A stretch of DNA of 64,000 bases from an uncultured Flavobacteriales bacterium (lineage in GTDB: Bacteria > Bacteroidota > Bacteroidia > Flavobacteriales_G > Salibacteraceae). Both the position numbers and the translations under genes were made by a program. Every line of letters starts with the position of its first letter. The stretch's first letter is position 1. Positions 1-64,000 of this stretch are shown here, piece by piece. A model generated the notes under the pieces. It did not search any database, was not told the origin of the DNA, and saw nothing but the letters and a program-made list of their open reading frames with translations. Location of the stretch: NCBI GenBank assembly GCA_943788145.1, contig CALSPD010000007.1:94587-158586 (forward strand). The letters are read 5' to 3'.

Positions 1-42
1 CAAAAACTTCAGCCTCTCTCTTTTTTATTTAGGACGCTATTG
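1..42 (-). mobile_element. End of an IS4-family insertion sequence cut by the window edge
   Basis: These 42 bases are the exact reverse complement of 52581-52622, the left end of the complete IS4-family element at 52581-53914. A second copy of that IS therefore begins here and runs off the left edge, with its transposase expected on the minus strand. The terminal repeat starts CAATAGCGTCCTAAATAA at position 42 reading leftward. From the other copy's 9-bp duplication, bases 43-51 (TCTCGCTCT) should be this copy's target duplication. Confidence 0.9.
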
Positions 43-480
43 TCTCGCTCTAAATATGTAAACCTTTACCTGGCTTAAATTCAACCCGGTGATATCAGCA
101 ATTTCTTCATAATTATACCCTTCATAATCTCGAAGCAAGACGACTGACTTCTGAATCTCTGGCAGTGTTTTCAGCGCTTCATCTAAAACTTCTTTTAAAT
201 CGTGTGTTTGTTGCGTTGTACTCAAATGAATGGTCGTGTTATCAATATCCTGAAATCGTTTTGCCTTGCGGAACATGTCAATGACTTTGTGGTGTGCTGT
301 AGTGAATAAATAAGACTTCACTTTTTCCACATTCACTCCATCTTTCCGCTCCCAAAGCTTTGTAAACGCATCTTGAACCACATCCTGCGCGTCATCTCTG
401 TCTTTGCACATAGAATAAGCAAAGCGAAACAAGCCATCGGCATGTTGATCAACGATCTTGTTATAGGTTTTTACGTCCAC
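37..480 (-). CDS. ECF RNA polymerase sigma factor, 3' end cut off by an IS
   Basis: Sigma-70 family ECF factor, 147 codons. Region 2 lies around residues 14-50 (with DDAQDVVQDAF) and region 4 around 95-147, including the helix-turn-helix that recognises the -35 region. Family members usually run 165-195 residues. Here the protein stops right after FRAR, because the last codons (CAA TAG) belong to the IS terminal repeat at 1-42. Both DNA-binding regions are essentially complete, so some activity may remain, but the normal tail is lost. In this phylum such genes often precede a FecR-type anti-sigma gene, which here would lie beyond the IS. It is divergent from the trkA-like gene. Confidence 0.88.
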   Translation of the reverse strand: MDVKTYNKIVDQHADGLFRFAYSMCKDRDDAQDVVQDAFTKLWERKDGVNVEKVKSYLFTTAHHKVIDMFRKAKRFQDIDNTTIHLSTTQQTHDLKEVLDEALKTLPEIQKSVVLLRDYEGYNYEEIADITGLNLSQVKVYIFRARQ

Positions 481-627
481 TTTGGGTTAGTTGCAAGCGT
501 TAGACTTGGGGTGGAAGAAAAAGTTACAGCCGGGGAAAAATTAATTTGACTCGCTGGCGAAAACCGCTGTTGCGATGCATACGAATACAAGTCCAAATGA
601 AGTAGGTTTGCGAAAAAATTACGAACC

Positions 628-1320
628 ATGGGTCAAAGATACGCTGTAATCGGTCTGGGTCAATTTGGAAGAGCGATAGCCACAGTGCTCGCCAATAAAG
701 GCGCTGAAGTGATAGCCATTGACAATAGTCCTGCTCACATAGAATCGATAAAGGATGATGTTGCCTTGGCCATTTGCATGGACGCTACGGATCGAAAAGC
801 CTTGATCGCTCATGGCATCAATGAAGTCGATGCCGTGGTTTTGGCGATTGGAAAAGATTTTGAATCGCTGCTGCTTTGTGCAGCTCATTTATTGGAAATG
901 AATACCAAGCGAATCATAGCGCGTTCACATGGAAAACATCAGCGAATGATTTTGGAACGATTGGGCGTAAGTGAAATTCTAACTCCAGAGGATGAAGTTG
1001 GTAAAATCGTGGCAGAGCGCCTCCTTAACCCGTCCATTTTAAGTTTACTCGAACTTCCTGACGGATTCGAAATCGTTGAACTCCTAGCACCAAAGGGAAT
1101 AATTAATAGAAGTTTGGAAGAAGTGGGAATGAGGGACAAATACAAGCTTACCGTGATTACCATTAAACGTGAATTCCACGAAATAAAAAATGGCGAAAAT
1201 GTGGTCGAAGTACACGTATTGGGCGTTCCTAGCTCAAAATCCATGATTACTGAAAATGACACATTGATGATTTTTGGACAGGTGAAGGACATCCAGCGAT
1301 TTACAGATATAAATGAATAA
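628..1320 (+). CDS. TrkA/KtrA-family potassium uptake regulatory subunit
   Basis: Cytoplasmic gating subunit of a Trk/Ktr potassium transporter, 230 residues. The N-terminal RCK_N Rossmann domain shows the nucleotide-binding motif GLGQFG (residues 9-14) and the acidic residue closing the second strand (Asp32). An RCK_C (TrkA_C) domain occupies roughly residues 140-226. The single RCK_N plus RCK_C architecture fits KtrA rather than the doubled E. coli TrkA. No membrane subunit (KtrB/TrkH) is adjacent, so it must be encoded elsewhere. ATG start at 628; downstream genes are unrelated secreted proteases. Confidence 0.9.
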   Translation: MGQRYAVIGLGQFGRAIATVLANKGAEVIAIDNSPAHIESIKDDVALAICMDATDRKALIAHGINEVDAVVLAIGKDFESLLLCAAHLLEMNTKRIIARSHGKHQRMILERLGVSEILTPEDEVGKIVAERLLNPSILSLLELPDGFEIVELLAPKGIINRSLEEVGMRDKYKLTVITIKREFHEIKNGENVVEVHVLGVPSSKSMITENDTLMIFGQVKDIQRFTDINE

Positions 1321-1413
1321 ACGAGCTAGAACTCATAGACTCGGTGCCTTTTAGCACAAGAAAGACAAGCGCAATTCCATACTTTCGTCAGACCTAATTT
1401 AGACAGCGCGCTT

Positions 1414-3783
1414 ATGAAGCATTTCCAAATAGCGGTGATTGCATCGCTTTTAAGCCTCACATCTTTCGGCCAAACCAATTGCGGCCAACACATTATTGAA
1501 AAGCAACTGAGGGAAGCGGACCCAGCGCTAGAATTGAAATTTCAAGCGTTTCAGGAGGAAGTTTTTAGCAACCAAATTCCTTCCGGATCACGAGCTGAAC
1601 TTCGCATCATTCCAGTGGTGTTTCACATAATTCACAACAACGGTCCAGAGAATATTTCAGATGCACAAGTCTATGACGCCATGCGCATTTTAAATGAAGA
1701 TTATTCTGCCTCTAACTCGGGATTATCCGAAGTTGTAAACGGCTTCCTAGACGACATTGGAACGGGCGACATCGAGTTTCGATTAGCGCAAAAGAAGCCA
1801 AATGGTCAAGCAACTACGGGTATAGAGCGCATTCAATCCAATGAAACATATGTGGGTGATGATGGATCAAAACTTGACCCGTGGCCAAGAGCTAAATACC
1901 TCAACATTTGGGTCACCGATGTGATTTACATTTCTGGTGCCGCGGCCTACGCCTATCGACCGCCAGCTGCTGATGCTAATCCTAATGCGGATGGAATAAT
2001 TTCTAATCATCGCTATGTGGGAACAATTGGCACGGCTGATGGAAATGCTGGAAAAACGTTGACTCATGAAATTGGTCATTACCTTGGACTTCCACATACT
2101 TGGGGTGAAACAAATGCCCCTGGTTGCGATGGAACCAATGCAAACGAACCGTGCAATGGCGCCAATAACTGCACCCTAGATGATGGCATTTTTGACACGC
2201 CAAATTGCCTAGGAGTCAGTCAAGGCAATTGCGACAAAACACGAACCACGTGCAGCTCATTAGACAACATTCAAAACTTCATGGACTATGCGAGTTGCGA
2301 TGTCATGTTTACCAAAGGTCAAGTAACCGTAATGCGCAATTCACTGAGCAGCTCGGTGGCACAGCGTAACCAGCTTTGGACTTCAAGCACATTAAGTGCA
2401 ACTGGGGTTGATGATTTAACTACGGCAAAGTTTTACGTAAGCCGAAGAGCCGTTTGTAAAGGCGATACCGTCAAGTTTTATGACGAATCGACCTATGGTG
2501 CTGATAGCTGGGAATGGTCATTCACTGGACCCGAAACCTTATCATCAACGGAGCGAAATCCAAAAATGGTGTTTACACGAGGAGGCATTTACGATGTTGA
2601 ATTGAAGGTGAAACAGGGCTCGAATGAAGAAGTGGTAATAGAAGAAAAAGCCATTACCGTAGCGGAAAATATTGGCGTGGGTGTTCCCTTCCAAGATGAT
2701 TTTAGTTCTGACGAGCGCTGGATCATTTATAACAACCAAGAGGAATCGACTTCGAATGTTTGGAAATACAATACTTCCGTAGGATCAGGGGACAACACGA
2801 GCTTTCAAATGCAAAATTTGGGAGCTCAGCCCAATAGAGATGACGACTTGATTTTTGCCAGTGTCGACTTTCGGCCATTAACTAAAATCAATATTTCCTT
2901 TGATGTGGCCTACGCTCAGATTGGCACGGCCAATGACGACAAACTATCGCTTCAAGTGAGCGACAATTGTGGTGTTGATTGGCGAACTGTTTGGAGCAAA
3001 AATGGCTCTAATCTAGCTGGTGCAACACCGCTTTCAACGTCCATTTTTGTTCCGACTGCGAGCGACTGGGAAACATTTGTAGCCAATAACCTGCCCGTAG
3101 TTTGGTTTTCAGAAAACACCATCATTCGCTTTCGATTTACAAGTGGCGGAGGGAACCACCTTTACTTAGACAACATCAACATTTCGGGCGATTACGATCT
3201 CATTCCAAAGCTTGTTTATCCAGACGATAATGCACCGAGCATGAACAGCGATGTGCGCATCGATTGGCAGGCGGTTCCTGGAGCCAGTTCCTACGACTAT
3301 CAATTGGACGAGAGCGAGAGCTTCAATTCGAGCGGCATGCAATCCGGCACACTTAATTACATAAGTGAAGCCTCAGATGGGTCGGATACCGAATACAAGT
3401 CGTCTGGTTTGGAAACTGGAAAAGAATACTTCTGGCGCGTTCGAGGAACTACCAATGGAAGCACTTCTGGCTGGAGTGATGTATGGAGCTTTACCGTTGC
3501 TCAAGATGGAGTTGGTTTTTCTGAAATGAAGCAAAATCAAGAGGTACACATCTATCCAAACCCTGCTCAGAATCGTCTTACGATAGCATTTGATCGAGAT
3601 CAGGCCAACCTTTCCATTAACATTTACACGGTAGATGGGAGATTGGTCAGTGAACATTCTGGCTTCGAATCCGTTGTAAATTCAGCGGATTTGAATGTCG
3701 CTTCGTTATCAAACGGAACGTATTACATACAAATCAACGGCAACGGAGAAACGCGATTTGAACAGTTGATAATTTCAAAATAG
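1414..3783 (+). CDS. Secreted M43 metalloprotease with T9SS type A sorting domain
   Basis: 789-residue secreted zinc protease of the pappalysin family (M43). It has an N-terminal signal peptide ending near TSFGQ and the zinc motif HEIGHYLGLPH starting at His218. A PKD-like domain follows (about 355-415), then a jelly-roll/MAM-like region (about 425-595), a fibronectin-III-like segment (about 600-700) and a C-terminal type A sorting domain beginning at IYPNP. Predicted to be exported by T9SS and released or attached at the cell surface. The next gene, 11 bp downstream, is a full-length paralogue with the same domain order, so the pair looks like a tandem duplication in one operon. Confidence 0.92.
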   Translation: MKHFQIAVIASLLSLTSFGQTNCGQHIIEKQLREADPALELKFQAFQEEVFSNQIPSGSRAELRIIPVVFHIIHNNGPENISDAQVYDAMRILNEDYSASNSGLSEVVNGFLDDIGTGDIEFRLAQKKPNGQATTGIERIQSNETYVGDDGSKLDPWPRAKYLNIWVTDVIYISGAAAYAYRPPAADANPNADGIISNHRYVGTIGTADGNAGKTLTHEIGHYLGLPHTWGETNAPGCDGTNANEPCNGANNCTLDDGIFDTPNCLGVSQGNCDKTRTTCSSLDNIQNFMDYASCDVMFTKGQVTVMRNSLSSSVAQRNQLWTSSTLSATGVDDLTTAKFYVSRRAVCKGDTVKFYDESTYGADSWEWSFTGPETLSSTERNPKMVFTRGGIYDVELKVKQGSNEEVVIEEKAITVAENIGVGVPFQDDFSSDERWIIYNNQEESTSNVWKYNTSVGSGDNTSFQMQNLGAQPNRDDDLIFASVDFRPLTKINISFDVAYAQIGTANDDKLSLQVSDNCGVDWRTVWSKNGSNLAGATPLSTSIFVPTASDWETFVANNLPVVWFSENTIIRFRFTSGGGNHLYLDNINISGDYDLIPKLVYPDDNAPSMNSDVRIDWQAVPGASSYDYQLDESESFNSSGMQSGTLNYISEASDGSDTEYKSSGLETGKEYFWRVRGTTNGSTSGWSDVWSFTVAQDGVGFSEMKQNQEVHIYPNPAQNRLTIAFDRDQANLSINIYTVDGRLVSEHSGFESVVNSADLNVASLSNGTYYIQINGNGETRFEQLIISK

Positions 3784-3794
3784 AAAAACATTTT

Positions 3795-6158
3795 ATGAAG
3801 AAAATGATGATGGCAGCCCTGATGGGGCTAGCATGTGTGGTGGCAAATGGGCAAGAATATGGCTGCGCAACAGATGAGCAAACAGCGATTTTGTTCAATG
3901 CGCACCCAGCGTACCAAGCTTCTTTCGAAGCGCAACAAGATCGATTAGCCGAATTGGAGGCGAACGCTTCGAATAGAGCTGAAAATAAGCACATCATTCC
4001 AGTTGTCGTACATGTGCTTTACAACACTTGCTCGGGCAACATTTCGATGGCTCAGATTCAAGACGGGCTGCGCATTGTGAATGAAGATTTCAATCGTAAA
4101 AATGCCGATAGTGTCGATACCCGATCCTATTATCTTGATGTGGCCGCGAATTCAGAAATTGAATTTCGACTAGCACGCATCGATCCTGATGGCGACCCAA
4201 CAACAGGTGTTGTTCGTATGGAAACTTCAGCGGCTGTAGATGCTCAAAACAACGTGAAGCCGCTCTCTTATTGGCCGAGTGACGAATACTTAAACATCTG
4301 GATTGTTGAATCCATTTACAATTTTACCAGCGGAGGCGGAACCATTCTAGGTTACGCTCAGTTTCCTGGATCTGGACCATGGAACACCTATGGTTTGGTT
4401 GTCCGTAACGATGCCTTTGGAACAATCGGCACGTCAAACTCCGATGGACGAACGGTCACGCATGAATTGGGTCATTGCCTAAATCTTTACCACACCTTTC
4501 AAGATGGTTGCGGAAATTACTGCACCAACAGCGGAGATTACGTTTGCGATACGCCTCCTGTTTCTGTTGTTACTTACGACTGTGGCACCGCGCACAACAC
4601 CTGCGGAAACGATGCCAATGGCAGCAACGCATACTCATCCAATGTTCCTGACATGATCGAGAACTACATGAGCTATAACAGTTGTCAAAATCTCTTTACC
4701 GAAGGACAAAAATCTAGAATGACATCTGCCTTAAATGGCATCAACACGTTGGAAGACTTAACAAGTGAATCGAACTTAATCGCAACAGGTGTAATCGGTT
4801 TAGTTTATGCCGATTTCACGACTACCAATCCGATTATTTGTCAGGGCGAAGCGACTTCTTTTGCTGATGCTTCCTTATACACAGGTGAGCCTCAGGCTTG
4901 GACCTTCAGCGGAGAGGCTATTCCTTCTTCGTCCACAGACGTCAACCCAAGTGTTGTTTTCCCTTATTCTGGCCTACAAGAAGTCAGCTATACTATTGCC
5001 GATGGATCGGATACAATGATTGTCACCAAAGATGTTTTTGTATTGGACCAAGAAGGTCAATATGCTCCTTTTACCGATGATATGGAATCGTTCAACAGCC
5101 TTCCTTCCAACCAATGGTTTCCCGTGAATGTGGATGGCGATGAATACAAATGGAAAGTTTCCAATGAAGCCGCTTATTCGGGTAGCCAATCCTTAAAAAT
5201 GGACAACTACGGAAGTTGTGGCGAGCGCATCGATGAACTCTATCTCCAGAGCTTCGATTTCTCGCCATATTCGTCTGTGAATATCTCCTTCAAACAAGCT
5301 TTCGCCACCACACCAGGCGGCAATAACGTCTATCTCCGGATGTATGTAAGCAATGATTGCGGGGAAAGTTGGGTGCTGAATTGGGCTAAATCAACTTCTG
5401 CCTTGACGTCTGTTAATGGTTCCGTGAGCGACCCCTTTGTTCCAGCCGTTCAATCGGAATGGAAAAATCAAAACATTACGTTAGGTAATTCGGCCCACAT
5501 GCGCGAAGGCCTTCTACTCAAATTCGAATTTGGAGGAACAGGCGGCAACAATTTCTACCTCGATGATTTCGAAATCAACGGCACCTTCAATGGCGACCTT
5601 TTGCTTCGATTGCCTGAAGATGGCAAGCAAGGTCTTGCTACAGACGTACTCCTCGATTGGAAGTCGGCTGGCTTTGTTGACTCCTATGAATATCAATTGG
5701 ATAAGGTATCCGATTTCACTTCAAGTAGTTTGGTGACGGGAACAAAGGCATTTGTGAGCGCAGCTCCAGATCAAAGCGACACCGAGTTTTTAGCCGAAGG
5801 ACTAGACGTTGGAACAACATACTACTGGCGCGTTCGCTACACGCAAAGCGGCAGCACTTCTGATTGGAGTGACACTTGGAGTTTTACGGTTAGCGAATCA
5901 GGGGTTGGCATTATTCCTATTGCATCAGCCGATGTGAAGGTGTTCCCAAATCCGAGTGATGGCTTGATCAACATCAACGCTCAGATTGGCATTCAATCCC
6001 TTCGAATGATGGATTTCACCGGACGTGTATTGTTGTCTGAGCCTATCATGAATCAAAAAAATACTTCAATCAACGCTGCACATTTGCCTGCAGGTGTATA
6101 TCTCATTCAAATTGAGACAGCGCTGGGTATCGAATCGAAAACGATTGTCTTGCGCTAG
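3795..6158 (+). CDS. Secreted M43 metalloprotease with T9SS type A sorting domain (paralogue)
   Basis: 787 residues, same architecture as the gene 11 bp upstream: signal peptide (cleavage near VANGQ), M43 zinc motif HELGHCLNLYH starting at His223, PKD-like domain, jelly-roll segment, FN3-like segment, and a T9SS tail starting VFPNPSDG. The zinc ligands are conserved. The fifth motif position is Asn instead of the usual Gly (LNLYH versus LGLPH), which may alter the active-site turn. Its stop codon directly abuts the stop of the convergent EamA gene (6156-6158 against 6159-6161), with no space for a separate terminator. Confidence 0.92.
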   Translation: MKKMMMAALMGLACVVANGQEYGCATDEQTAILFNAHPAYQASFEAQQDRLAELEANASNRAENKHIIPVVVHVLYNTCSGNISMAQIQDGLRIVNEDFNRKNADSVDTRSYYLDVAANSEIEFRLARIDPDGDPTTGVVRMETSAAVDAQNNVKPLSYWPSDEYLNIWIVESIYNFTSGGGTILGYAQFPGSGPWNTYGLVVRNDAFGTIGTSNSDGRTVTHELGHCLNLYHTFQDGCGNYCTNSGDYVCDTPPVSVVTYDCGTAHNTCGNDANGSNAYSSNVPDMIENYMSYNSCQNLFTEGQKSRMTSALNGINTLEDLTSESNLIATGVIGLVYADFTTTNPIICQGEATSFADASLYTGEPQAWTFSGEAIPSSSTDVNPSVVFPYSGLQEVSYTIADGSDTMIVTKDVFVLDQEGQYAPFTDDMESFNSLPSNQWFPVNVDGDEYKWKVSNEAAYSGSQSLKMDNYGSCGERIDELYLQSFDFSPYSSVNISFKQAFATTPGGNNVYLRMYVSNDCGESWVLNWAKSTSALTSVNGSVSDPFVPAVQSEWKNQNITLGNSAHMREGLLLKFEFGGTGGNNFYLDDFEINGTFNGDLLLRLPEDGKQGLATDVLLDWKSAGFVDSYEYQLDKVSDFTSSSLVTGTKAFVSAAPDQSDTEFLAEGLDVGTTYYWRVRYTQSGSTSDWSDTWSFTVSESGVGIIPIASADVKVFPNPSDGLININAQIGIQSLRMMDFTGRVLLSEPIMNQKNTSINAAHLPAGVYLIQIETALGIESKTIVLR

Positions 6159-7055
6159 TTAAGACCTTCGAATACTCACTAAATAAACTCCACTGAAGAT
6201 TAATAGGGCGGCAACAACCTGAATCCAGTGGAGTTTTTCCATTCCGAGCGCTATGCTCAATATTCCAGCCAACACAGGTTGTAAATAAATGTAGGCACTG
6301 ACCACGGAAGGACTGACCGTTTTCATGGCAAAAACATTGAGGAAATAAACCAAAAAGGTGACGCCCACAATGACGTAAGCCACACCCCACAAAATGCGAG
6401 GTGGCATGCCTGCCCAATCCACTTCTAAAGCTTGATCGTAGCCAAAAGGAAATACCATGACGCACCCGAAGGTGAACACCCATTTAATGACCGTCATGGC
6501 TTCATACTTTTTCATCAACGGTTTCACACTGATCAGGTAAAGCCCATAACTCAGTGCGTTGATTAATATCATTAAATCGCCAAGCGAGTTGCCCGCACTC
6601 CAGCCAAAAGAACTTCGACCAATAAAAAATGGCAGTGCAATCAAGGCTACTGCCCCAAACAGCCCGAGCCCAACGCCAACGGCCTTCGTAAGCGTAATGC
6701 GTTCTTTTAGAATGATGGCCGAAGCAACTAAAACCAAAATCGGATTGCTGGTCATGATAACGGATGAATTGATGGGAGTCGTTAAATTGAGTCCGTTAAA
6801 AAAGAACAGCTGATTCATGGCCACACCCAGCAAAGCACATTGGATGAATAAAGGATAATCTTCTCGTTTGATTTTTTCCTTAGAAATGAATCGGTGCACG
6901 ATCCAAAAAAGAATGGTCGCGCCAAAAACACGGTAAAAGATGAAACCAGACGGACCGATGTAAGTCGGCATGATGCCCTTCGCCACGATATAGTTGATGG
7001 CGTAGAAAACAGCCACTACAAACAATACAATGTGGGCCTGGAGCACCTTACTCAC
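6159..7055 (-). CDS. EamA/DMT-family transporter
   Basis: 298-residue inner-membrane protein with about ten hydrophobic helices arranged as two EamA repeats, typical of the drug/metabolite transporter superfamily. The substrate cannot be read from the sequence. It begins with GTG at 7055 and overlaps the 3' end of the upstream ArsC/Spx-like gene by 8 bases (GTGAGTAA), indicating translational coupling. Confidence 0.88.
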   Translation of the reverse strand: MSKVLQAHIVLFVVAVFYAINYIVAKGIMPTYIGPSGFIFYRVFGATILFWIVHRFISKEKIKREDYPLFIQCALLGVAMNQLFFFNGLNLTTPINSSVIMTSNPILVLVASAIILKERITLTKAVGVGLGLFGAVALIALPFFIGRSSFGWSAGNSLGDLMILINALSYGLYLISVKPLMKKYEAMTVIKWVFTFGCVMVFPFGYDQALEVDWAGMPPRILWGVAYVIVGVTFLVYFLNVFAMKTVSPSVVSAYIYLQPVLAGILSIALGMEKLHWIQVVAALLIFSGVYLVSIRRS

Positions 7056-7398
7056 CTAAGCGAGCTTTAATGGCTTCCACCGTTTTTTTCAAATTGCCGG
7101 CAAACACATCTTCACCAATAAAATAAACCGGCCGTTTTAAGAAGGTATATTCCTGCAAAATCAATTTGCGATAGTCTTTTTCCGTCAAGGTTTTTTCGTT
7201 CCATCCTTGTTGCCGAAACTTCACCGCTCGTCTGCTGAACAAGCCTTCGTAGCTGCCAATGACGGCTTGGGCGCTATCCAAATCTTCCGGACCAATGTTG
7301 GTTTGCTTGATGTCAATCAACTCAAATCCCTCGGTGCCGGTTTCCTTCATGATACGCTGACAGGTGTCGCACGAACTCAAATAATAAATCTTTTTCAC
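7048..7398 (-). CDS. ArsC/Spx-family glutaredoxin-like protein
   Basis: Thioredoxin-fold protein of the ArsC/Spx/YffB family, 116 residues from the preferred GTG start at 7398. That start is preceded by AGGAAAGAT, whereas the longer reading from 7476 would overlap the divergent gene at 7447. Residues 10-13 are Cys-Asp-Thr-Cys, a CxxC at the position of the ArsC catalytic cysteine. It could be an arsenate reductase or a Spx-like regulator. No arsR or arsenite pump is nearby, so arsenic resistance is not supported by context. Overlaps the transporter gene by 8 bases. Confidence 0.82.
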   Translation of the reverse strand: MKKIYYLSSCDTCQRIMKETGTEGFELIDIKQTNIGPEDLDSAQAVIGSYEGLFSRRAVKFRQQGWNEKTLTEKDYRKLILQEYTFLKRPVYFIGEDVFAGNLKKTVEAIKARLGE

Positions 7399-7446
7399 GG
7401 TAATCTTTCCTATTGTAAGCGGCAAAAGTAGATTTTCACAGTTCCA

Positions 7447-8544
7447 ATGGCGAAACGTTCCAATCCCATCCGACAACTTTTAAGTCCCAGTAAGGTTTTC
7501 ATACCCATAGGCATCGGCTTGGCCATTGTGATTTGGTTTTTATATCGCGATTTCAAGGCGCAAAAGGAGGCGTTTGAACTTTTTTCTTGGGGCTGGCACA
7601 CCACGGGATGGTTGGGTGTAGCGCTTGTCATGGTGGCGCTGCGCGACATCGGTTACATGATTCGCATTCGCATTTTGACAGATAAACACCTGAGTTGGCG
7701 TCAAGCCTTTGACGTCATCATGCTTTGGGAATTTGCTTCGAGTGTGACACCGTCCGTTGTTGGCGGTTCTAGCGTAGCCATTTTCATTGTGAATCGCGAA
7801 AAAATACCCTTGGGCAGAAGCACGGCCGTTGTTATGATCACCGCTTTTCTCGATGAACTCTTTTATGTGCTCATGGTTCCGACATTGTTGCTCATCGTGG
7901 GATGGAATGAGCTTTTTCCGGTTTCTATGGAAAAAGAAATCTTTGGGTTTACGCTTGGTGCTAAGGAAATTTTCATTGTAGGTTATGTGTTTATTGTCAT
8001 CCTCATTTCCGTTATCTATCTGGCCATATTCCGCTATCCCGAAGGCGCGCGTGCCTTTTTGATTCGCCTGTTTACCATCAAATTTTTGCAGCGCTGGAAG
8101 GAAGGCGCAGCAACTACGGGCGATGAACTGGTGGTGACTAGCAAGGAATTGAAAACCAAACCAACATCCTTTTGGGCTAAGGCTTTTATTGCTACGTTCT
8201 TGAGTTGGACAGCTCGATTTTGGGTAGTGAATTTTTTGATTCTCGCCTTCACCACCATCGACTTAAGCATCATCGATCACTTTATGATTTATGCACGCCA
8301 GTTGGCCATGTGGGTCATCTTATTGATATCGCCAACACCTGGTGGCAGTGGCGTGGCTGAAGTGGCTTTTAGTGGTTTTTTGCAGTCCTATATTGCGCCA
8401 GCAGGACTGGCCATAACGATAGGTGTTATATGGCGCATCATCAGTTATTATCCTTATTTGGTTATGGGCGCCATCATTCTTCCACGTTGGATTCAGCGCG
8501 TTTATTTGGGTAGAAAACTGATCCGATTTCGAAAGCCGGATTAA
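7447..8544 (+). CDS. Flippase-like membrane protein (LPG synthase TM region / YbhN family)
   Basis: 365-residue polytopic membrane protein of the lysylphosphatidylglycerol synthase transmembrane family (UPF0104, YbhN/AglD2-like), with about eight hydrophobic segments and the conserved PTPGGSGVAE motif late in the protein. It lacks the soluble aminoacyl-transferase domain of MprF, so it is not a complete LPG synthase. In related systems such proteins move or help move lipids across the membrane, which is inference here. Clear ATG start at 7447, divergent from the ArsC/Spx gene. Confidence 0.85.
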   Translation: MAKRSNPIRQLLSPSKVFIPIGIGLAIVIWFLYRDFKAQKEAFELFSWGWHTTGWLGVALVMVALRDIGYMIRIRILTDKHLSWRQAFDVIMLWEFASSVTPSVVGGSSVAIFIVNREKIPLGRSTAVVMITAFLDELFYVLMVPTLLLIVGWNELFPVSMEKEIFGFTLGAKEIFIVGYVFIVILISVIYLAIFRYPEGARAFLIRLFTIKFLQRWKEGAATTGDELVVTSKELKTKPTSFWAKAFIATFLSWTARFWVVNFLILAFTTIDLSIIDHFMIYARQLAMWVILLISPTPGGSGVAEVAFSGFLQSYIAPAGLAITIGVIWRIISYYPYLVMGAIILPRWIQRVYLGRKLIRFRKPD

Positions 8545-8657
8545 AAACGGAAGGTCATGCATAATATTAAAGATCAACGGATTAAAGTTCAATTAAATAG
8601 TGTTCATCTTTGCAATCTTGTTATCTTGCTTGAAACTTTAAATAATTTGTCATGAAA

Positions 8658-8707
8658 CCTTCAACGCCCTTCAACGCCCTTCAACGCCCTTCAACGCCCT
8701 TCAACGC
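8658..8707 (+). repeat. Five perfect tandem copies of a 10-bp unit (CCTTCAACGC)
   Basis: Five uninterrupted copies lie 6 bp after an ATG at 8652. Ten is not a multiple of three, so gain or loss of a unit changes the reading frame between that ATG and the signal-peptide-encoding frame downstream. With the present five copies the ATG frame ends at TAA (8712-8714). With six copies, or three, it enters the frame of the gene at 8765-9124. Confidence 0.93.
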
Positions 8708-8764
8708 GCGTTAATTCTCTTAATTCTATTTCTCTCGTTTAACTCGCTTCAGTCTCAAACTATT

Positions 8765-9124
8765 ATGGTTGACAACTACCTTGGCTGCGATATTGAGATT
8801 CGGGTTTATAATACTGGGATAGATCCATCCTGCTTAAGTTTTGCATGTGGGCAATGTTGCAACAATAGTATATGTGCAGTGGCAAACACTTTAAGTCAGA
8901 CATTTAGTTTGTGCGGAAGTCCATCCGCTGTAGAAGTCAGGCCATTCGATCCCTGCAGCTCAGGTTCAAATTGCAGTGGCGGAGCCTACAACGGCATCAG
9001 TTATTCGGGCGGCTGTGGTTTCACTACAACCCCATATTCAATTAGTATTACTTGCGGACCATGTGGCTGGCCAACCTTAACCGTTACCTGGTTATCTCCG
9101 ACACATTTGCAAGTGACGCCTTAA
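8765..9124 (+). CDS. Cys-rich secreted protein, start and signal peptide out of frame (phase OFF)
   Basis: The visible frame from ATG 8765 codes 119 residues with 12 cysteines and no recognised domain. The same frame stays open upstream through a typical signal peptide (8708-8764: ALILLILFLSF then SLQSQ) but contains no start codon there, only the 10-bp repeats. The only good ATG (8652) is in another frame. Adding one or removing two repeat units would give a protein starting MKPSTPFNALQR followed by that signal peptide. I infer a phase-variable exported protein currently switched off; the short cytoplasmic form from 8765 is the alternative. No homologue recognised. Confidence 0.7.
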   Translation: MVDNYLGCDIEIRVYNTGIDPSCLSFACGQCCNNSICAVANTLSQTFSLCGSPSAVEVRPFDPCSSGSNCSGGAYNGISYSGGCGFTTTPYSISITCGPCGWPTLTVTWLSPTHLQVTP

Positions 9125-9142
9125 CATAGTGCTACGGGAAAA

Positions 9143-11671
9143 ATGGATATTAAGCCCTATATGCTGTTTTTTTTCCTTGTGGTTACTATGGGTCTCCAAG
9201 CACAATCCCCTGCCGACAATTGGTATTTTGGGGAAAAAGCTGGAGTGAAATTCACCAATGCTCAAGTTTCCTTGTTGTCCGATGGCCAGCAACAGGCCAA
9301 CGAAGGAGTTGCCACGCTTTCCGATAAGCTTGGCAACCTCCTTTTTTATTCCGATGGCGACACGATTTGGAATCGGAATCATGAAGTAATGCCCAATGGA
9401 ACGGGTTTGCTGGGCAGTGCGACATCCACACAGTCCGTTGTCTTTTGCCCCAGTCCCAGCGATTCTTCCCAATACTCTGTTTTTACCGTTGATGACGCTA
9501 ACGGATCGAATGGCTTGAATTATTCCATTATCGACATTGATTTGGAAGGTGGGCTTGGCGACATCATTAGCTCTATGAAGAACTTGGCTATAGACAGTGT
9601 TTCCGTAGAAAAACTGTTGGCCGTGAACCGATGCGATCGGGATGGATATTGGATCATGTGCAGGCCCAAAACAGGGGATAAAATTCATGTTTATGCCTTG
9701 ACCAGTGGGGGTATGGACACTACCCCAATTATCAGCAATAGTTTGATAACGACCAATTCTTCTGGGCACACAGGCTATGCCAAATCAAATGCACTTAACA
9801 CTAGAATAGCTATGTGTTTACCTTATCACAATGTAGTTGAACTGCATAAATTCAACGCGCAAACCGGAGCGTTATTCGATCCCATTCTTATTAAAATACC
9901 GCGAGCCGATGGCAGCGAATTGGGACGGCCCTAAGGCTGCGAATTCTCACCCGACTCTAAACTTCTTTATGTAAGCGGCCTTGATGTTATTTATCAATTT
10001 CAAATTGATGTGCACGATTCCACCTTAATTGCCAATTCAAAATACAAAGTTGCAGATGGACAAATTTTCAACACTAGAAGTATTCAACTTGGCCCTAATG
10101 GCAAAATTTATCAAAATTTTTTTGATCATTTAAATGCCATTCATAATCCAAATGAAATTGGGGCGACTTGCGATTTTGAATTAAATGCTATCGATCTTAA
10201 TGGAGTTGATTCACGCAGCGGACTGCCAAATTTTATAGCCTCTAGCATTATTCCCGTGCTAAAGGATACACAAATGCTTTGTCAATTTGATTCCTTACAT
10301 TTTTCATTTCTCGATAGCTGTGTTTTAAGCGTGAAATGGATTTATAACCATTCAACTACCTCCGACACGCTCGTTGGTCAAACGGTGGATTATCAATTCG
10401 TTGATTCGGGATATTATTTTGTTACAGCAATTTTTCAATTTGGCCAAAAGACAGAAAGCTACCATGGAGTAGTATATGCTACTCCTACTCCAAATACGCA
10501 ATACACAATGGACTCGGCCTATTTGTGTAAGGATGATTCGGTTTTCCTACTAGCGGGGCCTCCTAGTTCCACCTATCAGTGGTCAACCGGCTCTGTTAAT
10601 GAATCGATTATGGTAGGAGACACCGGGTGGTATGTTATCACCGTTTCAAACTCATGCTCCACCTTTGTTGATAGTATAAAGGTTCAAATAATGCCGAAAC
10701 TTATGGTCAACTTGGGTATTGACACCACCGTTTGCCCCGGTGATCAATTCAACATAAGCCCTAAAATTGACGGAATTGAAACTGGTTTCAAATGGTGGGA
10801 CGGGGACAGTACTTCGCTGTTCCGATCGAACATAAACACGTCAGGAACTTCACTCGAAACGCTATGGATAAGCTATGAAAACCAGTGCGAAGTAGTTGCC
10901 GACACGCTTCATATTTCCTATCAACTGCCCCCAAAAATGGATTGGTTCAATGACTCGCTATTATGCCATCGTTTGAGTCCAACTATTACCCTTCCTACAA
11001 GCGATTCGATTACCTATTTCTTAACCTATGCAGGTGAGTCAGGCAAAGACACGTTAAACTACCCATGGTTGATTCAGCAATCTGGATTCTATACGCTTGC
11101 AGCCATTACGGCCTGCGACACGGTTTCGAAGTCAAGCTACCTATCACCGACTCAAATCATAACAACAGCGCTCGCTGTGGACACAAGCTATTGCCTCGGA
11201 CATCGGGAGGTTTTGAATGCGTTTTCGAAGGGATCTACCTATTTGTGGAGTTCTGGATCTACCGACAGCGCCATCGTAGTTGATCAATCGGGGCTTTATG
11301 AAGTCACAGTTACCAACGTTCCTTGTAAAAGGGCCTTTCAAACCAACGTAATATTCTCACCTGATGCTTGCCTTGAAAATCCCTGTCCGTTTACGATTCC
11401 AAATGTGTTTACCCCCAACGCAGACCAAGTCAATGATGTACTTGAAATATCGAATGACTGTTCATCCTTCGCTTTTGATGCGTTTATCTACAATCGTTGG
11501 GGCCAACTTGTTTGGTCTCAGCACAAGAATGCACAGCTCAACGCGCTGAGATGGGACGGATATTCAAACGGAAGCCTCAACAACGAAGGCGTGTATTTTA
11601 TTGTCATCGAATTTGTGGACACACAAGGGAATCACAAAACGCTGCGAACGACCGTAAGCTTGCTACATTAA
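9143..11671 (+). pseudogene. T9SS type B surface protein interrupted by an in-frame stop
   Basis: 842-residue reading frame in one continuous frame with a single internal TAA at 9932-9934. It has a signal peptide (MGLQAQ cleavage), an N-terminal WYFGEKAGVKF-type beta-rich domain common in gliding-associated proteins, repeated WSTGS-type modules around 10580 and 11250, and a C-terminal CHU_C/type B sorting domain (NVFTPNADQVND, then YNRWGQLVW). After the stop the reading resumes as GCEFSPDSKLLYVS, a usual continuation of this family in which Tyr normally precedes Gly-Cys, so TAT/TAC to TAA is the simplest lesion. The downstream half has no signal peptide and would not be exported alone. Confidence 0.85.
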
Positions 11672-11673
11672 CG

Positions 11674-12552
11674 TTAATCGTCACTCCCACAACAGTGCTT
11701 AAACTTTAGTCCACTATCGCATGGACAAGCACTATTCCTTCGAATCTCCTGTCGCTTCTGGTTTAAAGGACGCACTTCCATATCGTGTTTAAACATTTTC
11801 TCCAATGCCTTATACAGCTCAGGATGTTTTGTTGCCAGCAACTTTGGGCGCTCAAAAAAGTATTCGCTCACCACAGGCAAAAACTCTGATTTGTCTGTTG
11901 CGCCATAGGGATTGATGTCAGAATCATCCGCATGAATTTCGTCCATTTTCTGCTCAATCAACTTCAGCCAAGGAAGGGCAAATTCTCGGGAGATGAGCGC
12001 CTCTGGAATGCCGTCTATGGTTCCATCTTCCTTGTCAATCAGATGAACAAACTCATGAATGGCCGTATTTCTCTTGTCTGTATCGTTCGAAAATCCGAGA
12101 CGCAAGGCTTTTTGCGATAGGATCATTTTTCCGTTCATATAACCCGTTCCAACCATACCCAAAATGGCGCGCTCTTTTCCCGAAGTCTCAAATTTTTCAT
12201 TGAAAGTGCCTGGATATATCAACACTTCAAATAAATTGCTGTAGCGCCAATCTGGAAATTGAAAAATTGGAATGATGGCGCTGGCAGCGACCAACACGCG
12301 ATCCACATCATCGATTTTAACGTCAATTCCCGTGACGCGGTGGTTCAATAAAAACTCTTGTATTTCCGTTTCAAAACGCTTTTTTTCCTCAGCCGATAGG
12401 GTGTTATAGAAGCCAACCCTTTCCATCAATATGTTACGGTAGCTTGCGGGAAAGGACGTTTTCGCTTCCTTCCAAGCCGATCGTTTTTTCGACCTGAATA
12501 AGATCCAAAATCCTCCTGCTGCTATCAGAAAAATTACCACTGCCGCCATCAC
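11674..12552 (-). CDS. mtfA: MtfA-like zinc peptidase with C-terminal SEC-C motif
   Basis: 292 residues. An N-terminal transmembrane helix (about 4-20) is followed by the M90 family MtfA domain with the zinc motif HEFVH near residue 165 and a downstream glutamate in the conserved EYF segment. The C-terminus carries a SEC-C zinc-binding motif (CPCDSGLKFKHCC). E. coli MtfA has no such tail or membrane anchor; it is a peptidase that binds the Mlc regulator, and Mlc is not expected here. GTG at 12552 or ATG at 12549, overlapping the upstream nuclease gene by 4 bases (or 1), so the two are translated together. Confidence 0.85.
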   Translation of the reverse strand: MMAAVVIFLIAAGGFWILFRSKKRSAWKEAKTSFPASYRNILMERVGFYNTLSAEEKKRFETEIQEFLLNHRVTGIDVKIDDVDRVLVAASAIIPIFQFPDWRYSNLFEVLIYPGTFNEKFETSGKERAILGMVGTGYMNGKMILSQKALRLGFSNDTDKRNTAIHEFVHLIDKEDGTIDGIPEALISREFALPWLKLIEQKMDEIHADDSDINPYGATDKSEFLPVVSEYFFERPKLLATKHPELYKALEKMFKHDMEVRPLNQKRQEIRRNSACPCDSGLKFKHCCGSDD

Positions 12553-13559
12553 TCTATGATTTTATGCCACCAACAGCGCGATTCGCCTTCGCCCACTTTG
12601 CGCTTGCATCTTCTGTCCGACAAGGTTGTTCCAGCGCATTGACCTGCATCATCTTTCAATTGATTTTGATGAAGGTGGCAATAGCCATTGGCGTTTGTTG
12701 TTCGATTGTCGCAAGGTTGTTTAGTAGATGAAGAAATTCCCGCGCACAATCGCGTAGCGGTTGCAGCAACCAGTTCATCTTCTGTTGATTCGCTCCAATC
12801 TAGCGCATCATAGTCGAATTGTTCGTCCCAGAATTGCCGCTTTTGCTCCAAAACCACTTCGGCTTTATCGGGCAAGGCGTAAAAAAAGTCGATGCCGGTC
12901 CTTGCTTCAACTTCATCAACGGAAACCACATATTCGGAAAGTTCACCACTCAATTTTTGATTGGGCATAATAAACGCTATCATTTTTTGTTCCTCTGTTG
13001 GGTCGTAAATCACCTTGTAATAAAACCCCGGAACAGTTACTTGATTTGCACCAATTGGTGCAGCATTATTTTCAAAAATGGGCCCTGAAACAACATGCAA
13101 CTTTTGTTCTTGTCTAACCCAATCGCGCACCTGTTCTTCGAGCGATTTCCATTTCCCTCGATTGAAACTGCCGTTTTGAGGCGACATATTCGACATAAAA
13201 AAACTTTCATCCATAGCCACTTGGTTAAGCGTCATGGCGGCTGCAGGACACAGGTGACCTCTATCATACCCCGACCTCACATAGTCGCTCAACTCAGCCG
13301 ACCCCGTTTGAACCAACGGATCAGGCTTAAAATTGTCTTTTCGAACCCCTGGTCCATCCAAAAATTCAGGTGTAATGGTGTAATACAACCACTTCGCCTG
13401 TTCGTGTTCCTCAGCATATTCCAGCTGATAATATTTATGTTGAATCACAGCCGTTGAGGCAGATGGTCGCAGGTCATCATCACTTTGGGCGAAAACCCCC
13501 AACGCAACAAATTGGGCAATTAATAACGTGAGCAGATAAAACCCTACATGCTTTTTCAT
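12549..13559 (-). CDS. Secreted DNA/RNA non-specific endonuclease (EndoG/NucA family) with Cys/His tail
   Basis: 336 residues from the ATG at 13559, chosen because a signal peptide (MKKHVGFYLLTLL, cleavage after FAQ) starts there. The NUC domain shows the catalytic DRGH motif near residue 97 and the downstream Asn-containing metal-binding helix (NMSPQNGSFNRGKW). After the nuclease domain come two short Cys/His modules (C..C..C.LH and C..C..C.WH), probably small zinc knuckles. It likely degrades extracellular or periplasmic nucleic acid. Overlaps the MtfA-like gene, whose product also ends in a Cys-rich zinc motif. Confidence 0.88.
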   Translation of the reverse strand: MKKHVGFYLLTLLIAQFVALGVFAQSDDDLRPSASTAVIQHKYYQLEYAEEHEQAKWLYYTITPEFLDGPGVRKDNFKPDPLVQTGSAELSDYVRSGYDRGHLCPAAAMTLNQVAMDESFFMSNMSPQNGSFNRGKWKSLEEQVRDWVRQEQKLHVVSGPIFENNAAPIGANQVTVPGFYYKVIYDPTEEQKMIAFIMPNQKLSGELSEYVVSVDEVEARTGIDFFYALPDKAEVVLEQKRQFWDEQFDYDALDWSESTEDELVAATATRLCAGISSSTKQPCDNRTTNANGYCHLHQNQLKDDAGQCAGTTLSDRRCKRKVGEGESRCWWHKIIE

Positions 13560-13663
13560 ACCGATCAAACATACTAGACATCCGAAGAAAGCAGCAATCA
13601 TTTTTCGATTTCATTTCGCATTCGTAGCCGATAAAATACATTCGCAACATGCGAGAAGAGAAT

Positions 13664-14803
13664 ATGAAATTTGAAACTAAGGCCATTCATGCTGGGGTAC
13701 AGCCAGATGAAGCCACAGGCGCCATCATGACGCCAATTTATCAAACCACCACGTATGCGCAACCTCGCCCGGGAGAAAATAAAGGCTATGAATACAGCCG
13801 AACGCTAAACCCCACACGACATGCGCTCGAAAAAAACCTTGCCGCCCTCGAGAATGGAAAACACGGTCTGGCCTTTGGCAGCGGCCTCGCAGCCATCGAT
13901 GCCTGCATGCGCTTGCTTAATCCCGGAGATGAAGTTATCAGCACCAATGATTTATATGGCGGAACGTATCGGCAATTCACGAAAGTGCATGCTCGATATG
14001 GCATAAAATTTCGCTTCGCTGGCATGCAACATGCAGCAGCTATTGAGCCGTTGATCAGCGCAAACACCAAAATGCTTTGGGTGGAAACACCCACCAATCC
14101 AACGATGAACATCATCGACATTGAGGCATTTGCCGCCTTGGCAAAAAAGCATCAATTGATTTTGGTCGTGGATAACACCTTCGCCTCGCCCTATCTTCAA
14201 AATCCCTTGGATTTGGGAGCGGATATCGTCATGCACAGCGTCACAAAATACATTGGTGGCCACAGCGATGTCGTGATGGGATTCTTGGCCCTGAACGATG
14301 ATAAACTACGCACAGATTTGGCCTTTATTCAAAATAGCGTTGGAGCTGTTTGCGGTCCGATGGATTGTTTTCTAGTCTTGCGCGGCATCAAGACGCTTCA
14401 CTTGCGCATGCAACGCCACTGCGAAAACGGAGCTAAGGTGGCGCATTGGTTAAAAGCTCATCCCAAGGTTGACAAAGTCTATTGGCCGGGCTTTGAATCG
14501 CACCCCAATCACGAAGTTGCCAAACGCCAAATGCGCGATTTTGGAGGAATGATCAGTTTCAGTTTGATTGGCGATAAGATGGAAGACGCCTTCGATTTGG
14601 TCTCTAGGCTGACCGTTTTCACCTTAGCCGAATCTTTGGGCGGAGTGGAATCTCTGGCTGGACATCCTGCCACCATGACGCATGCCGCTATTCCGAAAGA
14701 CGAAAGAGCTAAAACGGGCGTGACGGACTCATTGATCCGCATAAGTGTTGGCATCGAACATGTTGATGACCTTATCGCAGATTTGGCGCAAGCCCTGGGT
14801 TAG
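13664..14803 (+). CDS. Trans-sulfuration PLP enzyme (cystathionine gamma-synthase/lyase)
   Basis: 379 residues of the Cys/Met metabolism PLP-dependent family. ATG 13664 is preferred over 13649 because GAGAAGAGA sits just upstream. The PLP lysine is Lys195 in SVTKYIGGHSDVVMG, and the phosphate-binding GSGLAA and NPTRHALE motifs are present. Synthase (MetB), gamma-lyase and O-acetylhomoserine-type activities cannot be separated reliably by eye; the length and ESLGGVESL motif fit MetB/cystathionine gamma-lyase. Cytoplasmic. Stands alone, with a convergent DUF4249 gene downstream. Confidence 0.9.
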   Translation: MKFETKAIHAGVQPDEATGAIMTPIYQTTTYAQPRPGENKGYEYSRTLNPTRHALEKNLAALENGKHGLAFGSGLAAIDACMRLLNPGDEVISTNDLYGGTYRQFTKVHARYGIKFRFAGMQHAAAIEPLISANTKMLWVETPTNPTMNIIDIEAFAALAKKHQLILVVDNTFASPYLQNPLDLGADIVMHSVTKYIGGHSDVVMGFLALNDDKLRTDLAFIQNSVGAVCGPMDCFLVLRGIKTLHLRMQRHCENGAKVAHWLKAHPKVDKVYWPGFESHPNHEVAKRQMRDFGGMISFSLIGDKMEDAFDLVSRLTVFTLAESLGGVESLAGHPATMTHAAIPKDERAKTGVTDSLIRISVGIEHVDDLIADLAQALG

Positions 14804-14804
14804 G

Positions 14805-15761
14805 TTAATCTAAAGGAGATGGAAAAATGCCCTGGGTTAACTGAAGTGTGTCGTGACTTGCATTAAAGCCAGCAAAAATGCCAAAGCCTCCATCAATGTT
14901 GTCGTACACTTGAACGGGCTGGGCAAAAGGGTCGCCATTGGAAAATTGATACCGTGAATAACTTGATTTGAAGGCAAAGTAATCGGTGCTCAGCGTGCGC
15001 AGTTCTGTAACGAGGTAGCTCGAAAGGTAATTCGTAACGATGGTCGTGTCGCCCCCGCCATCCTTGAATTCATTGTAATAGTTGACCAGCGCAGTATAAG
15101 TTTTTCCATCAAACAATTCATCGGTGAAAATCAATTCACTGGAATAATCGCTATTGAAGAAATCATTGTTTCGGCTATAGGCATATACTTCTTGAGTGGT
15201 GGGATAATAAATCAATTTCCCATCCAGCGTGTCAGGATAATAAATCAAGACATAGAACTTGAGTTCATATAGGTTTCCTATTCCAGACGGGTCGGTTAAC
15301 GTTATGCTCAGCTGGCCTTCTTCATATCCATCCGTGAAAACGGTACCCGTATCGACCCTTACGATGTCCACTGGTTCGGGAATGCTTGTAACGGAAACCA
15401 CTGGAGCGTATCCCTCAGCGCTAGCCGTGATGGTATAAACCACACCTGCTTTAGCCTTTATAGCAAGTTTATATACAGACTCCAGCGTGAATACATCAAT
15501 GCCGAGTTTGTTCGTAGTCGCTACTTGGCCATCCGTTCCGCTTACCGTTATGGTGGCATTTTCAATGGCCAAATAGTTGCCCGACTCAAGCGCTTCTTTA
15601 CTGGGGTACAAACTCACATTCATGATCGAATCTGGGCCAAAAAGGGCGTTCAGGGTCAGCTTGCTTTCGCGCTCAGGCAAATCTATATCCACGACCGTTT
15701 CGCAAGCCGCCAGCGATAAGAGCAGTACAAATCCAATGGTATATCGTTTCAATTGCATCAA
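14805..15761 (-). CDS. DUF4249 outer-membrane-associated lipoprotein
   Basis: 318 residues with a lipoprotein signal (lipobox LAAC) and the DUF4249 pattern CETVVDIDLPERESKL just after it, followed by a beta-rich carboxypeptidase-regulatory-like region. In Bacteroidota this family is nearly always encoded beside a TonB-dependent receptor, as here: its ATG overlaps the receptor's stop (TGATG). It is presumed to act as a surface partner of the receptor; the ligand is unknown. Confidence 0.88.
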   Translation of the reverse strand: MMQLKRYTIGFVLLLSLAACETVVDIDLPERESKLTLNALFGPDSIMNVSLYPSKEALESGNYLAIENATITVSGTDGQVATTNKLGIDVFTLESVYKLAIKAKAGVVYTITASAEGYAPVVSVTSIPEPVDIVRVDTGTVFTDGYEEGQLSITLTDPSGIGNLYELKFYVLIYYPDTLDGKLIYYPTTQEVYAYSRNNDFFNSDYSSELIFTDELFDGKTYTALVNYYNEFKDGGGDTTIVTNYLSSYLVTELRTLSTDYFAFKSSYSRYQFSNGDPFAQPVQVYDNIDGGFGIFAGFNASHDTLQLTQGIFPSPLD

Positions 15762-18160
15762 AATTCAAAACTGTATGAAATGTAGGGAATGATGGGAAAA
15801 AGACTGACAGAAACCAATTGCTTTTCCAAATATCCATTTCCGTTTTTATCCAATTTATATTCTTCTCGGAAGTAAAGGAAAAACGGATTCTTTCGGCTAT
15901 AGGCATTGTACGCACCCACGCTCCAGGTGCGTTTCCAATACTTTTTTTCCTTATGGAAATTGAAACCAACATCGAGGCGATGGTAGGCAGCCATTCGATA
16001 GCCATTTCGGTTTTCATAATACTCGATTTCTCCGCCATAAAAGCCGCCTAATAAGGACACAGGAGCTAGGTATTTTTCAACTGGCAAGCTCACCGCGTTG
16101 CCCGTACCATAAACCCAAGTCGCGGCAAAATCGATGCGTTTGTTAATCTCTTGAAGAAACACAATGCTGATGTCGTGGCGCCTATCATATCGATAAGGGA
16201 AGGGTTTACCAAAATTGAGGTTGTCGAATTGGCGATTAGTCCAACTCAAGGTATAGCCTATCCATCCAGAAGTTTTACCCACCTTTTTCTGAAGAAAAAA
16301 CTCAGCACCGTATGACCAGCCTCGACCAAACTCTATTTGATCTTCCCAACTGGTTCCAGTAGTGAAAAACCCAGCGCCCTCCTTGTATTCGATCAAATTC
16401 GACATGGTTTTGTAATAGCCTTCGATGCTGATTTCATATTTTTCTCGGAAGGTTTGTGCAACGCCAAGAGCCACTTGTCTTGAATCTTCCGGTTTGACCT
16501 TCGAAGTGGATGGCACCCATAAGTCGGTTGGCAAACCAATGGTTCCGTTAGTCAGCAAGTGAATGTATTGTTGCATTTGCGCATACGATGCCTTAACGCT
16601 TAAATGCTCATTGATTAGGTAACGCGCTGACGCCCTAGGCTGCAAGGACTTATAGTTGTTTTTGGAAGTTAGAAAGCCGGAAAAATGTAAACCCAAGTTG
16701 ATTTTCAATCGAGCACCAAGCTTAAAATCGTCTTCCACATAGGCGAAGTATTCATGGGCATAAACGGGCTTTGCACCAAACGTGGTGTCGATGTCTGTGG
16801 CTGAACCTGTAGATCCGTTGTAGACCGTAATACCCGGCACGAAGGTGTGATAGATGTCGCCCGCGCCAAATTTGATGTAGTGATTGGGTGACGGGATGTA
16901 GTCAAAATCTAGTCGGCCAGACCAATCGTAAATTCCAGATTTATACTCAAAAGCAATGTCTTGGGCATAAACAGGATCAGCAGGGATGGAATAGGATTCG
17001 CTCGTTTGACCAACAGCAAAGTTATAACGGCTGTATGTGGCAGAAAGATTAGCAAATAGTTTCTTGTTTATAACGCGGTTATAGCGCAAGGCTGTCGTCA
17101 TATTCCCCCAACCAAGGCTGGCGCCCATGTTGTCGTGAATGGCTTTACTTGTGCCCAAATCATACTCATCTTCTAGGTTGAAATAGAAATTATCATCTCC
17201 AAAATAGGAGCTGAGATAGATGCGATCCTTGTCCGAGATTTTCCAGTTTACCTTGCCATTGAGGTCATAGAAATAATAGCCCGCTCCTCCACTACCACCC
17301 CCTTGTTTGAATTGCTGCTTGATTATAGGTCGAGCCAAAATATCGATGTACGTTCTTCTCCCTGAAACGATGAACGAAGCTTTGTCCTTAACGATAGGCC
17401 CTTCAATGGTCAGCTTTGAAGCCACCAAACCCGTTGAACCCGAAGCATGAAACTCGTTCATATTTCCTTCCTTCATTCGGATGTCGACAACGGATGAAAG
17501 GCGGCCACCATAATGTGCAGGAAACCCGCCTTTAATTAGCTCAACACTATTAATAGCATCGGTGTTAAACACAGAGAAGAAGCCAAAAAGATGGGAGGCA
17601 TTGTAAACTGGCACTCCATCCAAAAGAATCAGATTTTGATCGGGTCCACCACCGCGCACATAAAGTCCGCTCGACCCTTCACTTCCACTTTGAACCCCAG
17701 GCAATAGTTGTAACGCTTTAAGCACGTCTTTTTCGCCCAACAGGGTTGGGATTTTTTCTATGGTTTGAATTGGAATTTCGATCACGCTCATTTGCGATTC
17801 ATCTTGAATCCGTTCGCTTTGAGTAGCTGTTATTTCAACTGCATCAAGATCGAGTGCACCGCCCATTTTGAAGGTGAAAGTCGTGTCGTTTTTCAAATCG
17901 AAGCTTCGCTCAAGACCTGTGTAACCAACAAAGGATGCAGAAATGGTATAAACGCCTGTGGGCAAAGTCAAGCTGTAAAACCCGTACACATTGGATGTGG
18001 TGCCCTTAAAACTCTTGACGTCATAGATGTTGGCTCCAATGAGTTTCTCCCCACTTTTTGCGTCTTCCACGAATCCACTTATGGTGTAAGATTGGGCAGT
18101 GGCAAACTGACAGAAAAAACAGACGATCATGGCTAACGTGGCCAACAGACTTCGAAGCAT
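15758..18160 (-). CDS. TonB-dependent outer-membrane receptor
   Basis: About 800 residues from ATG 18160, where a signal peptide (MLRSLLATLAMIV, cleavage near ATAQ) begins. An N-terminal carboxypeptidase-D regulatory-like domain (about 25-110) is followed by the plug (PGVQSGSEGSSGLYVRGG, LLDGVPVYNASHL) and a 22-stranded barrel ending in an aromatic residue (YSFEF). Imports an unidentified ligand with TonB energy. Operon with the overlapping DUF4249 gene. No ECF sigma/FecR pair or SusD is adjacent. Confidence 0.93.
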   Translation of the reverse strand: MLRSLLATLAMIVCFFCQFATAQSYTISGFVEDAKSGEKLIGANIYDVKSFKGTTSNVYGFYSLTLPTGVYTISASFVGYTGLERSFDLKNDTTFTFKMGGALDLDAVEITATQSERIQDESQMSVIEIPIQTIEKIPTLLGEKDVLKALQLLPGVQSGSEGSSGLYVRGGGPDQNLILLDGVPVYNASHLFGFFSVFNTDAINSVELIKGGFPAHYGGRLSSVVDIRMKEGNMNEFHASGSTGLVASKLTIEGPIVKDKASFIVSGRRTYIDILARPIIKQQFKQGGGSGGAGYYFYDLNGKVNWKISDKDRIYLSSYFGDDNFYFNLEDEYDLGTSKAIHDNMGASLGWGNMTTALRYNRVINKKLFANLSATYSRYNFAVGQTSESYSIPADPVYAQDIAFEYKSGIYDWSGRLDFDYIPSPNHYIKFGAGDIYHTFVPGITVYNGSTGSATDIDTTFGAKPVYAHEYFAYVEDDFKLGARLKINLGLHFSGFLTSKNNYKSLQPRASARYLINEHLSVKASYAQMQQYIHLLTNGTIGLPTDLWVPSTSKVKPEDSRQVALGVAQTFREKYEISIEGYYKTMSNLIEYKEGAGFFTTGTSWEDQIEFGRGWSYGAEFFLQKKVGKTSGWIGYTLSWTNRQFDNLNFGKPFPYRYDRRHDISIVFLQEINKRIDFAATWVYGTGNAVSLPVEKYLAPVSLLGGFYGGEIEYYENRNGYRMAAYHRLDVGFNFHKEKKYWKRTWSVGAYNAYSRKNPFFLYFREEYKLDKNGNGYLEKQLVSVSLFPIIPYISYSFEF

Positions 18161-18263
18161 AGGGCGTAAAGACGCAACACAAGTCATAGAAGGCCAGTAT
18201 TTTTGAAGTCCGTTCAAGAGGGGCGAATGTCATGATAGATTACCGTAAATACAATAGCTCGAA

Positions 18264-19193
18264 TTGAAGAACAGGTTGAATCAGCTGCTATCGTTTGTTC
18301 GCTTACCCAATTTAGTGCTCATCGCCCTTTTCATGTGGAGTTTTCGAGGCTTTGTTCTTCAACCATTGTTTATGAAAACCGGCCTCGAGCCAGCCTTATC
18401 GAGCGTTCATTACTCCCTTTACATACTCGACATTCTTCTGGTCACGCTTTTCGGATATTGGATAAACGACTGGTATGATCGCAGCATTGATGCCATCAAC
18501 AAACCCAATCGATTTTTAGTAACTATTCGAATCTCCCAACGACAGTTCGTATCGTTCATCACCGTTCAAATTCTCCTAATCTTTTTGCTGAGCTACTTCA
18601 TTGCCCAAAAAACCGGCAACATGAATAAGCTGTGGATTTTACCCAGCGTTTTGCTGAGTTTGTGGATCTACGCAAAATGGCTCAAGCGAAAAAAGCTTGT
18701 TGGAAATGTTTTGGTTAGCCTGCTTATTGGGCTTTTAGTCGGCATGGTGTTTTTGAGTGAGATAGACAACATCGTTCAATTGCGATCCCTATCGTTAGCA
18801 ACTTTTAATCAACTCCTTTATTGGTCATTGACTTATGTAATACTGATTGTAGTAGCGAATTACATTCGAGAATTAATCAAAGACTTAGAAGATGAATCGG
18901 GGGATAGACTGCACCATGTTTCCTCTGTTCCAAGTAAAATCGGAACAAAACCAACTCACGTACTAATTCAAGCCTTACTCCTGATCTTGATGTGTTTTGA
19001 AATAACTCAAGTCCTGTTTATTCAAAAGACATACAGTTCGATACTTTTCGTTTTCGCTTTATGTACTTTATGCGCAGTGCTGGCTTTCAAGCTGAAAAAT
19101 CCTCTTAAAAACCCAGAATATTCAAGCTTAAGCAAATGGGTAAAATGGCTCATGTTGATCGGAGTTTTGCAGATGTTTATTATAGAATTCTAG
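18264..19193 (+). CDS. UbiA-family prenyltransferase
   Basis: 309-residue polytopic membrane protein with the first Asp-rich motif NDWYDRSIDAINKPNR (near residue 70) of UbiA prenyltransferases, and a weaker second motif around REL.KD.EDESGD (near 212-222). It transfers a prenyl chain to an acceptor such as a quinone, heme or lipid precursor; the substrate cannot be assigned. The start appears to be TTG at 18264, which begins the hydrophobic N-terminal region. Followed after 40 bp by a lipoprotein gene. Confidence 0.85.
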   Translation: MKNRLNQLLSFVRLPNLVLIALFMWSFRGFVLQPLFMKTGLEPALSSVHYSLYILDILLVTLFGYWINDWYDRSIDAINKPNRFLVTIRISQRQFVSFITVQILLIFLLSYFIAQKTGNMNKLWILPSVLLSLWIYAKWLKRKKLVGNVLVSLLIGLLVGMVFLSEIDNIVQLRSLSLATFNQLLYWSLTYVILIVVANYIRELIKDLEDESGDRLHHVSSVPSKIGTKPTHVLIQALLLILMCFEITQVLFIQKTYSSILFVFALCTLCAVLAFKLKNPLKNPEYSSLSKWVKWLMLIGVLQMFIIEF

Positions 19194-19233
19194 GAGATTT
19201 TAAAAAACACTTATTTTGCAACAAATTGAGGCC

Positions 19234-19791
19234 ATGAAACTTTACACTTTAACTGGAATATTTTTAATCGCATTATTAACCGCATGCGGAGGTGAATCTA
19301 AGACCGATGAAGCCGAAGGCGATGCGGCTAGTGATTTACCCGCAGTGCTTCAAACATCCGTTACCACGGCTGATTTGTCAGAACATTTCATCAATGCGTC
19401 CATCATTATTCCTGACTCTAATCGCGCCAAGAGCCATGCAGAGATTTATGTGAATGACTTTGGAGAAACACGGGTTCAGGTCGGAACAATTTACAACATC
19501 GTCATTGCCGAATTACTTGAAGGCGACTTAAACAGCTATCGCCAAGGGCTTGCTGATGATTTGACCTACACCCATGAAATCATTGAAGAAGGAAGTGATT
19601 ATGTTTTATATAAGTCCGTCATCATCGATTCTCACCTTGATCCCGAGTTTCACTTCTATGCAATCAAAGACATTGATGGCGTGAAATATGAAATTCATGA
19701 CTATAGCGAAGAAGGTGGTTATGCTGAAAGTATTGCGCGTATGATGCTTGAAAGTGTGAACCATATGAACGTAAATAATCCAGCAACCTAA
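19234..19791 (+). CDS. Hypothetical lipoprotein
   Basis: 185 residues from ATG 19234 with a clear lipoprotein signal (MKLYTLTGIFLIALLTACGG; lipobox LTAC). After the lipidated Cys there is an acidic, low-complexity linker and then a compact mixed domain with no recognised family. Predicted in the periplasm or at the outer membrane. An upstream in-frame ATG/TTG at 19216 would spoil the signal peptide, so 19234 is chosen. Confidence 0.75.
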   Translation: MKLYTLTGIFLIALLTACGGESKTDEAEGDAASDLPAVLQTSVTTADLSEHFINASIIIPDSNRAKSHAEIYVNDFGETRVQVGTIYNIVIAELLEGDLNSYRQGLADDLTYTHEIIEEGSDYVLYKSVIIDSHLDPEFHFYAIKDIDGVKYEIHDYSEEGGYAESIARMMLESVNHMNVNNPAT

Positions 19792-19834
19792 CGCAGGTTA
19801 AAATCTAATATTAAATTTGTCCATGCACTAAGCA

Positions 19835-20662
19835 TTGGTGACCCTCAAAATGACCCGAATGACATCTTTATTCAAGACTACACTCCTTTTAGTTTTTGTG
19901 CTTTGCACGACTGTTTCTCTAGCCGGAAACATCGTACTGGAAGGAAATTATCAAGGGGAAAATTTATACATCAAAAATCCTTATGCTGGTACCGGTGTTG
20001 GATTTTGTGTTTTTGAGGTTACAGTAAACGGAAGCGTTACCACAGATGAATGGAACTCAAGCGCATTTGAAATTGATCTTTCTATTCACGATTTAGACTT
20101 GGGTGACCAAGTAGTAGTCGTAATTAAGCATAAAGATGACTGCCCTACTCCTAAGGTGCTCAATCCTGAGGTTTTAAACCCAAAAAGCACATTCAAAATT
20201 TCAAGCATTAGTGTCTCCAGCGATGGAACATTAAAATGGTCGGCTTCGGACGAAGCTGGTGTTTTGACCTTTGTTGTTGAGCAATATCGATGGAGCAAGT
20301 GGGTTTATGTTGGTGAAGTTGAAGGTGCGGGTCGAACAGGTGTTACTAATTCGTATTCCTTTAAGGTAACTCCACATTCTGGAGAGAATAAATTCAGAGT
20401 GAAACAACTTGATTACACTGGTGTGCCTAGGTATTCTCCAACTGCTAGCTATACGTCAAATGTTTCCACGGTAACTTGGGGACCAACGAAGGTTACAAGC
20501 AGCGTTGATTTCTCTGCTGACACTATGTATGAAGTGTACGACATTCACGGAAACATTGTCAAAAAGGGATATTCCAATAAAATTGACGCGACAAACTTGA
20601 AAAAAGGTCTTTATTACCTGAACTACGACAACTCAACTACGGAGTTCATGAAGAAAAACTAA
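19835..20662 (+). CDS. Secreted protein with T9SS type A sorting domain
   Basis: Up to 275 residues. The signal peptide is around MTSLFKTTLLLVFVL with cleavage near SLAG; the exact start among three nearby Met codons is uncertain, 19859 being the best placed. The middle is beta-rich with an FN3-like segment (TFVVEQYRWSKWVYVG). The C-terminus (YEVYDIHGNIVKKG...LKKGLYYLNY) has the features of a short type A sorting domain. Function unknown. A strong terminator follows at 20684. Confidence 0.78.
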   Translation: MVTLKMTRMTSLFKTTLLLVFVLCTTVSLAGNIVLEGNYQGENLYIKNPYAGTGVGFCVFEVTVNGSVTTDEWNSSAFEIDLSIHDLDLGDQVVVVIKHKDDCPTPKVLNPEVLNPKSTFKISSISVSSDGTLKWSASDEAGVLTFVVEQYRWSKWVYVGEVEGAGRTGVTNSYSFKVTPHSGENKFRVKQLDYTGVPRYSPTASYTSNVSTVTWGPTKVTSSVDFSADTMYEVYDIHGNIVKKGYSNKIDATNLKKGLYYLNYDNSTTEFMKKN

Positions 20663-20683
20663 TTCCATCTTTTGGAATTCATG

Positions 20684-20708
20684 AACCCCTCCAAGCGAGG
20701 GGTTTTTT
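20684..20708 (+). terminator. Rho-independent terminator
   Basis: AACCCCTC (20684-20691) pairs with GAGGGGTT (20697-20704) around a 5-base loop, followed by a T run to 20708. It ends the gene at 19835-20662. Confidence 0.9.
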
Positions 20709-20721
20709 ATTTCCCAACGTC

Positions 20722-21120
20722 ATGAAAAAAATCGAACATATTGGTATTGCTGTAAAAGACCTGAAGACAGCAAACATCACTTACAGCAAACTATTTAACG
20801 CGCCACCCTATAAACTCGAAACGGTAGAGTCTGAGGGAGTATCTACGTCATTTTTTCAAGTTGGAGACACCAAGATCGAATTGCTGGAAGCAACACATAG
20901 CGATAGCGCAATTGCCAAGTACATTGAAAAGAGAGGCGAAGGCATTCACCACATCGCGTATGATGTAGTTGATATTCATGTCGAACGAGCACGATTAATA
21001 AACGAAGGCTTTCAAGCCATAGGTGAAATTAAAAATGGGGCCGACAATAAACTCGTTTGCTTTTTTCACCCAAAATCGTCTCATGGCGTTTTAATTGAAC
21101 TTTGTCAAGAGCGGAGTTAG
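20722..21120 (+). CDS. mce: Methylmalonyl-CoA epimerase
   Basis: 132-residue VOC-superfamily enzyme that interconverts (R)- and (S)-methylmalonyl-CoA in propionate/succinate metabolism. It has the typical start KKIEHIGIAV (metal ligand His6), FFQVGDTKIELLE, GEGIHHIAYDV with a second metal His, and FFHPKSSHGVLIEL carrying the last ligand Glu. Length and order match the family. Its 3' end overlaps the convergent HAD gene by 30 bases. Confidence 0.93.
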   Translation: MKKIEHIGIAVKDLKTANITYSKLFNAPPYKLETVESEGVSTSFFQVGDTKIELLEATHSDSAIAKYIEKRGEGIHHIAYDVVDIHVERARLINEGFQAIGEIKNGADNKLVCFFHPKSSHGVLIELCQERS

Positions 21121-21729
21121 TTCCTGCTCTAGCGCATGAATCGATTTTAAATGCAGGGTTTGTAATCCCAGGGCATCAGCCGCTGCAATATGCTGAGGCA
21201 AATCATCAATAAAAAGTGTTGTTTCTGGGTTGAGGTTTTGCTCATCCAATATCAATTGGAAGGCATCGGTATTGGGTTTTCGCTTTCTTATTTCGTGCGA
21301 TAAATACGCCTTATGGAAACCATCGTGAATGCTATTCAATTGGTGCTTTCGCTTAAGAATTTGATTGAAATACTCCAGATGAATAGCGTTTGTATTACTC
21401 AGTAAAAAAGTGGGATATTGCTTTTTGAGTTCTATAAGAAAGCTAATTCGATTAGCTGGGAAATCCATAATAATAGCGTTCCAAGCCTGAGCAATTTGCT
21501 CCTTAGAAACAGATGGAATGAGAAGCTGTAACTCACTTAAAAACGCATCATTCGATAATTGGCCGGTCTCCATCTTATCAAACAATCCCGATTGCACGGA
21601 CTTATTATAATGCGCATCAAAATCGTTGATTCCGAGTGCCACAAATGCGTCAATGGTTCGCTGATAATCTACCTCGAGGATAACGCCTCCGAGATCAAAA
21701 ATGATGGCTTTAATTTCTCTTCTTTTCAT
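21091..21729 (-). CDS. HAD-superfamily subfamily IA hydrolase
   Basis: 212 residues. Motif I is IIFDLGGVI with nucleophile Asp12, motif II LLSNTNAIH, motif III lysine in RKRKPN, and motif IV FIDDLPQH. The DLGGV form (Gly in place of the second Asp) is the variant seen in YihX/alpha-D-glucose-1-phosphatase-like members. The substrate cannot be assigned; probably a small-molecule phosphatase. Convergent with mce, overlapping by 30 bases. Confidence 0.88.
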   Translation of the reverse strand: MKRREIKAIIFDLGGVILEVDYQRTIDAFVALGINDFDAHYNKSVQSGLFDKMETGQLSNDAFLSELQLLIPSVSKEQIAQAWNAIIMDFPANRISFLIELKKQYPTFLLSNTNAIHLEYFNQILKRKHQLNSIHDGFHKAYLSHEIRKRKPNTDAFQLILDEQNLNPETTLFIDDLPQHIAAADALGLQTLHLKSIHALEQELTPLLTKFN

Positions 21730-21864
21730 AAGGTGTTGGAAATGTACGAATGTTTAAATTCGCAGCCCTTTTTGAAATGAAGGTGACTTGGTTTTTCGGT
21801 AAACACGAATCAGATTAGCACTAATTTTCAAGAGGTTTGTTCTTAACACTTGGTCATATAGTTC

Positions 21865-21882
21865 TCCCGATAGTTATCGGGA
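21865..21882. repeat. Perfect palindrome TCCCGATA-GT-TATCGGGA
   Basis: An 8-bp inverted repeat with a 2-base centre lies 18 bp before the tRNA. It resembles the short palindromic repeats common between genes in many Bacteroidota genomes. No function is visible. Confidence 0.6.
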
Positions 21883-21900
21883 TGGTTAGAATGCCAAAAC

Positions 21901-21974
21901 GGTCCTATAGCTCAGTTGGTTAGAGCACCTGACTCATAATCAGGTGGTCCCTGGTTCGAGCCCAGGTGGGACCA
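21901..21974 (+). tRNA. tRNA with anticodon CAT (Met, or Ile2)
   Basis: Complete cloverleaf: acceptor GGTCCTA/TGGGACC, D stem GCTC/GAGC, anticodon arm CCTGA-CTCATAA-TCAGG with anticodon CAT, T arm CCTGG-TTCGAGC-CCAGG, discriminator A at 21974, CCA not encoded. The first pair G-C excludes initiator tRNA. Elongator Met is most likely, but a lysidine-modified Ile2 has the same anticodon. It marks the left edge of the AT-rich island. Confidence 0.93.
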
Positions 21975-21976
21975 CG

Positions 21977-22015
21977 AAAAAACCCTCATCGTTTTGATAG
22001 CGTTGGGGGTTTTTT
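21977..22015 (+). terminator. Rho-independent terminator after the tRNA
   Basis: AAAAAACCC pairs with GGGTTTTTT around a long loop, ending in a T run. It closes the tRNA transcript and lies at the chromosome/island junction. Confidence 0.75.
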
Positions 22016-22248
22016 ATTATGAGCCAGAGGTCGTCTTAATTTTATTGCAAGTGTTGGTACGACTAGGTTTCATGATTGTTTAAAAAACAATCAATCACCT
22101 TTTTGCTCCACCAACTTTCGCTAAAAACAGAGCCCAATAATCGTTCATAGTAGGCTCACGCATTATACGGCTCGAAAAGTACAAAAAACATCGTTTTGGA
22201 CAGTTTTCAGACAGTTATGAGACAGTTAATTTACCCTCAATGACGATG

Positions 22249-22696
22249 TCAGTTTGATGTATTACCCCTTAATATTTCAACCTGATGCTTGTGGACCATC
22301 TGCCTAGATATATTTAACAGTTCAGCTATACCAGAGTGACATTTCAGGCATAGTCTTCATTACCATTCTAATCTTATCCCTTGTCTTCAGTTTAGGATTT
22401 TCTCTAATCCTTACCATTCTAGCCGTGATTGATAGATATCGCTTCAGTTCACGGTAGTGTAAACTATCCTGTTTTGATTGTCTTTCAGACAGTTCTTTTC
22501 CGTAATTGTATGTCCAGTAATGAATTTCATGTAATGGTTTTCGATACTCAGCGTAGCAGTCGATACTATGTTTCTCCCATTTATTTCCCTTTAGACGATG
22601 CTCCCAGATGTAATTATGTCCGTTGTATCTTACCCTATGGTTCTTCTTCCTAGACAGCTTCTCCAGGTCGTCATCTGACCAACTTGTTCTTGACAT
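22249..22696 (-). pseudogene. Frameshifted DNA-binding (HTH) protein
   Basis: The first 119 residues (to PEM, 22336) read in one frame, which then stops at 22322. In the neighbouring frame the sequence continues as SGIAELLNISRQMVHKH, a good helix-turn-helix, and ends at 22249. A single-base loss near 22332 separates the two parts. The body is basic and Trp/Tyr-rich with no recognised family. Two stacked inverted repeats lie immediately upstream of its start and may be its operators. Probably an element-borne regulator now damaged. Confidence 0.6.
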
Positions 22697-22725
22697 TATA
22701 AGTGAATTTTAAGCGTTCACTTATA
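22697..22725. promoter_or_regulatory. 10-bp inverted repeat abutting the HTH gene start
   Basis: TATAAGTGAA (22697-22706) and TTCACTTATA (22716-22725) form a perfect inverted repeat with a 9-base spacer, immediately before the ATG at 22696 (minus strand). It is a likely operator or 5' hairpin for the HTH gene. Inference from position and symmetry only. Confidence 0.55.
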
Positions 22726-22734
22726 TAATTACCT

Positions 22735-22765
22735 GGTTTACAAGAAATTTGTGAAGGTGTAAACC
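22735..22765. promoter_or_regulatory. Second inverted repeat upstream of the HTH gene
   Basis: GGTTTACA (22735-22742) and TGTAAACC (22758-22765) are perfect 8-bp arms around a 15-base spacer, 9 bp beyond the first inverted repeat. Position suggests a promoter or operator element. Confidence 0.45.
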
Positions 22766-22913
22766 TTTTTCATGTTAACTCACTGAATATCAATAAAATA
22801 AATTTAAAAATAATGTGCCTTATAGATATACATATCTAAGTTTATTTATCTCTTCGAGATGGTTACAGTGATTACATGTAATGAGATGTATTGAGTAAAG
22901 ACTATTGTCACCT

Positions 22914-22976
22914 ATAACACCCCTTACTACCACATATCTGGGTTAACAAATACTACCCTTTACTGCATTGAAAGAA
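22914..22976. repeat. 63-bp exact direct repeat, copy 1
   Basis: Identical base for base to 34128-34190, in the same orientation, 11.2 kb apart. It contains no reading frame of note. It may mark a past recombination or insertion joint. Confidence 0.92.
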
Positions 22977-23130
22977 ATAGGATTCCACCCTATGGTTATG
23001 TTATACAGCTTAGCCTTATCTGCTGTACTATCTCATGAGGTTTCTTCAGTCAGGGTTTATTTTTTTTCTTTTAAAAAAATTGAAGACCAACATGTTAAGG
23101 TGACTATGCTATATGTTGAATCTCTAAAGG

Positions 23131-23256
23131 TTTGATTCTTATTTCAATTAACTCTACACCAAAGTATTGTGAAGACGGTGCTATATACCCAGATATGGGG
23201 TTATACTATCCCTGGAAATCATATCGAAGACAGAAAACGGGTTTAAATAACACCTA
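23131..23256 (+). repeat. Dispersed island repeat, copy 1 (5' part)
   Basis: Matches the other copies through the landmarks TGTGAAGACGGTGCTATA, GGGGTTATACTAT and AAACGGGTTTAAATAAC. It lacks the 3' part (CCACCCCCTGAGGTGATT) present in other copies. Confidence 0.75.
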
Positions 23257-23369
23257 TGATGTATGCAATTGCAATACAAATGCAATGCAGTCGCATTACG
23301 CTCGAATTATTAAAACCTAAAGGTGGGGGAACATAATTCCTATATTGAAAAATAAACTATCTTTAAGTT

Positions 23370-23966
23370 ATGAAATCATCCCTTACTGCCGTCATAATCC
23401 TATTCAGTGTGATTATCACAAGTTGCACGTCTTACACTCCGTCAATGCTGAGCGTTGAAAAAAGTCCTAACTCAGTTCTTCTTAAGAGAATGGAAATAGT
23501 CTCGAAAGGCAATTTCGCTTCAGTAACCGAAAAAACCATAACAACTCAGGCTCCAGATTATACAATTTTCCAACGTAATTTGGAAGATAATTGGATGGAA
23601 AATTCAAAAAAAAGTTTTGGGGAAATTGAATTGGTTTTGGTTGGAGAAGGTTACCCAAAGAGAGCGTTGATATGGCCCGCCTTAGCTGGTTTCACCCTTG
23701 GGGGTTCAATTTTAATAGGATTGCCATATCAACATACTCGAAAGTACTTCTTGGAGTATCGAGTAGATATTTTTGATGTTACTGGCAAAAAAGTCAAGTC
23801 TTACAACTACATATCGAATAAAAAGTTTGCTATGGCTTTATATTATGGACAAGACCTACAGTCTTACAAGATATCCGTGATTCATGATATAATGTCTCAA
23901 ATATCAGAAGACCTTTTGCGTGATGCTGCCAACATTAACGATGAACTTATTGACGCCATTGAATAA
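23370..23966 (+). CDS. Hypothetical lipoprotein
   Basis: 198 residues with a lipoprotein signal (MKSSLTAVIILFSVIITSC, lipobox ITSC). One further hydrophobic segment (WPALAGFTLGGSILIGLP, about 111-128) suggests membrane association. No family recognised. Island cargo. The short SHOCT-domain reading frame 73 bp downstream on the same strand may be a remnant of a related gene. Confidence 0.7.
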   Translation: MKSSLTAVIILFSVIITSCTSYTPSMLSVEKSPNSVLLKRMEIVSKGNFASVTEKTITTQAPDYTIFQRNLEDNWMENSKKSFGEIELVLVGEGYPKRALIWPALAGFTLGGSILIGLPYQHTRKYFLEYRVDIFDVTGKKVKSYNYISNKKFAMALYYGQDLQSYKISVIHDIMSQISEDLLRDAANINDELIDAIE

Positions 23967-24039
23967 GTTTATCTCGAACTCTTCATATTGTCGGTATGCG
24001 AGCTAATGTAGGAAAGCAGCAGATGACCTGGTAAAAAAC

Positions 24040-24288
24040 ATGGGAGGAGCGCAATACGCTGACATTTCCCTAGATAAAGTAGGAGCCGCTTATGGGTCAT
24101 ACGCACAGGTCAGACTAACCATTGTCGTTCAAGATTATATGCAACAACCTGTGCTAAAAAGAGGAGAGGACAAAGAAAATGCGATTGAAAAAATCAAAGA
24201 GTTGAACTCTTTAAAGGAGCAAGGAATAATTTCAGAAGAGGAGTACTATAAAGCCGCTGCACCATATAAAGCTATCATTCTCAAATAG
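24040..24288 (+). pseudogene. Truncated protein with C-terminal SHOCT domain
   Basis: 82 codons. The last ~35 residues (IEKIKELNSLKEQGIISEEEY) match the SHOCT domain, a short helical oligomerisation module found at the ends of bacterial proteins. The frame is open upstream only to a stop near 24010, and the sequence before the first ATG still reads like coding (AADDLVKN), so the 5' part has probably been lost. Confidence 0.6.
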
Positions 24289-24326
24289 GCCACGAATCTG
24301 GATTAGGACAGGAAACCGATTTAGAA

Positions 24327-24478
24327 CAACCCACCCCCTGAGGTGATTTGAAGTCTTAGGTTTTAGGGTTCAGGTTTTAGTTAGTTTAAGAAGAGTATTT
24401 GAGGTTTTACCCACCCTATTTGTACATTATTTGTACCCTGTACAGCTAACTATTTCATTACCAGACTTAGTTACTTTT
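24327..24478 (+). repeat. 152-bp direct repeat, left copy (probable att region of the inner element)
   Basis: Aligns without gaps to 38461-38612, about 8 mismatches in 152 bases. Its first ~70 bases are the 3' part of the dispersed island repeat (CCACCCCCTGAGGTGATT). The rest, containing two TTTGTAC motifs (24419, 24430) and CTGTACAGCTAACTATT, occurs only in these two copies. The integrase gene starts 246 bp to the right. Position and pairing suggest attL/attR of a roughly 14.3 kb integrative element; the crossover point is not resolved. Confidence 0.75.
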
Positions 24479-24615
24479 AATCTCGGAAAGTAACCACCGA
24501 TAAATAAAGGAATACAAAACCACTACTAAACGACCTGTAACCCCTTCTATTGTTGTTAATAGATGTGCAAAACTCTATTTTTACTTTGTGATGATATTCT
24601 CTTATTATGTACATA

Positions 24616-24654
24616 TTTGTACCTTATTTGTACCTCAAGATTTCGAGGTACAAA
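24616..24654. promoter_or_regulatory. TTTGTACC iterons and perfect inverted repeat before the integrase gene
   Basis: TTTGTACC at 24616-24623 is followed by TTTGTACCTC (24627-24636) and its inverse GAGGTACAAA (24645-24654), 70 bp before the integrase ATG. The same octamer occurs twice in each flanking 152-bp repeat. Likely arm-type binding sites for the integrase or an excision factor, or an operator controlling int. Inference. Confidence 0.6.
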
Positions 24655-24723
24655 TAATGAAGAGTTAATGCTTGTCAGAAATATTCTCTGAAAGCCCGAC
24701 TTTGAGTAAAGAATATCAAAACG

Positions 24724-25893
24724 ATGGCAATTGTAAAAGTTACGCTTAGAGAAAAGAAAATCAGTCAAGGGCGCAAGAGTTTGTACCTCGACTTTTATCC
24801 AGCTATACCAAACCCAGAAACGGGCGAACCAACACGCAGGGAGTTTTTAGGGCTGTACATTCTCGAGAAACCTAAAACACCGTTTGATAAACAACACATT
24901 AATGAAACTCTTAAAATAGGCGAGAGTATACGTCAAAAGCGTGAAAACTTCCTAAACAAGCCTGAAATCTACAGCCAATACGAAAAGAGCCCAACTCAGG
25001 TTAAAGGAGTTAGGTGAACAATGTTTTATTGAATACTTCACAGAGTTTAGCTAACAAACGCAAAGCCAGCAATCACGACAACTGGATTTCGGCACTCAGA
25101 TACCTGGATAACTTTACAAATGGCAATTTGAAGTTTGCCGACCTCAACCAAAAGTTTTTAGAGGACTTCAAAGAATATCTGCTTACTACCAAGAGCAATA
25201 GGAGCAACAAAACCACCCTTTCACAAAATTCAGCCGTTTCTTATTTCAACAAGGTTAAAGCTGCGCTGAAAGCAAGCCTACAAAGACGGGATTTTGCAAT
25301 CCGACCTAAACGCCAGAGTAAAGCCCATACAATCAGCCGAAACAAGGCGTGAATACTTAACCATTGACGAACTCAATAAACTCGTAAAAAAGGATTGTAA
25401 CAACCCTTTAATGAAACGTGCTGCCCTGTTTTCAGCACTTACAGGATTGAGGTTTTCAGATATTCAAAAAATGGTTTGGGGTGAGCTGGAGTGGGTAAAG
25501 GAGCAAGGGTATTTCCTGAACTTCAACCAAAAAAAAACCAAAGGCGTGGAGGTATTACCAATTTCTGAGCAGGCATACCTATTTACAGAAGGCCCAGACA
25601 ATCCAAAGGATATGCCACAGGATAAACGCGTATTTGAGGGGCTTAAGTATTCAGCATACCATAATAAGCACCTATTTCAGTGGATTGGAGCAGCTGGGAT
25701 AACAAAGGATATTACCTTCCATTGCTTCAGACATACCTATGCCACATTGCAACTGCATGGCGGCACAGACATTTACACCGTTTCCAAAATGTTAGGACAT
25801 AAAGACCTGAAAACAACTCAGATTTACGCCAAAATAGTTGATGAAGTAAACGAACAGCAACAAGCAGAATTAAGCTGGATATGTAAACGGTAA
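24724..25893 (+). pseudogene. Tyrosine-recombinase integrase with three frameshifts
   Basis: Phage-type integrase of the Bacteroidota tyrosine recombinase family, about 389 codons. The N-terminal arm-binding domain reads in one frame to about 24990, then ELGEQCFIEYF in a second frame to about 25046, LANKRKASNHDNW and the core-binding domain in a third to about 25270, and the catalytic domain back in the first frame. Catalytic residues are visible: GLRFSD (Arg), HCFRH (His/Arg), LGHKDLKTTQIY (His, Tyr). Each break is explained by one extra base at or beside a short homopolymer (CCC, TTT, AAA). Inactive as it stands, unless these are sequencing errors. Confidence 0.88.
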
Positions 25894-25916
25894 AGAATTT
25901 TAAAGCACACAAGAAA

Positions 25917-26840
25917 ATGGAACACTTAGGGAACAAGAGTCTTTTTACCTCACACTTTGTTTTGGGTGGCACAGAGGTTAATCGGAAATTCACAAAAACC
26001 AAAACAGATGTGCTTGAAGCTCTGCACAAGTGGCTGAATTTTAAGGATAATGACCAGGGAATGGAAAACTATAGTTCGATGAGAACGAGGTCTGTAGATT
26101 TTCTTGAGATTATAGAGCTTGAAACGTTTAAAGAAATAACCCAGGAGCTACATCGGTCGTATTGTTTAGAGTATCCCTACTCTAGTCGGAAAGATTTCTT
26201 AGAACATGTATTTGAGTATACAATTCATGATTTAAAACGGTTTTTGGAACTGGATTTAATTTGTCATGGAGAGGTGCTAAATGACAAGACATATTGCTTT
26301 TACAGCCATTTTATTGACGATGCCAAGCAGTTCAAAGATTTCGCAATTAGTGGCGAGAAGGAGATAGAATACTATCAGCAATATTATAGGGCGGTATTGT
26401 ATTATTTAAAATCTTTTGAAGAAGAAGAAGAAACAACCATAGCGCCTCCTACAAGTAAAAATCAGCCACCTGAACTGGAAACCCCTACAACGTTTGATGA
26501 ATTATTCCACCATAGTGATTTGGTTGCGCCTTGTCTTGACATTTTAAAAGAAATTGAACCACCTTTGATTGATACTGAAAACAACTACATAGGCGGATTA
26601 AAGGGGGCATTTTGTATTTGGGTTGATGAAATGCAAAGACAAGGAATAGTGAAATACCAATCAGATAGAAAGGTTTATGCTTCTTTGATTCCACAAAAAA
26701 TAAATGGGTTTTCTATTGATGAAAGTATGTTTGGCAAACACCATAATAAGGCCGAAAACAACTACAGAACAGACATTAAAACAAAGGTTTCAGCAATTAA
26801 GCTTTCCCAAAATTCCCATAAAGGAAAACTGGGAAAATAG
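25917..26840 (+). CDS. Unknown protein of the integrative element
   Basis: 307 residues, starting 23 bp after the integrase. No family recognised. It is acidic in the middle (EEEEE near residue 170) with a Pro-rich linker, then a C-terminal part (about 190-290) including GAFCIWVDEMQRQGIVKY that could form a winged-helix-like fold. Position between integrase and HTH protein is common for accessory integration or regulatory genes in elements of this phylum, but no function is assigned. Confidence 0.65.
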   Translation: MEHLGNKSLFTSHFVLGGTEVNRKFTKTKTDVLEALHKWLNFKDNDQGMENYSSMRTRSVDFLEIIELETFKEITQELHRSYCLEYPYSSRKDFLEHVFEYTIHDLKRFLELDLICHGEVLNDKTYCFYSHFIDDAKQFKDFAISGEKEIEYYQQYYRAVLYYLKSFEEEEETTIAPPTSKNQPPELETPTTFDELFHHSDLVAPCLDILKEIEPPLIDTENNYIGGLKGAFCIWVDEMQRQGIVKYQSDRKVYASLIPQKINGFSIDESMFGKHHNKAENNYRTDIKTKVSAIKLSQNSHKGKLGK

Positions 26841-26883
26841 GGCAAGTATATAGCGGTTTGTTCGTGTCAAATTTAATTTTGAT

Positions 26884-27243
26884 ATGGACAGAACAGTATT
26901 TATTTCCCTACCGATTGACGACCTACAAACGTTAATTATTGATTGTGTTAATTTCTGTTTAACAAGCAATAAACAAGAACAAACACTCTCCGAATCCTCT
27001 GAAGAATGGCTTGACCTCAACGGCCTTCTTAAGTATGACCCTGAAAGGCGCAGTAAACCCACTTGGTACAGTAAGATTTCACGGAATGAAGTGCCACACT
27101 ATAAACGTGGCAAAAAGCTCTATTTCCTGAAATCTGAAATAGATGAATGGCTAAAGCAAGGAAAATGCAAGTCAAACGCTGAAATTGAGCAGGAAGCCCA
27201 AGTGTATTTGTTGAACAACAAAAAAGGGTTGAGCAATGGATAA
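26884..27243 (+). CDS. Helix-turn-helix protein, excisionase-like
   Basis: 119 residues. The central part (WLDLNGLLKYDPERRSKPT, then HYKRGKKLYFLKSEIDEWL) is the HTH_17/MerR-like DNA-binding fold found in excisionases and element regulators, with the typical KRG..YF..EID.WL end. The N-terminal 40 residues are unrelated. Likely directs excision or regulates the replication genes. Its stop overlaps the next gene by 8 bases, implying translational coupling. Confidence 0.78.
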   Translation: MDRTVFISLPIDDLQTLIIDCVNFCLTSNKQEQTLSESSEEWLDLNGLLKYDPERRSKPTWYSKISRNEVPHYKRGKKLYFLKSEIDEWLKQGKCKSNAEIEQEAQVYLLNNKKGLSNG

Positions 27244-28366
27244 TCAAACAAACAACCTCAACAATACATCTCGACATAAGGGAACGCAAAATGATGCAGA
27301 GCCAATAGAGATAAACCCTCAATTTTCTGACTTAGAGCAACCTGAGACGTTCTTAAACCACGTTAAAGACATTCAAAATATATCTGAATCGGAAAAGAAG
27401 AACAAGGGGCTTCTCAAAATAAAAACAGCCAACGAATGGTTGATTGAGGCTAAAGCCACACCAATACCTGAAATGCTCTTTAGTGAATTTTGGCACGAAA
27501 ATGAAATATGCATCTTGTTTGCAGATAGCAATCTGGGGAAGTCAATTTTAGCCGTGCAAATAGCTGATAGCATAAGTAAAGGCAAACAAATTCCAGGGTT
27601 TAAACTGGAAGCACAAAAGCAGCCTGTTTTATATTACGACTTTGAGCTTTCACCCAAGCAATTTGAGTCAAGGTGTTCTGTAAAAAGCCAAAGTCAAAAG
27701 GTGTTTGAAAATCATTATTCATTTGATGATAACTTCAAACGAATTGAAATAAACCCTGACTTTGAACTCTCCAAGGGTATCGACTTTGAAAATCTCTTAA
27801 TTCAATCTATTGAGCAAAGCATAATTGAAACAAATGCGAAAGTTTTAATCATTGATAATATTACATACCTCAAGACTGAAATGGAGCAATCAAAGAACGC
27901 CTTGCCATTAATTCAGCATCTGAAATCATTGAAAAGTAAATATGGGCTTTCAATACTAGCCCTTGCACACACCCCAAAACGTGATTTAACTCGCCCAATT
28001 TCTCAAAATGATTTACAGGGCAGTAAAGCGATATTCAACTTTATTGACAGTTGCTTCGCAATAGGTCAAAGCACTACGAATAAAGATATACGGTACATCA
28101 AGCAGATTAAAGAGCGAGAGACAGCAAAAATCTATGACAGTGATAATGTCATAGTATGTCGGCTGGATAAGCCACACAACTTGATTGGCTTTGAGTTTAT
28201 AGGCTTTGGAGCAGAATGGGAACACTTAAGACAGGTTACTGAAACAGACCGTGGAATTATGATTGAAAAAGTTAAAGATTTGAGTGAAAAAGGAGACAAG
28301 CAAAGGGCAATAGCAGAAGAGTTGGGTATTGCAGTTGGAACAGTCAATAAGTATCTAAAAATGTGA
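27236..28366 (+). CDS. RepA-like AAA ATPase (AAA_25) with C-terminal HTH
   Basis: 376 residues. RecA/RepA-type ATPase: Walker A ADSNLGKS near residue 101, Walker B VLIIDNITYL near residue 205, and sensor region LALAHTPKRD. RepA hexameric helicases of this class unwind plasmid origins. The last ~35 residues (KGDKQRAIAEELGIAVGTVN) form a helix-turn-helix, an unusual addition that could bind the hairpin just downstream (28371-28411). Coupled to the HTH gene upstream and followed by a primase-like gene, so this looks like the element's replication module. Confidence 0.82.
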   Translation: MDNQTNNLNNTSRHKGTQNDAEPIEINPQFSDLEQPETFLNHVKDIQNISESEKKNKGLLKIKTANEWLIEAKATPIPEMLFSEFWHENEICILFADSNLGKSILAVQIADSISKGKQIPGFKLEAQKQPVLYYDFELSPKQFESRCSVKSQSQKVFENHYSFDDNFKRIEINPDFELSKGIDFENLLIQSIEQSIIETNAKVLIIDNITYLKTEMEQSKNALPLIQHLKSLKSKYGLSILALAHTPKRDLTRPISQNDLQGSKAIFNFIDSCFAIGQSTTNKDIRYIKQIKERETAKIYDSDNVIVCRLDKPHNLIGFEFIGFGAEWEHLRQVTETDRGIMIEKVKDLSEKGDKQRAIAEELGIAVGTVNKYLKM

Positions 28367-28370
28367 CAGC

Positions 28371-28411
28371 GTTCACGGTGTTCACACCCTAGGACCGTGA
28401 ACACCGTGAAC
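28371..28411. other. 15-bp perfect inverted repeat between helicase and primase genes (candidate origin)
   Basis: GTTCACGGTGTTCAC (28371-28385) and its exact complement GTGAACACCGTGAAC (28397-28411) surround an 11-base loop. Each arm is itself two copies of GTTCAC separated by GGT. No T run follows, so it is not a typical terminator. Lying between the helicase and primase genes, it resembles the primase-recognised hairpins (ssi) of RepA/RepB' plasmids such as RSF1010. Origin function is inference. Confidence 0.6.
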
Positions 28412-28427
28412 ATCAATACGAGTAAAA

Positions 28428-29483
28428 GTGAGTACAGAATACCGTTACATATTTAACAAGGGCAGTAAAAAACACCATTGTCCGAATTGTGATAAAAAAC
28501 GTTTTGTAAGGTACATTGATAAACAAACAGGAGAATACCTACCCGAACGGTATGGACGTTGCGACCGTGAAAGCAAATGCGGTTGTTTTCTTAACCCATA
28601 CGAAGATGGCTATGCTAAAGCTGTTTGGGAGCAGGAACACGGCAATAAAAGAGGCTGGAAGCTACAACCACAGCAATCAATACAGAAGCCTTCAAACCAG
28701 CCTGAAAGGGCCTTTATTCCCTTTGATGTATTTGACCGCACACGTGCTGGTTATCAGCATAATACATTCATTCAAAATATGCTCTCCAGAATTGCCTTTC
28801 CTTTTGAAGTAAAGGACATTGAAAGGGTAATCGCATTATATCACTTAGGGACGGTACAACATGGCTACCGTAAAGGGGCAGTCACCCTCCCTTTTATTGA
28901 TGTTGATGGCAATGTAAGAGCCGTTCAGGTAAAACATTTTAACCATCATAACCACACCACAGCCACTGACTTTTTACATTCAATAATTGAAAAGCATAAC
29001 ACCCAAAACAATAAACCGCTTCCTGAATGGCTGGAGGCTTACAAGAGGAACGAAACGAAGGTGTCTTGTTTGTTTGGAGAACACCTTCTAAGGCAATACC
29101 CACACAATCCTATTGCGCTAGTTGAAGCGCCTAAAACGGCTATTTATGGCACATTGTATTTTGGTTTCCCTGAACAACCTGAAGACTTACTCTGGTTGGC
29201 AGTTTACAATCTGAGTAGTTTAAACCTTGGTAAGTGCATGGCTTTGAAAAGCAGGAGTGTCTGTCTATTTCCCGACCTATCCAAAGACGGCAAAGCCTTT
29301 GACTTATGGAGTAATAAATCCACCGAAATACAAAAGCAACTACCAGGCACATACTTTCAAGTCTCAGACTTACTGGAAGAACATGCACCACTCCAGGACA
29401 AGGAGCAAGGCAAGGACATAGCTGACTACCTAATAAAACAAGATTGGCGATTATTCAGAAACAAGCAGAGGAAAAGAGTTTAG
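28428..29483 (+). CDS. Zinc-finger primase-like protein (DUF6371-type)
   Basis: 351 residues. The N-terminal zinc finger shows HHCPNCDKKRF then RCDRESKCGC (about residues 16-54). After a linker comes a core with LPFIDVDGNVRAVQVK, VALVEAPKTAIYG and LFPDLSKDGKAFDLW, the spacing of a Toprim/primase fold with its acidic metal sites. Typical partner of RepA-like ATPases on mobile elements of this phylum. Probably primes element replication at the adjacent hairpin. Confidence 0.78.
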   Translation: MSTEYRYIFNKGSKKHHCPNCDKKRFVRYIDKQTGEYLPERYGRCDRESKCGCFLNPYEDGYAKAVWEQEHGNKRGWKLQPQQSIQKPSNQPERAFIPFDVFDRTRAGYQHNTFIQNMLSRIAFPFEVKDIERVIALYHLGTVQHGYRKGAVTLPFIDVDGNVRAVQVKHFNHHNHTTATDFLHSIIEKHNTQNNKPLPEWLEAYKRNETKVSCLFGEHLLRQYPHNPIALVEAPKTAIYGTLYFGFPEQPEDLLWLAVYNLSSLNLGKCMALKSRSVCLFPDLSKDGKAFDLWSNKSTEIQKQLPGTYFQVSDLLEEHAPLQDKEQGKDIADYLIKQDWRLFRNKQRKRV

Positions 29484-29594
29484 TCCGATGCAAGTTGGTA
29501 GACTTAAGAAACGAATTACGCTGTTAAAATCTGAGAGAAGTGAAGGCGCTGAATTAGCTTTTAATTAATTTGCAAGGAATTAAAATATACTGAT

Positions 29595-30098
29595 ATGAAA
29601 AGATTACTGAATTACATAATTATACTTTCTCTGCCGTTGTTCGTTTTTGGTTGTGACACTATATTGAGTAGTGGGACCAACTATTGATAAGGATTCTGAT
29701 GAGTTTGACTATATCGAAAAAACTAAAAAAGGAATAACCACTACAAAGGAGTCCCTTTTAATGGAAGTGTAACGAGACTTATACTAACGGTCAGTTACGA
29801 GAGAAAACAACCTACAAAGACGGAAAATGAGATGGTCCTTATGAAGCTTACTATGAAAACGGTCAGTTAAGAACGAAAGGAACCTACAAAGACGGAAAAG
29901 AGATGGTGCTTATGAAAGTTACTATGAAAACGGTCAGTTAAAAGGAAAGGAACCTCAAAGACGGAGAACAGAATGGTGCTCTATGACTGCTACTAATGAT
30001 GCAAACGGTCAGTGACGCTGTAATGGAACCTACTATACAACGGAGAAGAGGATGTTACTTATGAATTGTATAATGAGGACGGCACGAGAAGTAATTAG
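29595..30098 (+). pseudogene. Degenerate MORN/YwqK-like lipoprotein gene
   Basis: ATG 29595 opens a lipoprotein signal (LPLFVFGC) that soon hits a stop. The following 400 bases retain, in shifting frames, at least three copies of a YYENGQL...KGTYKDGK...DGAYESYY unit, characteristic of YwqK-type MORN-repeat proteins. Multiple frameshifts and stops make it non-functional. The rest of 29484-30318 shows only a diverged copy of the dispersed repeat near 30130. Confidence 0.8.
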
Positions 30099-30129
30099 TC
30101 CTCCCACTCTTATGATATAAGAATTGACG

Positions 30130-30262
30130 ATGCAATACGTAGGTGAATTGGGTTATACTATACTTCTGAAATCTTAAGCAAAAAAGGAAATTGATTTACT
30201 CAGACCTACCCCCCTACTGATTCAGGATAATGGATTTTTAGGTTTTAGGTTTTCTGTTTGTT
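30130..30262 (+). repeat. Dispersed island repeat, diverged copy
   Basis: Recognised by TTGGGTTATACTATAC, GATTTACTC and TTTTAGGTTTTAGGTTTT in the usual order. More diverged than the other copies. Confidence 0.6.
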
Positions 30263-30318
30263 TGTTAAACGATGAGGGTTTTGATTGCCCCCCTCTGACT
30301 ATGTAAAGGAGCAAACGA

Positions 30319-30594
30319 TTAATCCCCCTTTTGGCCGTCCTTATCCTTATCAAACCATATAGTTTTTACTGCCCAATAGATTACAATGTAGCCGACAAGC
30401 ATTCCAAGAAGTAAGCGTCCACCATCATCATAAATATCAGTTTCCCAATGGTCTCTTAAGTAAAATTCACCTCTACTGAGGGGGGTGCGTTTTGTTTCTT
30501 GCCCGAATACAGAATCAAGAATTTGATTTACTATAAACCACAGAATCCCAACTCCTGTAAGTCCTAATATGTGTTTGGCAATAGTCTTCTTCAT
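30319..30594 (-). CDS. Small membrane protein, island cargo
   Basis: 91 residues with two hydrophobic segments (about 10-27 and 64-80) and a charged tail ending DKDKDGQKGD. No family recognised. First of several tiny minus-strand genes between 30.3 and 32.4 kb. Confidence 0.6.
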   Translation of the reverse strand: MKKTIAKHILGLTGVGILWFIVNQILDSVFGQETKRTPLSRGEFYLRDHWETDIYDDGGRLLLGMLVGYIVIYWAVKTIWFDKDKDGQKGD

Positions 30595-30690
30595 AGCTTA
30601 ATCATCATTCAAATCATGCATCCAACTAATGTAATCACTTCTATAATTAGGTGAATCGTTTTTGGCTTTGTCTGCTTCATAGCTTAATTT

Positions 30691-30855
30691 TTATCGAACC
30701 AAAAAGATTGATATTACGATTGCACCCACCGATAGCACTGTCATCCATATCAGGTAATTTTTTAAGAATGTTGTATTCTCTGCAGTCACCTTTGCGCATA
30801 GAACTGATTTCTCAAGTAATTCTCTGTCTGTATAATCTGTGATTTTCTTAGGCAT
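30691..30855 (-). CDS. Small single-span membrane protein
   Basis: 54 residues from the internal ATG at 30855 (MPKKITDYTDREL); a longer start at 30912 is possible. A soluble amphipathic N-terminus is followed by one C-terminal transmembrane helix (WMTVLSVGAIVISIFLV). No family recognised. Confidence 0.5.
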   Translation of the reverse strand: MPKKITDYTDRELLEKSVLCAKVTAENTTFLKNYLIWMTVLSVGAIVISIFLVR

Positions 30856-31005
30856 TGTATCTGATTTATCTTTTAGTTTTTTCTGCTCCCTTATTAATCG
30901 TGCTGCCAACAATACAAGTCTCCCTTATTTGAAACACAGTGCTTGCATTGATTACCTGTGCTTTTAGCTATAGCCTGACATTGACTGTATTTGCATTCTA
31001 AGGAC

Positions 31006-31209
31006 TCACTGAGGGTGGTAGCGTAATCGTTTGGTATGCTGGAGTTCTAAAACAGGTTTTATCTCATCAAGTTCTCCTGCAGGCGTCCAATCATCAAGAC
31101 CTTCAAACCAAATCAAAGTTTCTTTTGAAATATCCTTTTGTTTTAGTTCATCGAGACCCAGAGGTCCATGTTTTTCTTTTCCATTAGAGTAAAAATATTT
31201 CTTCATCAC
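31006..31209 (-). CDS. GYF_2-domain small protein
   Basis: 67 residues. Residues 4-55 fit the GYF_2 domain: YFYSNGKEKHGPLGLDEL, then ETLIWFEGLDDWTPAGEL, with the conserved Tyr/Gly-Pro and Trp residues. GYF_2 modules bind peptides and usually sit at the N-terminus of small membrane proteins; here it stands alone, which may mean a membrane segment was lost. Island cargo. Confidence 0.72.
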   Translation of the reverse strand: MMKKYFYSNGKEKHGPLGLDELKQKDISKETLIWFEGLDDWTPAGELDEIKPVLELQHTKRLRYHPQ

Positions 31210-31243
31210 TTAAGTTCTGGGTTCGAGGGGTGCTTACTCTCTC

Positions 31244-31435
31244 CTATGATTTTTTGTTTTCAAGGAAGCTACTAAGAATGTAAACTCCACCTAACCCACA
31301 GGCCAACATACATTGAAATGTGCTCATTCGAGTAGGAACTAACAATCCATAAATACCCATAACAATCAAAAAAAGGCTAACCGAAAGACTTAACAACTTG
31401 ACTAACGGTCTATCTAAAAATGGTTTCTTCATCAC
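31244..31435 (-). CDS. Small membrane protein
   Basis: 63 residues with two transmembrane helices (about 13-32 and 38-56). No family recognised. Both this gene and its neighbour at 31006 start with ATGATGAAGAAA and share the sequence around the start (TTCATCACTTAAG on the plus strand), pointing to a common origin of their 5' ends. Confidence 0.55.
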   Translation of the reverse strand: MMKKPFLDRPLVKLLSLSVSLFLIVMGIYGLLVPTRMSTFQCMLACGLGGVYILSSFLENKKS

Positions 31436-31483
31436 TTAAGCTTTAAATTTATAAGGATATGCGTATTGCTTCTAAGGCCGTGA

Positions 31484-31560
31484 CTCGCTCGAAAATAAAG
31501 TTTTGATTCTTATTGCACCCGACACAACACCAGAGCATTGTAAAGACGTTGCGATAAAAG
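31484..31560 (+). repeat. Dispersed island repeat, 5' fragment
   Basis: Contains AATAAAGTTTTGATTCTT and CAGAGCATTGTAAAGACG as in copies 32460 and 37538, then diverges. Confidence 0.65.
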
Positions 31561-31576
31561 AATGTATGAGGTCACA

Positions 31577-31810
31577 TTAGGTGCTAAAAAATTCAACCAG
31601 ATACTCATAGAAAACTGCACAGGAAGCCAACACTGCAATATTCACAATGATGATAAGCAGCCAAGGCACTAATCCGAGTATAGGCTCTATATCTCCTAAA
31701 TTGAAGAGTTTGGGATGTTTCTCTTTGAGCCACGCACCCTCAAATCTGATTATGTATACCACGAGAATCAATAACGTTAAAGGAACAACCGTATTCAGAA
31801 GACTTTCCAT
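31577..31810 (-). CDS. Small membrane protein
   Basis: 77 residues with two hydrophobic helices (about 5-22 and 45-70) separated by a charged loop. No family recognised; island cargo. Confidence 0.55.
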   Translation of the reverse strand: MESLLNTVVPLTLLILVVYIIRFEGAWLKEKHPKLFNLGDIEPILGLVPWLLIIIVNIAVLASCAVFYEYLVEFFST

Positions 31811-31890
31811 AGCATGAATTTACATATAATTCAAGTTCTGCTTCCAGCCAATTCAATCAGTTCTGTAATTAGACTGTTTCATGAGTATTG

Positions 31891-32445
31891 TTAGTCTAAG
31901 CCCTTAATAGGAAAACCAACACGATTAAAAAAACTAAGGTAGTAGCCAGTGTTGTTTTTAAACGCTTCGCTCGGGAGGCTTAAGGTTAGGGATGTTTCAT
32001 GGTTACATCGAAAAAATGAAAACTGAACAGTGGTCATAGATAAGGTCATTTCCATATTTGAAACTGTAAATGAAGATTGCGTCTTTATGCAAGGAATATT
32101 TCTTAGATAAGAACATTCCGTTTTGAAATAGTCTAAAGTTGCTTGGAATTGGCTCTCTATCTGTTTTTTGAGAAAATCATCGTTTTTAGCCTTATTCAAA
32201 TTGTAATGTGTGCAATAATTTGATTCGGAAATTTCAATGCTATTTGAATTTATCGAAAAACTAATACCTGAATCTCGCTCCACGTATTTCACTAAAGTTG
32301 ATGAATTGAAACCATCTGTCTTTTCAAAGTGTGGAGGAGGAACAAATGCGATGCAATGCGGTTTACTGCGAAAAGTTTCAGTTTCTTGTCCGATGAGATT
32401 CAATGAAGCCAATAGGAAAAGCGCTGATAGGATGGTGATTCGCAT
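31891..32445 (-). CDS. Hypothetical secreted protein
   Basis: 184 residues with a signal peptide (MRITILSALFLLASLNLIGQ). The mature part has five Cys and an alternating beta pattern and resembles no family I recognise. Preceded, on the opposite strand, by a copy of the dispersed repeat at 32460. Confidence 0.65.
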   Translation of the reverse strand: MRITILSALFLLASLNLIGQETETFRSKPHCIAFVPPPHFEKTDGFNSSTLVKYVERDSGISFSINSNSIEISESNYCTHYNLNKAKNDDFLKKQIESQFQATLDYFKTECSYLRNIPCIKTQSSFTVSNMEMTLSMTTVQFSFFRCNHETSLTLSLPSEAFKNNTGYYLSFFNRVGFPIKGLD

Positions 32446-32459
32446 AACTGTGTTTCACT

Positions 32460-32640
32460 CAAAAATAAAGTTTTGATTCTTTTTTCAATTACCTCTATAC
32501 CAAAGGATTGTAAAGACGGTGATATCCACCCACATTTTAGGTTATACTATACATGTGCAAGCATGTCTAAAACAGAAACCCGATTTAAAATAACCCACCC
32601 CCTGAGGTGATTCGACACCTTAGGTTTTAAGTTTTGTTGA
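32460..32640 (+). repeat. Dispersed island repeat, near-complete copy
   Basis: Carries all landmarks: AATAAAGTTTTGATTC, ATTGTAAAGACGGTGATA, GGTTATACTATAC, ACCCGATTTAAAATAACCC, CACCCCCTGAGGTGATTCG and TTAGGTTTTAAG. It lies directly beside the integrase remnant at 32724. Confidence 0.8.
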
Positions 32641-32723
32641 TTTTGAGGGATAATTGATGTTTTTGAGTGTTTTTGAGTCAAAAAGAGGTGAAAATGATGC
32701 GTTTTAGGTTAAAATGAATTTGT

Positions 32724-32930
32724 CTAAACCTTAGGCATATCCTCCTCGGTTAATTCAGCCACCTCTAAACCCCTTAAATACGTCAGGGATATTTCAATCG
32801 CTATGTCCCATTGCTTGCTGTAGCTTGAGCAGAGAGCCTTTGTTTTCAAAGACTTTGATAGCTCATGTATGTCTAAAGCTGTAGAGGGGTTGGTCTCTTT
32901 CCAAGAGACTACTCTGCCTCTTATACCTTG
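32724..32930 (-). pseudogene. 3' remnant of a tyrosine integrase (a)
   Basis: Across two frames the minus strand reads PLYSFRHT, then AIKVFENKGSLLKLQQAMGH, then ISLTYLRGLEVAELTEEDMP and stop at 32724. These are the HxxR box, the LGHS-like box and the catalytic Tyr of a tyrosine recombinase. A stop (TGA) and a frameshift break it, and the first two thirds of the gene are absent. It differs in sequence from the integrase at 24724. Confidence 0.82.
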
Positions 32931-33081
32931 ACCATAAGGTCTTAACTAATCTCTATGAGGTGTTTGGTTGTATCAACTAGCTGCTTTTTCAAATTAACAA
33001 TAGAGTCTAGTTCATCAGCCTCATGCTTTTCACCATCTATTTCTACAAACATCTTACCTTTTGAGGAACTGACCTTAGCAA

Positions 33082-33984
33082 TTAAATTTCTATTACTAGA
33101 GTCCAAAATGATGTTGAAGCTTCCTTTAAATCACGATAAGAGATTCGATTTGCATCAAGATTTTTGATTGCTGCTATTAGGATTGTCTTGATTGAATGGT
33201 AAATCTTTAACTCTTCGGCTGTGGTAATGACAATGCTTCCATTCTCAGACTCTCTCCCCATTACTTGCGGGAGTACTTCTTGAATTGCTCTAGCATTGAC
33301 CATGTCTCTCAACTTATTTTCAATTCTTGTTGTCAGCCTGTTTCCTCCCATCCTTGTGTAAAGGGCCTTAATAAAATTATCTGATGGGTCCGCCAACTCA
33401 GCACAAAGCGCATCAGAGAAATTCTCCAGGAAGAAAAACTCTTGGGCTTCTTCTACCAATTCTTTTAAGTCGATACTGTTCTTATGAAGTTTTGCGAAAT
33501 TTTCTATAAGCGTTTCATCTATCTCACTAAAGTCTAATGACATAAAGGGCAGCTCATAGAGCTTACTTTCTCTTTTAGATTGGTTAGGCGCATAAATCAA
33601 CCATTCAAGGCCATTTGTCAAAATTCCAATTTTTGAATGTTCCGTATTTACAAAGTAATTGCTGAGTTGCGATGCTTCTTTATCAGTGAGATTTTTTCCA
33701 AATTTCTTACACTCAATTATCACTTCAGGTTTATTCCCTCTGAGAATTAAGCCAATATCAGCCTTGTCATTTTTTTTCCCCCAACCCGCATTAATTTCAG
33801 TAGCCATATCGTCAATACGACTATATCCCAAAATTTCGAGAAGTGGCTCAATTAGGTTAAAGCGTGTTTGAGCTTCATTTGAGCAGCGTTCGTCAAGATT
33901 GGTAAAATCTAAACTCGAAAGTGATTTTTTGATTGACCGAATAATTTGTTTGTTCATCATGTTTTGCATTGCTATGGCTTTCAA
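33082..33984 (-). CDS. Type I restriction-like endonuclease (HsdR_N, PD-(D/E)xK), C-terminus frameshifted
   Basis: 300 visible codons. The N-terminal HsdR_N nuclease fold has the catalytic set DIGL...VIIECKKFG near residues 76-97. No helicase domain follows, so this is a stand-alone short form. The visible frame ends abnormally; in the next frame the protein continues from about 33120 (SFNIILDSSNRN, VSSSKGKMFVEIDGEKHEA) to a stop at 32942. One base change in the AAAGG run near 33122 explains the break. Start is uncertain among 33984 (TTG), 33969 and 33957. No partner methylase is seen. Possibly a defence gene carried by the island. Confidence 0.78.
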   Translation of the reverse strand: MKAIAMQNMMNKQIIRSIKKSLSSLDFTNLDERCSNEAQTRFNLIEPLLEILGYSRIDDMATEINAGWGKKNDKADIGLILRGNKPEVIIECKKFGKNLTDKEASQLSNYFVNTEHSKIGILTNGLEWLIYAPNQSKRESKLYELPFMSLDFSEIDETLIENFAKLHKNSIDLKELVEEAQEFFFLENFSDALCAELADPSDNFIKALYTRMGGNRLTTRIENKLRDMVNARAIQEVLPQVMGRESENGSIVITTAEELKIYHSIKTILIAAIKNLDANRISYRDLKEASTSFWTLVIEI

Positions 33985-34127
33985 TATTAATTATTTGCTC
34001 TAGAATCATCTTGAGTGATTTCTATGAATGAGCCTAAGAAGTGGAATGATATGTAGCGAATGATATCACAAGCAACATCACATATGACTTACATCATCAA
34101 TTGTTAGAACATATCCTAAGGGTGTCA

Positions 34128-34190
34128 ATAACACCCCTTACTACCACATATCTGGGTTAACAAATACTACCCTTTACTGCATTGAAAGAA
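34128..34190. repeat. 63-bp exact direct repeat, copy 2
   Basis: Identical to 22914-22976 in the same orientation. Ends 11 bp before the stop codon of the yidD-like gene. Confidence 0.92.
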
Positions 34191-34201
34191 CAGGATTTAA
34201 G

Positions 34202-34423
34202 CTATTCTAATGGGTCAGGTATTTGCTTATCTAAATTAGGGTTGTTACACCTTCTAATTCGCTGGTATGCTAGTAGAACTCCTTTTATTAAACCATATTT
34301 TTCTATCGCTTGACGAGAATATTCCGAGCAAGAAGGAGAAAAATTACACTCTACACTCAACAAATGCTCACCACCGCCTCTCGACTGATATAACGCTATT
34401 AGTTTTAGGAGTAGCCATTTCAT
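34202..34423 (-). CDS. yidD: YidD-family membrane-insertion factor
   Basis: 73 residues matching YidD (DUF37): LIALYQS, then CNFSPSCSEYSRQAIEKYG and the Arg/Cys-rich RIRRCN. The two Cys of PSCS and RRCN are conserved. YidD helps YidC insert membrane proteins and is normally encoded beside rnpA/yidC; here it is isolated among island cargo. It lacks the usual GGxDPV tail (ends KQIPDPLE). Probably an extra, acquired copy. Confidence 0.85.
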   Translation of the reverse strand: MKWLLLKLIALYQSRGGGEHLLSVECNFSPSCSEYSRQAIEKYGLIKGVLLAYQRIRRCNNPNLDKQIPDPLE

Positions 34424-34816
34424 TTATCGACCAAATGTCACTATCATAGATTCTCGAGTCCAGAAAAACCACAACCTCTTAGTTTCAACTAACTGAAATA
34501 CAACTTGCCAACCTTCGGCACCGTTTGTATTGAGTACGGAGTTAATTTTTTTTCAGTGGTAAGTTAGCTGAGCCAAAAAGGACTGCACTGCACCCGCTTT
34601 CTGATATCCGAATCACCTTGTATTCTTGGTACTTAGTATCGTTCATAACCTAATTAGTTTTTTATAAATATAAATATTAAGACCTTAGACATTATGATTT
34701 TTGTTAAAGACAAGCAATTGCTTAATATACGCAGACAATGGGTTATACTATACCCTTGAAACCCATAACCAAAACGAAAAACCGATTTACTCAATATCCA
34801 ATTAAAAAAATTAGAT
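34424..34816. other. Intergenic stretch
   Basis: No gene seen. It holds a partial copy of the dispersed island repeat at 34717-34800 (GGGTTATACTATACCC, AAACCGATTTACTC). The rest, 34424-34716, shows nothing recognisable. Confidence 0.55.
34717..34800 (+). repeat. Dispersed island repeat, middle fragment
   Basis: Includes CAATGGGTTATACTATACCC and AAAAACCGATTTACTCAAT in register with the copy at 37538. Confidence 0.7.
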
Positions 34817-34825
34817 TTGACAGCC

Positions 34826-35473
34826 ATGACAAAAGAACAACTAATAGAAAAAGTAGGTAAAAATGGGTTCCTGTCTGACGACAAAACACTTGCTGCGAAA
34901 CTCATTTACGTCAGTGGCATTAATTCATTTGACGAATATTTTGACACTGAAGGACTACTTGGAACTGATGCAGTCATACATTTAACCAAACATCCAAAAG
35001 GACTTGCTATTAAAATTGCAAAAAACTTTTCTTCCTTCCCTTTTGGACTTGCATTTACAGAAATCAAAAGGACTGTTGTTTCTGAAACATCAGACAGTTC
35101 TCATTTAATTTTTGAGACGATAGACGGGAAAATTATTTTTTCAATAAAGTCTGCGAAGAAATCTGAAGTAAAGCAATTCCTAGAAGATATTCATCACAAA
35201 TACGAGAGTGATAAAGTGAAGGTTGAGAATAAGCAAAGTCAGATAGTTATTGAAGTTGATAGAAACCGTGTCCCTGCATATGGAGCAAAGAAGATAATAA
35301 TACGATTGGTGGTTTTCATCTTGTTATACTTCCCTTTGTTCGCAGTAAAATATATTGTGTTTGGAAATCAATCTAATTTTTTGGTTCCAACCATTGTCCT
35401 TATCTCGTTTTTAGCCTCAAAACCTATTGCAAGACATGTGGTTTCTAAATTCTTTCCGGGGTTAAATGAATAG
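34826..35473 (+). CDS. Hypothetical membrane protein
   Basis: 215 residues from ATG 34826 (a TTG at 34817 is also possible). The first 150 residues form a mixed, probably PH-like beta-rich domain with conserved-looking IHLTKHPKGLAIKIAKN; the end carries two transmembrane helices (about 152-172 and 180-196). No firm family. Island cargo. Confidence 0.65.
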   Translation: MTKEQLIEKVGKNGFLSDDKTLAAKLIYVSGINSFDEYFDTEGLLGTDAVIHLTKHPKGLAIKIAKNFSSFPFGLAFTEIKRTVVSETSDSSHLIFETIDGKIIFSIKSAKKSEVKQFLEDIHHKYESDKVKVENKQSQIVIEVDRNRVPAYGAKKIIIRLVVFILLYFPLFAVKYIVFGNQSNFLVPTIVLISFLASKPIARHVVSKFFPGLNE

Positions 35474-35540
35474 AGGGTCTACACGTTTTTATTCTCTCGT
35501 ATTATGATATGAGGGTCAATATCTTTCAATTAAAACTTAT

Positions 35541-35734
35541 ATGAACAAAAAATATTATTAATTGTTTTGAGTTTAGGCCTCTACGAGTTTCTTTATTTTA
35601 TTCAATTATCTATGTTTGTCTGGGTTGAATTTTTTGGTTTTTAATCGCAGTGTTGGAGCGATTAGTGCTTTGGGAGGAATTGTTCCAATATGGACATCTT
35701 ATAAGTTTACGAAGTTGATTTGTAAAAATTTTTT
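35541..35734 (+). pseudogene. Broken small membrane protein gene
   Basis: ATG 35541 begins MNKK and stops at once. Inserting one A in the A6 run restores ILLIVLSLGLYEFLYFIQL and further hydrophobic sequence, and a second shift at a T run restores NRSVGAISALGGIVPIW. The pattern is a short two-helix membrane protein destroyed by homopolymer indels. Confidence 0.5.
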
Positions 35735-35739
35735 TTATC

Positions 35740-35934
35740 CTAAACCTTCGGCATATCCTCCTCGGTTAATTCAGCACCTCTAAGCCCCTTAAATACGTTA
35801 GGGACACATTCAGGCTTGAATGACCCATAACCTTCTGTAGCTTCACTAATGAGCCTGTACGCTTGTAGATTTCTATAGCCCCATGTTGGCTGAGAGATTT
35901 GGGTAATTTCCTGAATTACTTTATCCTCTTTCAA
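35740..35934 (-). pseudogene. 3' remnant of a tyrosine integrase (b)
   Basis: One frame reads HGAIEIYKRTGSLVKLQKVM followed by GHSSLNVSLTYLRGLEV; after a one-base deletion the neighbouring frame gives AELTEEDMP and stop. This is the C-terminal box with catalytic Tyr of a tyrosine recombinase, closely related to remnants (a) and (c) but distinct from them. The rest of the gene is missing. Confidence 0.82.
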
Positions 35935-35974
35935 TTGGTTGGAAACCCCTATTTTTACTTAAAATCAATCGTGT

Positions 35975-36703
35975 ATGAAACTTGTTGTTAATACTATTCT
36001 ATTAAGCTTCTTTTATTTCCTGATTTTGGCGATGGGATTTGCCGCTTTTAAAGTTACAGGCCCAGACCAACCCCCAGTTGGTCTGTGGATTGGGATGGTC
36101 GTTTTTTTTATTGTCTGTTGTATTCCTCTTTGGATTTGGAGGAGTCGATTAAATAGAAATCAAGAAAAAGTATCGATAATTCATTCTCCCATACTATGGT
36201 GGAAAAGTCAACCGGTCTACTCTAACTTTCTATTGATTCTTGTGCCTGGTTTATTCATTTTAGTGTTTATCATGGTTGGTTTAGACACAACAGGGCTTCT
36301 AAATGGGATTCTTGCGTTCCTCCTTGTTGCTTATGTGGTGGCATCTGTTTTGTACCTATCCTGGGATTTACTTGTGAAAAAGAAACTTCATAAAAACCCA
36401 GTGTTTTGGGTTGTAATTGGTGTGATAGCGTTAATGATTTACTTGCCCTCAATTATAGGCACAGGTACAGGCAGTTCAAATAATTATGCGGCATGTTCTC
36501 AATATGGCTCAAAAAGCGCTGTAGAAGAAAGAATAAGAAGTCTAGAATACAAGAAGGTCTCAATTAGACTTAACAGTGAAGGGGATTGTCGTTATCAGTG
36601 GTTAGTGCAAGTTATTTCAGACAACGGTAACGATGGATGGTGTGAAATGACGACTGATGGAAATAGCGGCAGTGTAGAAATTGTTAGTGCTACTTGCAAT
36701 TAA
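35975..36703 (+). CDS. Hypothetical multi-pass membrane protein
   Basis: 242 residues. Five or six hydrophobic helices occupy residues 3-165, followed by a soluble C-terminal domain with three Cys (YAACSQYGS, GDCRYQW, DGWCEMTT) probably outside the membrane. No family recognised. Island cargo. Confidence 0.65.
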   Translation: MKLVVNTILLSFFYFLILAMGFAAFKVTGPDQPPVGLWIGMVVFFIVCCIPLWIWRSRLNRNQEKVSIIHSPILWWKSQPVYSNFLLILVPGLFILVFIMVGLDTTGLLNGILAFLLVAYVVASVLYLSWDLLVKKKLHKNPVFWVVIGVIALMIYLPSIIGTGTGSSNNYAACSQYGSKSAVEERIRSLEYKKVSIRLNSEGDCRYQWLVQVISDNGNDGWCEMTTDGNSGSVEIVSATCN

Positions 36704-36835
36704 TGTTTATCCGCTTACTAAATCCGAAGATTTACTTATATATTTATGGAGGACATCGAGAAAATGATGCGACTTGATTAGACAGCTACCAACTATTTTC
36801 TTTGAAATTTATTGAATTGATTAATCTTTTAAAGA

Positions 36836-37495
36836 ATGACGGGTACAGTGAAATTTTTTTGGTGTTCATTGCTGTTTTTTGGACTTGGAAGTTGTGAAAG
36901 CCGAATTTATGAGGGAACTCCTGAGACAGCTTGTCATGGAGGAGAATGTGAATATAACTTTGAAATTAATCCTGAACAACAACCAGATGCCTATTTAGAT
37001 AATGAAGGTTATTGGCATGTTTATACAGGAGGAATGTCATATTTTCAAATTATAGGTGAATTAGAAGGACCTTATGATTTTTACCACATTAATGGCACCC
37101 CTGATGTAAGGGTTGCAATGGATTCAGATTATTGGATAACTTTTGATACTATCTCATTTACTACCCCTATGTATGGGGTTTTAAGTTGGTACAGTTCACC
37201 TAATATGGATACTCCTCTACCTATTGGGGATACAACATATTCGATTAATGGGTTGATTTTAAATGATGAAAGTATAACGAATCTAGTGGGATATGAAATA
37301 ACTCCCCATACTTGTATGGATTGTCCATATTCCAGTACTTTATTTGGTGTTTACTCTAGTTACAACACCCATCCAACTTTCAATATTTTCAATCTAGGAG
37401 AATTGAAAGGAGATACAGCTACATTTTTTATTGAAATTGAATATGCAAGTGAATGGAGGTACTCAGGAAACCCTATTGCAAAAAATGCTCAGTAG
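36836..37495 (+). CDS. Hypothetical lipoprotein
   Basis: 219 residues with a lipoprotein signal (FWCSLLFFGLGSC, lipobox LGSC). The mature part is acidic and Tyr-rich with paired Cys (CHGGEC, CMDC). No family recognised. Island cargo. A copy of the dispersed repeat begins about 40 bp after the stop. Confidence 0.68.
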   Translation: MTGTVKFFWCSLLFFGLGSCESRIYEGTPETACHGGECEYNFEINPEQQPDAYLDNEGYWHVYTGGMSYFQIIGELEGPYDFYHINGTPDVRVAMDSDYWITFDTISFTTPMYGVLSWYSSPNMDTPLPIGDTTYSINGLILNDESITNLVGYEITPHTCMDCPYSSTLFGVYSSYNTHPTFNIFNLGELKGDTATFFIEIEYASEWRYSGNPIAKNAQ

Positions 37496-37537
37496 TTTAT
37501 ACAACAGATTTAAAAGTAATTTTTGAATAACTGGATT

Positions 37538-37715
37538 GATACCAGAGCATTGTAAAGACGATGCTATACCTAGGCATATAGGGTTATACTATACCCTGTG
37601 AAACCGTATCCAAAACAGGAAACCGATTTAGAATCACACACCCCTGAGGTGATTTGAAGTCTTAGGTTTGAGGGTTCAGGGTTTAGTTGGTCTGGAGTGA
37701 GTATTTGAGGTTTTG
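37538..37715 (+). repeat. Dispersed island repeat, most complete copy
   Basis: Contains CATTGTAAAGACGATGCTAT, CATATAGGGTTATACTATAC, AAACCGATTTAGAATCA, CCCCTGAGGTGATTTGAAGT, AGGGTTCAGGGTTTAG and GAGTATTTGAGGTTTT in order. It then runs directly into integrase remnant (c). Confidence 0.82.
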
Positions 37716-37721
37716 AATCTT

Positions 37722-37795
37722 TTAAACCTTAGGCATATCCCCCTCGGTTAATTCAGCTACCTCTAAGCCCCTTAAATAGATTAGGGACTTGGTCA
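37722..37795 (-). pseudogene. 3' remnant of a tyrosine integrase (c)
   Basis: The minus strand reads SLIYLRGLEVAELTEGDMP then stop at 37722, the last ~22 codons of an integrase gene, including the catalytic Tyr position. Everything upstream is absent. It directly abuts a copy of the dispersed repeat. Confidence 0.78.
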
Positions 37796-37920
37796 GCTAT
37801 GCAATTATCCATTTTTATTCTTAATCCATTGGAGCAACAGTAAAGCTGCAGTCAGATGTATAGCAACTATCATTGCCAAGTTTTTCAGTTAGATGTGCTG
37901 TGAAAATATTGAATACAGAA

Positions 37921-38370
37921 TTATTTGTAGTAGTCATCAAACCTTTCTCCCTTTACTTGTTCACTTTTTGAGTTTTTAATAGCTGGTCTCATCCGTCCGA
38001 AGATTTCATCTGAAAACATGAATAATACTATAAGGGCAATAAGACCTCCAAATTTTTCTTCGTGAATCAGTACAGAAGCAATAAGAATGAAGATTAGGTA
38101 CTTCCATTTCTTTTGCCACTTAAAGAATACCGTATATAGAACTCCAGAATACCAAAAAAAAATCAAAAAAGCATTCCTTTTCATTTTACTTGCTTTACTT
38201 GACCACATTTCATCAAGGTGATTGGGCGAGACTGATGGTTGTAGATGCTTCCAATAAGATACAAATTCACTTTCTGCATCTTCTATAGCATCCAAACTCC
38301 ACACTGAGTAAAGCACAAACCCAACGACCAGGAGTATTATGAATAAACTGATTTTGAAGAATATTTTCAT
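37921..38370 (-). CDS. Hypothetical membrane protein
   Basis: 149 residues with an N-terminal transmembrane helix (about 4-25) and two or three more between 68 and 125; the termini are charged. No family recognised. Last cargo gene of the island on the right side. Confidence 0.6.
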   Translation of the reverse strand: MKIFFKISLFIILLVVGFVLYSVWSLDAIEDAESEFVSYWKHLQPSVSPNHLDEMWSSKASKMKRNAFLIFFWYSGVLYTVFFKWQKKWKYLIFILIASVLIHEEKFGGLIALIVLFMFSDEIFGRMRPAIKNSKSEQVKGERFDDYYK

Positions 38371-38460
38371 GGGTTTTAATATTTTAATTAACCTCTATCA
38401 AATTCCGTTTATCTCAAAATTAGAAAATAGTTTCGGCTACAACCTGATAACCAAAACATA

Positions 38461-38612
38461 CAACCCACCCCCTGAGGTGATTCGATGCCTTAGGTTTTAG
38501 GTTTCAGGTTTTATTTAGTTTAAGAAGATTATTTGAGGTTTTACCCACCCTATTTGTACCTTATTTGTACCCTGTACAGCTAACTATTTGATTACCAGAC
38601 TTAGTTACTTTT
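38461..38612 (+). repeat. 152-bp direct repeat, right copy (probable att region)
   Basis: Gapless match to 24327-24478 (about 95% identical), including two TTTGTACC octamers (38553, 38564). It ends about 60 bp before the stop codon of the chromosomal TPR gene, so it marks the right edge of the integrative element. The rest of 38371-38673 shows nothing else of note. Confidence 0.75.
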
Positions 38613-38673
38613 TTGCTAGAAAGTATAGTAAACTAGATTTTTTTTTTGAATCTCAAGTCTGACTCATACGATA

Positions 38674-39723
38674 TTATTCCAGGCTTTTCCCTTCCGTAGC
38701 ATCCAGCCAATCAAAGAAATCTTCCAGTTTCTGTGAATTTGTGGCTAACCATTTCATTGATTCATCATCCGTGCTCTGGAGCACAAAATGTACGAAGGTC
38801 TCCATGTGCTCGCTTTCAGCAATTTTTGCGAAGAATGGAATATAATAGTTGGTGTAAAAATCTTGCCTAGGTTTCAAATCAACTTCTGAGAGATAATTAA
38901 ACAATCCCTTCAGTTTATCTTCATACAACTCATATTCCGATTTTCCGACATTTTGCTCCAGTGACTTGGAAACTTCCAGCATGGAAATCATCATGTCACT
39001 TGACTGCAGTCCGATATTGACGTCTTCTGGAACAGATAATGTAATCGTCACATTTTCCCCGGCTTCCATTGACACTCCTTCAGACCATAAGTCATTCAAA
39101 GTGACCAGTGCATTTCTAGAACGGTCAGAATCCGGCTCTAACAACAAGAAAAAATAAAGAGGTAGCATAGCTTCAGCTCTCCTACCCTGAACTTGCATCA
39201 TGGTACCCAAGGCGTAATGACTACTTCCATGATCAAGTCGGTTATTCACCGCTTTTTCAAATGCATGAGCCGCCAAATCATAATCACCCATCCCATTGGC
39301 CGTTACGCCTAGGTTAAACCAAATCAAGTAATAATCACTATACTTTTTGGCTGCCTTCTCAAATAGTTTAATTGATTTCTTGCCTTTTCCCTGTTCGTCA
39401 TAAATGGTCCCTAGCAAGATAACTGCATGCACTCCGCTTTCGCTTAAATCTTTCGCGGCAATCACCGCGTGATCTTCAGATTTGGCTTTGTCACCCATGT
39501 AATAGTAAGAAAGGGCCATTTCATAATTAAGCAATGGATTCGTGTTATCAAGTTTCAAGGCCTTTCTGTATTCAACCAAAGAAAGCTCGTACTTACCCTG
39601 ATTATGTAAATCAACACCCCGATCTATAATCTTTTGAATGGAATCCATTTGTCCAAATGACTGTCCAATGTTGGACAAAATCAAGAACCCACAGACTATA
39701 TAAAGCAAGACACTTTTTGGCAT
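38674..39723 (-). CDS. Secreted TPR-repeat protein
   Basis: 349 residues: signal peptide (cleavage near SIGQSFGQ), then tandem tetratricopeptide repeats between about 30 and 205 (NPLLNYEMALSYYYMGD, YLIWFNLGVTANGMGDYD), followed by a helical C-terminal region. A periplasmic scaffold of unknown partners. Starts one base into the stop of the SIMPL-domain gene, so they form an operon. First chromosomal gene right of the island. Confidence 0.82.
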   Translation of the reverse strand: MPKSVLLYIVCGFLILSNIGQSFGQMDSIQKIIDRGVDLHNQGKYELSLVEYRKALKLDNTNPLLNYEMALSYYYMGDKAKSEDHAVIAAKDLSESGVHAVILLGTIYDEQGKGKKSIKLFEKAAKKYSDYYLIWFNLGVTANGMGDYDLAAHAFEKAVNNRLDHGSSHYALGTMMQVQGRRAEAMLPLYFFLLLEPDSDRSRNALVTLNDLWSEGVSMEAGENVTITLSVPEDVNIGLQSSDMMISMLEVSKSLEQNVGKSEYELYEDKLKGLFNYLSEVDLKPRQDFYTNYYIPFFAKIAESEHMETFVHFVLQSTDDESMKWLATNSQKLEDFFDWLDATEGKSLE

Positions 39724-40433
39724 TATTCTATTTCAAATTCGACATACACATTGGACTCGAAGGCCATTTTTTTAAATGAAACCTGAAAGCTTGATCCAAC
39801 TTTATCAATGCTTGACATTTCCAAATCGTAAGCTCTAGAGCCATATTGTTGGTTATAGACCGGTTGCTGATTTGAGCCCGTTTCCCTGACTAAGAGGGTC
39901 TTCCCTCGTTTTGAGTCAATCGCGTTCAACATGTAATCTGCCTTGGTTGCAGCATCTTTCATAGCGGCTATACGCACTTCCTGTTCAAATTGTTCTCTTT
40001 TACTATGATCCAAGCGGCCAATTCTACAACTACTCAGGTCCAACTCGTCCGTTGCCTCAAATATTTTCGCGGCCTCTTCGGCCGTTCCAACCATGATTTC
40101 ATAATTAGCACTAGCTAGCACATCTTTTTTAGATCGCCAAGGAATTCGAACATACGAGGCATATCCATTGGTCAGCTTCATTTTATCGATATCTAGACCT
40201 TTCGCTTTTAGGGCGCTGATTAAAGCCGCCTCTTGCGCTTCAAGTGTAGACTTTTCTTTACCGTCATATCGCTCAACGATGTGCACGGTTATGTAGATTT
40301 CATCGGGAGTTACCTCCTTTTCAGCATGACCAGATAGTTCGATTGTTGGTGCCTTAACCTTTTCAAGTTGGGCGTATGAAATGCTGCTTGAAACCAAGCA
40401 AAGCGACAGAATAGAGAATTTGAAAACGTTCAT
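39723..40433 (-). CDS. SIMPL-domain (DUF541) periplasmic protein
   Basis: 236 residues with a signal peptide (cleavage near SISYA) and the SIMPL domain starting IELSGHAEKEVTPDEIYITV, then YEIMVGT and VRIAAMKDAATKADYMLNAI. Family members form periplasmic oligomers linked in various bacteria to stress tolerance; the molecular role is unsettled. Overlaps the downstream TPR gene by one base. Confidence 0.88.
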   Translation of the reverse strand: MNVFKFSILSLCLVSSSISYAQLEKVKAPTIELSGHAEKEVTPDEIYITVHIVERYDGKEKSTLEAQEAALISALKAKGLDIDKMKLTNGYASYVRIPWRSKKDVLASANYEIMVGTAEEAAKIFEATDELDLSSCRIGRLDHSKREQFEQEVRIAAMKDAATKADYMLNAIDSKRGKTLLVRETGSNQQPVYNQQYGSRAYDLEMSSIDKVGSSFQVSFKKMAFESNVYVEFEIE

Positions 40434-40498
40434 GTGAGTTTAGATTTTGAGTTAATACTCAACCGATGCACCGAATCCAATTTTCCATAAAAAAGTTT

Positions 40499-40833
40499 CT
40501 GATTCCCCCGCAAATTACCACAACGTAAATAGATTACATTCTGATATGGTTGATTCGTGCTTCTAAATAAACGAAAGCCCGATGAACATCTTAGAATTCA
40601 CCAAACAATTTCTCACATAGATAAACTGTAAAGAACACTGGGTGCGTATTGCTATAAGTAACGCCAAACGCACACTACTGGGTATCTTCCACAAGATAAA
40701 GGGAAGGTACTTACAGAACTATCTCAATGAGTTTTTGCTACAAACTCAACCGCAGACGATTCGGTGAAAGGATTTTCGATAGACTTACTCTGGCGGTTGC
40801 TAAATCTTACTGGTAAGTTCTGGGGGAATCAGT
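40499..40833 (+). mobile_element. Internally deleted IS1595-family remnant (MITE-like)
   Basis: 335 bp with imperfect terminal inverted repeats (CTGATTCCCCCGCAAATTACC at left; right end reads ACTGATTCCCCCAGAACTTACC on the minus strand), flanked by an exact 8-bp duplication AAAAGTTT (40491-40498 and 40834-40841), the size expected for IS1595. Inside, a start MNILEFTKQF is joined to the typical transposase end YLQNYLNEF, then FDRL, with the middle missing and frames broken. The right duplication overlaps the pepD stop codon. Confidence 0.88.
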
Positions 40834-40840
40834 AAAAGTT

Positions 40841-42301
40841 TTATGCTTTTGGAATCCGTTTTAACGTTTCCATTAAAAATGACCAATACTTATGGACAGA
40901 GCTGATTTGAACCCGCTCATCTGGCGAATGTGCGCCCTTAATATTTGGTCCAAACGATATCATCTCCATGGTTGGATAGTTTGTACCTAAAATACCACAC
41001 TCTAATCCCGCGTGACAGGCCATAACGTGAGGCTCATCATTGAATAATTCCAGATAAATCTCATTCATGACCTTAACGATATTCGCTCCAGGTTTTGGCG
41101 TCCAACCTGGATATGAGCCTCCAAATTCCACACTTGAACCGATTTGTTCAAAAACACATTTGATCATTTCGGCTTCGTCCATTTTCTCCGAATCAACCGA
41201 GCTTCTCGTCAAACATTGAATGGAGTACTTTCCATCTGCTATGAGCACTCTTGCTAAGTTGTTTGACGTTTGCACCAATCCATCTATGTCTGGACTCATC
41301 CTATAAATTCCTATCGGACACGCGTAAATCGCCCTTAAAAGCGCATCCTGATCTTTTTCAACCAAGACAGTCGTAATTCCATCGCATGGTTCTAAAATCA
41401 CTTTGAGGTTTGGGTCTGTGGTGGAATGTTCGGCTTGAATAGCTTCCATTTCCATTTGAATGAAAGCATGAAAACCGACATCGACCGTTGATTTGACCAC
41501 AATTCGAGCTGAAGATTCTCTAGGAATGGCGTTTCGTAAACTACCACCATCAACCGAGTTTAAACGAACACCAAATTTTTCACGCGACTTCCACAATATT
41601 CGATTCATCAGTTTATTCGCATTACCACGACCTCGATGAATATCCATGCCGCTGTGCCCACCAGTGAGCCCTTTGACGCTGAGCACATATGAAGAAACAC
41701 CTGAACCAGCCGGTTCGCTCGAATAAGTGCCTTTGGCGGTCACATCAATACCTCCAGCACAGCCAATGGTTAATTCGTCATCGTCTTCCGTATCGAGGTT
41801 GAGCATAATCGTTCCATCGAGAAGGCCACCCTTCAATCCCATCGCACCTGTCATACCCGTTTCTTCATCTATCGTAAAAAGCGCTTCAATGGGCGGATGT
41901 GCAATGGTTTCAGATGATAAAACAGCCATAATAGAAGCCACACCGATGCCATTATCCGCACCTAATGTCGTTCCATCTGCCTTTACCCAATCTCCTTCAA
42001 TGAACATTTTAATTCCTTCCTTGTCGAAATCGAATACTGTGCTTGCATTTTTTTGATGCACCATATCTAAGTGGCTCTGCATGACAATCGTCTGCCTGTC
42101 CTCCATTCCCTTCGAAGCCGGCTTTTTGATAATGACATTTCCAACCTCATCAACGATGGTCGATAAGCCAAGCCTTTTCCCAAATTGAACCATGAAATCA
42201 ATGACCCGTTCCTCCTTTTTCGAAGGTCGCGGAACAGCATTCAGGTCTGCAAAATGATTCCACATTACAGTCGGTTCTAAATTTCTTACTTCTTGGCTCA
42301 T
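40841..42301 (-). CDS. pepD: Aminoacyl-histidine dipeptidase (cytosol non-specific dipeptidase)
   Basis: 486-residue M20-family dinuclear zinc peptidase. Metal and catalytic residues are recognisable in QSHLDMVHQK, LGADNGIGVA, DEETGMTGA and LDTEDD, and the dimerisation segment contains GLTGGHSGMDIHRGRGNA. Length and motifs match PepD, which hydrolyses Xaa-His and other dipeptides in the cytosol. The stop codon is next to the IS1595 remnant's target duplication but the frame is intact. Confidence 0.92.
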   Translation of the reverse strand: MSQEVRNLEPTVMWNHFADLNAVPRPSKKEERVIDFMVQFGKRLGLSTIVDEVGNVIIKKPASKGMEDRQTIVMQSHLDMVHQKNASTVFDFDKEGIKMFIEGDWVKADGTTLGADNGIGVASIMAVLSSETIAHPPIEALFTIDEETGMTGAMGLKGGLLDGTIMLNLDTEDDDELTIGCAGGIDVTAKGTYSSEPAGSGVSSYVLSVKGLTGGHSGMDIHRGRGNANKLMNRILWKSREKFGVRLNSVDGGSLRNAIPRESSARIVVKSTVDVGFHAFIQMEMEAIQAEHSTTDPNLKVILEPCDGITTVLVEKDQDALLRAIYACPIGIYRMSPDIDGLVQTSNNLARVLIADGKYSIQCLTRSSVDSEKMDEAEMIKCVFEQIGSSVEFGGSYPGWTPKPGANIVKVMNEIYLELFNDEPHVMACHAGLECGILGTNYPTMEMISFGPNIKGAHSPDERVQISSVHKYWSFLMETLKRIPKA

Positions 42302-42374
42302 ATCACTCGTTTTTTATTGAATTCACGCAATGTTAAAATAATTGAGGTAACGAGAAAATGATTTTAGTTACTTG

Positions 42375-42833
42375 CTAGGAAAGTAACACCACGAAAAACT
42401 GCATTAGAAAGCCCAATGAAAACAGTAAGGCGCCAATTATAAGCGCTTGTTTTCGCACTTCACTTCGTGCTATTAATCCATCAATCAGTCGGTTAGCTAT
42501 CTTTTTCTTGAGCCAGTCCTGAATCCGCTTATATAAAAACACGAAGGGCAAATAAATGGCAAAGACCACACCTAGGGTCAGCATATAGCTCATAAACGCG
42601 CTATCATCCATGCCGGATTCGGCTCCCTTTAGTCCTGTGTAAATACCGTATCCTGCCGTACCTATGGCATAAAGCGCTATCACTAGGAAAATTATAATAA
42701 TGGGAAGTGCTGAAATCAATCGTTTTAGACCAGCCTCGAATTTACGCATGGCCTGTTCTCCAAGTAATTCTGGAGCCGCAAACCAAAAGGCCAAGAATTG
42801 AAGCGTTAGGCCTATGAGATTAATCCACTTCAT
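42375..42833 (-). CDS. Hypothetical membrane protein
   Basis: 152 residues with four hydrophobic segments (about 5-22, 41-63, 83-103, 130-150). No family recognised. Its start overlaps the stop of the thioesterase gene by 4 bases, so the two are co-translated. Confidence 0.75.
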   Translation of the reverse strand: MKWINLIGLTLQFLAFWFAAPELLGEQAMRKFEAGLKRLISALPIIIIFLVIALYAIGTAGYGIYTGLKGAESGMDDSAFMSYMLTLGVVFAIYLPFVFLYKRIQDWLKKKIANRLIDGLIARSEVRKQALIIGALLFSLGFLMQFFVVLLS

Positions 42834-43261
42834 ATGGTGGTTTGAAATGCTTCCAATTTTGACATTAGGGTGTTTTCAATGGGCATCTTTTTGCCCGTTT
42901 TGAAATTATAACAAACGAGCACGTCTTTTCCAACGGCCGAAATCTTCTTGTTTCCACTGACTATTACATGCTCCAATTCAAAACTCGAAACGGAAATGTG
43001 CGAGACCCGGGTCAAAACGGTAATGGTATCAGGAAATAAAAGCGGACTTAAAAAGTCGCATTTTGTAGAAGCCACCACAAAGCCCGGAGCGTTGGTATTT
43101 CGATCCCAAGAAAAACCTGAGGCAGTGCATAATGCGATTCTTGCAGATTGCATGTATCTGAAATAGGCCACGTTATTAATGTGTTCAAACACATCCAAGT
43201 CGGCCCAATCTATTCGGATTTCATGCACATGTGGATGATCTAATTCTGGTCTTACTGACAT
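42830..43261 (-). CDS. Acyl-CoA thioesterase (4HBT/YbgC-type hotdog fold)
   Basis: 143 residues. IRIDWADLDVFEHINNVAYFRYM carries the 4HBT active-site Asp in the WADLDVFEHINN motif, typical of YbgC/FadM-like thioesterases. It hydrolyses acyl-CoA or acyl-ACP esters; chain preference unknown. Operon with the small membrane protein downstream. Confidence 0.88.
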   Translation of the reverse strand: MSVRPELDHPHVHEIRIDWADLDVFEHINNVAYFRYMQSARIALCTASGFSWDRNTNAPGFVVASTKCDFLSPLLFPDTITVLTRVSHISVSSFELEHVIVSGNKKISAVGKDVLVCYNFKTGKKMPIENTLMSKLEAFQTTI

Positions 43262-43291
43262 GTGCCAAACATAACTAAAGCTCAGGTCTTT

Positions 43292-43960
43292 TTAGCAGTC
43301 TGTATCACGAATAACTTCAAATAAATCTGAATCAAATAAGGCACCGGGAGCTATCATTGGCTCGTCTAGTGGTATGCTTTTCCCGTAGCGTGAATTCATT
43401 TGTTTTTGAACCTCTGGATGCGATAAATCATAGGCCTTCAGGGGTTTTAGTTCACTTATTTCGAGGCCTGTAACCTCTTTGTAAAGCTTCCAAACCAATT
43501 CCGAGCAGTACATCTTTTCATCGCTCCAATCGAATAATAGATCGTAGTCTTTACCTACGTGCTTTTTGACGAAACTATTCACTTCTTGTTTCCGTTGGTC
43601 CGTCCAAATTTGATCCGCATTTTTCAACCGAGAAACAACAAAATTTCCGCCCTCTCCTCTTTTCACGAACTCACTCATTTTAGTCAAGCGAACTGGCTGA
43701 ACAGCCTCAAAAACCATGATTTCGCCTCCTTGCTCGATCAACATTCCCACATGACTGAATTTCGAACCTGTAGCCAACTGAATAGCTAGCCCCTGTCCCG
43801 ATTTTGACGACTGAAAAATGATGTCGCCTGTTTGATAATCTACCTCGCTTATAGGCGGTGTTTTCCAAGAAATCAGACTCGGTTTAAACGCGTTTAGGGC
43901 CACCGAACCCGTCAGAAAAATAAGCGTTAACGTAAAAATGAATAAAAGCTTCTTTAGCAT
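43292..43960 (-). CDS. YiiX-like permuted NlpC/P60 cysteine hydrolase
   Basis: 222 residues from ATG 43960, where a signal-anchor (MLKKLLFIFTLTLIFLTGSV) begins. YQTGDIIFQ then SKFSHVGMLIEQG gives the catalytic His, and DEKMYCSELVWKLY the catalytic Cys, in the circularly permuted order of the YiiX/YebB-like (DUF830) group. Likely a lipid or peptide amide hydrolase in the envelope. Confidence 0.85.
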   Translation of the reverse strand: MLKKLLFIFTLTLIFLTGSVALNAFKPSLISWKTPPISEVDYQTGDIIFQSSKSGQGLAIQLATGSKFSHVGMLIEQGGEIMVFEAVQPVRLTKMSEFVKRGEGGNFVVSRLKNADQIWTDQRKQEVNSFVKKHVGKDYDLLFDWSDEKMYCSELVWKLYKEVTGLEISELKPLKAYDLSHPEVQKQMNSRYGKSIPLDEPMIAPGALFDSDLFEVIRDTDC

Positions 43961-44076
43961 AGGGATATTATGATTATTGGAAGCTAAGGTGCCTAAAACT
44001 CTTGATGACTTCCTACCTGTTAATGGAAATTGGGAAGCTTTTAGCATTCCTTGTGATGAAAGTGTCGATACGCACT

Positions 44077-44655
44077 TCACTCCTTCCCAATTAAGTCTTC
44101 AATACGACTTTGGAGATAGGGAACAATGTCCAACTCGAACCAAGGATTCTTCACCAACCAAAACCTATTTCGGGGGGACGGATGTGGCAATGCCAGGAAC
44201 TTAGGCAAATAATGATCAAAGTGCCGGACCGTTTCGGTCATATTCTTTTTAACGTTTTCACTCAAATAGTAGCGTTGGGCATATTGACCAATGAGTAAGA
44301 TCAATTCAACTTTTGGCATTTTCTCGAGCAATTTTGAGTGCCACATTGGTGCGCACTCTTTACGAGGCGGTAAATCACCCGAGCGGCCCGTTCCCGGATA
44401 ACAAAAACCCATAGGAATGATGGCGAATAGCGCCTGATTGTAAAATATTTGCTCAGGAACACCCATCCATTTGCGTAAAACCTTACCACTTTGATCGTCC
44501 CAAGGTATTCCGGAGGCATGAACCCTCGACCCAGGGGCTTGACCAATAATGACGACCTTACTGCTCGTTGCGGCCCTCAATACAGGCCTGCAACCATGTG
44601 GAAGTTGCCCCAAACAAACTCGGCAATCCCGCACTTGACTCAATAAATCATCCAT
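44077..44655 (-). CDS. Uracil-DNA-glycosylase-family protein
   Basis: 192 residues. Motif GQAPGSRVHASGIPWDDQSG (from residue 38) and C-terminal LPHPSPRN are the active-site signatures of the UDG superfamily (UDG-like, family 4/5-related). The N-terminal CRVC and PHGC cysteines could hold a metal, though a complete 4-Cys iron-sulfur set is not evident. Removes damaged bases or acts on an unknown substrate. Confidence 0.85.
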   Translation of the reverse strand: MDDLLSQVRDCRVCLGQLPHGCRPVLRAATSSKVVIIGQAPGSRVHASGIPWDDQSGKVLRKWMGVPEQIFYNQALFAIIPMGFCYPGTGRSGDLPPRKECAPMWHSKLLEKMPKVELILLIGQYAQRYYLSENVKKNMTETVRHFDHYLPKFLALPHPSPRNRFWLVKNPWFELDIVPYLQSRIEDLIGKE

Positions 44656-44711
44656 CCATCAAATATGTCCATTTTCAAGTTCAATTCAATTTAGCACAGT
44701 ATGTTTAGCCA

Positions 44712-45251
44712 ATGGAAAAAGAGACGCTGGAAGATACATTTAGACAAGGGTTAATTGGCAAGCGTATTTTGGAAATCAAGCTCTATTCTATCAACGGTCT
44801 GTCCTTCAATATAAAAGACTGTGATAGGCAGATTTTGGATGCTGGAATTGAATTCTCCTTAGATGAGGGCGTGTTTTCCTTCGGGTGGAATTCAGCCCAT
44901 GAAGTATTGAACGCCACATTGGCTCCAATGAGTGAAATGTGTACAGAAGAGGATATTCAAACTTTTAGCACTGCGAATGATCATTATTGGCGCCAACAAA
45001 AAGGGAAAAAAATTGCCGCTGTAGATTTTCACTTCAACTGGATTCAATATCCCGATCAGCCAAAAATATTCATACCGGATATGGTGAAAATCCGCTTGGA
45101 AAACAATTTTGAAATGCTCATGGCCGCTATGCAATATGAAATTGCAGGCGAAGGTTGCCATGATTTTGCGCTGAACTCAGAGGAGGATATTGTCGTTTTT
45201 TTTGATCCTGAAGAAGTCGCTGAAATGTGGGATGAACACAGTAAAAAATAG
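44712..45251 (+). CDS. Hypothetical protein
   Basis: 179 residues, acidic, soluble, no signal peptide or membrane segment. No family recognised. Divergent from the UDG-like gene and 70 bp upstream of the TonB-like gene. Confidence 0.7.
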   Translation: MEKETLEDTFRQGLIGKRILEIKLYSINGLSFNIKDCDRQILDAGIEFSLDEGVFSFGWNSAHEVLNATLAPMSEMCTEEDIQTFSTANDHYWRQQKGKKIAAVDFHFNWIQYPDQPKIFIPDMVKIRLENNFEMLMAAMQYEIAGEGCHDFALNSEEDIVVFFDPEEVAEMWDEHSKK

Positions 45252-45321
45252 CCCTTTACCGTTGAAATAAATCAGTGAATCCGCTCATGAAGTGTTTTAC
45301 ATTTGCCGCCCAAAGCAAGCC

Positions 45322-46062
45322 ATGAAGTTTTTACTCTCTTTCCTAATCCTCGCCTTTTCCCTTCCACTCGGGGCGCAATCGTTGAAAAAAGTCACCGTCA
45401 AGAACAAGGATAAAGGTGAAAAAGAAGTTTACACCGTTTTAAAGTCTGATCGATCCATAAAGCAGGGAGAATACGTTAAATATGGTTTTAATAAAGCCAT
45501 TATTGAAAAAGGCAGTTTCGATAATGGAAAGCGTTCAGGGTCTTGGACCTATTATTCGCCAAATGGCCTGAAAGCGGTGGCCAAAGGAAGCTATGACGCA
45601 GATGTACAATCGGGCGTTTGGGATTTCTTCAATTATAAAGGTGAATTGGAGCAGCGCTATGACTTTACCAAGGAAGAATTGCTTCATATTGAACTAGACG
45701 AAGACGCTAAAAACCATGAATTTTTGTTAGTCAATGGCATGGATACCATATTAACGAAACTCGATCAAGCACCTGTGTATATTGGCGGTTCGACCAGTTT
45801 GTTTAAACCAATTCTACAAAATATTAAATATCCGATTGAAGCAAAAAACGCGGAAATCACTGGCATCGTTTTGATTTCTTTCTTGATTGATGAAAATGGC
45901 AAAACTCGTGACCACAAGGTGAAACAAGGCATTGGATACGGTTGCGATGAAACCAGCCTTAGCGCCATCCAATCCGTTCCTGATCGTTGGATACCAGGCC
46001 GCTTAAACGGTGAGGCTGTGAACGTTGTTTACATTATTCCACAGCGTTTCCAATTGAAATAA
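45322..46062 (+). CDS. TonB-like energy transducer with MORN-type repeats
   Basis: 246 residues from ATG 45322, which starts a signal peptide (MKFLLSFLILAFSLPLGAQ). Residues 45-110 contain MORN/YwqK-like units (KGSFDNGKRSGSWTYYSPNG). The last ~90 residues form a TonB C-terminal domain (IKYPIEAKNAEITGIVLISF, then GYGCDE and VYIIPQRF). This design, without the usual Pro-rich spanning segment, is frequent in the phylum and may not transduce energy in the classical way. Confidence 0.85.
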   Translation: MKFLLSFLILAFSLPLGAQSLKKVTVKNKDKGEKEVYTVLKSDRSIKQGEYVKYGFNKAIIEKGSFDNGKRSGSWTYYSPNGLKAVAKGSYDADVQSGVWDFFNYKGELEQRYDFTKEELLHIELDEDAKNHEFLLVNGMDTILTKLDQAPVYIGGSTSLFKPILQNIKYPIEAKNAEITGIVLISFLIDENGKTRDHKVKQGIGYGCDETSLSAIQSVPDRWIPGRLNGEAVNVVYIIPQRFQLK

Positions 46063-46136
46063 ACCTTCGAACATTTGAGGCAACTGCCTCATTGAATAGC
46101 CTATAGACTCCAGGTAGATTTACAAAAATTTCTACC

Positions 46137-47132
46137 ATGAAGCAGCTAACCTACATTCTACTCTTTTCCATATTTCACTTTATTGGCCAATCTCAAAGCG
46201 TCAATTACAAAATAGACGTTGACGATCCCGAATATTCAAACCTTATGATTGGGGTTGAGGCTTTTTACATCGATATGTCTCGGCTAAATTTTCCAATTGG
46301 GGCGGGCATTACCGCACAATATGTAGGAAAACCATTTACCGTTTCACTGATCGTGAATCGGGCCTTGTTCGATTTCAATAAGTATACCTTAAATGCACTT
46401 CCAACGCTTAAACCTCAAAACAGCTTTGAATTAGGCATAGGCCTACCATATAGTTCTCGAATAAAGAACAAAGAAGTGCGGGTGAACCTCAGCTCTAGTA
46501 GCTCGGGTGGATACACAACAACTACTTATTTAAACGTGCCTGCACGCATTAAACGGGTGAGCAGTCTGCGCGGAGGTTTGTACCATTACCGAAGTTCGTA
46601 TGACAACGAACCCTTTGGTGACATTGTAATTGACTCCGTGAATATGGTCGCCAGCGTTCAGGATTATCAGCCGGGTGTCAACCAATGGGAAGCTTTTTTG
46701 AGCAACGTTACGGTCAATGGAATCTATGCCGGTCTGTCATTAACCAGCATTAAAAATGTTCAAATCTCTTCAGAATCAGACTTTCGCGGTATCCGAAGCA
46801 ACAGCGGTTTTAGTATGGTTTACATCGATGCCATATTTGCACCTTTTGTCAATGTTGGGAGCTATTTGCACGCCCCAAATCCTGGTGATGCCTGGAATTT
46901 GCTCACACCAGGGCTTTATGATTTAAACGACAGCTATAAAAAAAATCGCTTCGGAATGCGACTCGGCTGGACCTTCAATTCGGGCTTTGCCGGCTGGAAA
47001 AACCAGCGTATTGGACTCTATTCTCGTATGGAAGGCGGCATTCGTCCAAGTATAAAAGGTGGAGGCCTTTATGGGCTCTTGACCGTAGGTATCGGATTTA
47101 ATGGTAAAATAGGAAAGGGAGCGACTGAATAG
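46137..47132 (+). CDS. Hypothetical outer-membrane-type protein
   Basis: 331 residues, signal peptide (cleavage near GQSQS), Gly/Ser/aromatic-rich beta pattern consistent with a small barrel. The C-terminal part (GLLTVGIGFNGKIG) looks like final strands. No named family recognised. Confidence 0.75.
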   Translation: MKQLTYILLFSIFHFIGQSQSVNYKIDVDDPEYSNLMIGVEAFYIDMSRLNFPIGAGITAQYVGKPFTVSLIVNRALFDFNKYTLNALPTLKPQNSFELGIGLPYSSRIKNKEVRVNLSSSSSGGYTTTTYLNVPARIKRVSSLRGGLYHYRSSYDNEPFGDIVIDSVNMVASVQDYQPGVNQWEAFLSNVTVNGIYAGLSLTSIKNVQISSESDFRGIRSNSGFSMVYIDAIFAPFVNVGSYLHAPNPGDAWNLLTPGLYDLNDSYKKNRFGMRLGWTFNSGFAGWKNQRIGLYSRMEGGIRPSIKGGGLYGLLTVGIGFNGKIGKGATE

Positions 47133-47177
47133 GACGGTTTACCGGTATCAAAATCCAGACATTGTTATCTTTAAACC

Positions 47178-47507
47178 TTGTTAATCTATTTTCTGATAGC
47201 GACTTTTTTCATACAAGTATTGCTTTACTTGCTATGCGATAAACTGCGTTTTCCAAAAGCGAAGTATCTGGTTCTTATCGCCTTCATAGCTGGCCATATC
47301 CTGTTTTTTCCGTCATATTTTACTCCAGTAATTGAATCCGATGAAGGGATTTGTTTATTACCCTTTTTTGCCGTTCATATCCTATTTGTGCTGGTAGGCT
47401 TTTTCGGAAGCATACTCATTCATTTCATTTACATCATGCTGAAAAAAACTTGGTATGCACCGTGGAAAATTGGATCAAACGAAGCTTCAGAAAATTCCAT
47501 TAAGTGA
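47178..47507 (+). CDS. Small multi-pass membrane protein
   Basis: 109 residues from TTG 47178 with three hydrophobic helices (about 1-18, 27-47, 60-88). No family recognised. The sequence TTATCTTTAAA 20 bp upstream resembles a Bacteroidota -7 box. The cyclophilin gene starts 43 bp downstream. Confidence 0.65.
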
Positions 47508-47550
47508 CGAGAAATGGTCATCTTCGCCCGCTCAACAAAAAAGAATAAAA

Positions 47551-48051
47551 ATGGAAATAGTGAACCCTAAATGTTTTTTCGATGTAACAGCCGATGGCGA
47601 GGCTCTTGGTAGAATCGAGTTTGAATTAAGAGCCGATGTGGTTCCGAAAACGGCAGAAAATTTCAGAGCCCTTTGCACCGGTGAAAAAGGCATGGGCTTC
47701 AAAGGAAGTGGGTTTCACCGCGTGATTCCTGAATTTATGTTGCAAGGTGGCGATTTCACCAACCACAACGGAACAGGCGGAACTTCGATTTATGGAAGTC
47801 GATTTCCTGATGAAAACTTCACGTTAAAGCACGAAGGTCCAGGTACATTGAGCATGGCCAATGCAGGTCCAAATACGAATGGAAGCCAGTTCTTCATTTG
47901 TACCATCAAAACAGACTGGTTAGATGGAGCCCATGTTGTTTTTGGTCATGTTTCCGAAGGTATGGACGTGGTAAAAACCATTGAAGGATTTGGATCTCGA
48001 AGTGGTCAGACTTCTAAGAAAATCGTTATCGCAGACTGCGGTCAGCTTTAA
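47551..48051 (+). CDS. Cyclophilin-type peptidyl-prolyl isomerase
   Basis: 166-residue cytosolic cyclophilin closely resembling the eukaryotic CypA type, including [41 protein letters not shown] and the Trp in [12 protein letters not shown] (usual cyclosporin-binding Trp). Catalyses proline cis-trans isomerisation. ATG 47551 is chosen because family homology begins there. Confidence 0.92.
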
Positions 48052-48067
48052 TTACAACACGAAGTCG

Positions 48068-48913
48068 GTGAAACAAGAATCGCCAGTTGTCCCAGTTCAG
48101 TGGTTGTATGAACGATTAAATGATGCGGAATTAATCGTACTCGATGCAAGTCCAGAATCCAACGTATCCGGATTGGTTCCTGAATTTATCGGTGTGCGCA
48201 TTCCAAATGCTCGACCCTTCGATATTAAAAACCACTTCACAAACAAAGCAACAGACGTTCCCAACATGCTCCCAAGTCCTGTTGACTTTCAACGCGAAGC
48301 ACGGGCTTTGGGAATCAATAAATCGAGCACCATAGTCGTTTATGACAACCTTGGCATTTACACCAGTGCCCGCGCCTGGTGGATGTTTCGAGCCATGGGT
48401 TTTGAATCCATTTTTGTTTTGGATGGTGGATTGTCGGCTTGGGCACAAGCTGGGTTTTTACTTGAGCGAATGAGAATTTCAACTTATGAATCGGGTGATT
48501 TTGAAGCCGACTTTAGAGGTGATTTAGTCTCGGAATACAAAGAAGTGGCGGCCAGTTTGGATAATCATGAAACAAGCATCATTGACGCCCGTGGCGCTGG
48601 CCGTTTTGAAGGATTATCGCCAGAACCACGTGAGGGACTCCGAAGCGGCCACATTCCTAGCTCGGTTAATGTAGCTTACAAGGACGTATTGGAAAATGGT
48701 AGGCTAAAATCCCAAGCAGAATTGAAGCGATTATTTGCGAAAATCGATAGCGATAAACCCATGGTATTTACGTGTGGATCGGGACTGACGGCTTGCATTG
48801 TTATGCTGGCCAGCGAAATGGTTTGTCCGAATGTGCAAAAATCCGTTTATGACGGCTCTTGGTCTGAATGGGGTCAGCGCTATGAATTACCTATAGCCAT
48901 AGGCAACGCATAA
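48068..48913 (+). CDS. Two-domain rhodanese sulfurtransferase
   Basis: 281 residues from GTG 48068. Tandem rhodanese domains (about 5-125 and 150-275); the active-site loop CGSGLTA with catalytic Cys lies in the second. The CGSGxT loop fits 3-mercaptopyruvate sulfurtransferases better than thiosulfate-specific enzymes. Transfers sulfane sulfur to cyanide or thiols. Seventeen bases after the cyclophilin stop. Confidence 0.9.
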   Translation: MKQESPVVPVQWLYERLNDAELIVLDASPESNVSGLVPEFIGVRIPNARPFDIKNHFTNKATDVPNMLPSPVDFQREARALGINKSSTIVVYDNLGIYTSARAWWMFRAMGFESIFVLDGGLSAWAQAGFLLERMRISTYESGDFEADFRGDLVSEYKEVAASLDNHETSIIDARGAGRFEGLSPEPREGLRSGHIPSSVNVAYKDVLENGRLKSQAELKRLFAKIDSDKPMVFTCGSGLTACIVMLASEMVCPNVQKSVYDGSWSEWGQRYELPIAIGNA

Positions 48914-48923
48914 ATTCCTTCGA

Positions 48924-49559
48924 CTAATCCCGAATCCATTTCCCATTTTCATCGACAGATGGCAAGCGAATGCCATAGCGATAGGTTAAGTGGCGAATGA
49001 GAAATACCATGATGATGGCCAATGGAACGTTGATTTCATCCGGTAATCCAACATAGTTAAAAGCAAAGTAAAATCCGCCCCCAACGGCACTTGCAATGGC
49101 GTAAATTTCCTTTCGCGTTAGCAACATAGGCGGTTCGCCAGTGATGATGTCTCGAATTAATCCCCCAAAAGTGGCTGAGATGGTACCGAGTGATATGCAG
49201 ATAAAAATATTGAGCTCCCACTCTATCCCTTTTTGAATGCCGGCCATCGTGAACAAGCCCAATCCGATGGCGTCAAACAGATAAACGAAGTAGCTCATTT
49301 TGTCGATGTAAGGGTTGAATAACAAGGCTGCACCGGCTCCCACCACGATCGTAATAATTAGGGCGGTGTTGCTCATCCAATCTACCGGTGTATTGCCGAT
49401 CAGGACATCGCGCACAGTGCCGCCTCCGATGGCAGTCACAAATGCCAATACAAAAACTCCGAATAAATCAAAGCGCTTTTTTATGGCTAGTGAAGCGCCA
49501 GAAACTGCGAAGGCCAAAGAACCCAAAAGGTCGAGGACAGAAAAGAGGGTCATTTCCAT
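48924..49559 (-). CDS. Trimeric intracellular cation channel (TRIC/UPF0126) family protein
   Basis: 211 residues from ATG 49559, with about seven transmembrane helices in two UPF0126 repeats: LLGSLAFAVSGASLAIKK and IGGGTVRDVLIGN, then LFDAIGLGLFTMAG and GGLIRDIITGEPPML. Bacterial TRIC proteins are small cation (mainly potassium) channels. Convergent with the rhodanese gene. Confidence 0.88.
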   Translation of the reverse strand: MEMTLFSVLDLLGSLAFAVSGASLAIKKRFDLFGVFVLAFVTAIGGGTVRDVLIGNTPVDWMSNTALIITIVVGAGAALLFNPYIDKMSYFVYLFDAIGLGLFTMAGIQKGIEWELNIFICISLGTISATFGGLIRDIITGEPPMLLTRKEIYAIASAVGGGFYFAFNYVGLPDEINVPLAIIMVFLIRHLTYRYGIRLPSVDENGKWIRD

Positions 49560-49656
49560 GCTGCGAATGTATTTACAGCAAAGCAGCAATCATTTGTTTT
49601 GAATATTTGATATTCGATCAAATCCTTATTTTTTGCCTTCAAATTCCTCTAAAACC

Positions 49657-50502
49657 ATGAAACGAATCTTATTCTTATCGCTTATCGCCCTATCTGTGGC
49701 TTGTTCCCATGATCCCAAACCAACTGATGCAGAAAACAGCAGCGAAGTCAAAACAGCGTTAGAGCCCAATGTTGTAGGCGAAGAAGTGACCTACACAGGC
49801 GACAGCATCACCATGAAAGGATACATAGCTTATGACGCAAACCTTGAAGGTCCACGCCCAGGAGTTGTAATTGTGCATGAATGGTGGGGACACAACGAAC
49901 ACACACGAAACGCTGCCGATAAACTGGCAAAAGCTGGATATGTAGCATTTGCTGTGGATATGTATGGCGATGGACAAACAGCAGAGCATCCATCAGACGC
50001 TGGGGCTTTTGCAAGCTCGGTAATGAGCGATTTCCCGGGAGCAAAAGCGCGATTTAATGCTGCCTTAGAACAAATGAAGACAAACCCCATGTGTAGCCAA
50101 ACGGATATTGCTGCTGTTGGATATTGCTTTGGTGGTGGCGTGGTTTTAAATCTTGCGCGACAATCGGCTGACTTGGATGCTGTGGCCACCTTTCATGGCA
50201 GCATAGGGCCGATTGAAGAGGCGACTCCGGGTTCGGTAAAGGCTAAGCTTTTGGTCATGAATGGCCAAGACGACCCCTTTGTTGATCAAGAATCCATTGA
50301 CGATTTCAAAGCGGAAATGGACGCTGCTGGCGTTGATTATGAGTTTGTGAATTATGCCGGTGCCGTACATGCATTCACCAACCCGATGGCAACAGATAAG
50401 GGAATCGAATTCGATCTTCCTCTAGCCTATAACAAAGAAGCGGACGAGCAGTCTTGGGCCAAGTTGGAAGCTTTTTTGGCAGAGGTATTTGCTAAAAACT
50501 AG
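49657..50502 (+). CDS. Dienelactone hydrolase-family lipoprotein
   Basis: 281 residues from ATG 49657 with a lipoprotein signal (ILFLSLIALSVAC). Alpha/beta hydrolase of the DLH family: nucleophile Cys in AVGYCFGGG, Asp in NGQDDPFVD, His in GAVHAFTNP. Classical members open dienelactone rings in the cytosol; the lipidated export signal suggests an envelope hydrolase with another substrate. Its stop overlaps the convergent gene by 4 bases. Confidence 0.88.
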   Translation: MKRILFLSLIALSVACSHDPKPTDAENSSEVKTALEPNVVGEEVTYTGDSITMKGYIAYDANLEGPRPGVVIVHEWWGHNEHTRNAADKLAKAGYVAFAVDMYGDGQTAEHPSDAGAFASSVMSDFPGAKARFNAALEQMKTNPMCSQTDIAAVGYCFGGGVVLNLARQSADLDAVATFHGSIGPIEEATPGSVKAKLLVMNGQDDPFVDQESIDDFKAEMDAAGVDYEFVNYAGAVHAFTNPMATDKGIEFDLPLAYNKEADEQSWAKLEAFLAEVFAKN

Positions 50503-51122
50503 CCTTCTACACCCAACTCCTTCCATCGATTTATTGCTTCGTTGATGTTGGGATTTGTACCATGTTTTTGCTTTAGCGTTTCGGCCAGCGCAGCAGCCGC
50601 CTGACAATATCGGCTTTGACTTGAGCATAGGTCTATGTAAAGATTCAAAAGTCGAAGTTGCGCATCCCAACTTTGAGGAGAACAGCGAATGGCGTATTCG
50701 TATTGAATGATGGCCTCGTCAAATCGGAGTTCAACTTTGGCCAATTCCGCTTGTTGAATGTAGGTAGGATACATTTCTTCACTTATGACAATAGATGCAC
50801 CCTTAGAGGCTTCTTCTTTCACTTTGTTGTTCCCAACTTGAATAAAAACCAAACTGACAATTACTACAACTAAGGCCGACAGTAAGAGTCCTAACACTTT
50901 TTTGTAGCGATAATCACGCATCCGCGCTTCATGTTCGATACGGAACTTTGCTAACTCCTTAGCAGAAGCGCTTTTAAATTTAAGCGGCTCACCAGTTGTT
51001 GCCTTCTCAATTTCACTTTCAAAGTAGCTTGACTCCTTTTTGAATAAATGCCTACGATTGAGTAAAGCCTTATTGGACTTCAAACTCCGCATCATTTCGG
51101 TCATGATTCCGTGATAAGGCAT
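50499..51122 (-). CDS. Membrane-anchored TPR-like protein
   Basis: 207 residues: cytoplasmic charged N-terminus, one transmembrane helix (VLGLLLSALVVVIVSLVFIQ, about 80-99), and a C-terminal TPR-like helical region (AELAKVELRFDEAIIQYEYA). No specific family recognised. Marks the end of the ordinary chromosome before the REP-bounded array. Confidence 0.75.
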   Translation of the reverse strand: MPYHGIMTEMMRSLKSNKALLNRRHLFKKESSYFESEIEKATTGEPLKFKSASAKELAKFRIEHEARMRDYRYKKVLGLLLSALVVVIVSLVFIQVGNNKVKEEASKGASIVISEEMYPTYIQQAELAKVELRFDEAIIQYEYAIRCSPQSWDAQLRLLNLYIDLCSSQSRYCQAAAALAETLKQKHGTNPNINEAINRWKELGVEG

Positions 51123-51208
51123 GGATCAAAAGTAAAAACTGACTTCGATCGCAATTTTCCTCATAGAATTTAGATGCCTTAAAACACAATCTCAAGGTGT
51201 TCCGACCC

Positions 51209-51317
51209 GCTAGCACGTACACACTGTCCGAGCCTCCCATCGCATGTTCTTGTTCAACCACACCAACTTTTTTCGCTATCCTTACTCTTTCGTTTTAAAA
51301 CGGGGTGAAGCACGGAT
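51209..51317 (+). repeat. REP-pair-like element, copy 1 (right end decayed)
   Basis: Starts GCTAGC at 51209, contains ACTGTCCGAG and the conserved inner block CCCATCGCATG, TTTTTTCGCTATCCTTACTC and TTTCGTTTTAAAACGGGGTG. The right hairpin is reduced to CACGGA. Confidence 0.8.
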
Positions 51318-51344
51318 TTTTGACCAATGTGGTGATCGTATAAA

Positions 51345-52163
51345 ATGGAGTTATTAAAAATAATTTATGGCACCACGCGAGAGGCCTCGCGCGGCAGCGG
51401 GGGAAAAGACAACTTGTTTTATACTCTAATTTTGATCGTATTGATTGCTTCATGCGACTCAACTAAATTCAACTACACCTATACTGCCTCGAATCAAATA
51501 GGTAGTAAAACTGTAGTTGTAAAAGGTAACCTAGATGAAATGGAAATTCCCAACGGGCTATTTGAATTTTATGATTTAAATGGGAATTTAATTGGAGGGG
51601 GAGACTACCTTGACGGAATCAAATCAGGAAAATGGTTTCACTCTATAGAAAATGGCGATATTCAAATAACCTGGAAACCCTTCTTATATCAAGACTTATT
51701 CTTTTCAATTCCATTTGACTGGGGTATAGACACATCAAAAAGTCACGAATTTCAAACATTTCTAACCGACAGTGCGGATAGGATAATAAAAAGAATCAAT
51801 GTTAAAAAGCATCAATTGAATAACATGAGTTTCGATGAGTTTAACTTGGATTATTTCACCGAAGTTTCGAAATACGATTTTTCATACTCCATTGACCTAA
51901 AGAGTTTAATTCAACCGTTCGCAAAGTCGAATTCTGGTGTTAATCTAGTTCAATACGTTACTAACAACACAGACTACGAAAATCCAATTACAGCCTACTT
52001 TTTATTGATTGAGGATAAACGAAATAGTCAAGTTATTGAAATAACAGCGTTATCTGATTTAGACAATTCTGAATCCTCATATCGGATTCTTACTGAAGTC
52101 GCGTTAGATACTCAATTTAAGCGTGTGCCACTATTTAATCGTTGGGGTTTAGAACACGACTAG
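51345..52163 (+). CDS. Hypothetical lipoprotein, orphan cassette gene
   Basis: 272 codons from ATG 51345, but codons 10-18 are encoded by a GC-rich hairpin repeat (51374-51398). The lipoprotein signal (FYTLILIVLIASC, lipobox IASC) begins only after it, so a TTG at 51414 is a plausible original start. The mature part has a MORN/YwqK-like segment (IPNGLFEFYDLNGNLIGGG) and no other known domain. The TAG stop (52161-52163) lies inside the CTAGC that opens the next repeat element. Confidence 0.65.
   Translation: MELLKIIYGTTREASRGSGGKDNLFYTLILIVLIASCDSTKFNYTYTASNQIGSKTVVVKGNLDEMEIPNGLFEFYDLNGNLIGGGDYLDGIKSGKWFHSIENGDIQITWKPFLYQDLFFSIPFDWGIDTSKSHEFQTFLTDSADRIIKRINVKKHQLNNMSFDEFNLDYFTEVSKYDFSYSIDLKSLIQPFAKSNSGVNLVQYVTNNTDYENPITAYFLLIEDKRNSQVIEITALSDLDNSESSYRILTEVALDTQFKRVPLFNRWGLEHD
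51374..51398 (+). repeat. GC-rich hairpin repeat inside a gene start
   Basis: CACGCGAG AGGC CTCGCG CGGCAGC: a stem-loop with arms CGCGAG/CTCGCG. Its reverse complement matches 55050-55074 at 22 of 25 positions, so the orphan-gene region is bracketed by inverted copies. Confidence 0.75.
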
Positions 52164-52282
52164 CACGTGCACACTGTCCGAGCTTCCCATCGCGTGGTCT
52201 TGTTCACCTTCCCAATTTTTTCGCTATCCTTACTCTTTCGTTTTAAAACGGGGTGAAGCACGGACGGAACGTCCGAGATAGC
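52160..52282 (+). repeat. REP-pair-like element, copy 2
   Basis: Opens CTAGCACGTG, carries the inner block (TTTTTTCGCTATCCTTACTC) and closes with the hairpin CGGACG-GAA-CGTCCG (52261-52275) and GATAGC. The next gene starts 18 bp later. Confidence 0.82.
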
Positions 52283-52602
52283 AACAGCAAAACTGATAAA
52301 TGAAAAAGTATACACTTCTGATAGTGCTTATTCTGAAATTAAACTTTACAGGATTCGCTCAAGATTGGGGTCTAGATTGCAATGAACCTTTTACAGTTTC
52401 ATGGTTCAATGAATTACTAGCAATGTCAGATAGTCTAAGATTATCCCGAGACTCTACATTTTGGAGCCCAACGCTTGCACACATCAACTACAGTAGAAAT
52501 AGAGTTTTCGTTGAATACCTTAACCCAAATGAAGACGGCTTCGAATTAAAGTTTACATCTGGTGATATTCTAATTGAAATCAATAGCGTCCTAAATAAAA
52601 AA

Positions 52603-52666
52603 GAGAGAGGCTGAAGTTTTTGCCCAAAACGTATATTTTGGGTTTGCACCAAAAACAACCTCTCTC
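52603..52666 (+). promoter_or_regulatory. Nested stem-loop ending at the transposase start codon
   Basis: GAGAGAGG (52603-52610) pairs with CCTCTCTC (52659-52666), directly before the ATG at 52667; inside it CCCAAAA (52623-52629) pairs with TTTTGGG (52636-52642). A transcript entering from outside the IS would fold and hide the start, as known for IS10 and IS50. Inference from structure. Confidence 0.65.
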
Positions 52667-53836
52667 ATGGGTAATATTACAATGTTTTCGCAGATCATCC
52701 AAAAGGTTGATCGATCTATTTTCAAAAAATTAGTAACCCAAAAGCAGACGGATAAGGGTTGTAAGGGTTTTGATAGCTGGACACACCTTGTCTCCATGCT
52801 TTTCTGCCATTTTGCGAAGAGCACCTCAGTTCGAGATATTTCTAATGGGCTGCGCTCCGCCACCGGTAATCTCAACCATTTGGGCATTATTAAAGCTCCA
52901 TCGAAGTCGAGTATCAGTTATCAAAATAAGCGAAGGGACGCTGATTTATTCAAAGAACTCTATTATTCTCTCCTACAGAGTTTAGGACAGCAGGCTGCCT
53001 TGAAACGAGTCAAACTGAAGATCAAGGTACCTGTCTACTTGTTGGACGCAACGGTCATTAGTTTGTGCCTTTCGATGTTTGATTGGGCTACATTTCGTAC
53101 TAAAAAAGGAGCTGTTAAAATGCACACCCTGTTAGAATATGATGGTAAACTACCTGTTTATGTGAATATTACAGAAGGAAGTGTGGCCGACAATAAAGGA
53201 GCGTATAATATCCCTTTAGAAAAAGGTTCGGTGGTGGTGGCTGACAGATATTACAACGACTTTCCTATGCTCAACGTTTGGGACAGCAACGGGGTGTTCT
53301 TTGTCATTAGGCATAAGCATAATTTAAAATACACCGTTCTTAATGAACGGGATTTACCTCAGAATACGGCTCAAAACGTCCTAATCGATCAAGAAATTGA
53401 GTTAGTCAACCCGCAAACCAAGGCAAAGTATCAGGGAAGCCTCAGACGAGTGGCTGTATGGGATGAAAAAAATAAGCAGACCATAGAACTGATCACCAAC
53501 AATTTGGCCTGGGCCGCAAAAACAATCGGAGACCTTTATAAATCAAGATGGGAAATAGAGATGTTTTTCAGAGACATCAAACAGTTGCTACACATTAAAA
53601 CCTTTATAGGGACGTCTAAAAACGCGGTGATGATCCAAATATGGACAGCTTTGATCACTATTTTACTACTCAAAGTGATGAAAGCAACGGCAAAATATGG
53701 TTGGCAGCTATCTAATCTGGTTGCATTTATCAGGCTAAATATTTTCGTCAAAATAGAACTCCAAAAATGGCTTGACAAGCCCTTTGATGACCATTCAAAA
53801 GCACCACCAAATTGTATCCAAGGGGTTCTTTTTTAG
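52667..53836 (+). CDS. IS4-family DDE transposase
   Basis: 389 residues. N-terminal DUF4372-type DNA-binding region, then a DDE nuclease: first Asp in VYLLDATVISL, second in VVVADRYYND, and the YREK signature YKSRWEIEMFFRDIK with the catalytic Glu near residue 295. Intact length and reading frame, so probably active. No ribosome-binding sequence, consistent with the occluding stem-loop before the start. Confidence 0.95.
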   Translation: MGNITMFSQIIQKVDRSIFKKLVTQKQTDKGCKGFDSWTHLVSMLFCHFAKSTSVRDISNGLRSATGNLNHLGIIKAPSKSSISYQNKRRDADLFKELYYSLLQSLGQQAALKRVKLKIKVPVYLLDATVISLCLSMFDWATFRTKKGAVKMHTLLEYDGKLPVYVNITEGSVADNKGAYNIPLEKGSVVVADRYYNDFPMLNVWDSNGVFFVIRHKHNLKYTVLNERDLPQNTAQNVLIDQEIELVNPQTKAKYQGSLRRVAVWDEKNKQTIELITNNLAWAAKTIGDLYKSRWEIEMFFRDIKQLLHIKTFIGTSKNAVMIQIWTALITILLLKVMKATAKYGWQLSNLVAFIRLNIFVKIELQKWLDKPFDDHSKAPPNCIQGVLF

Positions 53837-54259
53837 TACTGGCTACTATATTAGCCCTAATTCAATCAAATAAGGAGGTTAGATCTTCGTTTGAAATTAT
53901 TTAGGACAGCATTGAATTGAAATAAACAATTTTGAAGACTGGAAGAGTTATACTCACTATGGCGTGGTATACGACCTTCTAATTCTTAACCTTGACAAAA
54001 AGGTAATACGGTTCAAAATTGAACCTGAACAGGGAATTACATCTGAAGTCTATCCTCCTGTGACACCAACGGGTGAATTAATTGAACGATTAAGAGATGA
54101 CATGCTATTGATTGACAAATATCCCGGCAAAACAATTCTTGTTTCAACAATCAATAACTGCAACATTGAGACTTTCTTATTATCTCCGACTTCAACATCA
54201 CTTAAATCAATATTGTCCGAACTTAATCACGACTAGAGCGCATATGTTTCCACTTACCC

Positions 54260-54490
54260 GCTAGCTCGGACATGCTGTCCGAGTCCCCCGCTTCCGAGCT
54301 TTCCAGCGCATGATCTTGTTCAACCACCCCAATTTTTTCGCTATACTTACTCTTTCGTTTTAAACCCAAACATCGAATACAGACCACCACTATTTCACTT
54401 TACATTGCTCGATCGATAATGACAACGAGACTTTTAAATTCACACGCCCCGAGTATCGGGGTGAGGCACGGACGAAACGTCCGCGCTAGC
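54260..54490 (+). repeat. REP-pair-like element, copy 3 (complete, with internal insertion)
   Basis: Bounded by GCTAGC at both ends in inverted arrangement. Left hairpin CTCGGACA-TGC-TGTCCGAG (54265-54283), right hairpin CGGACG-AAA-CGTCCG (54469-54483). Between them lie the inner block and about 90 extra bases, including the palindrome CCCCGA-GTA-TCGGGG. Fills most of the gap 54237-54501. Confidence 0.85.
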
Positions 54491-54501
54491 AATGGGTTCA
54501 A

Positions 54502-55089
54502 ATGATATTGGTTTCTAGTAAAAATAGGATACTTGCCTTCTTAAGCATAGTCTTGACAGTATTGTTTTTCATTATTGATAATGAAGCATATTACTATGGA
54601 AAGCATTGTATCGGAATCATTAAAAAGGGGATACCGTTAAATGTTCAGATAAATCGGTTTGAAGGACAATACAGTGTTTTTGATGCTGAAAATGATAATT
54701 GGCCTATCGTATTGGTGGGTGAAGATTTTCCAATAGCAGTTAAGGGGAAAAAAGAATATCAGACCTATCATATAAATCGAATTCTTGCGTATAAAAAAAG
54801 AGGTGAGATTTTTAATTGTATCGCAAGCACTAGCAAAGGCTTACAATTCATAAGTATATCGGAAAGATGGTCAGGCAATACGATAATTAATTATGACATA
54901 GAAGAAATAACTAGTGATGAGATTGAGTTTTTAGATGATGATTGGATAAACTTGATGTCAGTCCCAGTGTTTTTTCTTTTTTGGAAGTTTGTAGGATACC
55001 CGATTTTGGTTTTTATAAGCCTTCTCCTTTGTGTTGTAATAATTACCCAGCTGCCGCGCGTGTCCTCACGCGTGAGTGGTGAGAATTAA
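54502..55089 (+). CDS. Hypothetical membrane protein, orphan cassette gene
   Basis: 195 residues with an N-terminal membrane helix (about 8-26) and a C-terminal hydrophobic region (about 150-182), with a beta-rich domain between. No family recognised. The last residues (LPRVSSRVSGEN) are encoded by the GC-rich hairpin repeat at 55050-55074, so the original 3' end was altered by repeat insertion. Starts 12 bp after a REP-pair element. Confidence 0.65.
   Translation: MILVSSKNRILAFLSIVLTVLFFIIDNEAYYYGKHCIGIIKKGIPLNVQINRFEGQYSVFDAENDNWPIVLVGEDFPIAVKGKKEYQTYHINRILAYKKRGEIFNCIASTSKGLQFISISERWSGNTIINYDIEEITSDEIEFLDDDWINLMSVPVFFLFWKFVGYPILVFISLLLCVVIITQLPRVSSRVSGEN
55050..55074 (-). repeat. GC-rich hairpin repeat at a gene end, inverted relative to 51374-51398
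   Basis: GCTGCCGCGCG-TGTCCTC-ACGCGTG; matches the reverse complement of 51374-51398 at 22 of 25 positions and forms a stem-loop. It encodes the C-terminus of the gene ending at 55089. Confidence 0.72.
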
Positions 55090-55106
55090 TAGAAAAAGAG
55101 AATCCC

Positions 55107-55220
55107 GCTTGCGCGGACATGCAGTCCGAGCTCCCCCACTCCTGAGCTTCCCATCGCATGGCCTTGTTCAGCCAGACCAATTTTTTCGCTATCCTTACTC
55201 TTTCGTTTTAAACCCAAACA
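55107..55220 (+). repeat. REP-pair-like element, copy 4 (right hairpin missing)
   Basis: Opens GCTTGC with hairpin CGGAC-ATGCA-GTCCG (55114-55128), then the inner block (TTTTTTCGCTATCCTTACTC, TTTCGTTTTAAACCC). The closing hairpin is absent. Confidence 0.8.
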
Positions 55221-55347
55221 CGTGAAATTCGAAACCACAGAAATTGGCGTAACCGGCACCAACATATCGGGTGAATACCACTTCATGGTGGTGATGAACG
55301 TACCCCCAAACTTTGTGCCTTGGAAAGGCATAAGCATAGAAAACTGA
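55221..55347 (+). pseudogene. Short gene fragment
   Basis: GTG 55221 opens 41 codons (KFETTEIGVTGTNISGEYHF, then MNVPPNFVPW) to a TGA. It reads like coding sequence but has neither a proper start region nor a continuation; origin unknown. The rest of 55090-55487 is repeat copy 4 and two operators. Confidence 0.4.
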
Positions 55348-55400
55348 CAGCTTAGCGTGTTGGACAAAAAAAGCACTGCCAACGACAAGCGCCTCATTTA

Positions 55401-55451
55401 GTAAGGTCATAACCTTACCTTTTATTTGTTTTTGTAAGGCTATAACCTTAC
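55401..55451. promoter_or_regulatory. Two palindromic operators upstream of the HTH/Fic operon
   Basis: GTAAGGTCATAACCTTAC (55401-55418) and GTAAGGCTATAACCTTAC (55434-55451) are near-identical palindromes 33 bp apart centre to centre, about three helical turns. They end 36 bp before the HTH gene, as expected for autoregulation by its product. Inference. Confidence 0.75.
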
Positions 55452-55487
55452 TTTTGAATCAGGAATATTTAATAAGGATATCGGATT

Positions 55488-55946
55488 ATGAGTAAAAACA
55501 AGCTTCAAATAGCGCAATTAGAAGAAAGATTAACTGGCTTTAGTTCGGCTAAAAAAGTTCAAGTACCACTTACAGGTTGGTTGAAGGCCGTCAGGGTTTC
55601 GTTAGGTATCACCTTACAACAACTTGCCAATAAACTTTCCATCACTAAGCAAAGCGTTCGAGAAATAGAACTTCGCGAAAAAGAAGGCAGCATTACACTG
55701 AAAAACTTGCGTGAAACAGCCGAAGCCATGGATATGCAGTTGATTTACGGCCTGGTACCAAAAGATGGAAGTATAGATGCCTTAATCGACCGAAAAGCTC
55801 AAGCGTTGGCAACACGCATTGTGTCAAAAACCTCTCATTCAATGAAATTAGAAGACCAAGAAAACACTCCACTTCGCTTAAAGAAAGCTATTGAAGAAAG
55901 AACGGCAGCAATTAAAAATGAACTTCCAAAAATGTTATGGGACTAA
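55488..55946 (+). CDS. Mobile mystery protein A (HTH regulator/antitoxin-like)
   Basis: 152 residues of the TIGR02612 type. An XRE-like helix-turn-helix (SLGITLQQLANKLSITKQSV) occupies about residues 32-70. These proteins are found on mobile DNA immediately before a Fic protein (mobile mystery protein B), and the pair behaves by context like an antitoxin/toxin module. AAGGATA serves as ribosome-binding site. The ATG of the next gene overlaps its end by 10 bases. Likely binds the two palindromes upstream. Confidence 0.85.
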   Translation: MSKNKLQIAQLEERLTGFSSAKKVQVPLTGWLKAVRVSLGITLQQLANKLSITKQSVREIELREKEGSITLKNLRETAEAMDMQLIYGLVPKDGSIDALIDRKAQALATRIVSKTSHSMKLEDQENTPLRLKKAIEERTAAIKNELPKMLWD

Positions 55947-56533
55947 ACTTGGATTACAGTGAAGGTCAAACACCGCTTGATGAAGAAGAGAAAGAAGGGC
56001 TTAGGTTAAAGACCATCTCAACCAAAGGCGAATTGGACGAATTTGAGCAACAAAATATAGAAGAAGCCATTCAATGGGTAATCGGAAAAAGATTTCAAGC
56101 CAAGGATGTCTTTACCAAGAGATTTATCTGCAACCTACATAAACGCATGTACAGCAGTATATGAACTTGGGCCGGTGAGTTTAGAAAAACGGATAAAAAT
56201 ATTGGAATCGATAAGTTTCAAATACCCACTGAGCTAAAAGTGCTTTGTGATGACGCGCTGTATTGGTTTGAAAATGACACCTATCCACCACAAGAAATTG
56301 CTATTCGATTTAAGCATAGAATTGTGAGTATTCACTGTTTTTCGAATGGAAATGGAAGACACAGCCGTTTGATGGGTGATATAATCAATGAAAAGCTCTT
56401 TGACCAGAAAGCATTTACTTGGGGTGCAAATAGTCCATCCAATTCAATTGACTCACGACATCTCTACCTACAAGCAGTAAAGTCGGCCGATCAGGGTAAC
56501 TACGCAGCATTGATTGAGTTTGCAACATCCTAA
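55937..56533 (+). pseudogene. Mobile mystery protein B (Fic family), interrupted by TGA
   Basis: One continuous frame of 199 codons with a single TGA at 56162-56164. The Fic core HCFSNGNGRHSRLM (HxFx[D/N]GNGRxxR) is intact downstream. The stop falls in SSI-*-TWAGEFR, where family members have Trp (WxWAGxFR), so TGG to TGA is the simplest change. The 75-residue fragment before the stop lacks the catalytic site. Fic proteins AMP-ylate or otherwise modify target proteins; this copy appears inactivated. Confidence 0.85.
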
Positions 56534-59500
56534 TCCATGACCTGAATGGAGCCGCGATAATTCACGTTTTCCTTATCCAAACACATCGTTGTGCCATCGA
56601 TGAGGTAATAATACACGCCACCTTCCAGCAGGTCGCCAGAATAGGACCTTCCCTCCCACCGTATGGTTGGTTCTGATGAATGATAAACCAATGTTCCCCA
56701 TCGGTTATACACCCATAAGTTCCAATGCGTATAAACGGTATAATCGCGAATATCAATGATGAAGGCATCGTTCATTCCATCGGCATTTGGGGTGATCACA
56801 TTTGGAATGTAATGACTGACGATTTTGGTTGCATCCAAATAGGAAACCTGAAATTCCTCCCTTGTTTCGCAACCGTTGTTGTTTACACTCACCCAATATT
56901 TTCCCGAATCCTCTACCACTATGGTTTTGCTTTGTTCACTGGTCGACCACAGATAAGCACCATAAGTCGTATCAATCGGCACACGATATTTATCCCCATG
57001 ACACATTTCCACATCGGCAATTTCAATTTCAGGTGAAGTTGAAAACAATAGGCTAAACGTGTCTTTCCACAAACATGCACCCTGTGAAATAGTGACAAAA
57101 TAGTCCCCCGATTGGGTGGCAAAAATGCTTCGCGTTGTTTCGCCATTCGACCACAAATAGTTGGCTCCTGGCAAACCAGCTGCGGTTAAAAAGGCATTGA
57201 GCGTATCGCAATAATGCTGTAAGGGGCCGGTGTTCGGGAAATATTGAATCAAGCTGATGAGCATGGAATCTCGATCTGTGCAATAACCATTGTTCACTTC
57301 CAGCCAAACAACACCTGGATCGACAACGGTTATCGTTGAATCTGTTGTGCTGTCGCTCCACAAATACGAAGCATAAAATGGCTCGCTGATGTCGATCAAC
57401 AAGGGTGCGCAGATGGCCGTATCCTTAGGAAGTTCAATGATGAGTGGCGCGAGATTTACGTTGATGGAATCGAGCACGGTGCAATAGCCATTTTCTAGCA
57501 AAACCCAATAAAGACCTGAAGTGTCGATGGTGATGGATGGCGTGGTGTCTCCTGTTGACCATGTTATGGCTCCATCTTCATTGGTGACCGTGAACACGGC
57601 CGAGTCATAGCAAATCACAGTATCGATGCTTGAAAAATTGGTGTAGGAAACATTGATGTAAACCGAGTCGGTGTCGGCACAAATGCCATCGTCTGCAATC
57701 AGAATGTATAATCCCGTGGATGGAATACTCAAGCTTTGCGTAGTGTCGCCCGTACTCCAATTGTAATTAACAGCCGAAGCGGGTCCTTCTAACAAAAAGG
57801 CCGGGTCGCAAATACCCGTGTCTTCAATCAATTCAAAAAGAAAAGCCTCTGTAAAGTTGATTTCAACCGTGTCGTAATAGGTGCCGCACACATTGGTCAA
57901 CTCCAACCAATACGTACCCGCAGTATCCACTTCAATGGTTTGTGTGAGTTCACCTGTTGACCATAAATAATTGGCGAAAGCCGCATCTGCCGCTAGTTGC
58001 ACAGATTGCACACATTCGATGGGTCCAACAATAATTTCAATATCTGCGGTGTCGTAAACCGTTACAATTAAAGTAGCTGTATCACTCAACACGCATCCGA
58101 TCGTGTCATAAATGACATAATCCACTTCATACGTGCCAGGCTGAGTAAACGTGTGTGAAGGCGTTTGTAAGTTCGATGTGTCACCGTCTTTAAAATCCCA
58201 ATAATGGCTTAGCCCGTTGCTTCCATAATTGGAGAAATTCACCGTAAATGGAACGCAACCCGCACTGTTTGGAGCGACTTGAGCGTTGGCAACGGCAGCA
58301 TCCACCTCCATGTCAATTTTGAAAACGGTTAAATCATACGATCCACCGTTCACATTGCCCGACCAAGCATTTCCTGTCAAAGGGAAATAACCAGAAGAAC
58401 ACGTAGCTTGATAAACCGCGCCTCGTTTATCGAAGCGACTCGTGCCGCCATCAACATGCGATCCTCCAGCACCATAATAAGACCCCATAATGATGGAATC
58501 GGCTTCAGGAGCCAAGACCATGACATAAAACCCACCTTGTGCAGTTTGCACCGCGTTAACCGTATCCACCTGACCTGGGCCGTTTCCGGCCGCGTAAATA
58601 TTTCGACAGTTATCCACCAAAAAGGCCGAGTGCGATAAATTCGTGAAGGTTGACGTCCAATAAAGGCTGTCAAGCGTTGGACTATATTTCCGAATATATG
58701 ACCCTGTTCCGGGTCCGGCATATTTGTTTGTGTCAGCAACAATCACGTTGGAAGATCCTAAAATGTACACATCTCCAAATCGATCCAGCTGCAAGAAAAA
58801 GGCCTTGTCGTCACCATTCGAATCGGATTGCACGTACGTGCTGTTGATGATGTTTTCGCCATGTTGGTCAAACCGAGTAATGAAGGCATCATGTGCCCCA
58901 AAATTCCACGATTGATCGTGGGCGCTGCTCGACACTGGAAAATCTGCTCCGGCTGTGGCTCCACACACATAGACCGTATTGTCTTTGGCTGGTTTTAAAT
59001 TGAAGGCCGCATCATTTTTATCCGTACCCAAATACGTGCTAAAAACCATACTGCTCAAGTTGTAGGTCATTTTAAATACAACACCATCTTGCATGCTGTC
59101 CAGCTGAGTTTGATAAGCATTTGCCGAAACCGGAAAATCTTCGCTGCTCGATGTGCTGGCCACATAGACATTGCTATAAAGGTCGCAAACGACCTCACCT
59201 TTAAAGCCAGCATATGAAGAAGAAATGATGTTCTGTCCGTCATCGGCAGCACCTCCTATATACGTTGAACCAATAACCGAGTCCCCGCTGTCTGATAAGA
59301 CAGTCAAACAAATGTCTTGAGCACCGTTATAGGACGTATCAAAAGCATTCAATGAAACAGGATAATCGTTCGAAGCTGTCTTTCCCAAAACAATAGTTTG
59401 ATTGAAGCCGTTGACCACAATGCTGTGCACATATTCACCTCCAGCTGCTCCACCAATGTATGTGCTCCAAATGAGGTCGCTGCCATCCTCATTCAATTTT

Positions 59501-60393
59501 GAAACCCCTATATCGACTCCACCTCCTGCGAAATTCATCTGGAAAGACCCGGTATCTGAGGGATAACCTTGACCAAAAGGTCGGCCACCACCCAAAATAT
59601 TTCCAAACTGATCGAAGGTGGCAGAATGCCCGTAAGTGGTTACTGCAGCGCCTATGTTCGTGGATGCCACCACTATAGGATCGACATACAAATCTAGCGA
59701 AGGATCGAATTGCTCAAGGTGATAGGAAACTCGATTCCCGTTTACGCTAAAAGAGCTTGGCACTTCCACTTCCTCTCCATTTACGATTTGATAAACGTAA
59801 GGTGCCATTTCTTCCACTTCCAAGTTAGGTAAGCTAATAACGAGGTTGCCTTCGACCAATCTTAACCCCCTAACGGCTTGATAATCGACAAAAAGTTGAC
59901 TGGGATCAATACCCGCATCGAGCCGAAAAGTGTATTTCATTCGACCTGCATCCATGCTCCAAGTCAAATCAACTCCATCGCGCACCTCATGCACGTTAAT
60001 CGCATTATAAATCCCTACTCGACTCGCCCATTTGCTACGTTGCTTTCCAATAAAGTAATTGACGTAATCGCTGTGTTTTCCTGCAAACTCAACCTGCTCA
60101 GGTTGGTTTACTCCATAGATCATTTCGTAACAATGCCCATCTACCCAGAAATCTTCAGTCGGATGATCGTGGGCAAATTCCTCGGCTTCATGATTAACAT
60201 TTTCTTCAATGAGCGGGAATCGGACGCGATCTTTCATGATCCAAGCCACGCCATTCGCAAGTTGAAACTTTGCTAAAACGGCATCATCCCATTGGCCTTT
60301 ATTCTCGATATAACCACGCGATTGACCAAGGCTGGACTGCATCAGCGAGAAAAAGAATACAAGAAAAAGGATGTTTTGTAGGGTTCTTTTCAT
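56530..60393 (-). CDS. Giant T9SS type B surface protein (DUF7948, SBBP and PKD repeats)
   Basis: 1287 residues from ATG 60393, the start of the signal peptide (MKRTLQNILFLVFFFSLMQS). The N-terminal IENKGQWDDAVLAKF region is the DUF7948-type domain. SBBP-like beta-propeller repeats (STYIGGAADDGQN type) cover about 250-680 and a PKD domain lies near 725-800. Six ~75-residue modules of the type YLWSTG...TI.V...G.YWL follow, then the CHU_C type B sorting domain (VITPNADGMNDAFI, YNRWGTLVY). Probably a cell-surface adhesin. Its stop overlaps that of the Fic gene. Confidence 0.9.
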   Translation of the reverse strand: MKRTLQNILFLVFFFSLMQSSLGQSRGYIENKGQWDDAVLAKFQLANGVAWIMKDRVRFPLIEENVNHEAEEFAHDHPTEDFWVDGHCYEMIYGVNQPEQVEFAGKHSDYVNYFIGKQRSKWASRVGIYNAINVHEVRDGVDLTWSMDAGRMKYTFRLDAGIDPSQLFVDYQAVRGLRLVEGNLVISLPNLEVEEMAPYVYQIVNGEEVEVPSSFSVNGNRVSYHLEQFDPSLDLYVDPIVVASTNIGAAVTTYGHSATFDQFGNILGGGRPFGQGYPSDTGSFQMNFAGGGVDIGVSKLNEDGSDLIWSTYIGGAAGGEYVHSIVVNGFNQTIVLGKTASNDYPVSLNAFDTSYNGAQDICLTVLSDSGDSVIGSTYIGGAADDGQNIISSSYAGFKGEVVCDLYSNVYVASTSSSEDFPVSANAYQTQLDSMQDGVVFKMTYNLSSMVFSTYLGTDKNDAAFNLKPAKDNTVYVCGATAGADFPVSSSAHDQSWNFGAHDAFITRFDQHGENIINSTYVQSDSNGDDKAFFLQLDRFGDVYILGSSNVIVADTNKYAGPGTGSYIRKYSPTLDSLYWTSTFTNLSHSAFLVDNCRNIYAAGNGPGQVDTVNAVQTAQGGFYVMVLAPEADSIIMGSYYGAGGSHVDGGTSRFDKRGAVYQATCSSGYFPLTGNAWSGNVNGGSYDLTVFKIDMEVDAAVANAQVAPNSAGCVPFTVNFSNYGSNGLSHYWDFKDGDTSNLQTPSHTFTQPGTYEVDYVIYDTIGCVLSDTATLIVTVYDTADIEIIVGPIECVQSVQLAADAAFANYLWSTGELTQTIEVDTAGTYWLELTNVCGTYYDTVEINFTEAFLFELIEDTGICDPAFLLEGPASAVNYNWSTGDTTQSLSIPSTGLYILIADDGICADTDSVYINVSYTNFSSIDTVICYDSAVFTVTNEDGAITWSTGDTTPSITIDTSGLYWVLLENGYCTVLDSINVNLAPLIIELPKDTAICAPLLIDISEPFYASYLWSDSTTDSTITVVDPGVVWLEVNNGYCTDRDSMLISLIQYFPNTGPLQHYCDTLNAFLTAAGLPGANYLWSNGETTRSIFATQSGDYFVTISQGACLWKDTFSLLFSTSPEIEIADVEMCHGDKYRVPIDTTYGAYLWSTSEQSKTIVVEDSGKYWVSVNNNGCETREEFQVSYLDATKIVSHYIPNVITPNADGMNDAFIIDIRDYTVYTHWNLWVYNRWGTLVYHSSEPTIRWEGRSYSGDLLEGGVYYYLIDGTTMCLDKENVNYRGSIQVMD

Positions 60394-60486
60394 AGGCAAG
60401 CCAAACTTACAGGAATTCGTCATGCAAAAGCTATAGTTTGTCTGCTAGTTAGATGGAATTATCGGATTCTTAGTTGCCTCACTTGG

Positions 60487-63400
60487 TTATTTCACTAAAG
60501 TGACGTTGTCTTTCACTTCAATCAGTGGACGCTGCACACAAACCGTTTCCACTTCCATTAAGTAGAAGAAAGTACCATCATCGGCTGGTTTACCCGAAGG
60601 TCGAATTCCGTCCCAATAGGCTCCAATTTCATCGGTCTCGAACACTTTCAATCCCCATCGATCATAGACAATGAGGTTGAAACTTAGAATCAACGACTCG
60701 TCTTCAATGTAATATTTCAACTCATCGTTCAGCCCATCGCCATTGGGCGTCATAACGTTGTTTATGAAAGAGAAGGAATCGGAAAACAGCCTCCGAAGCT
60801 TTATGGAAATGGTATCAAAACGGATGCAACCGTCAAAGGTTTGGGCAGCCCAAATTTCACCCGATTGTTTAAGGGTTATGCTTGTTCCTGTGTCGCCTGT
60901 GCTCCAAACCGTTTGGCTATACATGGTGTCGAGTGGCACCGATAACGTTTCTCCAACACACATTGACGTGTCAGGCCCTAGCGAGAATGATGGCGTTGTT
61001 ACGAAGCGTACGAGCACCGAATCGACCTTTTGACAATGTTCGGTACGGACATCAACCCAATAATTACCTGGTGCGAACACCCAAGCTTGATTGAGCGTGT
61101 CACCCGTTGACCAATAATAAGATGCGCGCTTTGGACCAGGCGCGATAAGCAATCCACTGTCGGCATCGCAAACGGCAATGTCATCGGTGTTGAAGGCCAA
61201 ATTTTCGACCACAACGCGCAACGTGTCTTCATCCGTGCATTCGCCATCGCCCACCTTTACCCATAAGTTGACCGTTGAGTCTATATAAATGGAGTTTCCG
61301 TTATTCCCACCGCGCCACAAATACGTATCGAAACTAGAATCCAGTTCAATGACAAATGGTCCACAAACCACAGTATCATTACCTAAATCAATCATTTGCG
61401 GGTCGAATTCCACATCTATTGTATCGCTGCTGATGCAAAAGCCGTTAGATATTGTAACCCAATAAACTCCGGATTGCGAAACGGTAATGACAGGCGTTGT
61501 TTCGTTCGTGCTCCAAAGCACGTTGCCTCCATCCTCTTGGATTTCCAATTCAAGGCTTTCAAAACAGGTGCTGGTATCATCTGTAGCAAAACGAACATAA
61601 GAGACGTTCACTTGCATTGTTTCAACTTGTTCACATTCGCCATTGCTCGCTGTCAGCGTGTATTCTCCCGTTTCGGTTGCAATGGTGTTTTGTGTTGAAT
61701 CGCCAGTGCTCCATGCGTAATTGACCGCACCATCAGGACCAAAAATCGGAAAGTTCAATTCGCAAATTCCTGTGTCGTTTAAGGTAAAGTGATAAGCTTC
61801 TTGAAAGCTAAGATGGATGGTATCGGCATGTTCGCAAAAGAGATTGGCCGTTGCCGTGACGATATACGTGCCTTCATTGAAAGCATAGATTGTAGCTGTA
61901 TTCTCGCCTGTACTCCAATTATAAGCCTGAAACATGGACGTATCTACGCTAAGGGAAACGGAATCCACACAAAGCGTATCACCAATCATAATTTCCGGAT
62001 AAATAGCGGCTACAATAGTCAGATCGAGAAAGGCCGTATCATATCCATAACAGCCTGCACTGTCAGTAATCACGTAGAAAATGTTGTAAACTCCAACCGA
62101 ATCGTACAAATGCGTTGGGGTGGAATCGGTCGTAAACGTACCATCGCCAAACCACCAATAGTGCACATTGCCTTCGGAACCTGTGTTATCAAATTCAGCC
62201 AAATATGGAGCACAGGCAGAATCGCCCGGAGTTATGGCGGCAAAAGCCACATTAGACTCAAAGTCGATCTTAAAGACGGTATTGTCGTAGGTTGAACCAT
62301 TCGTTTGGTTGGTAGTCGAATAAGCCCAGCTTGTGGTGGGAAAAACACCGTTCGAGCAAGTAGCTTGATAAACCACTCCGCGTTTATCAAATCGACTCGT
62401 ACCGCCATCTACATGGCTACCACTATTGCCATAAAACGAACCAAATTCGAGTGATGCAGCATCGGGCGAAAGTTTCATGAGATAAAATCCAGCTTGAACC
62501 AGATTATTTACCGGATCGAGCGTATCGAAATTGTTGATGTTTAACACGGTTGCTGTCGCTCCCTGTCCCGAAATGTAGATTCGATTGCAATTGTCCACTA
62601 GAAACGCTGCTGGCGCGAGATCTCCAAAGGTCGTCACCCACTCAATGGTGTCGAGGTCGGAAGTCGTTTTATACACATAAGCTCCATCAGAAGGCCCCAC
62701 ATACTTCCCAGTTGTGGCGGCAATTGTCCCAGCGGTTGTTCCGAACAAATAGACTGCGCCATCTTGATCTAATTCAACAAAGAAGTTTTGATCGCCTGAA
62801 GCCGTTCCGTAAAAACTAGAAGCCAGCAATTGAGCACCATCGGGACTTAGTTTACTCACAAATGCATCCGTTTGGCCGCCCAGATATGTTCCAAACGCAC
62901 TGTTTCCCGCCATCGGATAAGTCGAACTCTTGGTTACGCCAGCCACAAAAACATTTTCATCCTGGTCCAGTTTCAATGCAAAAGCTGCATCATCTAAGCT
63001 TCCACCGATCATGGTCGCCCAAATGAGCGTATCAAGACTGGGAGTCAGTTTACAAATCACTCCATCTTGCCCACCAGAAAGCGAATCTTGGAAGCTTCCA
63101 GCTGTAGCCGGAAAATTAGCCGACTTGGTGAAGCTGGCTATGTAAATATTGCCTGAAGTATCCAGCACCACTTCACCTCTATAATCATCGGCATAATACT
63201 CTTCTATGCCGTTTACCCCATCTAACCCCGAACCTCCGATATAGGTGGAACCAATGAGTTGAGAGCCATCGCTAGATAGGCTTGTAATGACGATATCTTT
63301 TCCGCCATTATGCGTTTGATCATAAGCTCCAGTTGAAACAGGATAATTTGTTGAGTTTGAAGAACCTAACAAAACAATTTGATCTTGCTCATTTGCTATC

Positions 63401-64000
63401 ATAGAGTGCGGTAAATCCTCGGCATTCCCTCCAAGGTAAGTGGCATAAATAAGCTCAGAACCATCTTGATTATACTTCGACAAACACATGTCAACCATCA
63501 GATAGTAGTTGCCCGAGAATGGACCACCAAAATTCACCTGAAAAGCTCCCGTATCGGTTGGATACCCCGTGCCGAAACATCGACCAGCAGAATAAATCTG
63601 AGAAGCTTCATTGAAGGTTGCCGTGTGACCAAAAGCCTCTGAAGTACATCCTGAATTGGTGGATGCGATCACTGTTGGATCGATGTAAAGCACTTCGTTT
63701 TTGTTGTAAACACCCAACTTGAATGTAACAAGATCTCGGCTCAACTTAAACTGGCATTTCACAGGAGTTTGCACTCCATCTAGCAGCTGATAGGCCATTA
63801 AACCAGTTTCAAGAATAGTTCCTATGGATGTTTTGATATGGAGTTCGCCTTCTTTCACAGACAAGCCTCGATGCCCCTGATATTCAAGTTGAATAGTAGA
63901 TGGATCAACTTGTGGATCAACGATATAGGTCATTTTAGGTCGGCCGTTTTCTGACTCTACTTCTAGATCAATCCCCGCATAGATATGAGAAAACTGAACG
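60487..64000 (-). CDS. Giant T9SS type B surface protein, 5' end outside the window
   Basis: Paralogue of the gene 93 bp downstream, same order: end of the DUF7948-like domain, SBBP-like repeats, PKD domain (VHYWWFGDGTFTTDSTPTHL), six WSTG modules and a type B sorting domain (VMTPNGDGLNDELK, YDRWGLKVF). The frame stays open past 63933 to the window edge (IYAGIDLEVESENGRPK), where the paralogue still has about 160 more residues, so the gene is incomplete here. Tandem duplication of surface proteins. Confidence 0.9.
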   Translation of the reverse strand, partial: VQFSHIYAGIDLEVESENGRPKMTYIVDPQVDPSTIQLEYQGHRGLSVKEGELHIKTSIGTILETGLMAYQLLDGVQTPVKCQFKLSRDLVTFKLGVYNKNEVLYIDPTVIASTNSGCTSEAFGHTATFNEASQIYSAGRCFGTGYPTDTGAFQVNFGGPFSGNYYLMVDMCLSKYNQDGSELIYATYLGGNAEDLPHSMIANEQDQIVLLGSSNSTNYPVSTGAYDQTHNGGKDIVITSLSSDGSQLIGSTYIGGSGLDGVNGIEEYYADDYRGEVVLDTSGNIYIASFTKSANFPATAGSFQDSLSGGQDGVICKLTPSLDTLIWATMIGGSLDDAAFALKLDQDENVFVAGVTKSSTYPMAGNSAFGTYLGGQTDAFVSKLSPDGAQLLASSFYGTASGDQNFFVELDQDGAVYLFGTTAGTIAATTGKYVGPSDGAYVYKTTSDLDTIEWVTTFGDLAPAAFLVDNCNRIYISGQGATATVLNINNFDTLDPVNNLVQAGFYLMKLSPDAASLEFGSFYGNSGSHVDGGTSRFDKRGVVYQATCSNGVFPTTSWAYSTTNQTNGSTYDNTVFKIDFESNVAFAAITPGDSACAPYLAEFDNTGSEGNVHYWWFGDGTFTTDSTPTHLYDSVGVYNIFYVITDSAGCYGYDTAFLDLTIVAAIYPEIMIGDTLCVDSVSLSVDTSMFQAYNWSTGENTATIYAFNEGTYIVTATANLFCEHADTIHLSFQEAYHFTLNDTGICELNFPIFGPDGAVNYAWSTGDSTQNTIATETGEYTLTASNGECEQVETMQVNVSYVRFATDDTSTCFESLELEIQEDGGNVLWSTNETTPVITVSQSGVYWVTISNGFCISSDTIDVEFDPQMIDLGNDTVVCGPFVIELDSSFDTYLWRGGNNGNSIYIDSTVNLWVKVGDGECTDEDTLRVVVENLAFNTDDIAVCDADSGLLIAPGPKRASYYWSTGDTLNQAWVFAPGNYWVDVRTEHCQKVDSVLVRFVTTPSFSLGPDTSMCVGETLSVPLDTMYSQTVWSTGDTGTSITLKQSGEIWAAQTFDGCIRFDTISIKLRRLFSDSFSFINNVMTPNGDGLNDELKYYIEDESLILSFNLIVYDRWGLKVFETDEIGAYWDGIRPSGKPADDGTFFYLMEVETVCVQRPLIEVKDNVTLVK

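Follow-up and report, generated by a model that had tools for sequence, protein, structure and literature searches.

Pure tandem arrays are prone to replication slippage, and the CTCTT repeat of Neisseria opa is an example of SSR translational phase variation in 5' coding regions. The locus described here shares with such switches a non-trimeric perfect repeat placed in the first codons, before a signal peptide, and a copy number that sets the reading frame of a secreted protein. It differs from them in that its array is alone in the sampled genome, that its homologues carry no array, and that the host belongs to the Bacteroidota. The heptamers of Haemophilus influenzae hmw1A are likewise tandem repeats with a long unit, placed close to the 5' end of a gene for a surface protein, but the hmw repeats act in the promoter; the present array, being within the coding region, would affect the reading frame instead. 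The general mechanism of SSR translational phase variation is described in PMC5953494; the repeats it lists for Neisseria are mono- to nonanucleotides, shorter than the 10-bp unit found here. Long repeat units need fewer copies to reach high mutability (PMC5953494), so that five units may already vary. A search of the open-licence literature gave no directly relevant precedent for SSR switching in Bacteroidota, this being weak evidence that none exists. The locus also resembles pseudogenes generated by slippage or tandem duplication in lineage-specific families of surface proteins, with which it shares a frame broken by insertion, a broken partner, varied lesions in sister copies and presence/absence variation. 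It differs from them in that the lesion is a pure tandem array, which can revert more easily than an ordinary indel does.

In the window (the whole stretch of 64,000 nucleotides that was analysed), five identical CCTTCAACGC units come directly after ATG AAA, and GCG TTA ATT CTC begins at 8708 (Table 1). TRF returns the same array with a period of 10, 5.0 copies and a 100% match; about 1e-19 perfect runs of this kind are expected by chance in 64 kb. The array has no stop codon in any of the three forward frames and PSTPFNALQR is read in each of them. Since 50 is not a multiple of three, translation from ATG 8652 terminates after 20 codons, so that this ancestral start cannot yield the secreted protein in the sequenced allele. 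The frame of the signal peptide stays open between 8642 and its stop at 9124, and the part of it that precedes ATG 8765 has no ATG, GTG or TTG. A non-ATG start in this frame was considered and rejected, the codons available after the upstream stop being ATA 8642 and ATT 8645, which are implausible starts. The 138-codon open frame that follows the array is reached in 0.07% of mononucleotide shuffles.

Reconstruction of alleles with 0 to 8 units joins ATG 8652 to the signal-peptide frame for 0, 3 and 6 units, while 1, 2, 4, 5, 7 and 8 units leave it out of frame with peptides of 10-36 residues only. The coding region is accordingly interrupted by a perfect tandem repeat with a unit that is not a multiple of three, and the number of units would, on the logic of the sequence alone, toggle between a full-length and a truncated product. 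The initial annotation had placed a start at 8652 before five perfect units and out of register with a signal-peptide frame lacking a start of its own upstream, and had predicted that 6 or 3 units are in frame and five are not. The sequence, TRF and reading of the frames bear out the first two points and our reconstruction agrees with the third, adding a state that had been missed: zero units are likewise in frame, giving MKALILLILFLSFNSLQSQT. The small gene is OFF in this genome through a slippage-prone, potentially reversible frameshift.

Table 1. Features of the locus in coordinates of the window.
Feature	Position	Strand	Remarks
Flippase-like membrane protein (LPG_synthase_TM), left neighbour	7447..8544	+	in 13/13 genus genomes
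Whole 3.1 kb module	8545..11673	+	flanked by the flippase-like and 292-residue genes
Start and second codon, ATG AAA	8652..8657	+	true start; homologues in G003, G007, G011 and G004 begin alike
Product of the present allele, 20-residue MKPSTPFNALQRPSTPFNAR	8652..8714	+	stop TAA 8712-8714
Five perfect 10-bp CCTTCAACGC units, frame-shifting insertion	8658..8707	+	sequence, TRF
Array flanks, TTGTCATGAAA and GCGTTAATTCTC	around 8658..8707		
Signal peptide core ALILLILFLSFNSLQSQ, shifted frame	8708..8758	+	aligns with homologue signal peptides; judged by eye and homology
Small Cys-rich gene body, 138 codons, 12 Cys	8708..9124	+	open frame
Partner, large T9SS type B (CHU_C) secreted protein	9143..11671	+	18 bp downstream of the small gene
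In-frame TAA in partner	9932..9934	+	Tyr in sister proteins (RP*GCEFSP vs KPYGAEFSP)
292-residue protein, right neighbour	11674..12552	-	in 3/13 genus genomes

The body of the small gene is still fully open and keeps its signal peptide and conserved cysteines; the announced total of 12 Cys was confirmed by inspecting the translation. Its product gives zero matches to Pfam or NCBIfam models, and a PDB sequence profile search found a chance match only (E = 0.4). The AlphaFold model of the mature protein has a mean pLDDT of 50, a quality too low to search for similar folds. Two clear relatives were found among 60 related genomes, in G003 and G007 of the same genus, and a profile search added more copies in G003, G011 and G004; the sister records include the Salibacteraceae MAG JAGYJZ010000024.1 and the Flavobacteriales MAG CAJQLE010000001.1. 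Homologues are present in 5 of 13 genomes of the genus, and outside it matches are weak or few (395 genomes of the class). A wider contig search gave no relatives with a single query and just the two MAGs already known with an alignment query; viral contigs yielded zero relatives.

In every sister copy compared the hydrophobic core comes immediately after an initial ATG AAA, as in MKNLIFFIFFFSVSNYLSSQTIYVSN, and the homologues of the Salibacteraceae and Flavobacteriales MAGs start MKN-LIFF...SSQT. The array is absent from the 5' ends of all eight sister copies compared. With the array taken out, the window reads MKALILLILFLSFNSLQSQTIMVDN and can be aligned with the homologue leaders; at the protein level the reconstructed leader MK-ALILLILFLSFNSLQSQT aligns with MKNLIFFIFFFSVSNYLSSQT of a homologue. 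The homologue leaders thus agree with the reconstructed frame, and no homologue was seen to begin at the position matching 8765 and to lack a signal peptide. Since the homologues start at ATG AAA without an array, 8652 is the true start and zero units is the ancestral state. By this comparison the array is an acquisition of the window genome's own lineage, placed after codon 2.

The large gene downstream is found together with the small gene at sister loci. Its carboxyl terminus, in the portion following the in-frame stop, matches CHU_C PF13585 (1.2e-16, 61 bits for a cut-off of 27) and TIGR04131 (2e-11, 43.9 bits for a cut-off of 35), and this sorting domain marks the partner as a T9SS type B sorted protein. 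It is a member of that class by its carboxyl terminus, while the small Cys-rich protein encoded upstream matches no Pfam or NCBIfam family and is clearly found only in the window's genus. A tblastn comparison with the sister partners gives a match over the whole length, with one stop. Among 667 large ORFs sampled in the same genome, in-frame stops after which the frame resumes directly are limited to the partner and one candidate. Such stops are rare in the sample, so that the one in the partner is not typical assembly noise. The candidate (L068:10394-13460; G000:C18:130394-133460) lies on the minus strand, with 776 and 244 codons around its in-frame stop, and is a possible pseudogene.

The right neighbour of the module presumably resembles zinc peptidases (MtfA-like). 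In sister genome G004 the flippase-like and 292-residue genes are adjacent, with 37 bp between the aligned parts, a spacing which indicates that the module is absent there. The module is consequently lineage-specific and shows presence/absence variation with an empty site. G003 has at least three tandem modules. Contig C17 of G003 (L009, 3146 bp) looks like a tandem module of the small gene and its T9SS partner that has been collapsed into a circle, since the partner is cut by one contig end and continues from the opposite one; this suggests more identical tandem copies in G003.

Stops or frameshifts of varied kinds affect four small genes and four partners in ten modules. Copy A of G011 has a TGA in the signal peptide of the small gene and a frameshifted partner, copy B of G011 has a frameshift near codon 40, the small gene of G004 has a TGA, and the partners of G003 copy 2 and of the C35 copy are frameshifted. 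Independent inactivating lesions are therefore found in several members. By our own classification, in draft MAGs whose error rate is unknown, lesions are present in 8/20 module genes against 0/21 neighbouring orthologues of G003, G007 and G011 (Fisher p = 0.0013), and in 6/18 module genes when the window's own pair is left out. A TGA of G004 (L027:6527-6900, G004:C6:62526) lies in frame near a conserved Cys (CTSK*AVTTC) in a Cys-rich gene that is otherwise open, and is most likely a nonsense mutation.

A census of perfect arrays (at least 3 copies, units of 3-40 bp) was carried out over 864 kb in stretches, 30% of the genome. The array is the sole one there with a unit not divisible by three; the other two perfect arrays have 9- and 21-bp units, and the longest homopolymers in the genome sample reach 9-10 bases. 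The array being alone of its kind, the sampled genome has no other sign of SSR contingency loci. No tandem pair of the unit occurs elsewhere in the genome even with three mismatches allowed, and unit pairs in 12 other genomes of the genus match only loosely, with three mismatches. Single CCTTCAACGC 10-mers are scattered in the genome and never in tandem, for which reason we rejected a common origin for the array and other repeats.

We favour the hypothesis, to which we give a probability of about 0.52, that the array is a slippery inactivating lesion under relaxed selection in a decaying two-gene module. A 10-bp sequence would have been inserted or duplicated recently just after codon 2 of the small gene, and replication slippage would then have expanded it to five perfect copies. 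The array would remain slippage-prone and should yield revertants of 3 or 6 units, which would express the protein with a leader of PSTPFNALQR repeats. Relaxed selection is suggested by the homologues without array, the genome sample poor in arrays, the nonsense codon of the partner and the ordinary lesions of the sister copies. The module is dispensable, often duplicated and often broken, which makes the array more likely an inactivating lesion than a switch kept by selection. However, the intact gene body fits a very recent lesion or, just as well, a gene regularly returned to the ON state, and, together with the textbook position of the array, it favours a switch or, failing that, a very recent event.

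The main competing possibility, to which we give less credit, is a true contingency locus in which selection keeps the array as a translational switch, with 0, 3, 6 or 9 units ON and the OFF state having been assembled. The perfect array right after codon 2 and upstream of the signal peptide occupies the classical position of such switches, it is free of stops in every frame ahead of an open gene body, and the module encodes secreted proteins. Five copies also exceed the PhasomeIt screening threshold of 3 for 6-9 bp units (PMC5953494). Against a selected switch stand the homologues without array, the 864 kb of genome without another comparable array, the inactivation of sister genes by ordinary mutations and the nonsense codon of the partner, which slippage cannot revert. 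The phase-variable gene of the initial annotation thus retains its true start, its out-of-frame allele and the restoration of frame by 3 or 6 units; its interpretation as a phase switch is weakened by an array seen in no homologue and nowhere else in the genome sample, by the partner nonsense codon and by sister copies broken in ordinary ways. Given the decay across the family, relaxed selection is at least as likely as a maintained phase switch, and the locus is a candidate contingency locus, not an established one. It is less likely than not, though plausible, that the array is a newborn decanucleotide SSR switch of one species of Bacteroidota, which would toggle the Cys-rich secreted protein and add a variable PSTPFNALQR leader while sister species lose the family by ordinary mutation.

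An error of assembly or consensus, the real unit number being in frame (e.g. 6 or 3) and the gene normally expressed, is improbable. The genome is a draft of 31 contigs, 86.6% complete and apparently metagenome-derived, tandem repeats often carry length errors, and among the sister MAGs the 3146-bp module contig seems to be collapsed and a gap of N lies at a different repeat. Nevertheless, the nonsense codon of the partner lies far from any repeat, directly resuming in-frame interruptions are rare in the genome sample, and a perfect array of 50 bp is shorter than ordinary short reads. Finally, the array is very unlikely to be an RNA structure of the 5' untranslated region, a protein-binding repeat or a separate leader peptide, although the present ATG does encode 20 residues: Rfam gives zero matches, the region folds no more strongly than its shuffles (z = 0.23), the sole in-frame start after the array, ATG 8765, would lose the signal peptide, and the homologues assign ATG 8652 to the main gene.

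If the number of units varies in the population, the locus would record the lineage-specific birth of a phase switch, with the array-less homologues as its ancestral state, and the origin of a contingency locus would be open to direct study. If it does not vary, the locus would be an instructive example of a decaying gene in which slippage damage passes for phase variation when sequence alone is scanned.

Other repeats were noticed in the course of the analysis. Tandem arrays of the heptamer GTGGTTC occur in three sister genomes, at G007:C4:660321-660362, at G003:C32:66544-66585 and also in G003:C33 and G003:C34, and in G011 (L026:11802-11850, G011:C29:35801 on), where the array lies upstream of the same gene family beside a run of N (assembly gap). 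The window's genome has none of these intergenic GTGGTTC arrays of the sister species. Within the window, positions 29786-30013 hold about three 71-bp tandem repeats, which we take by impression to be MORN-like and which probably belong to a gene for a repeat protein.
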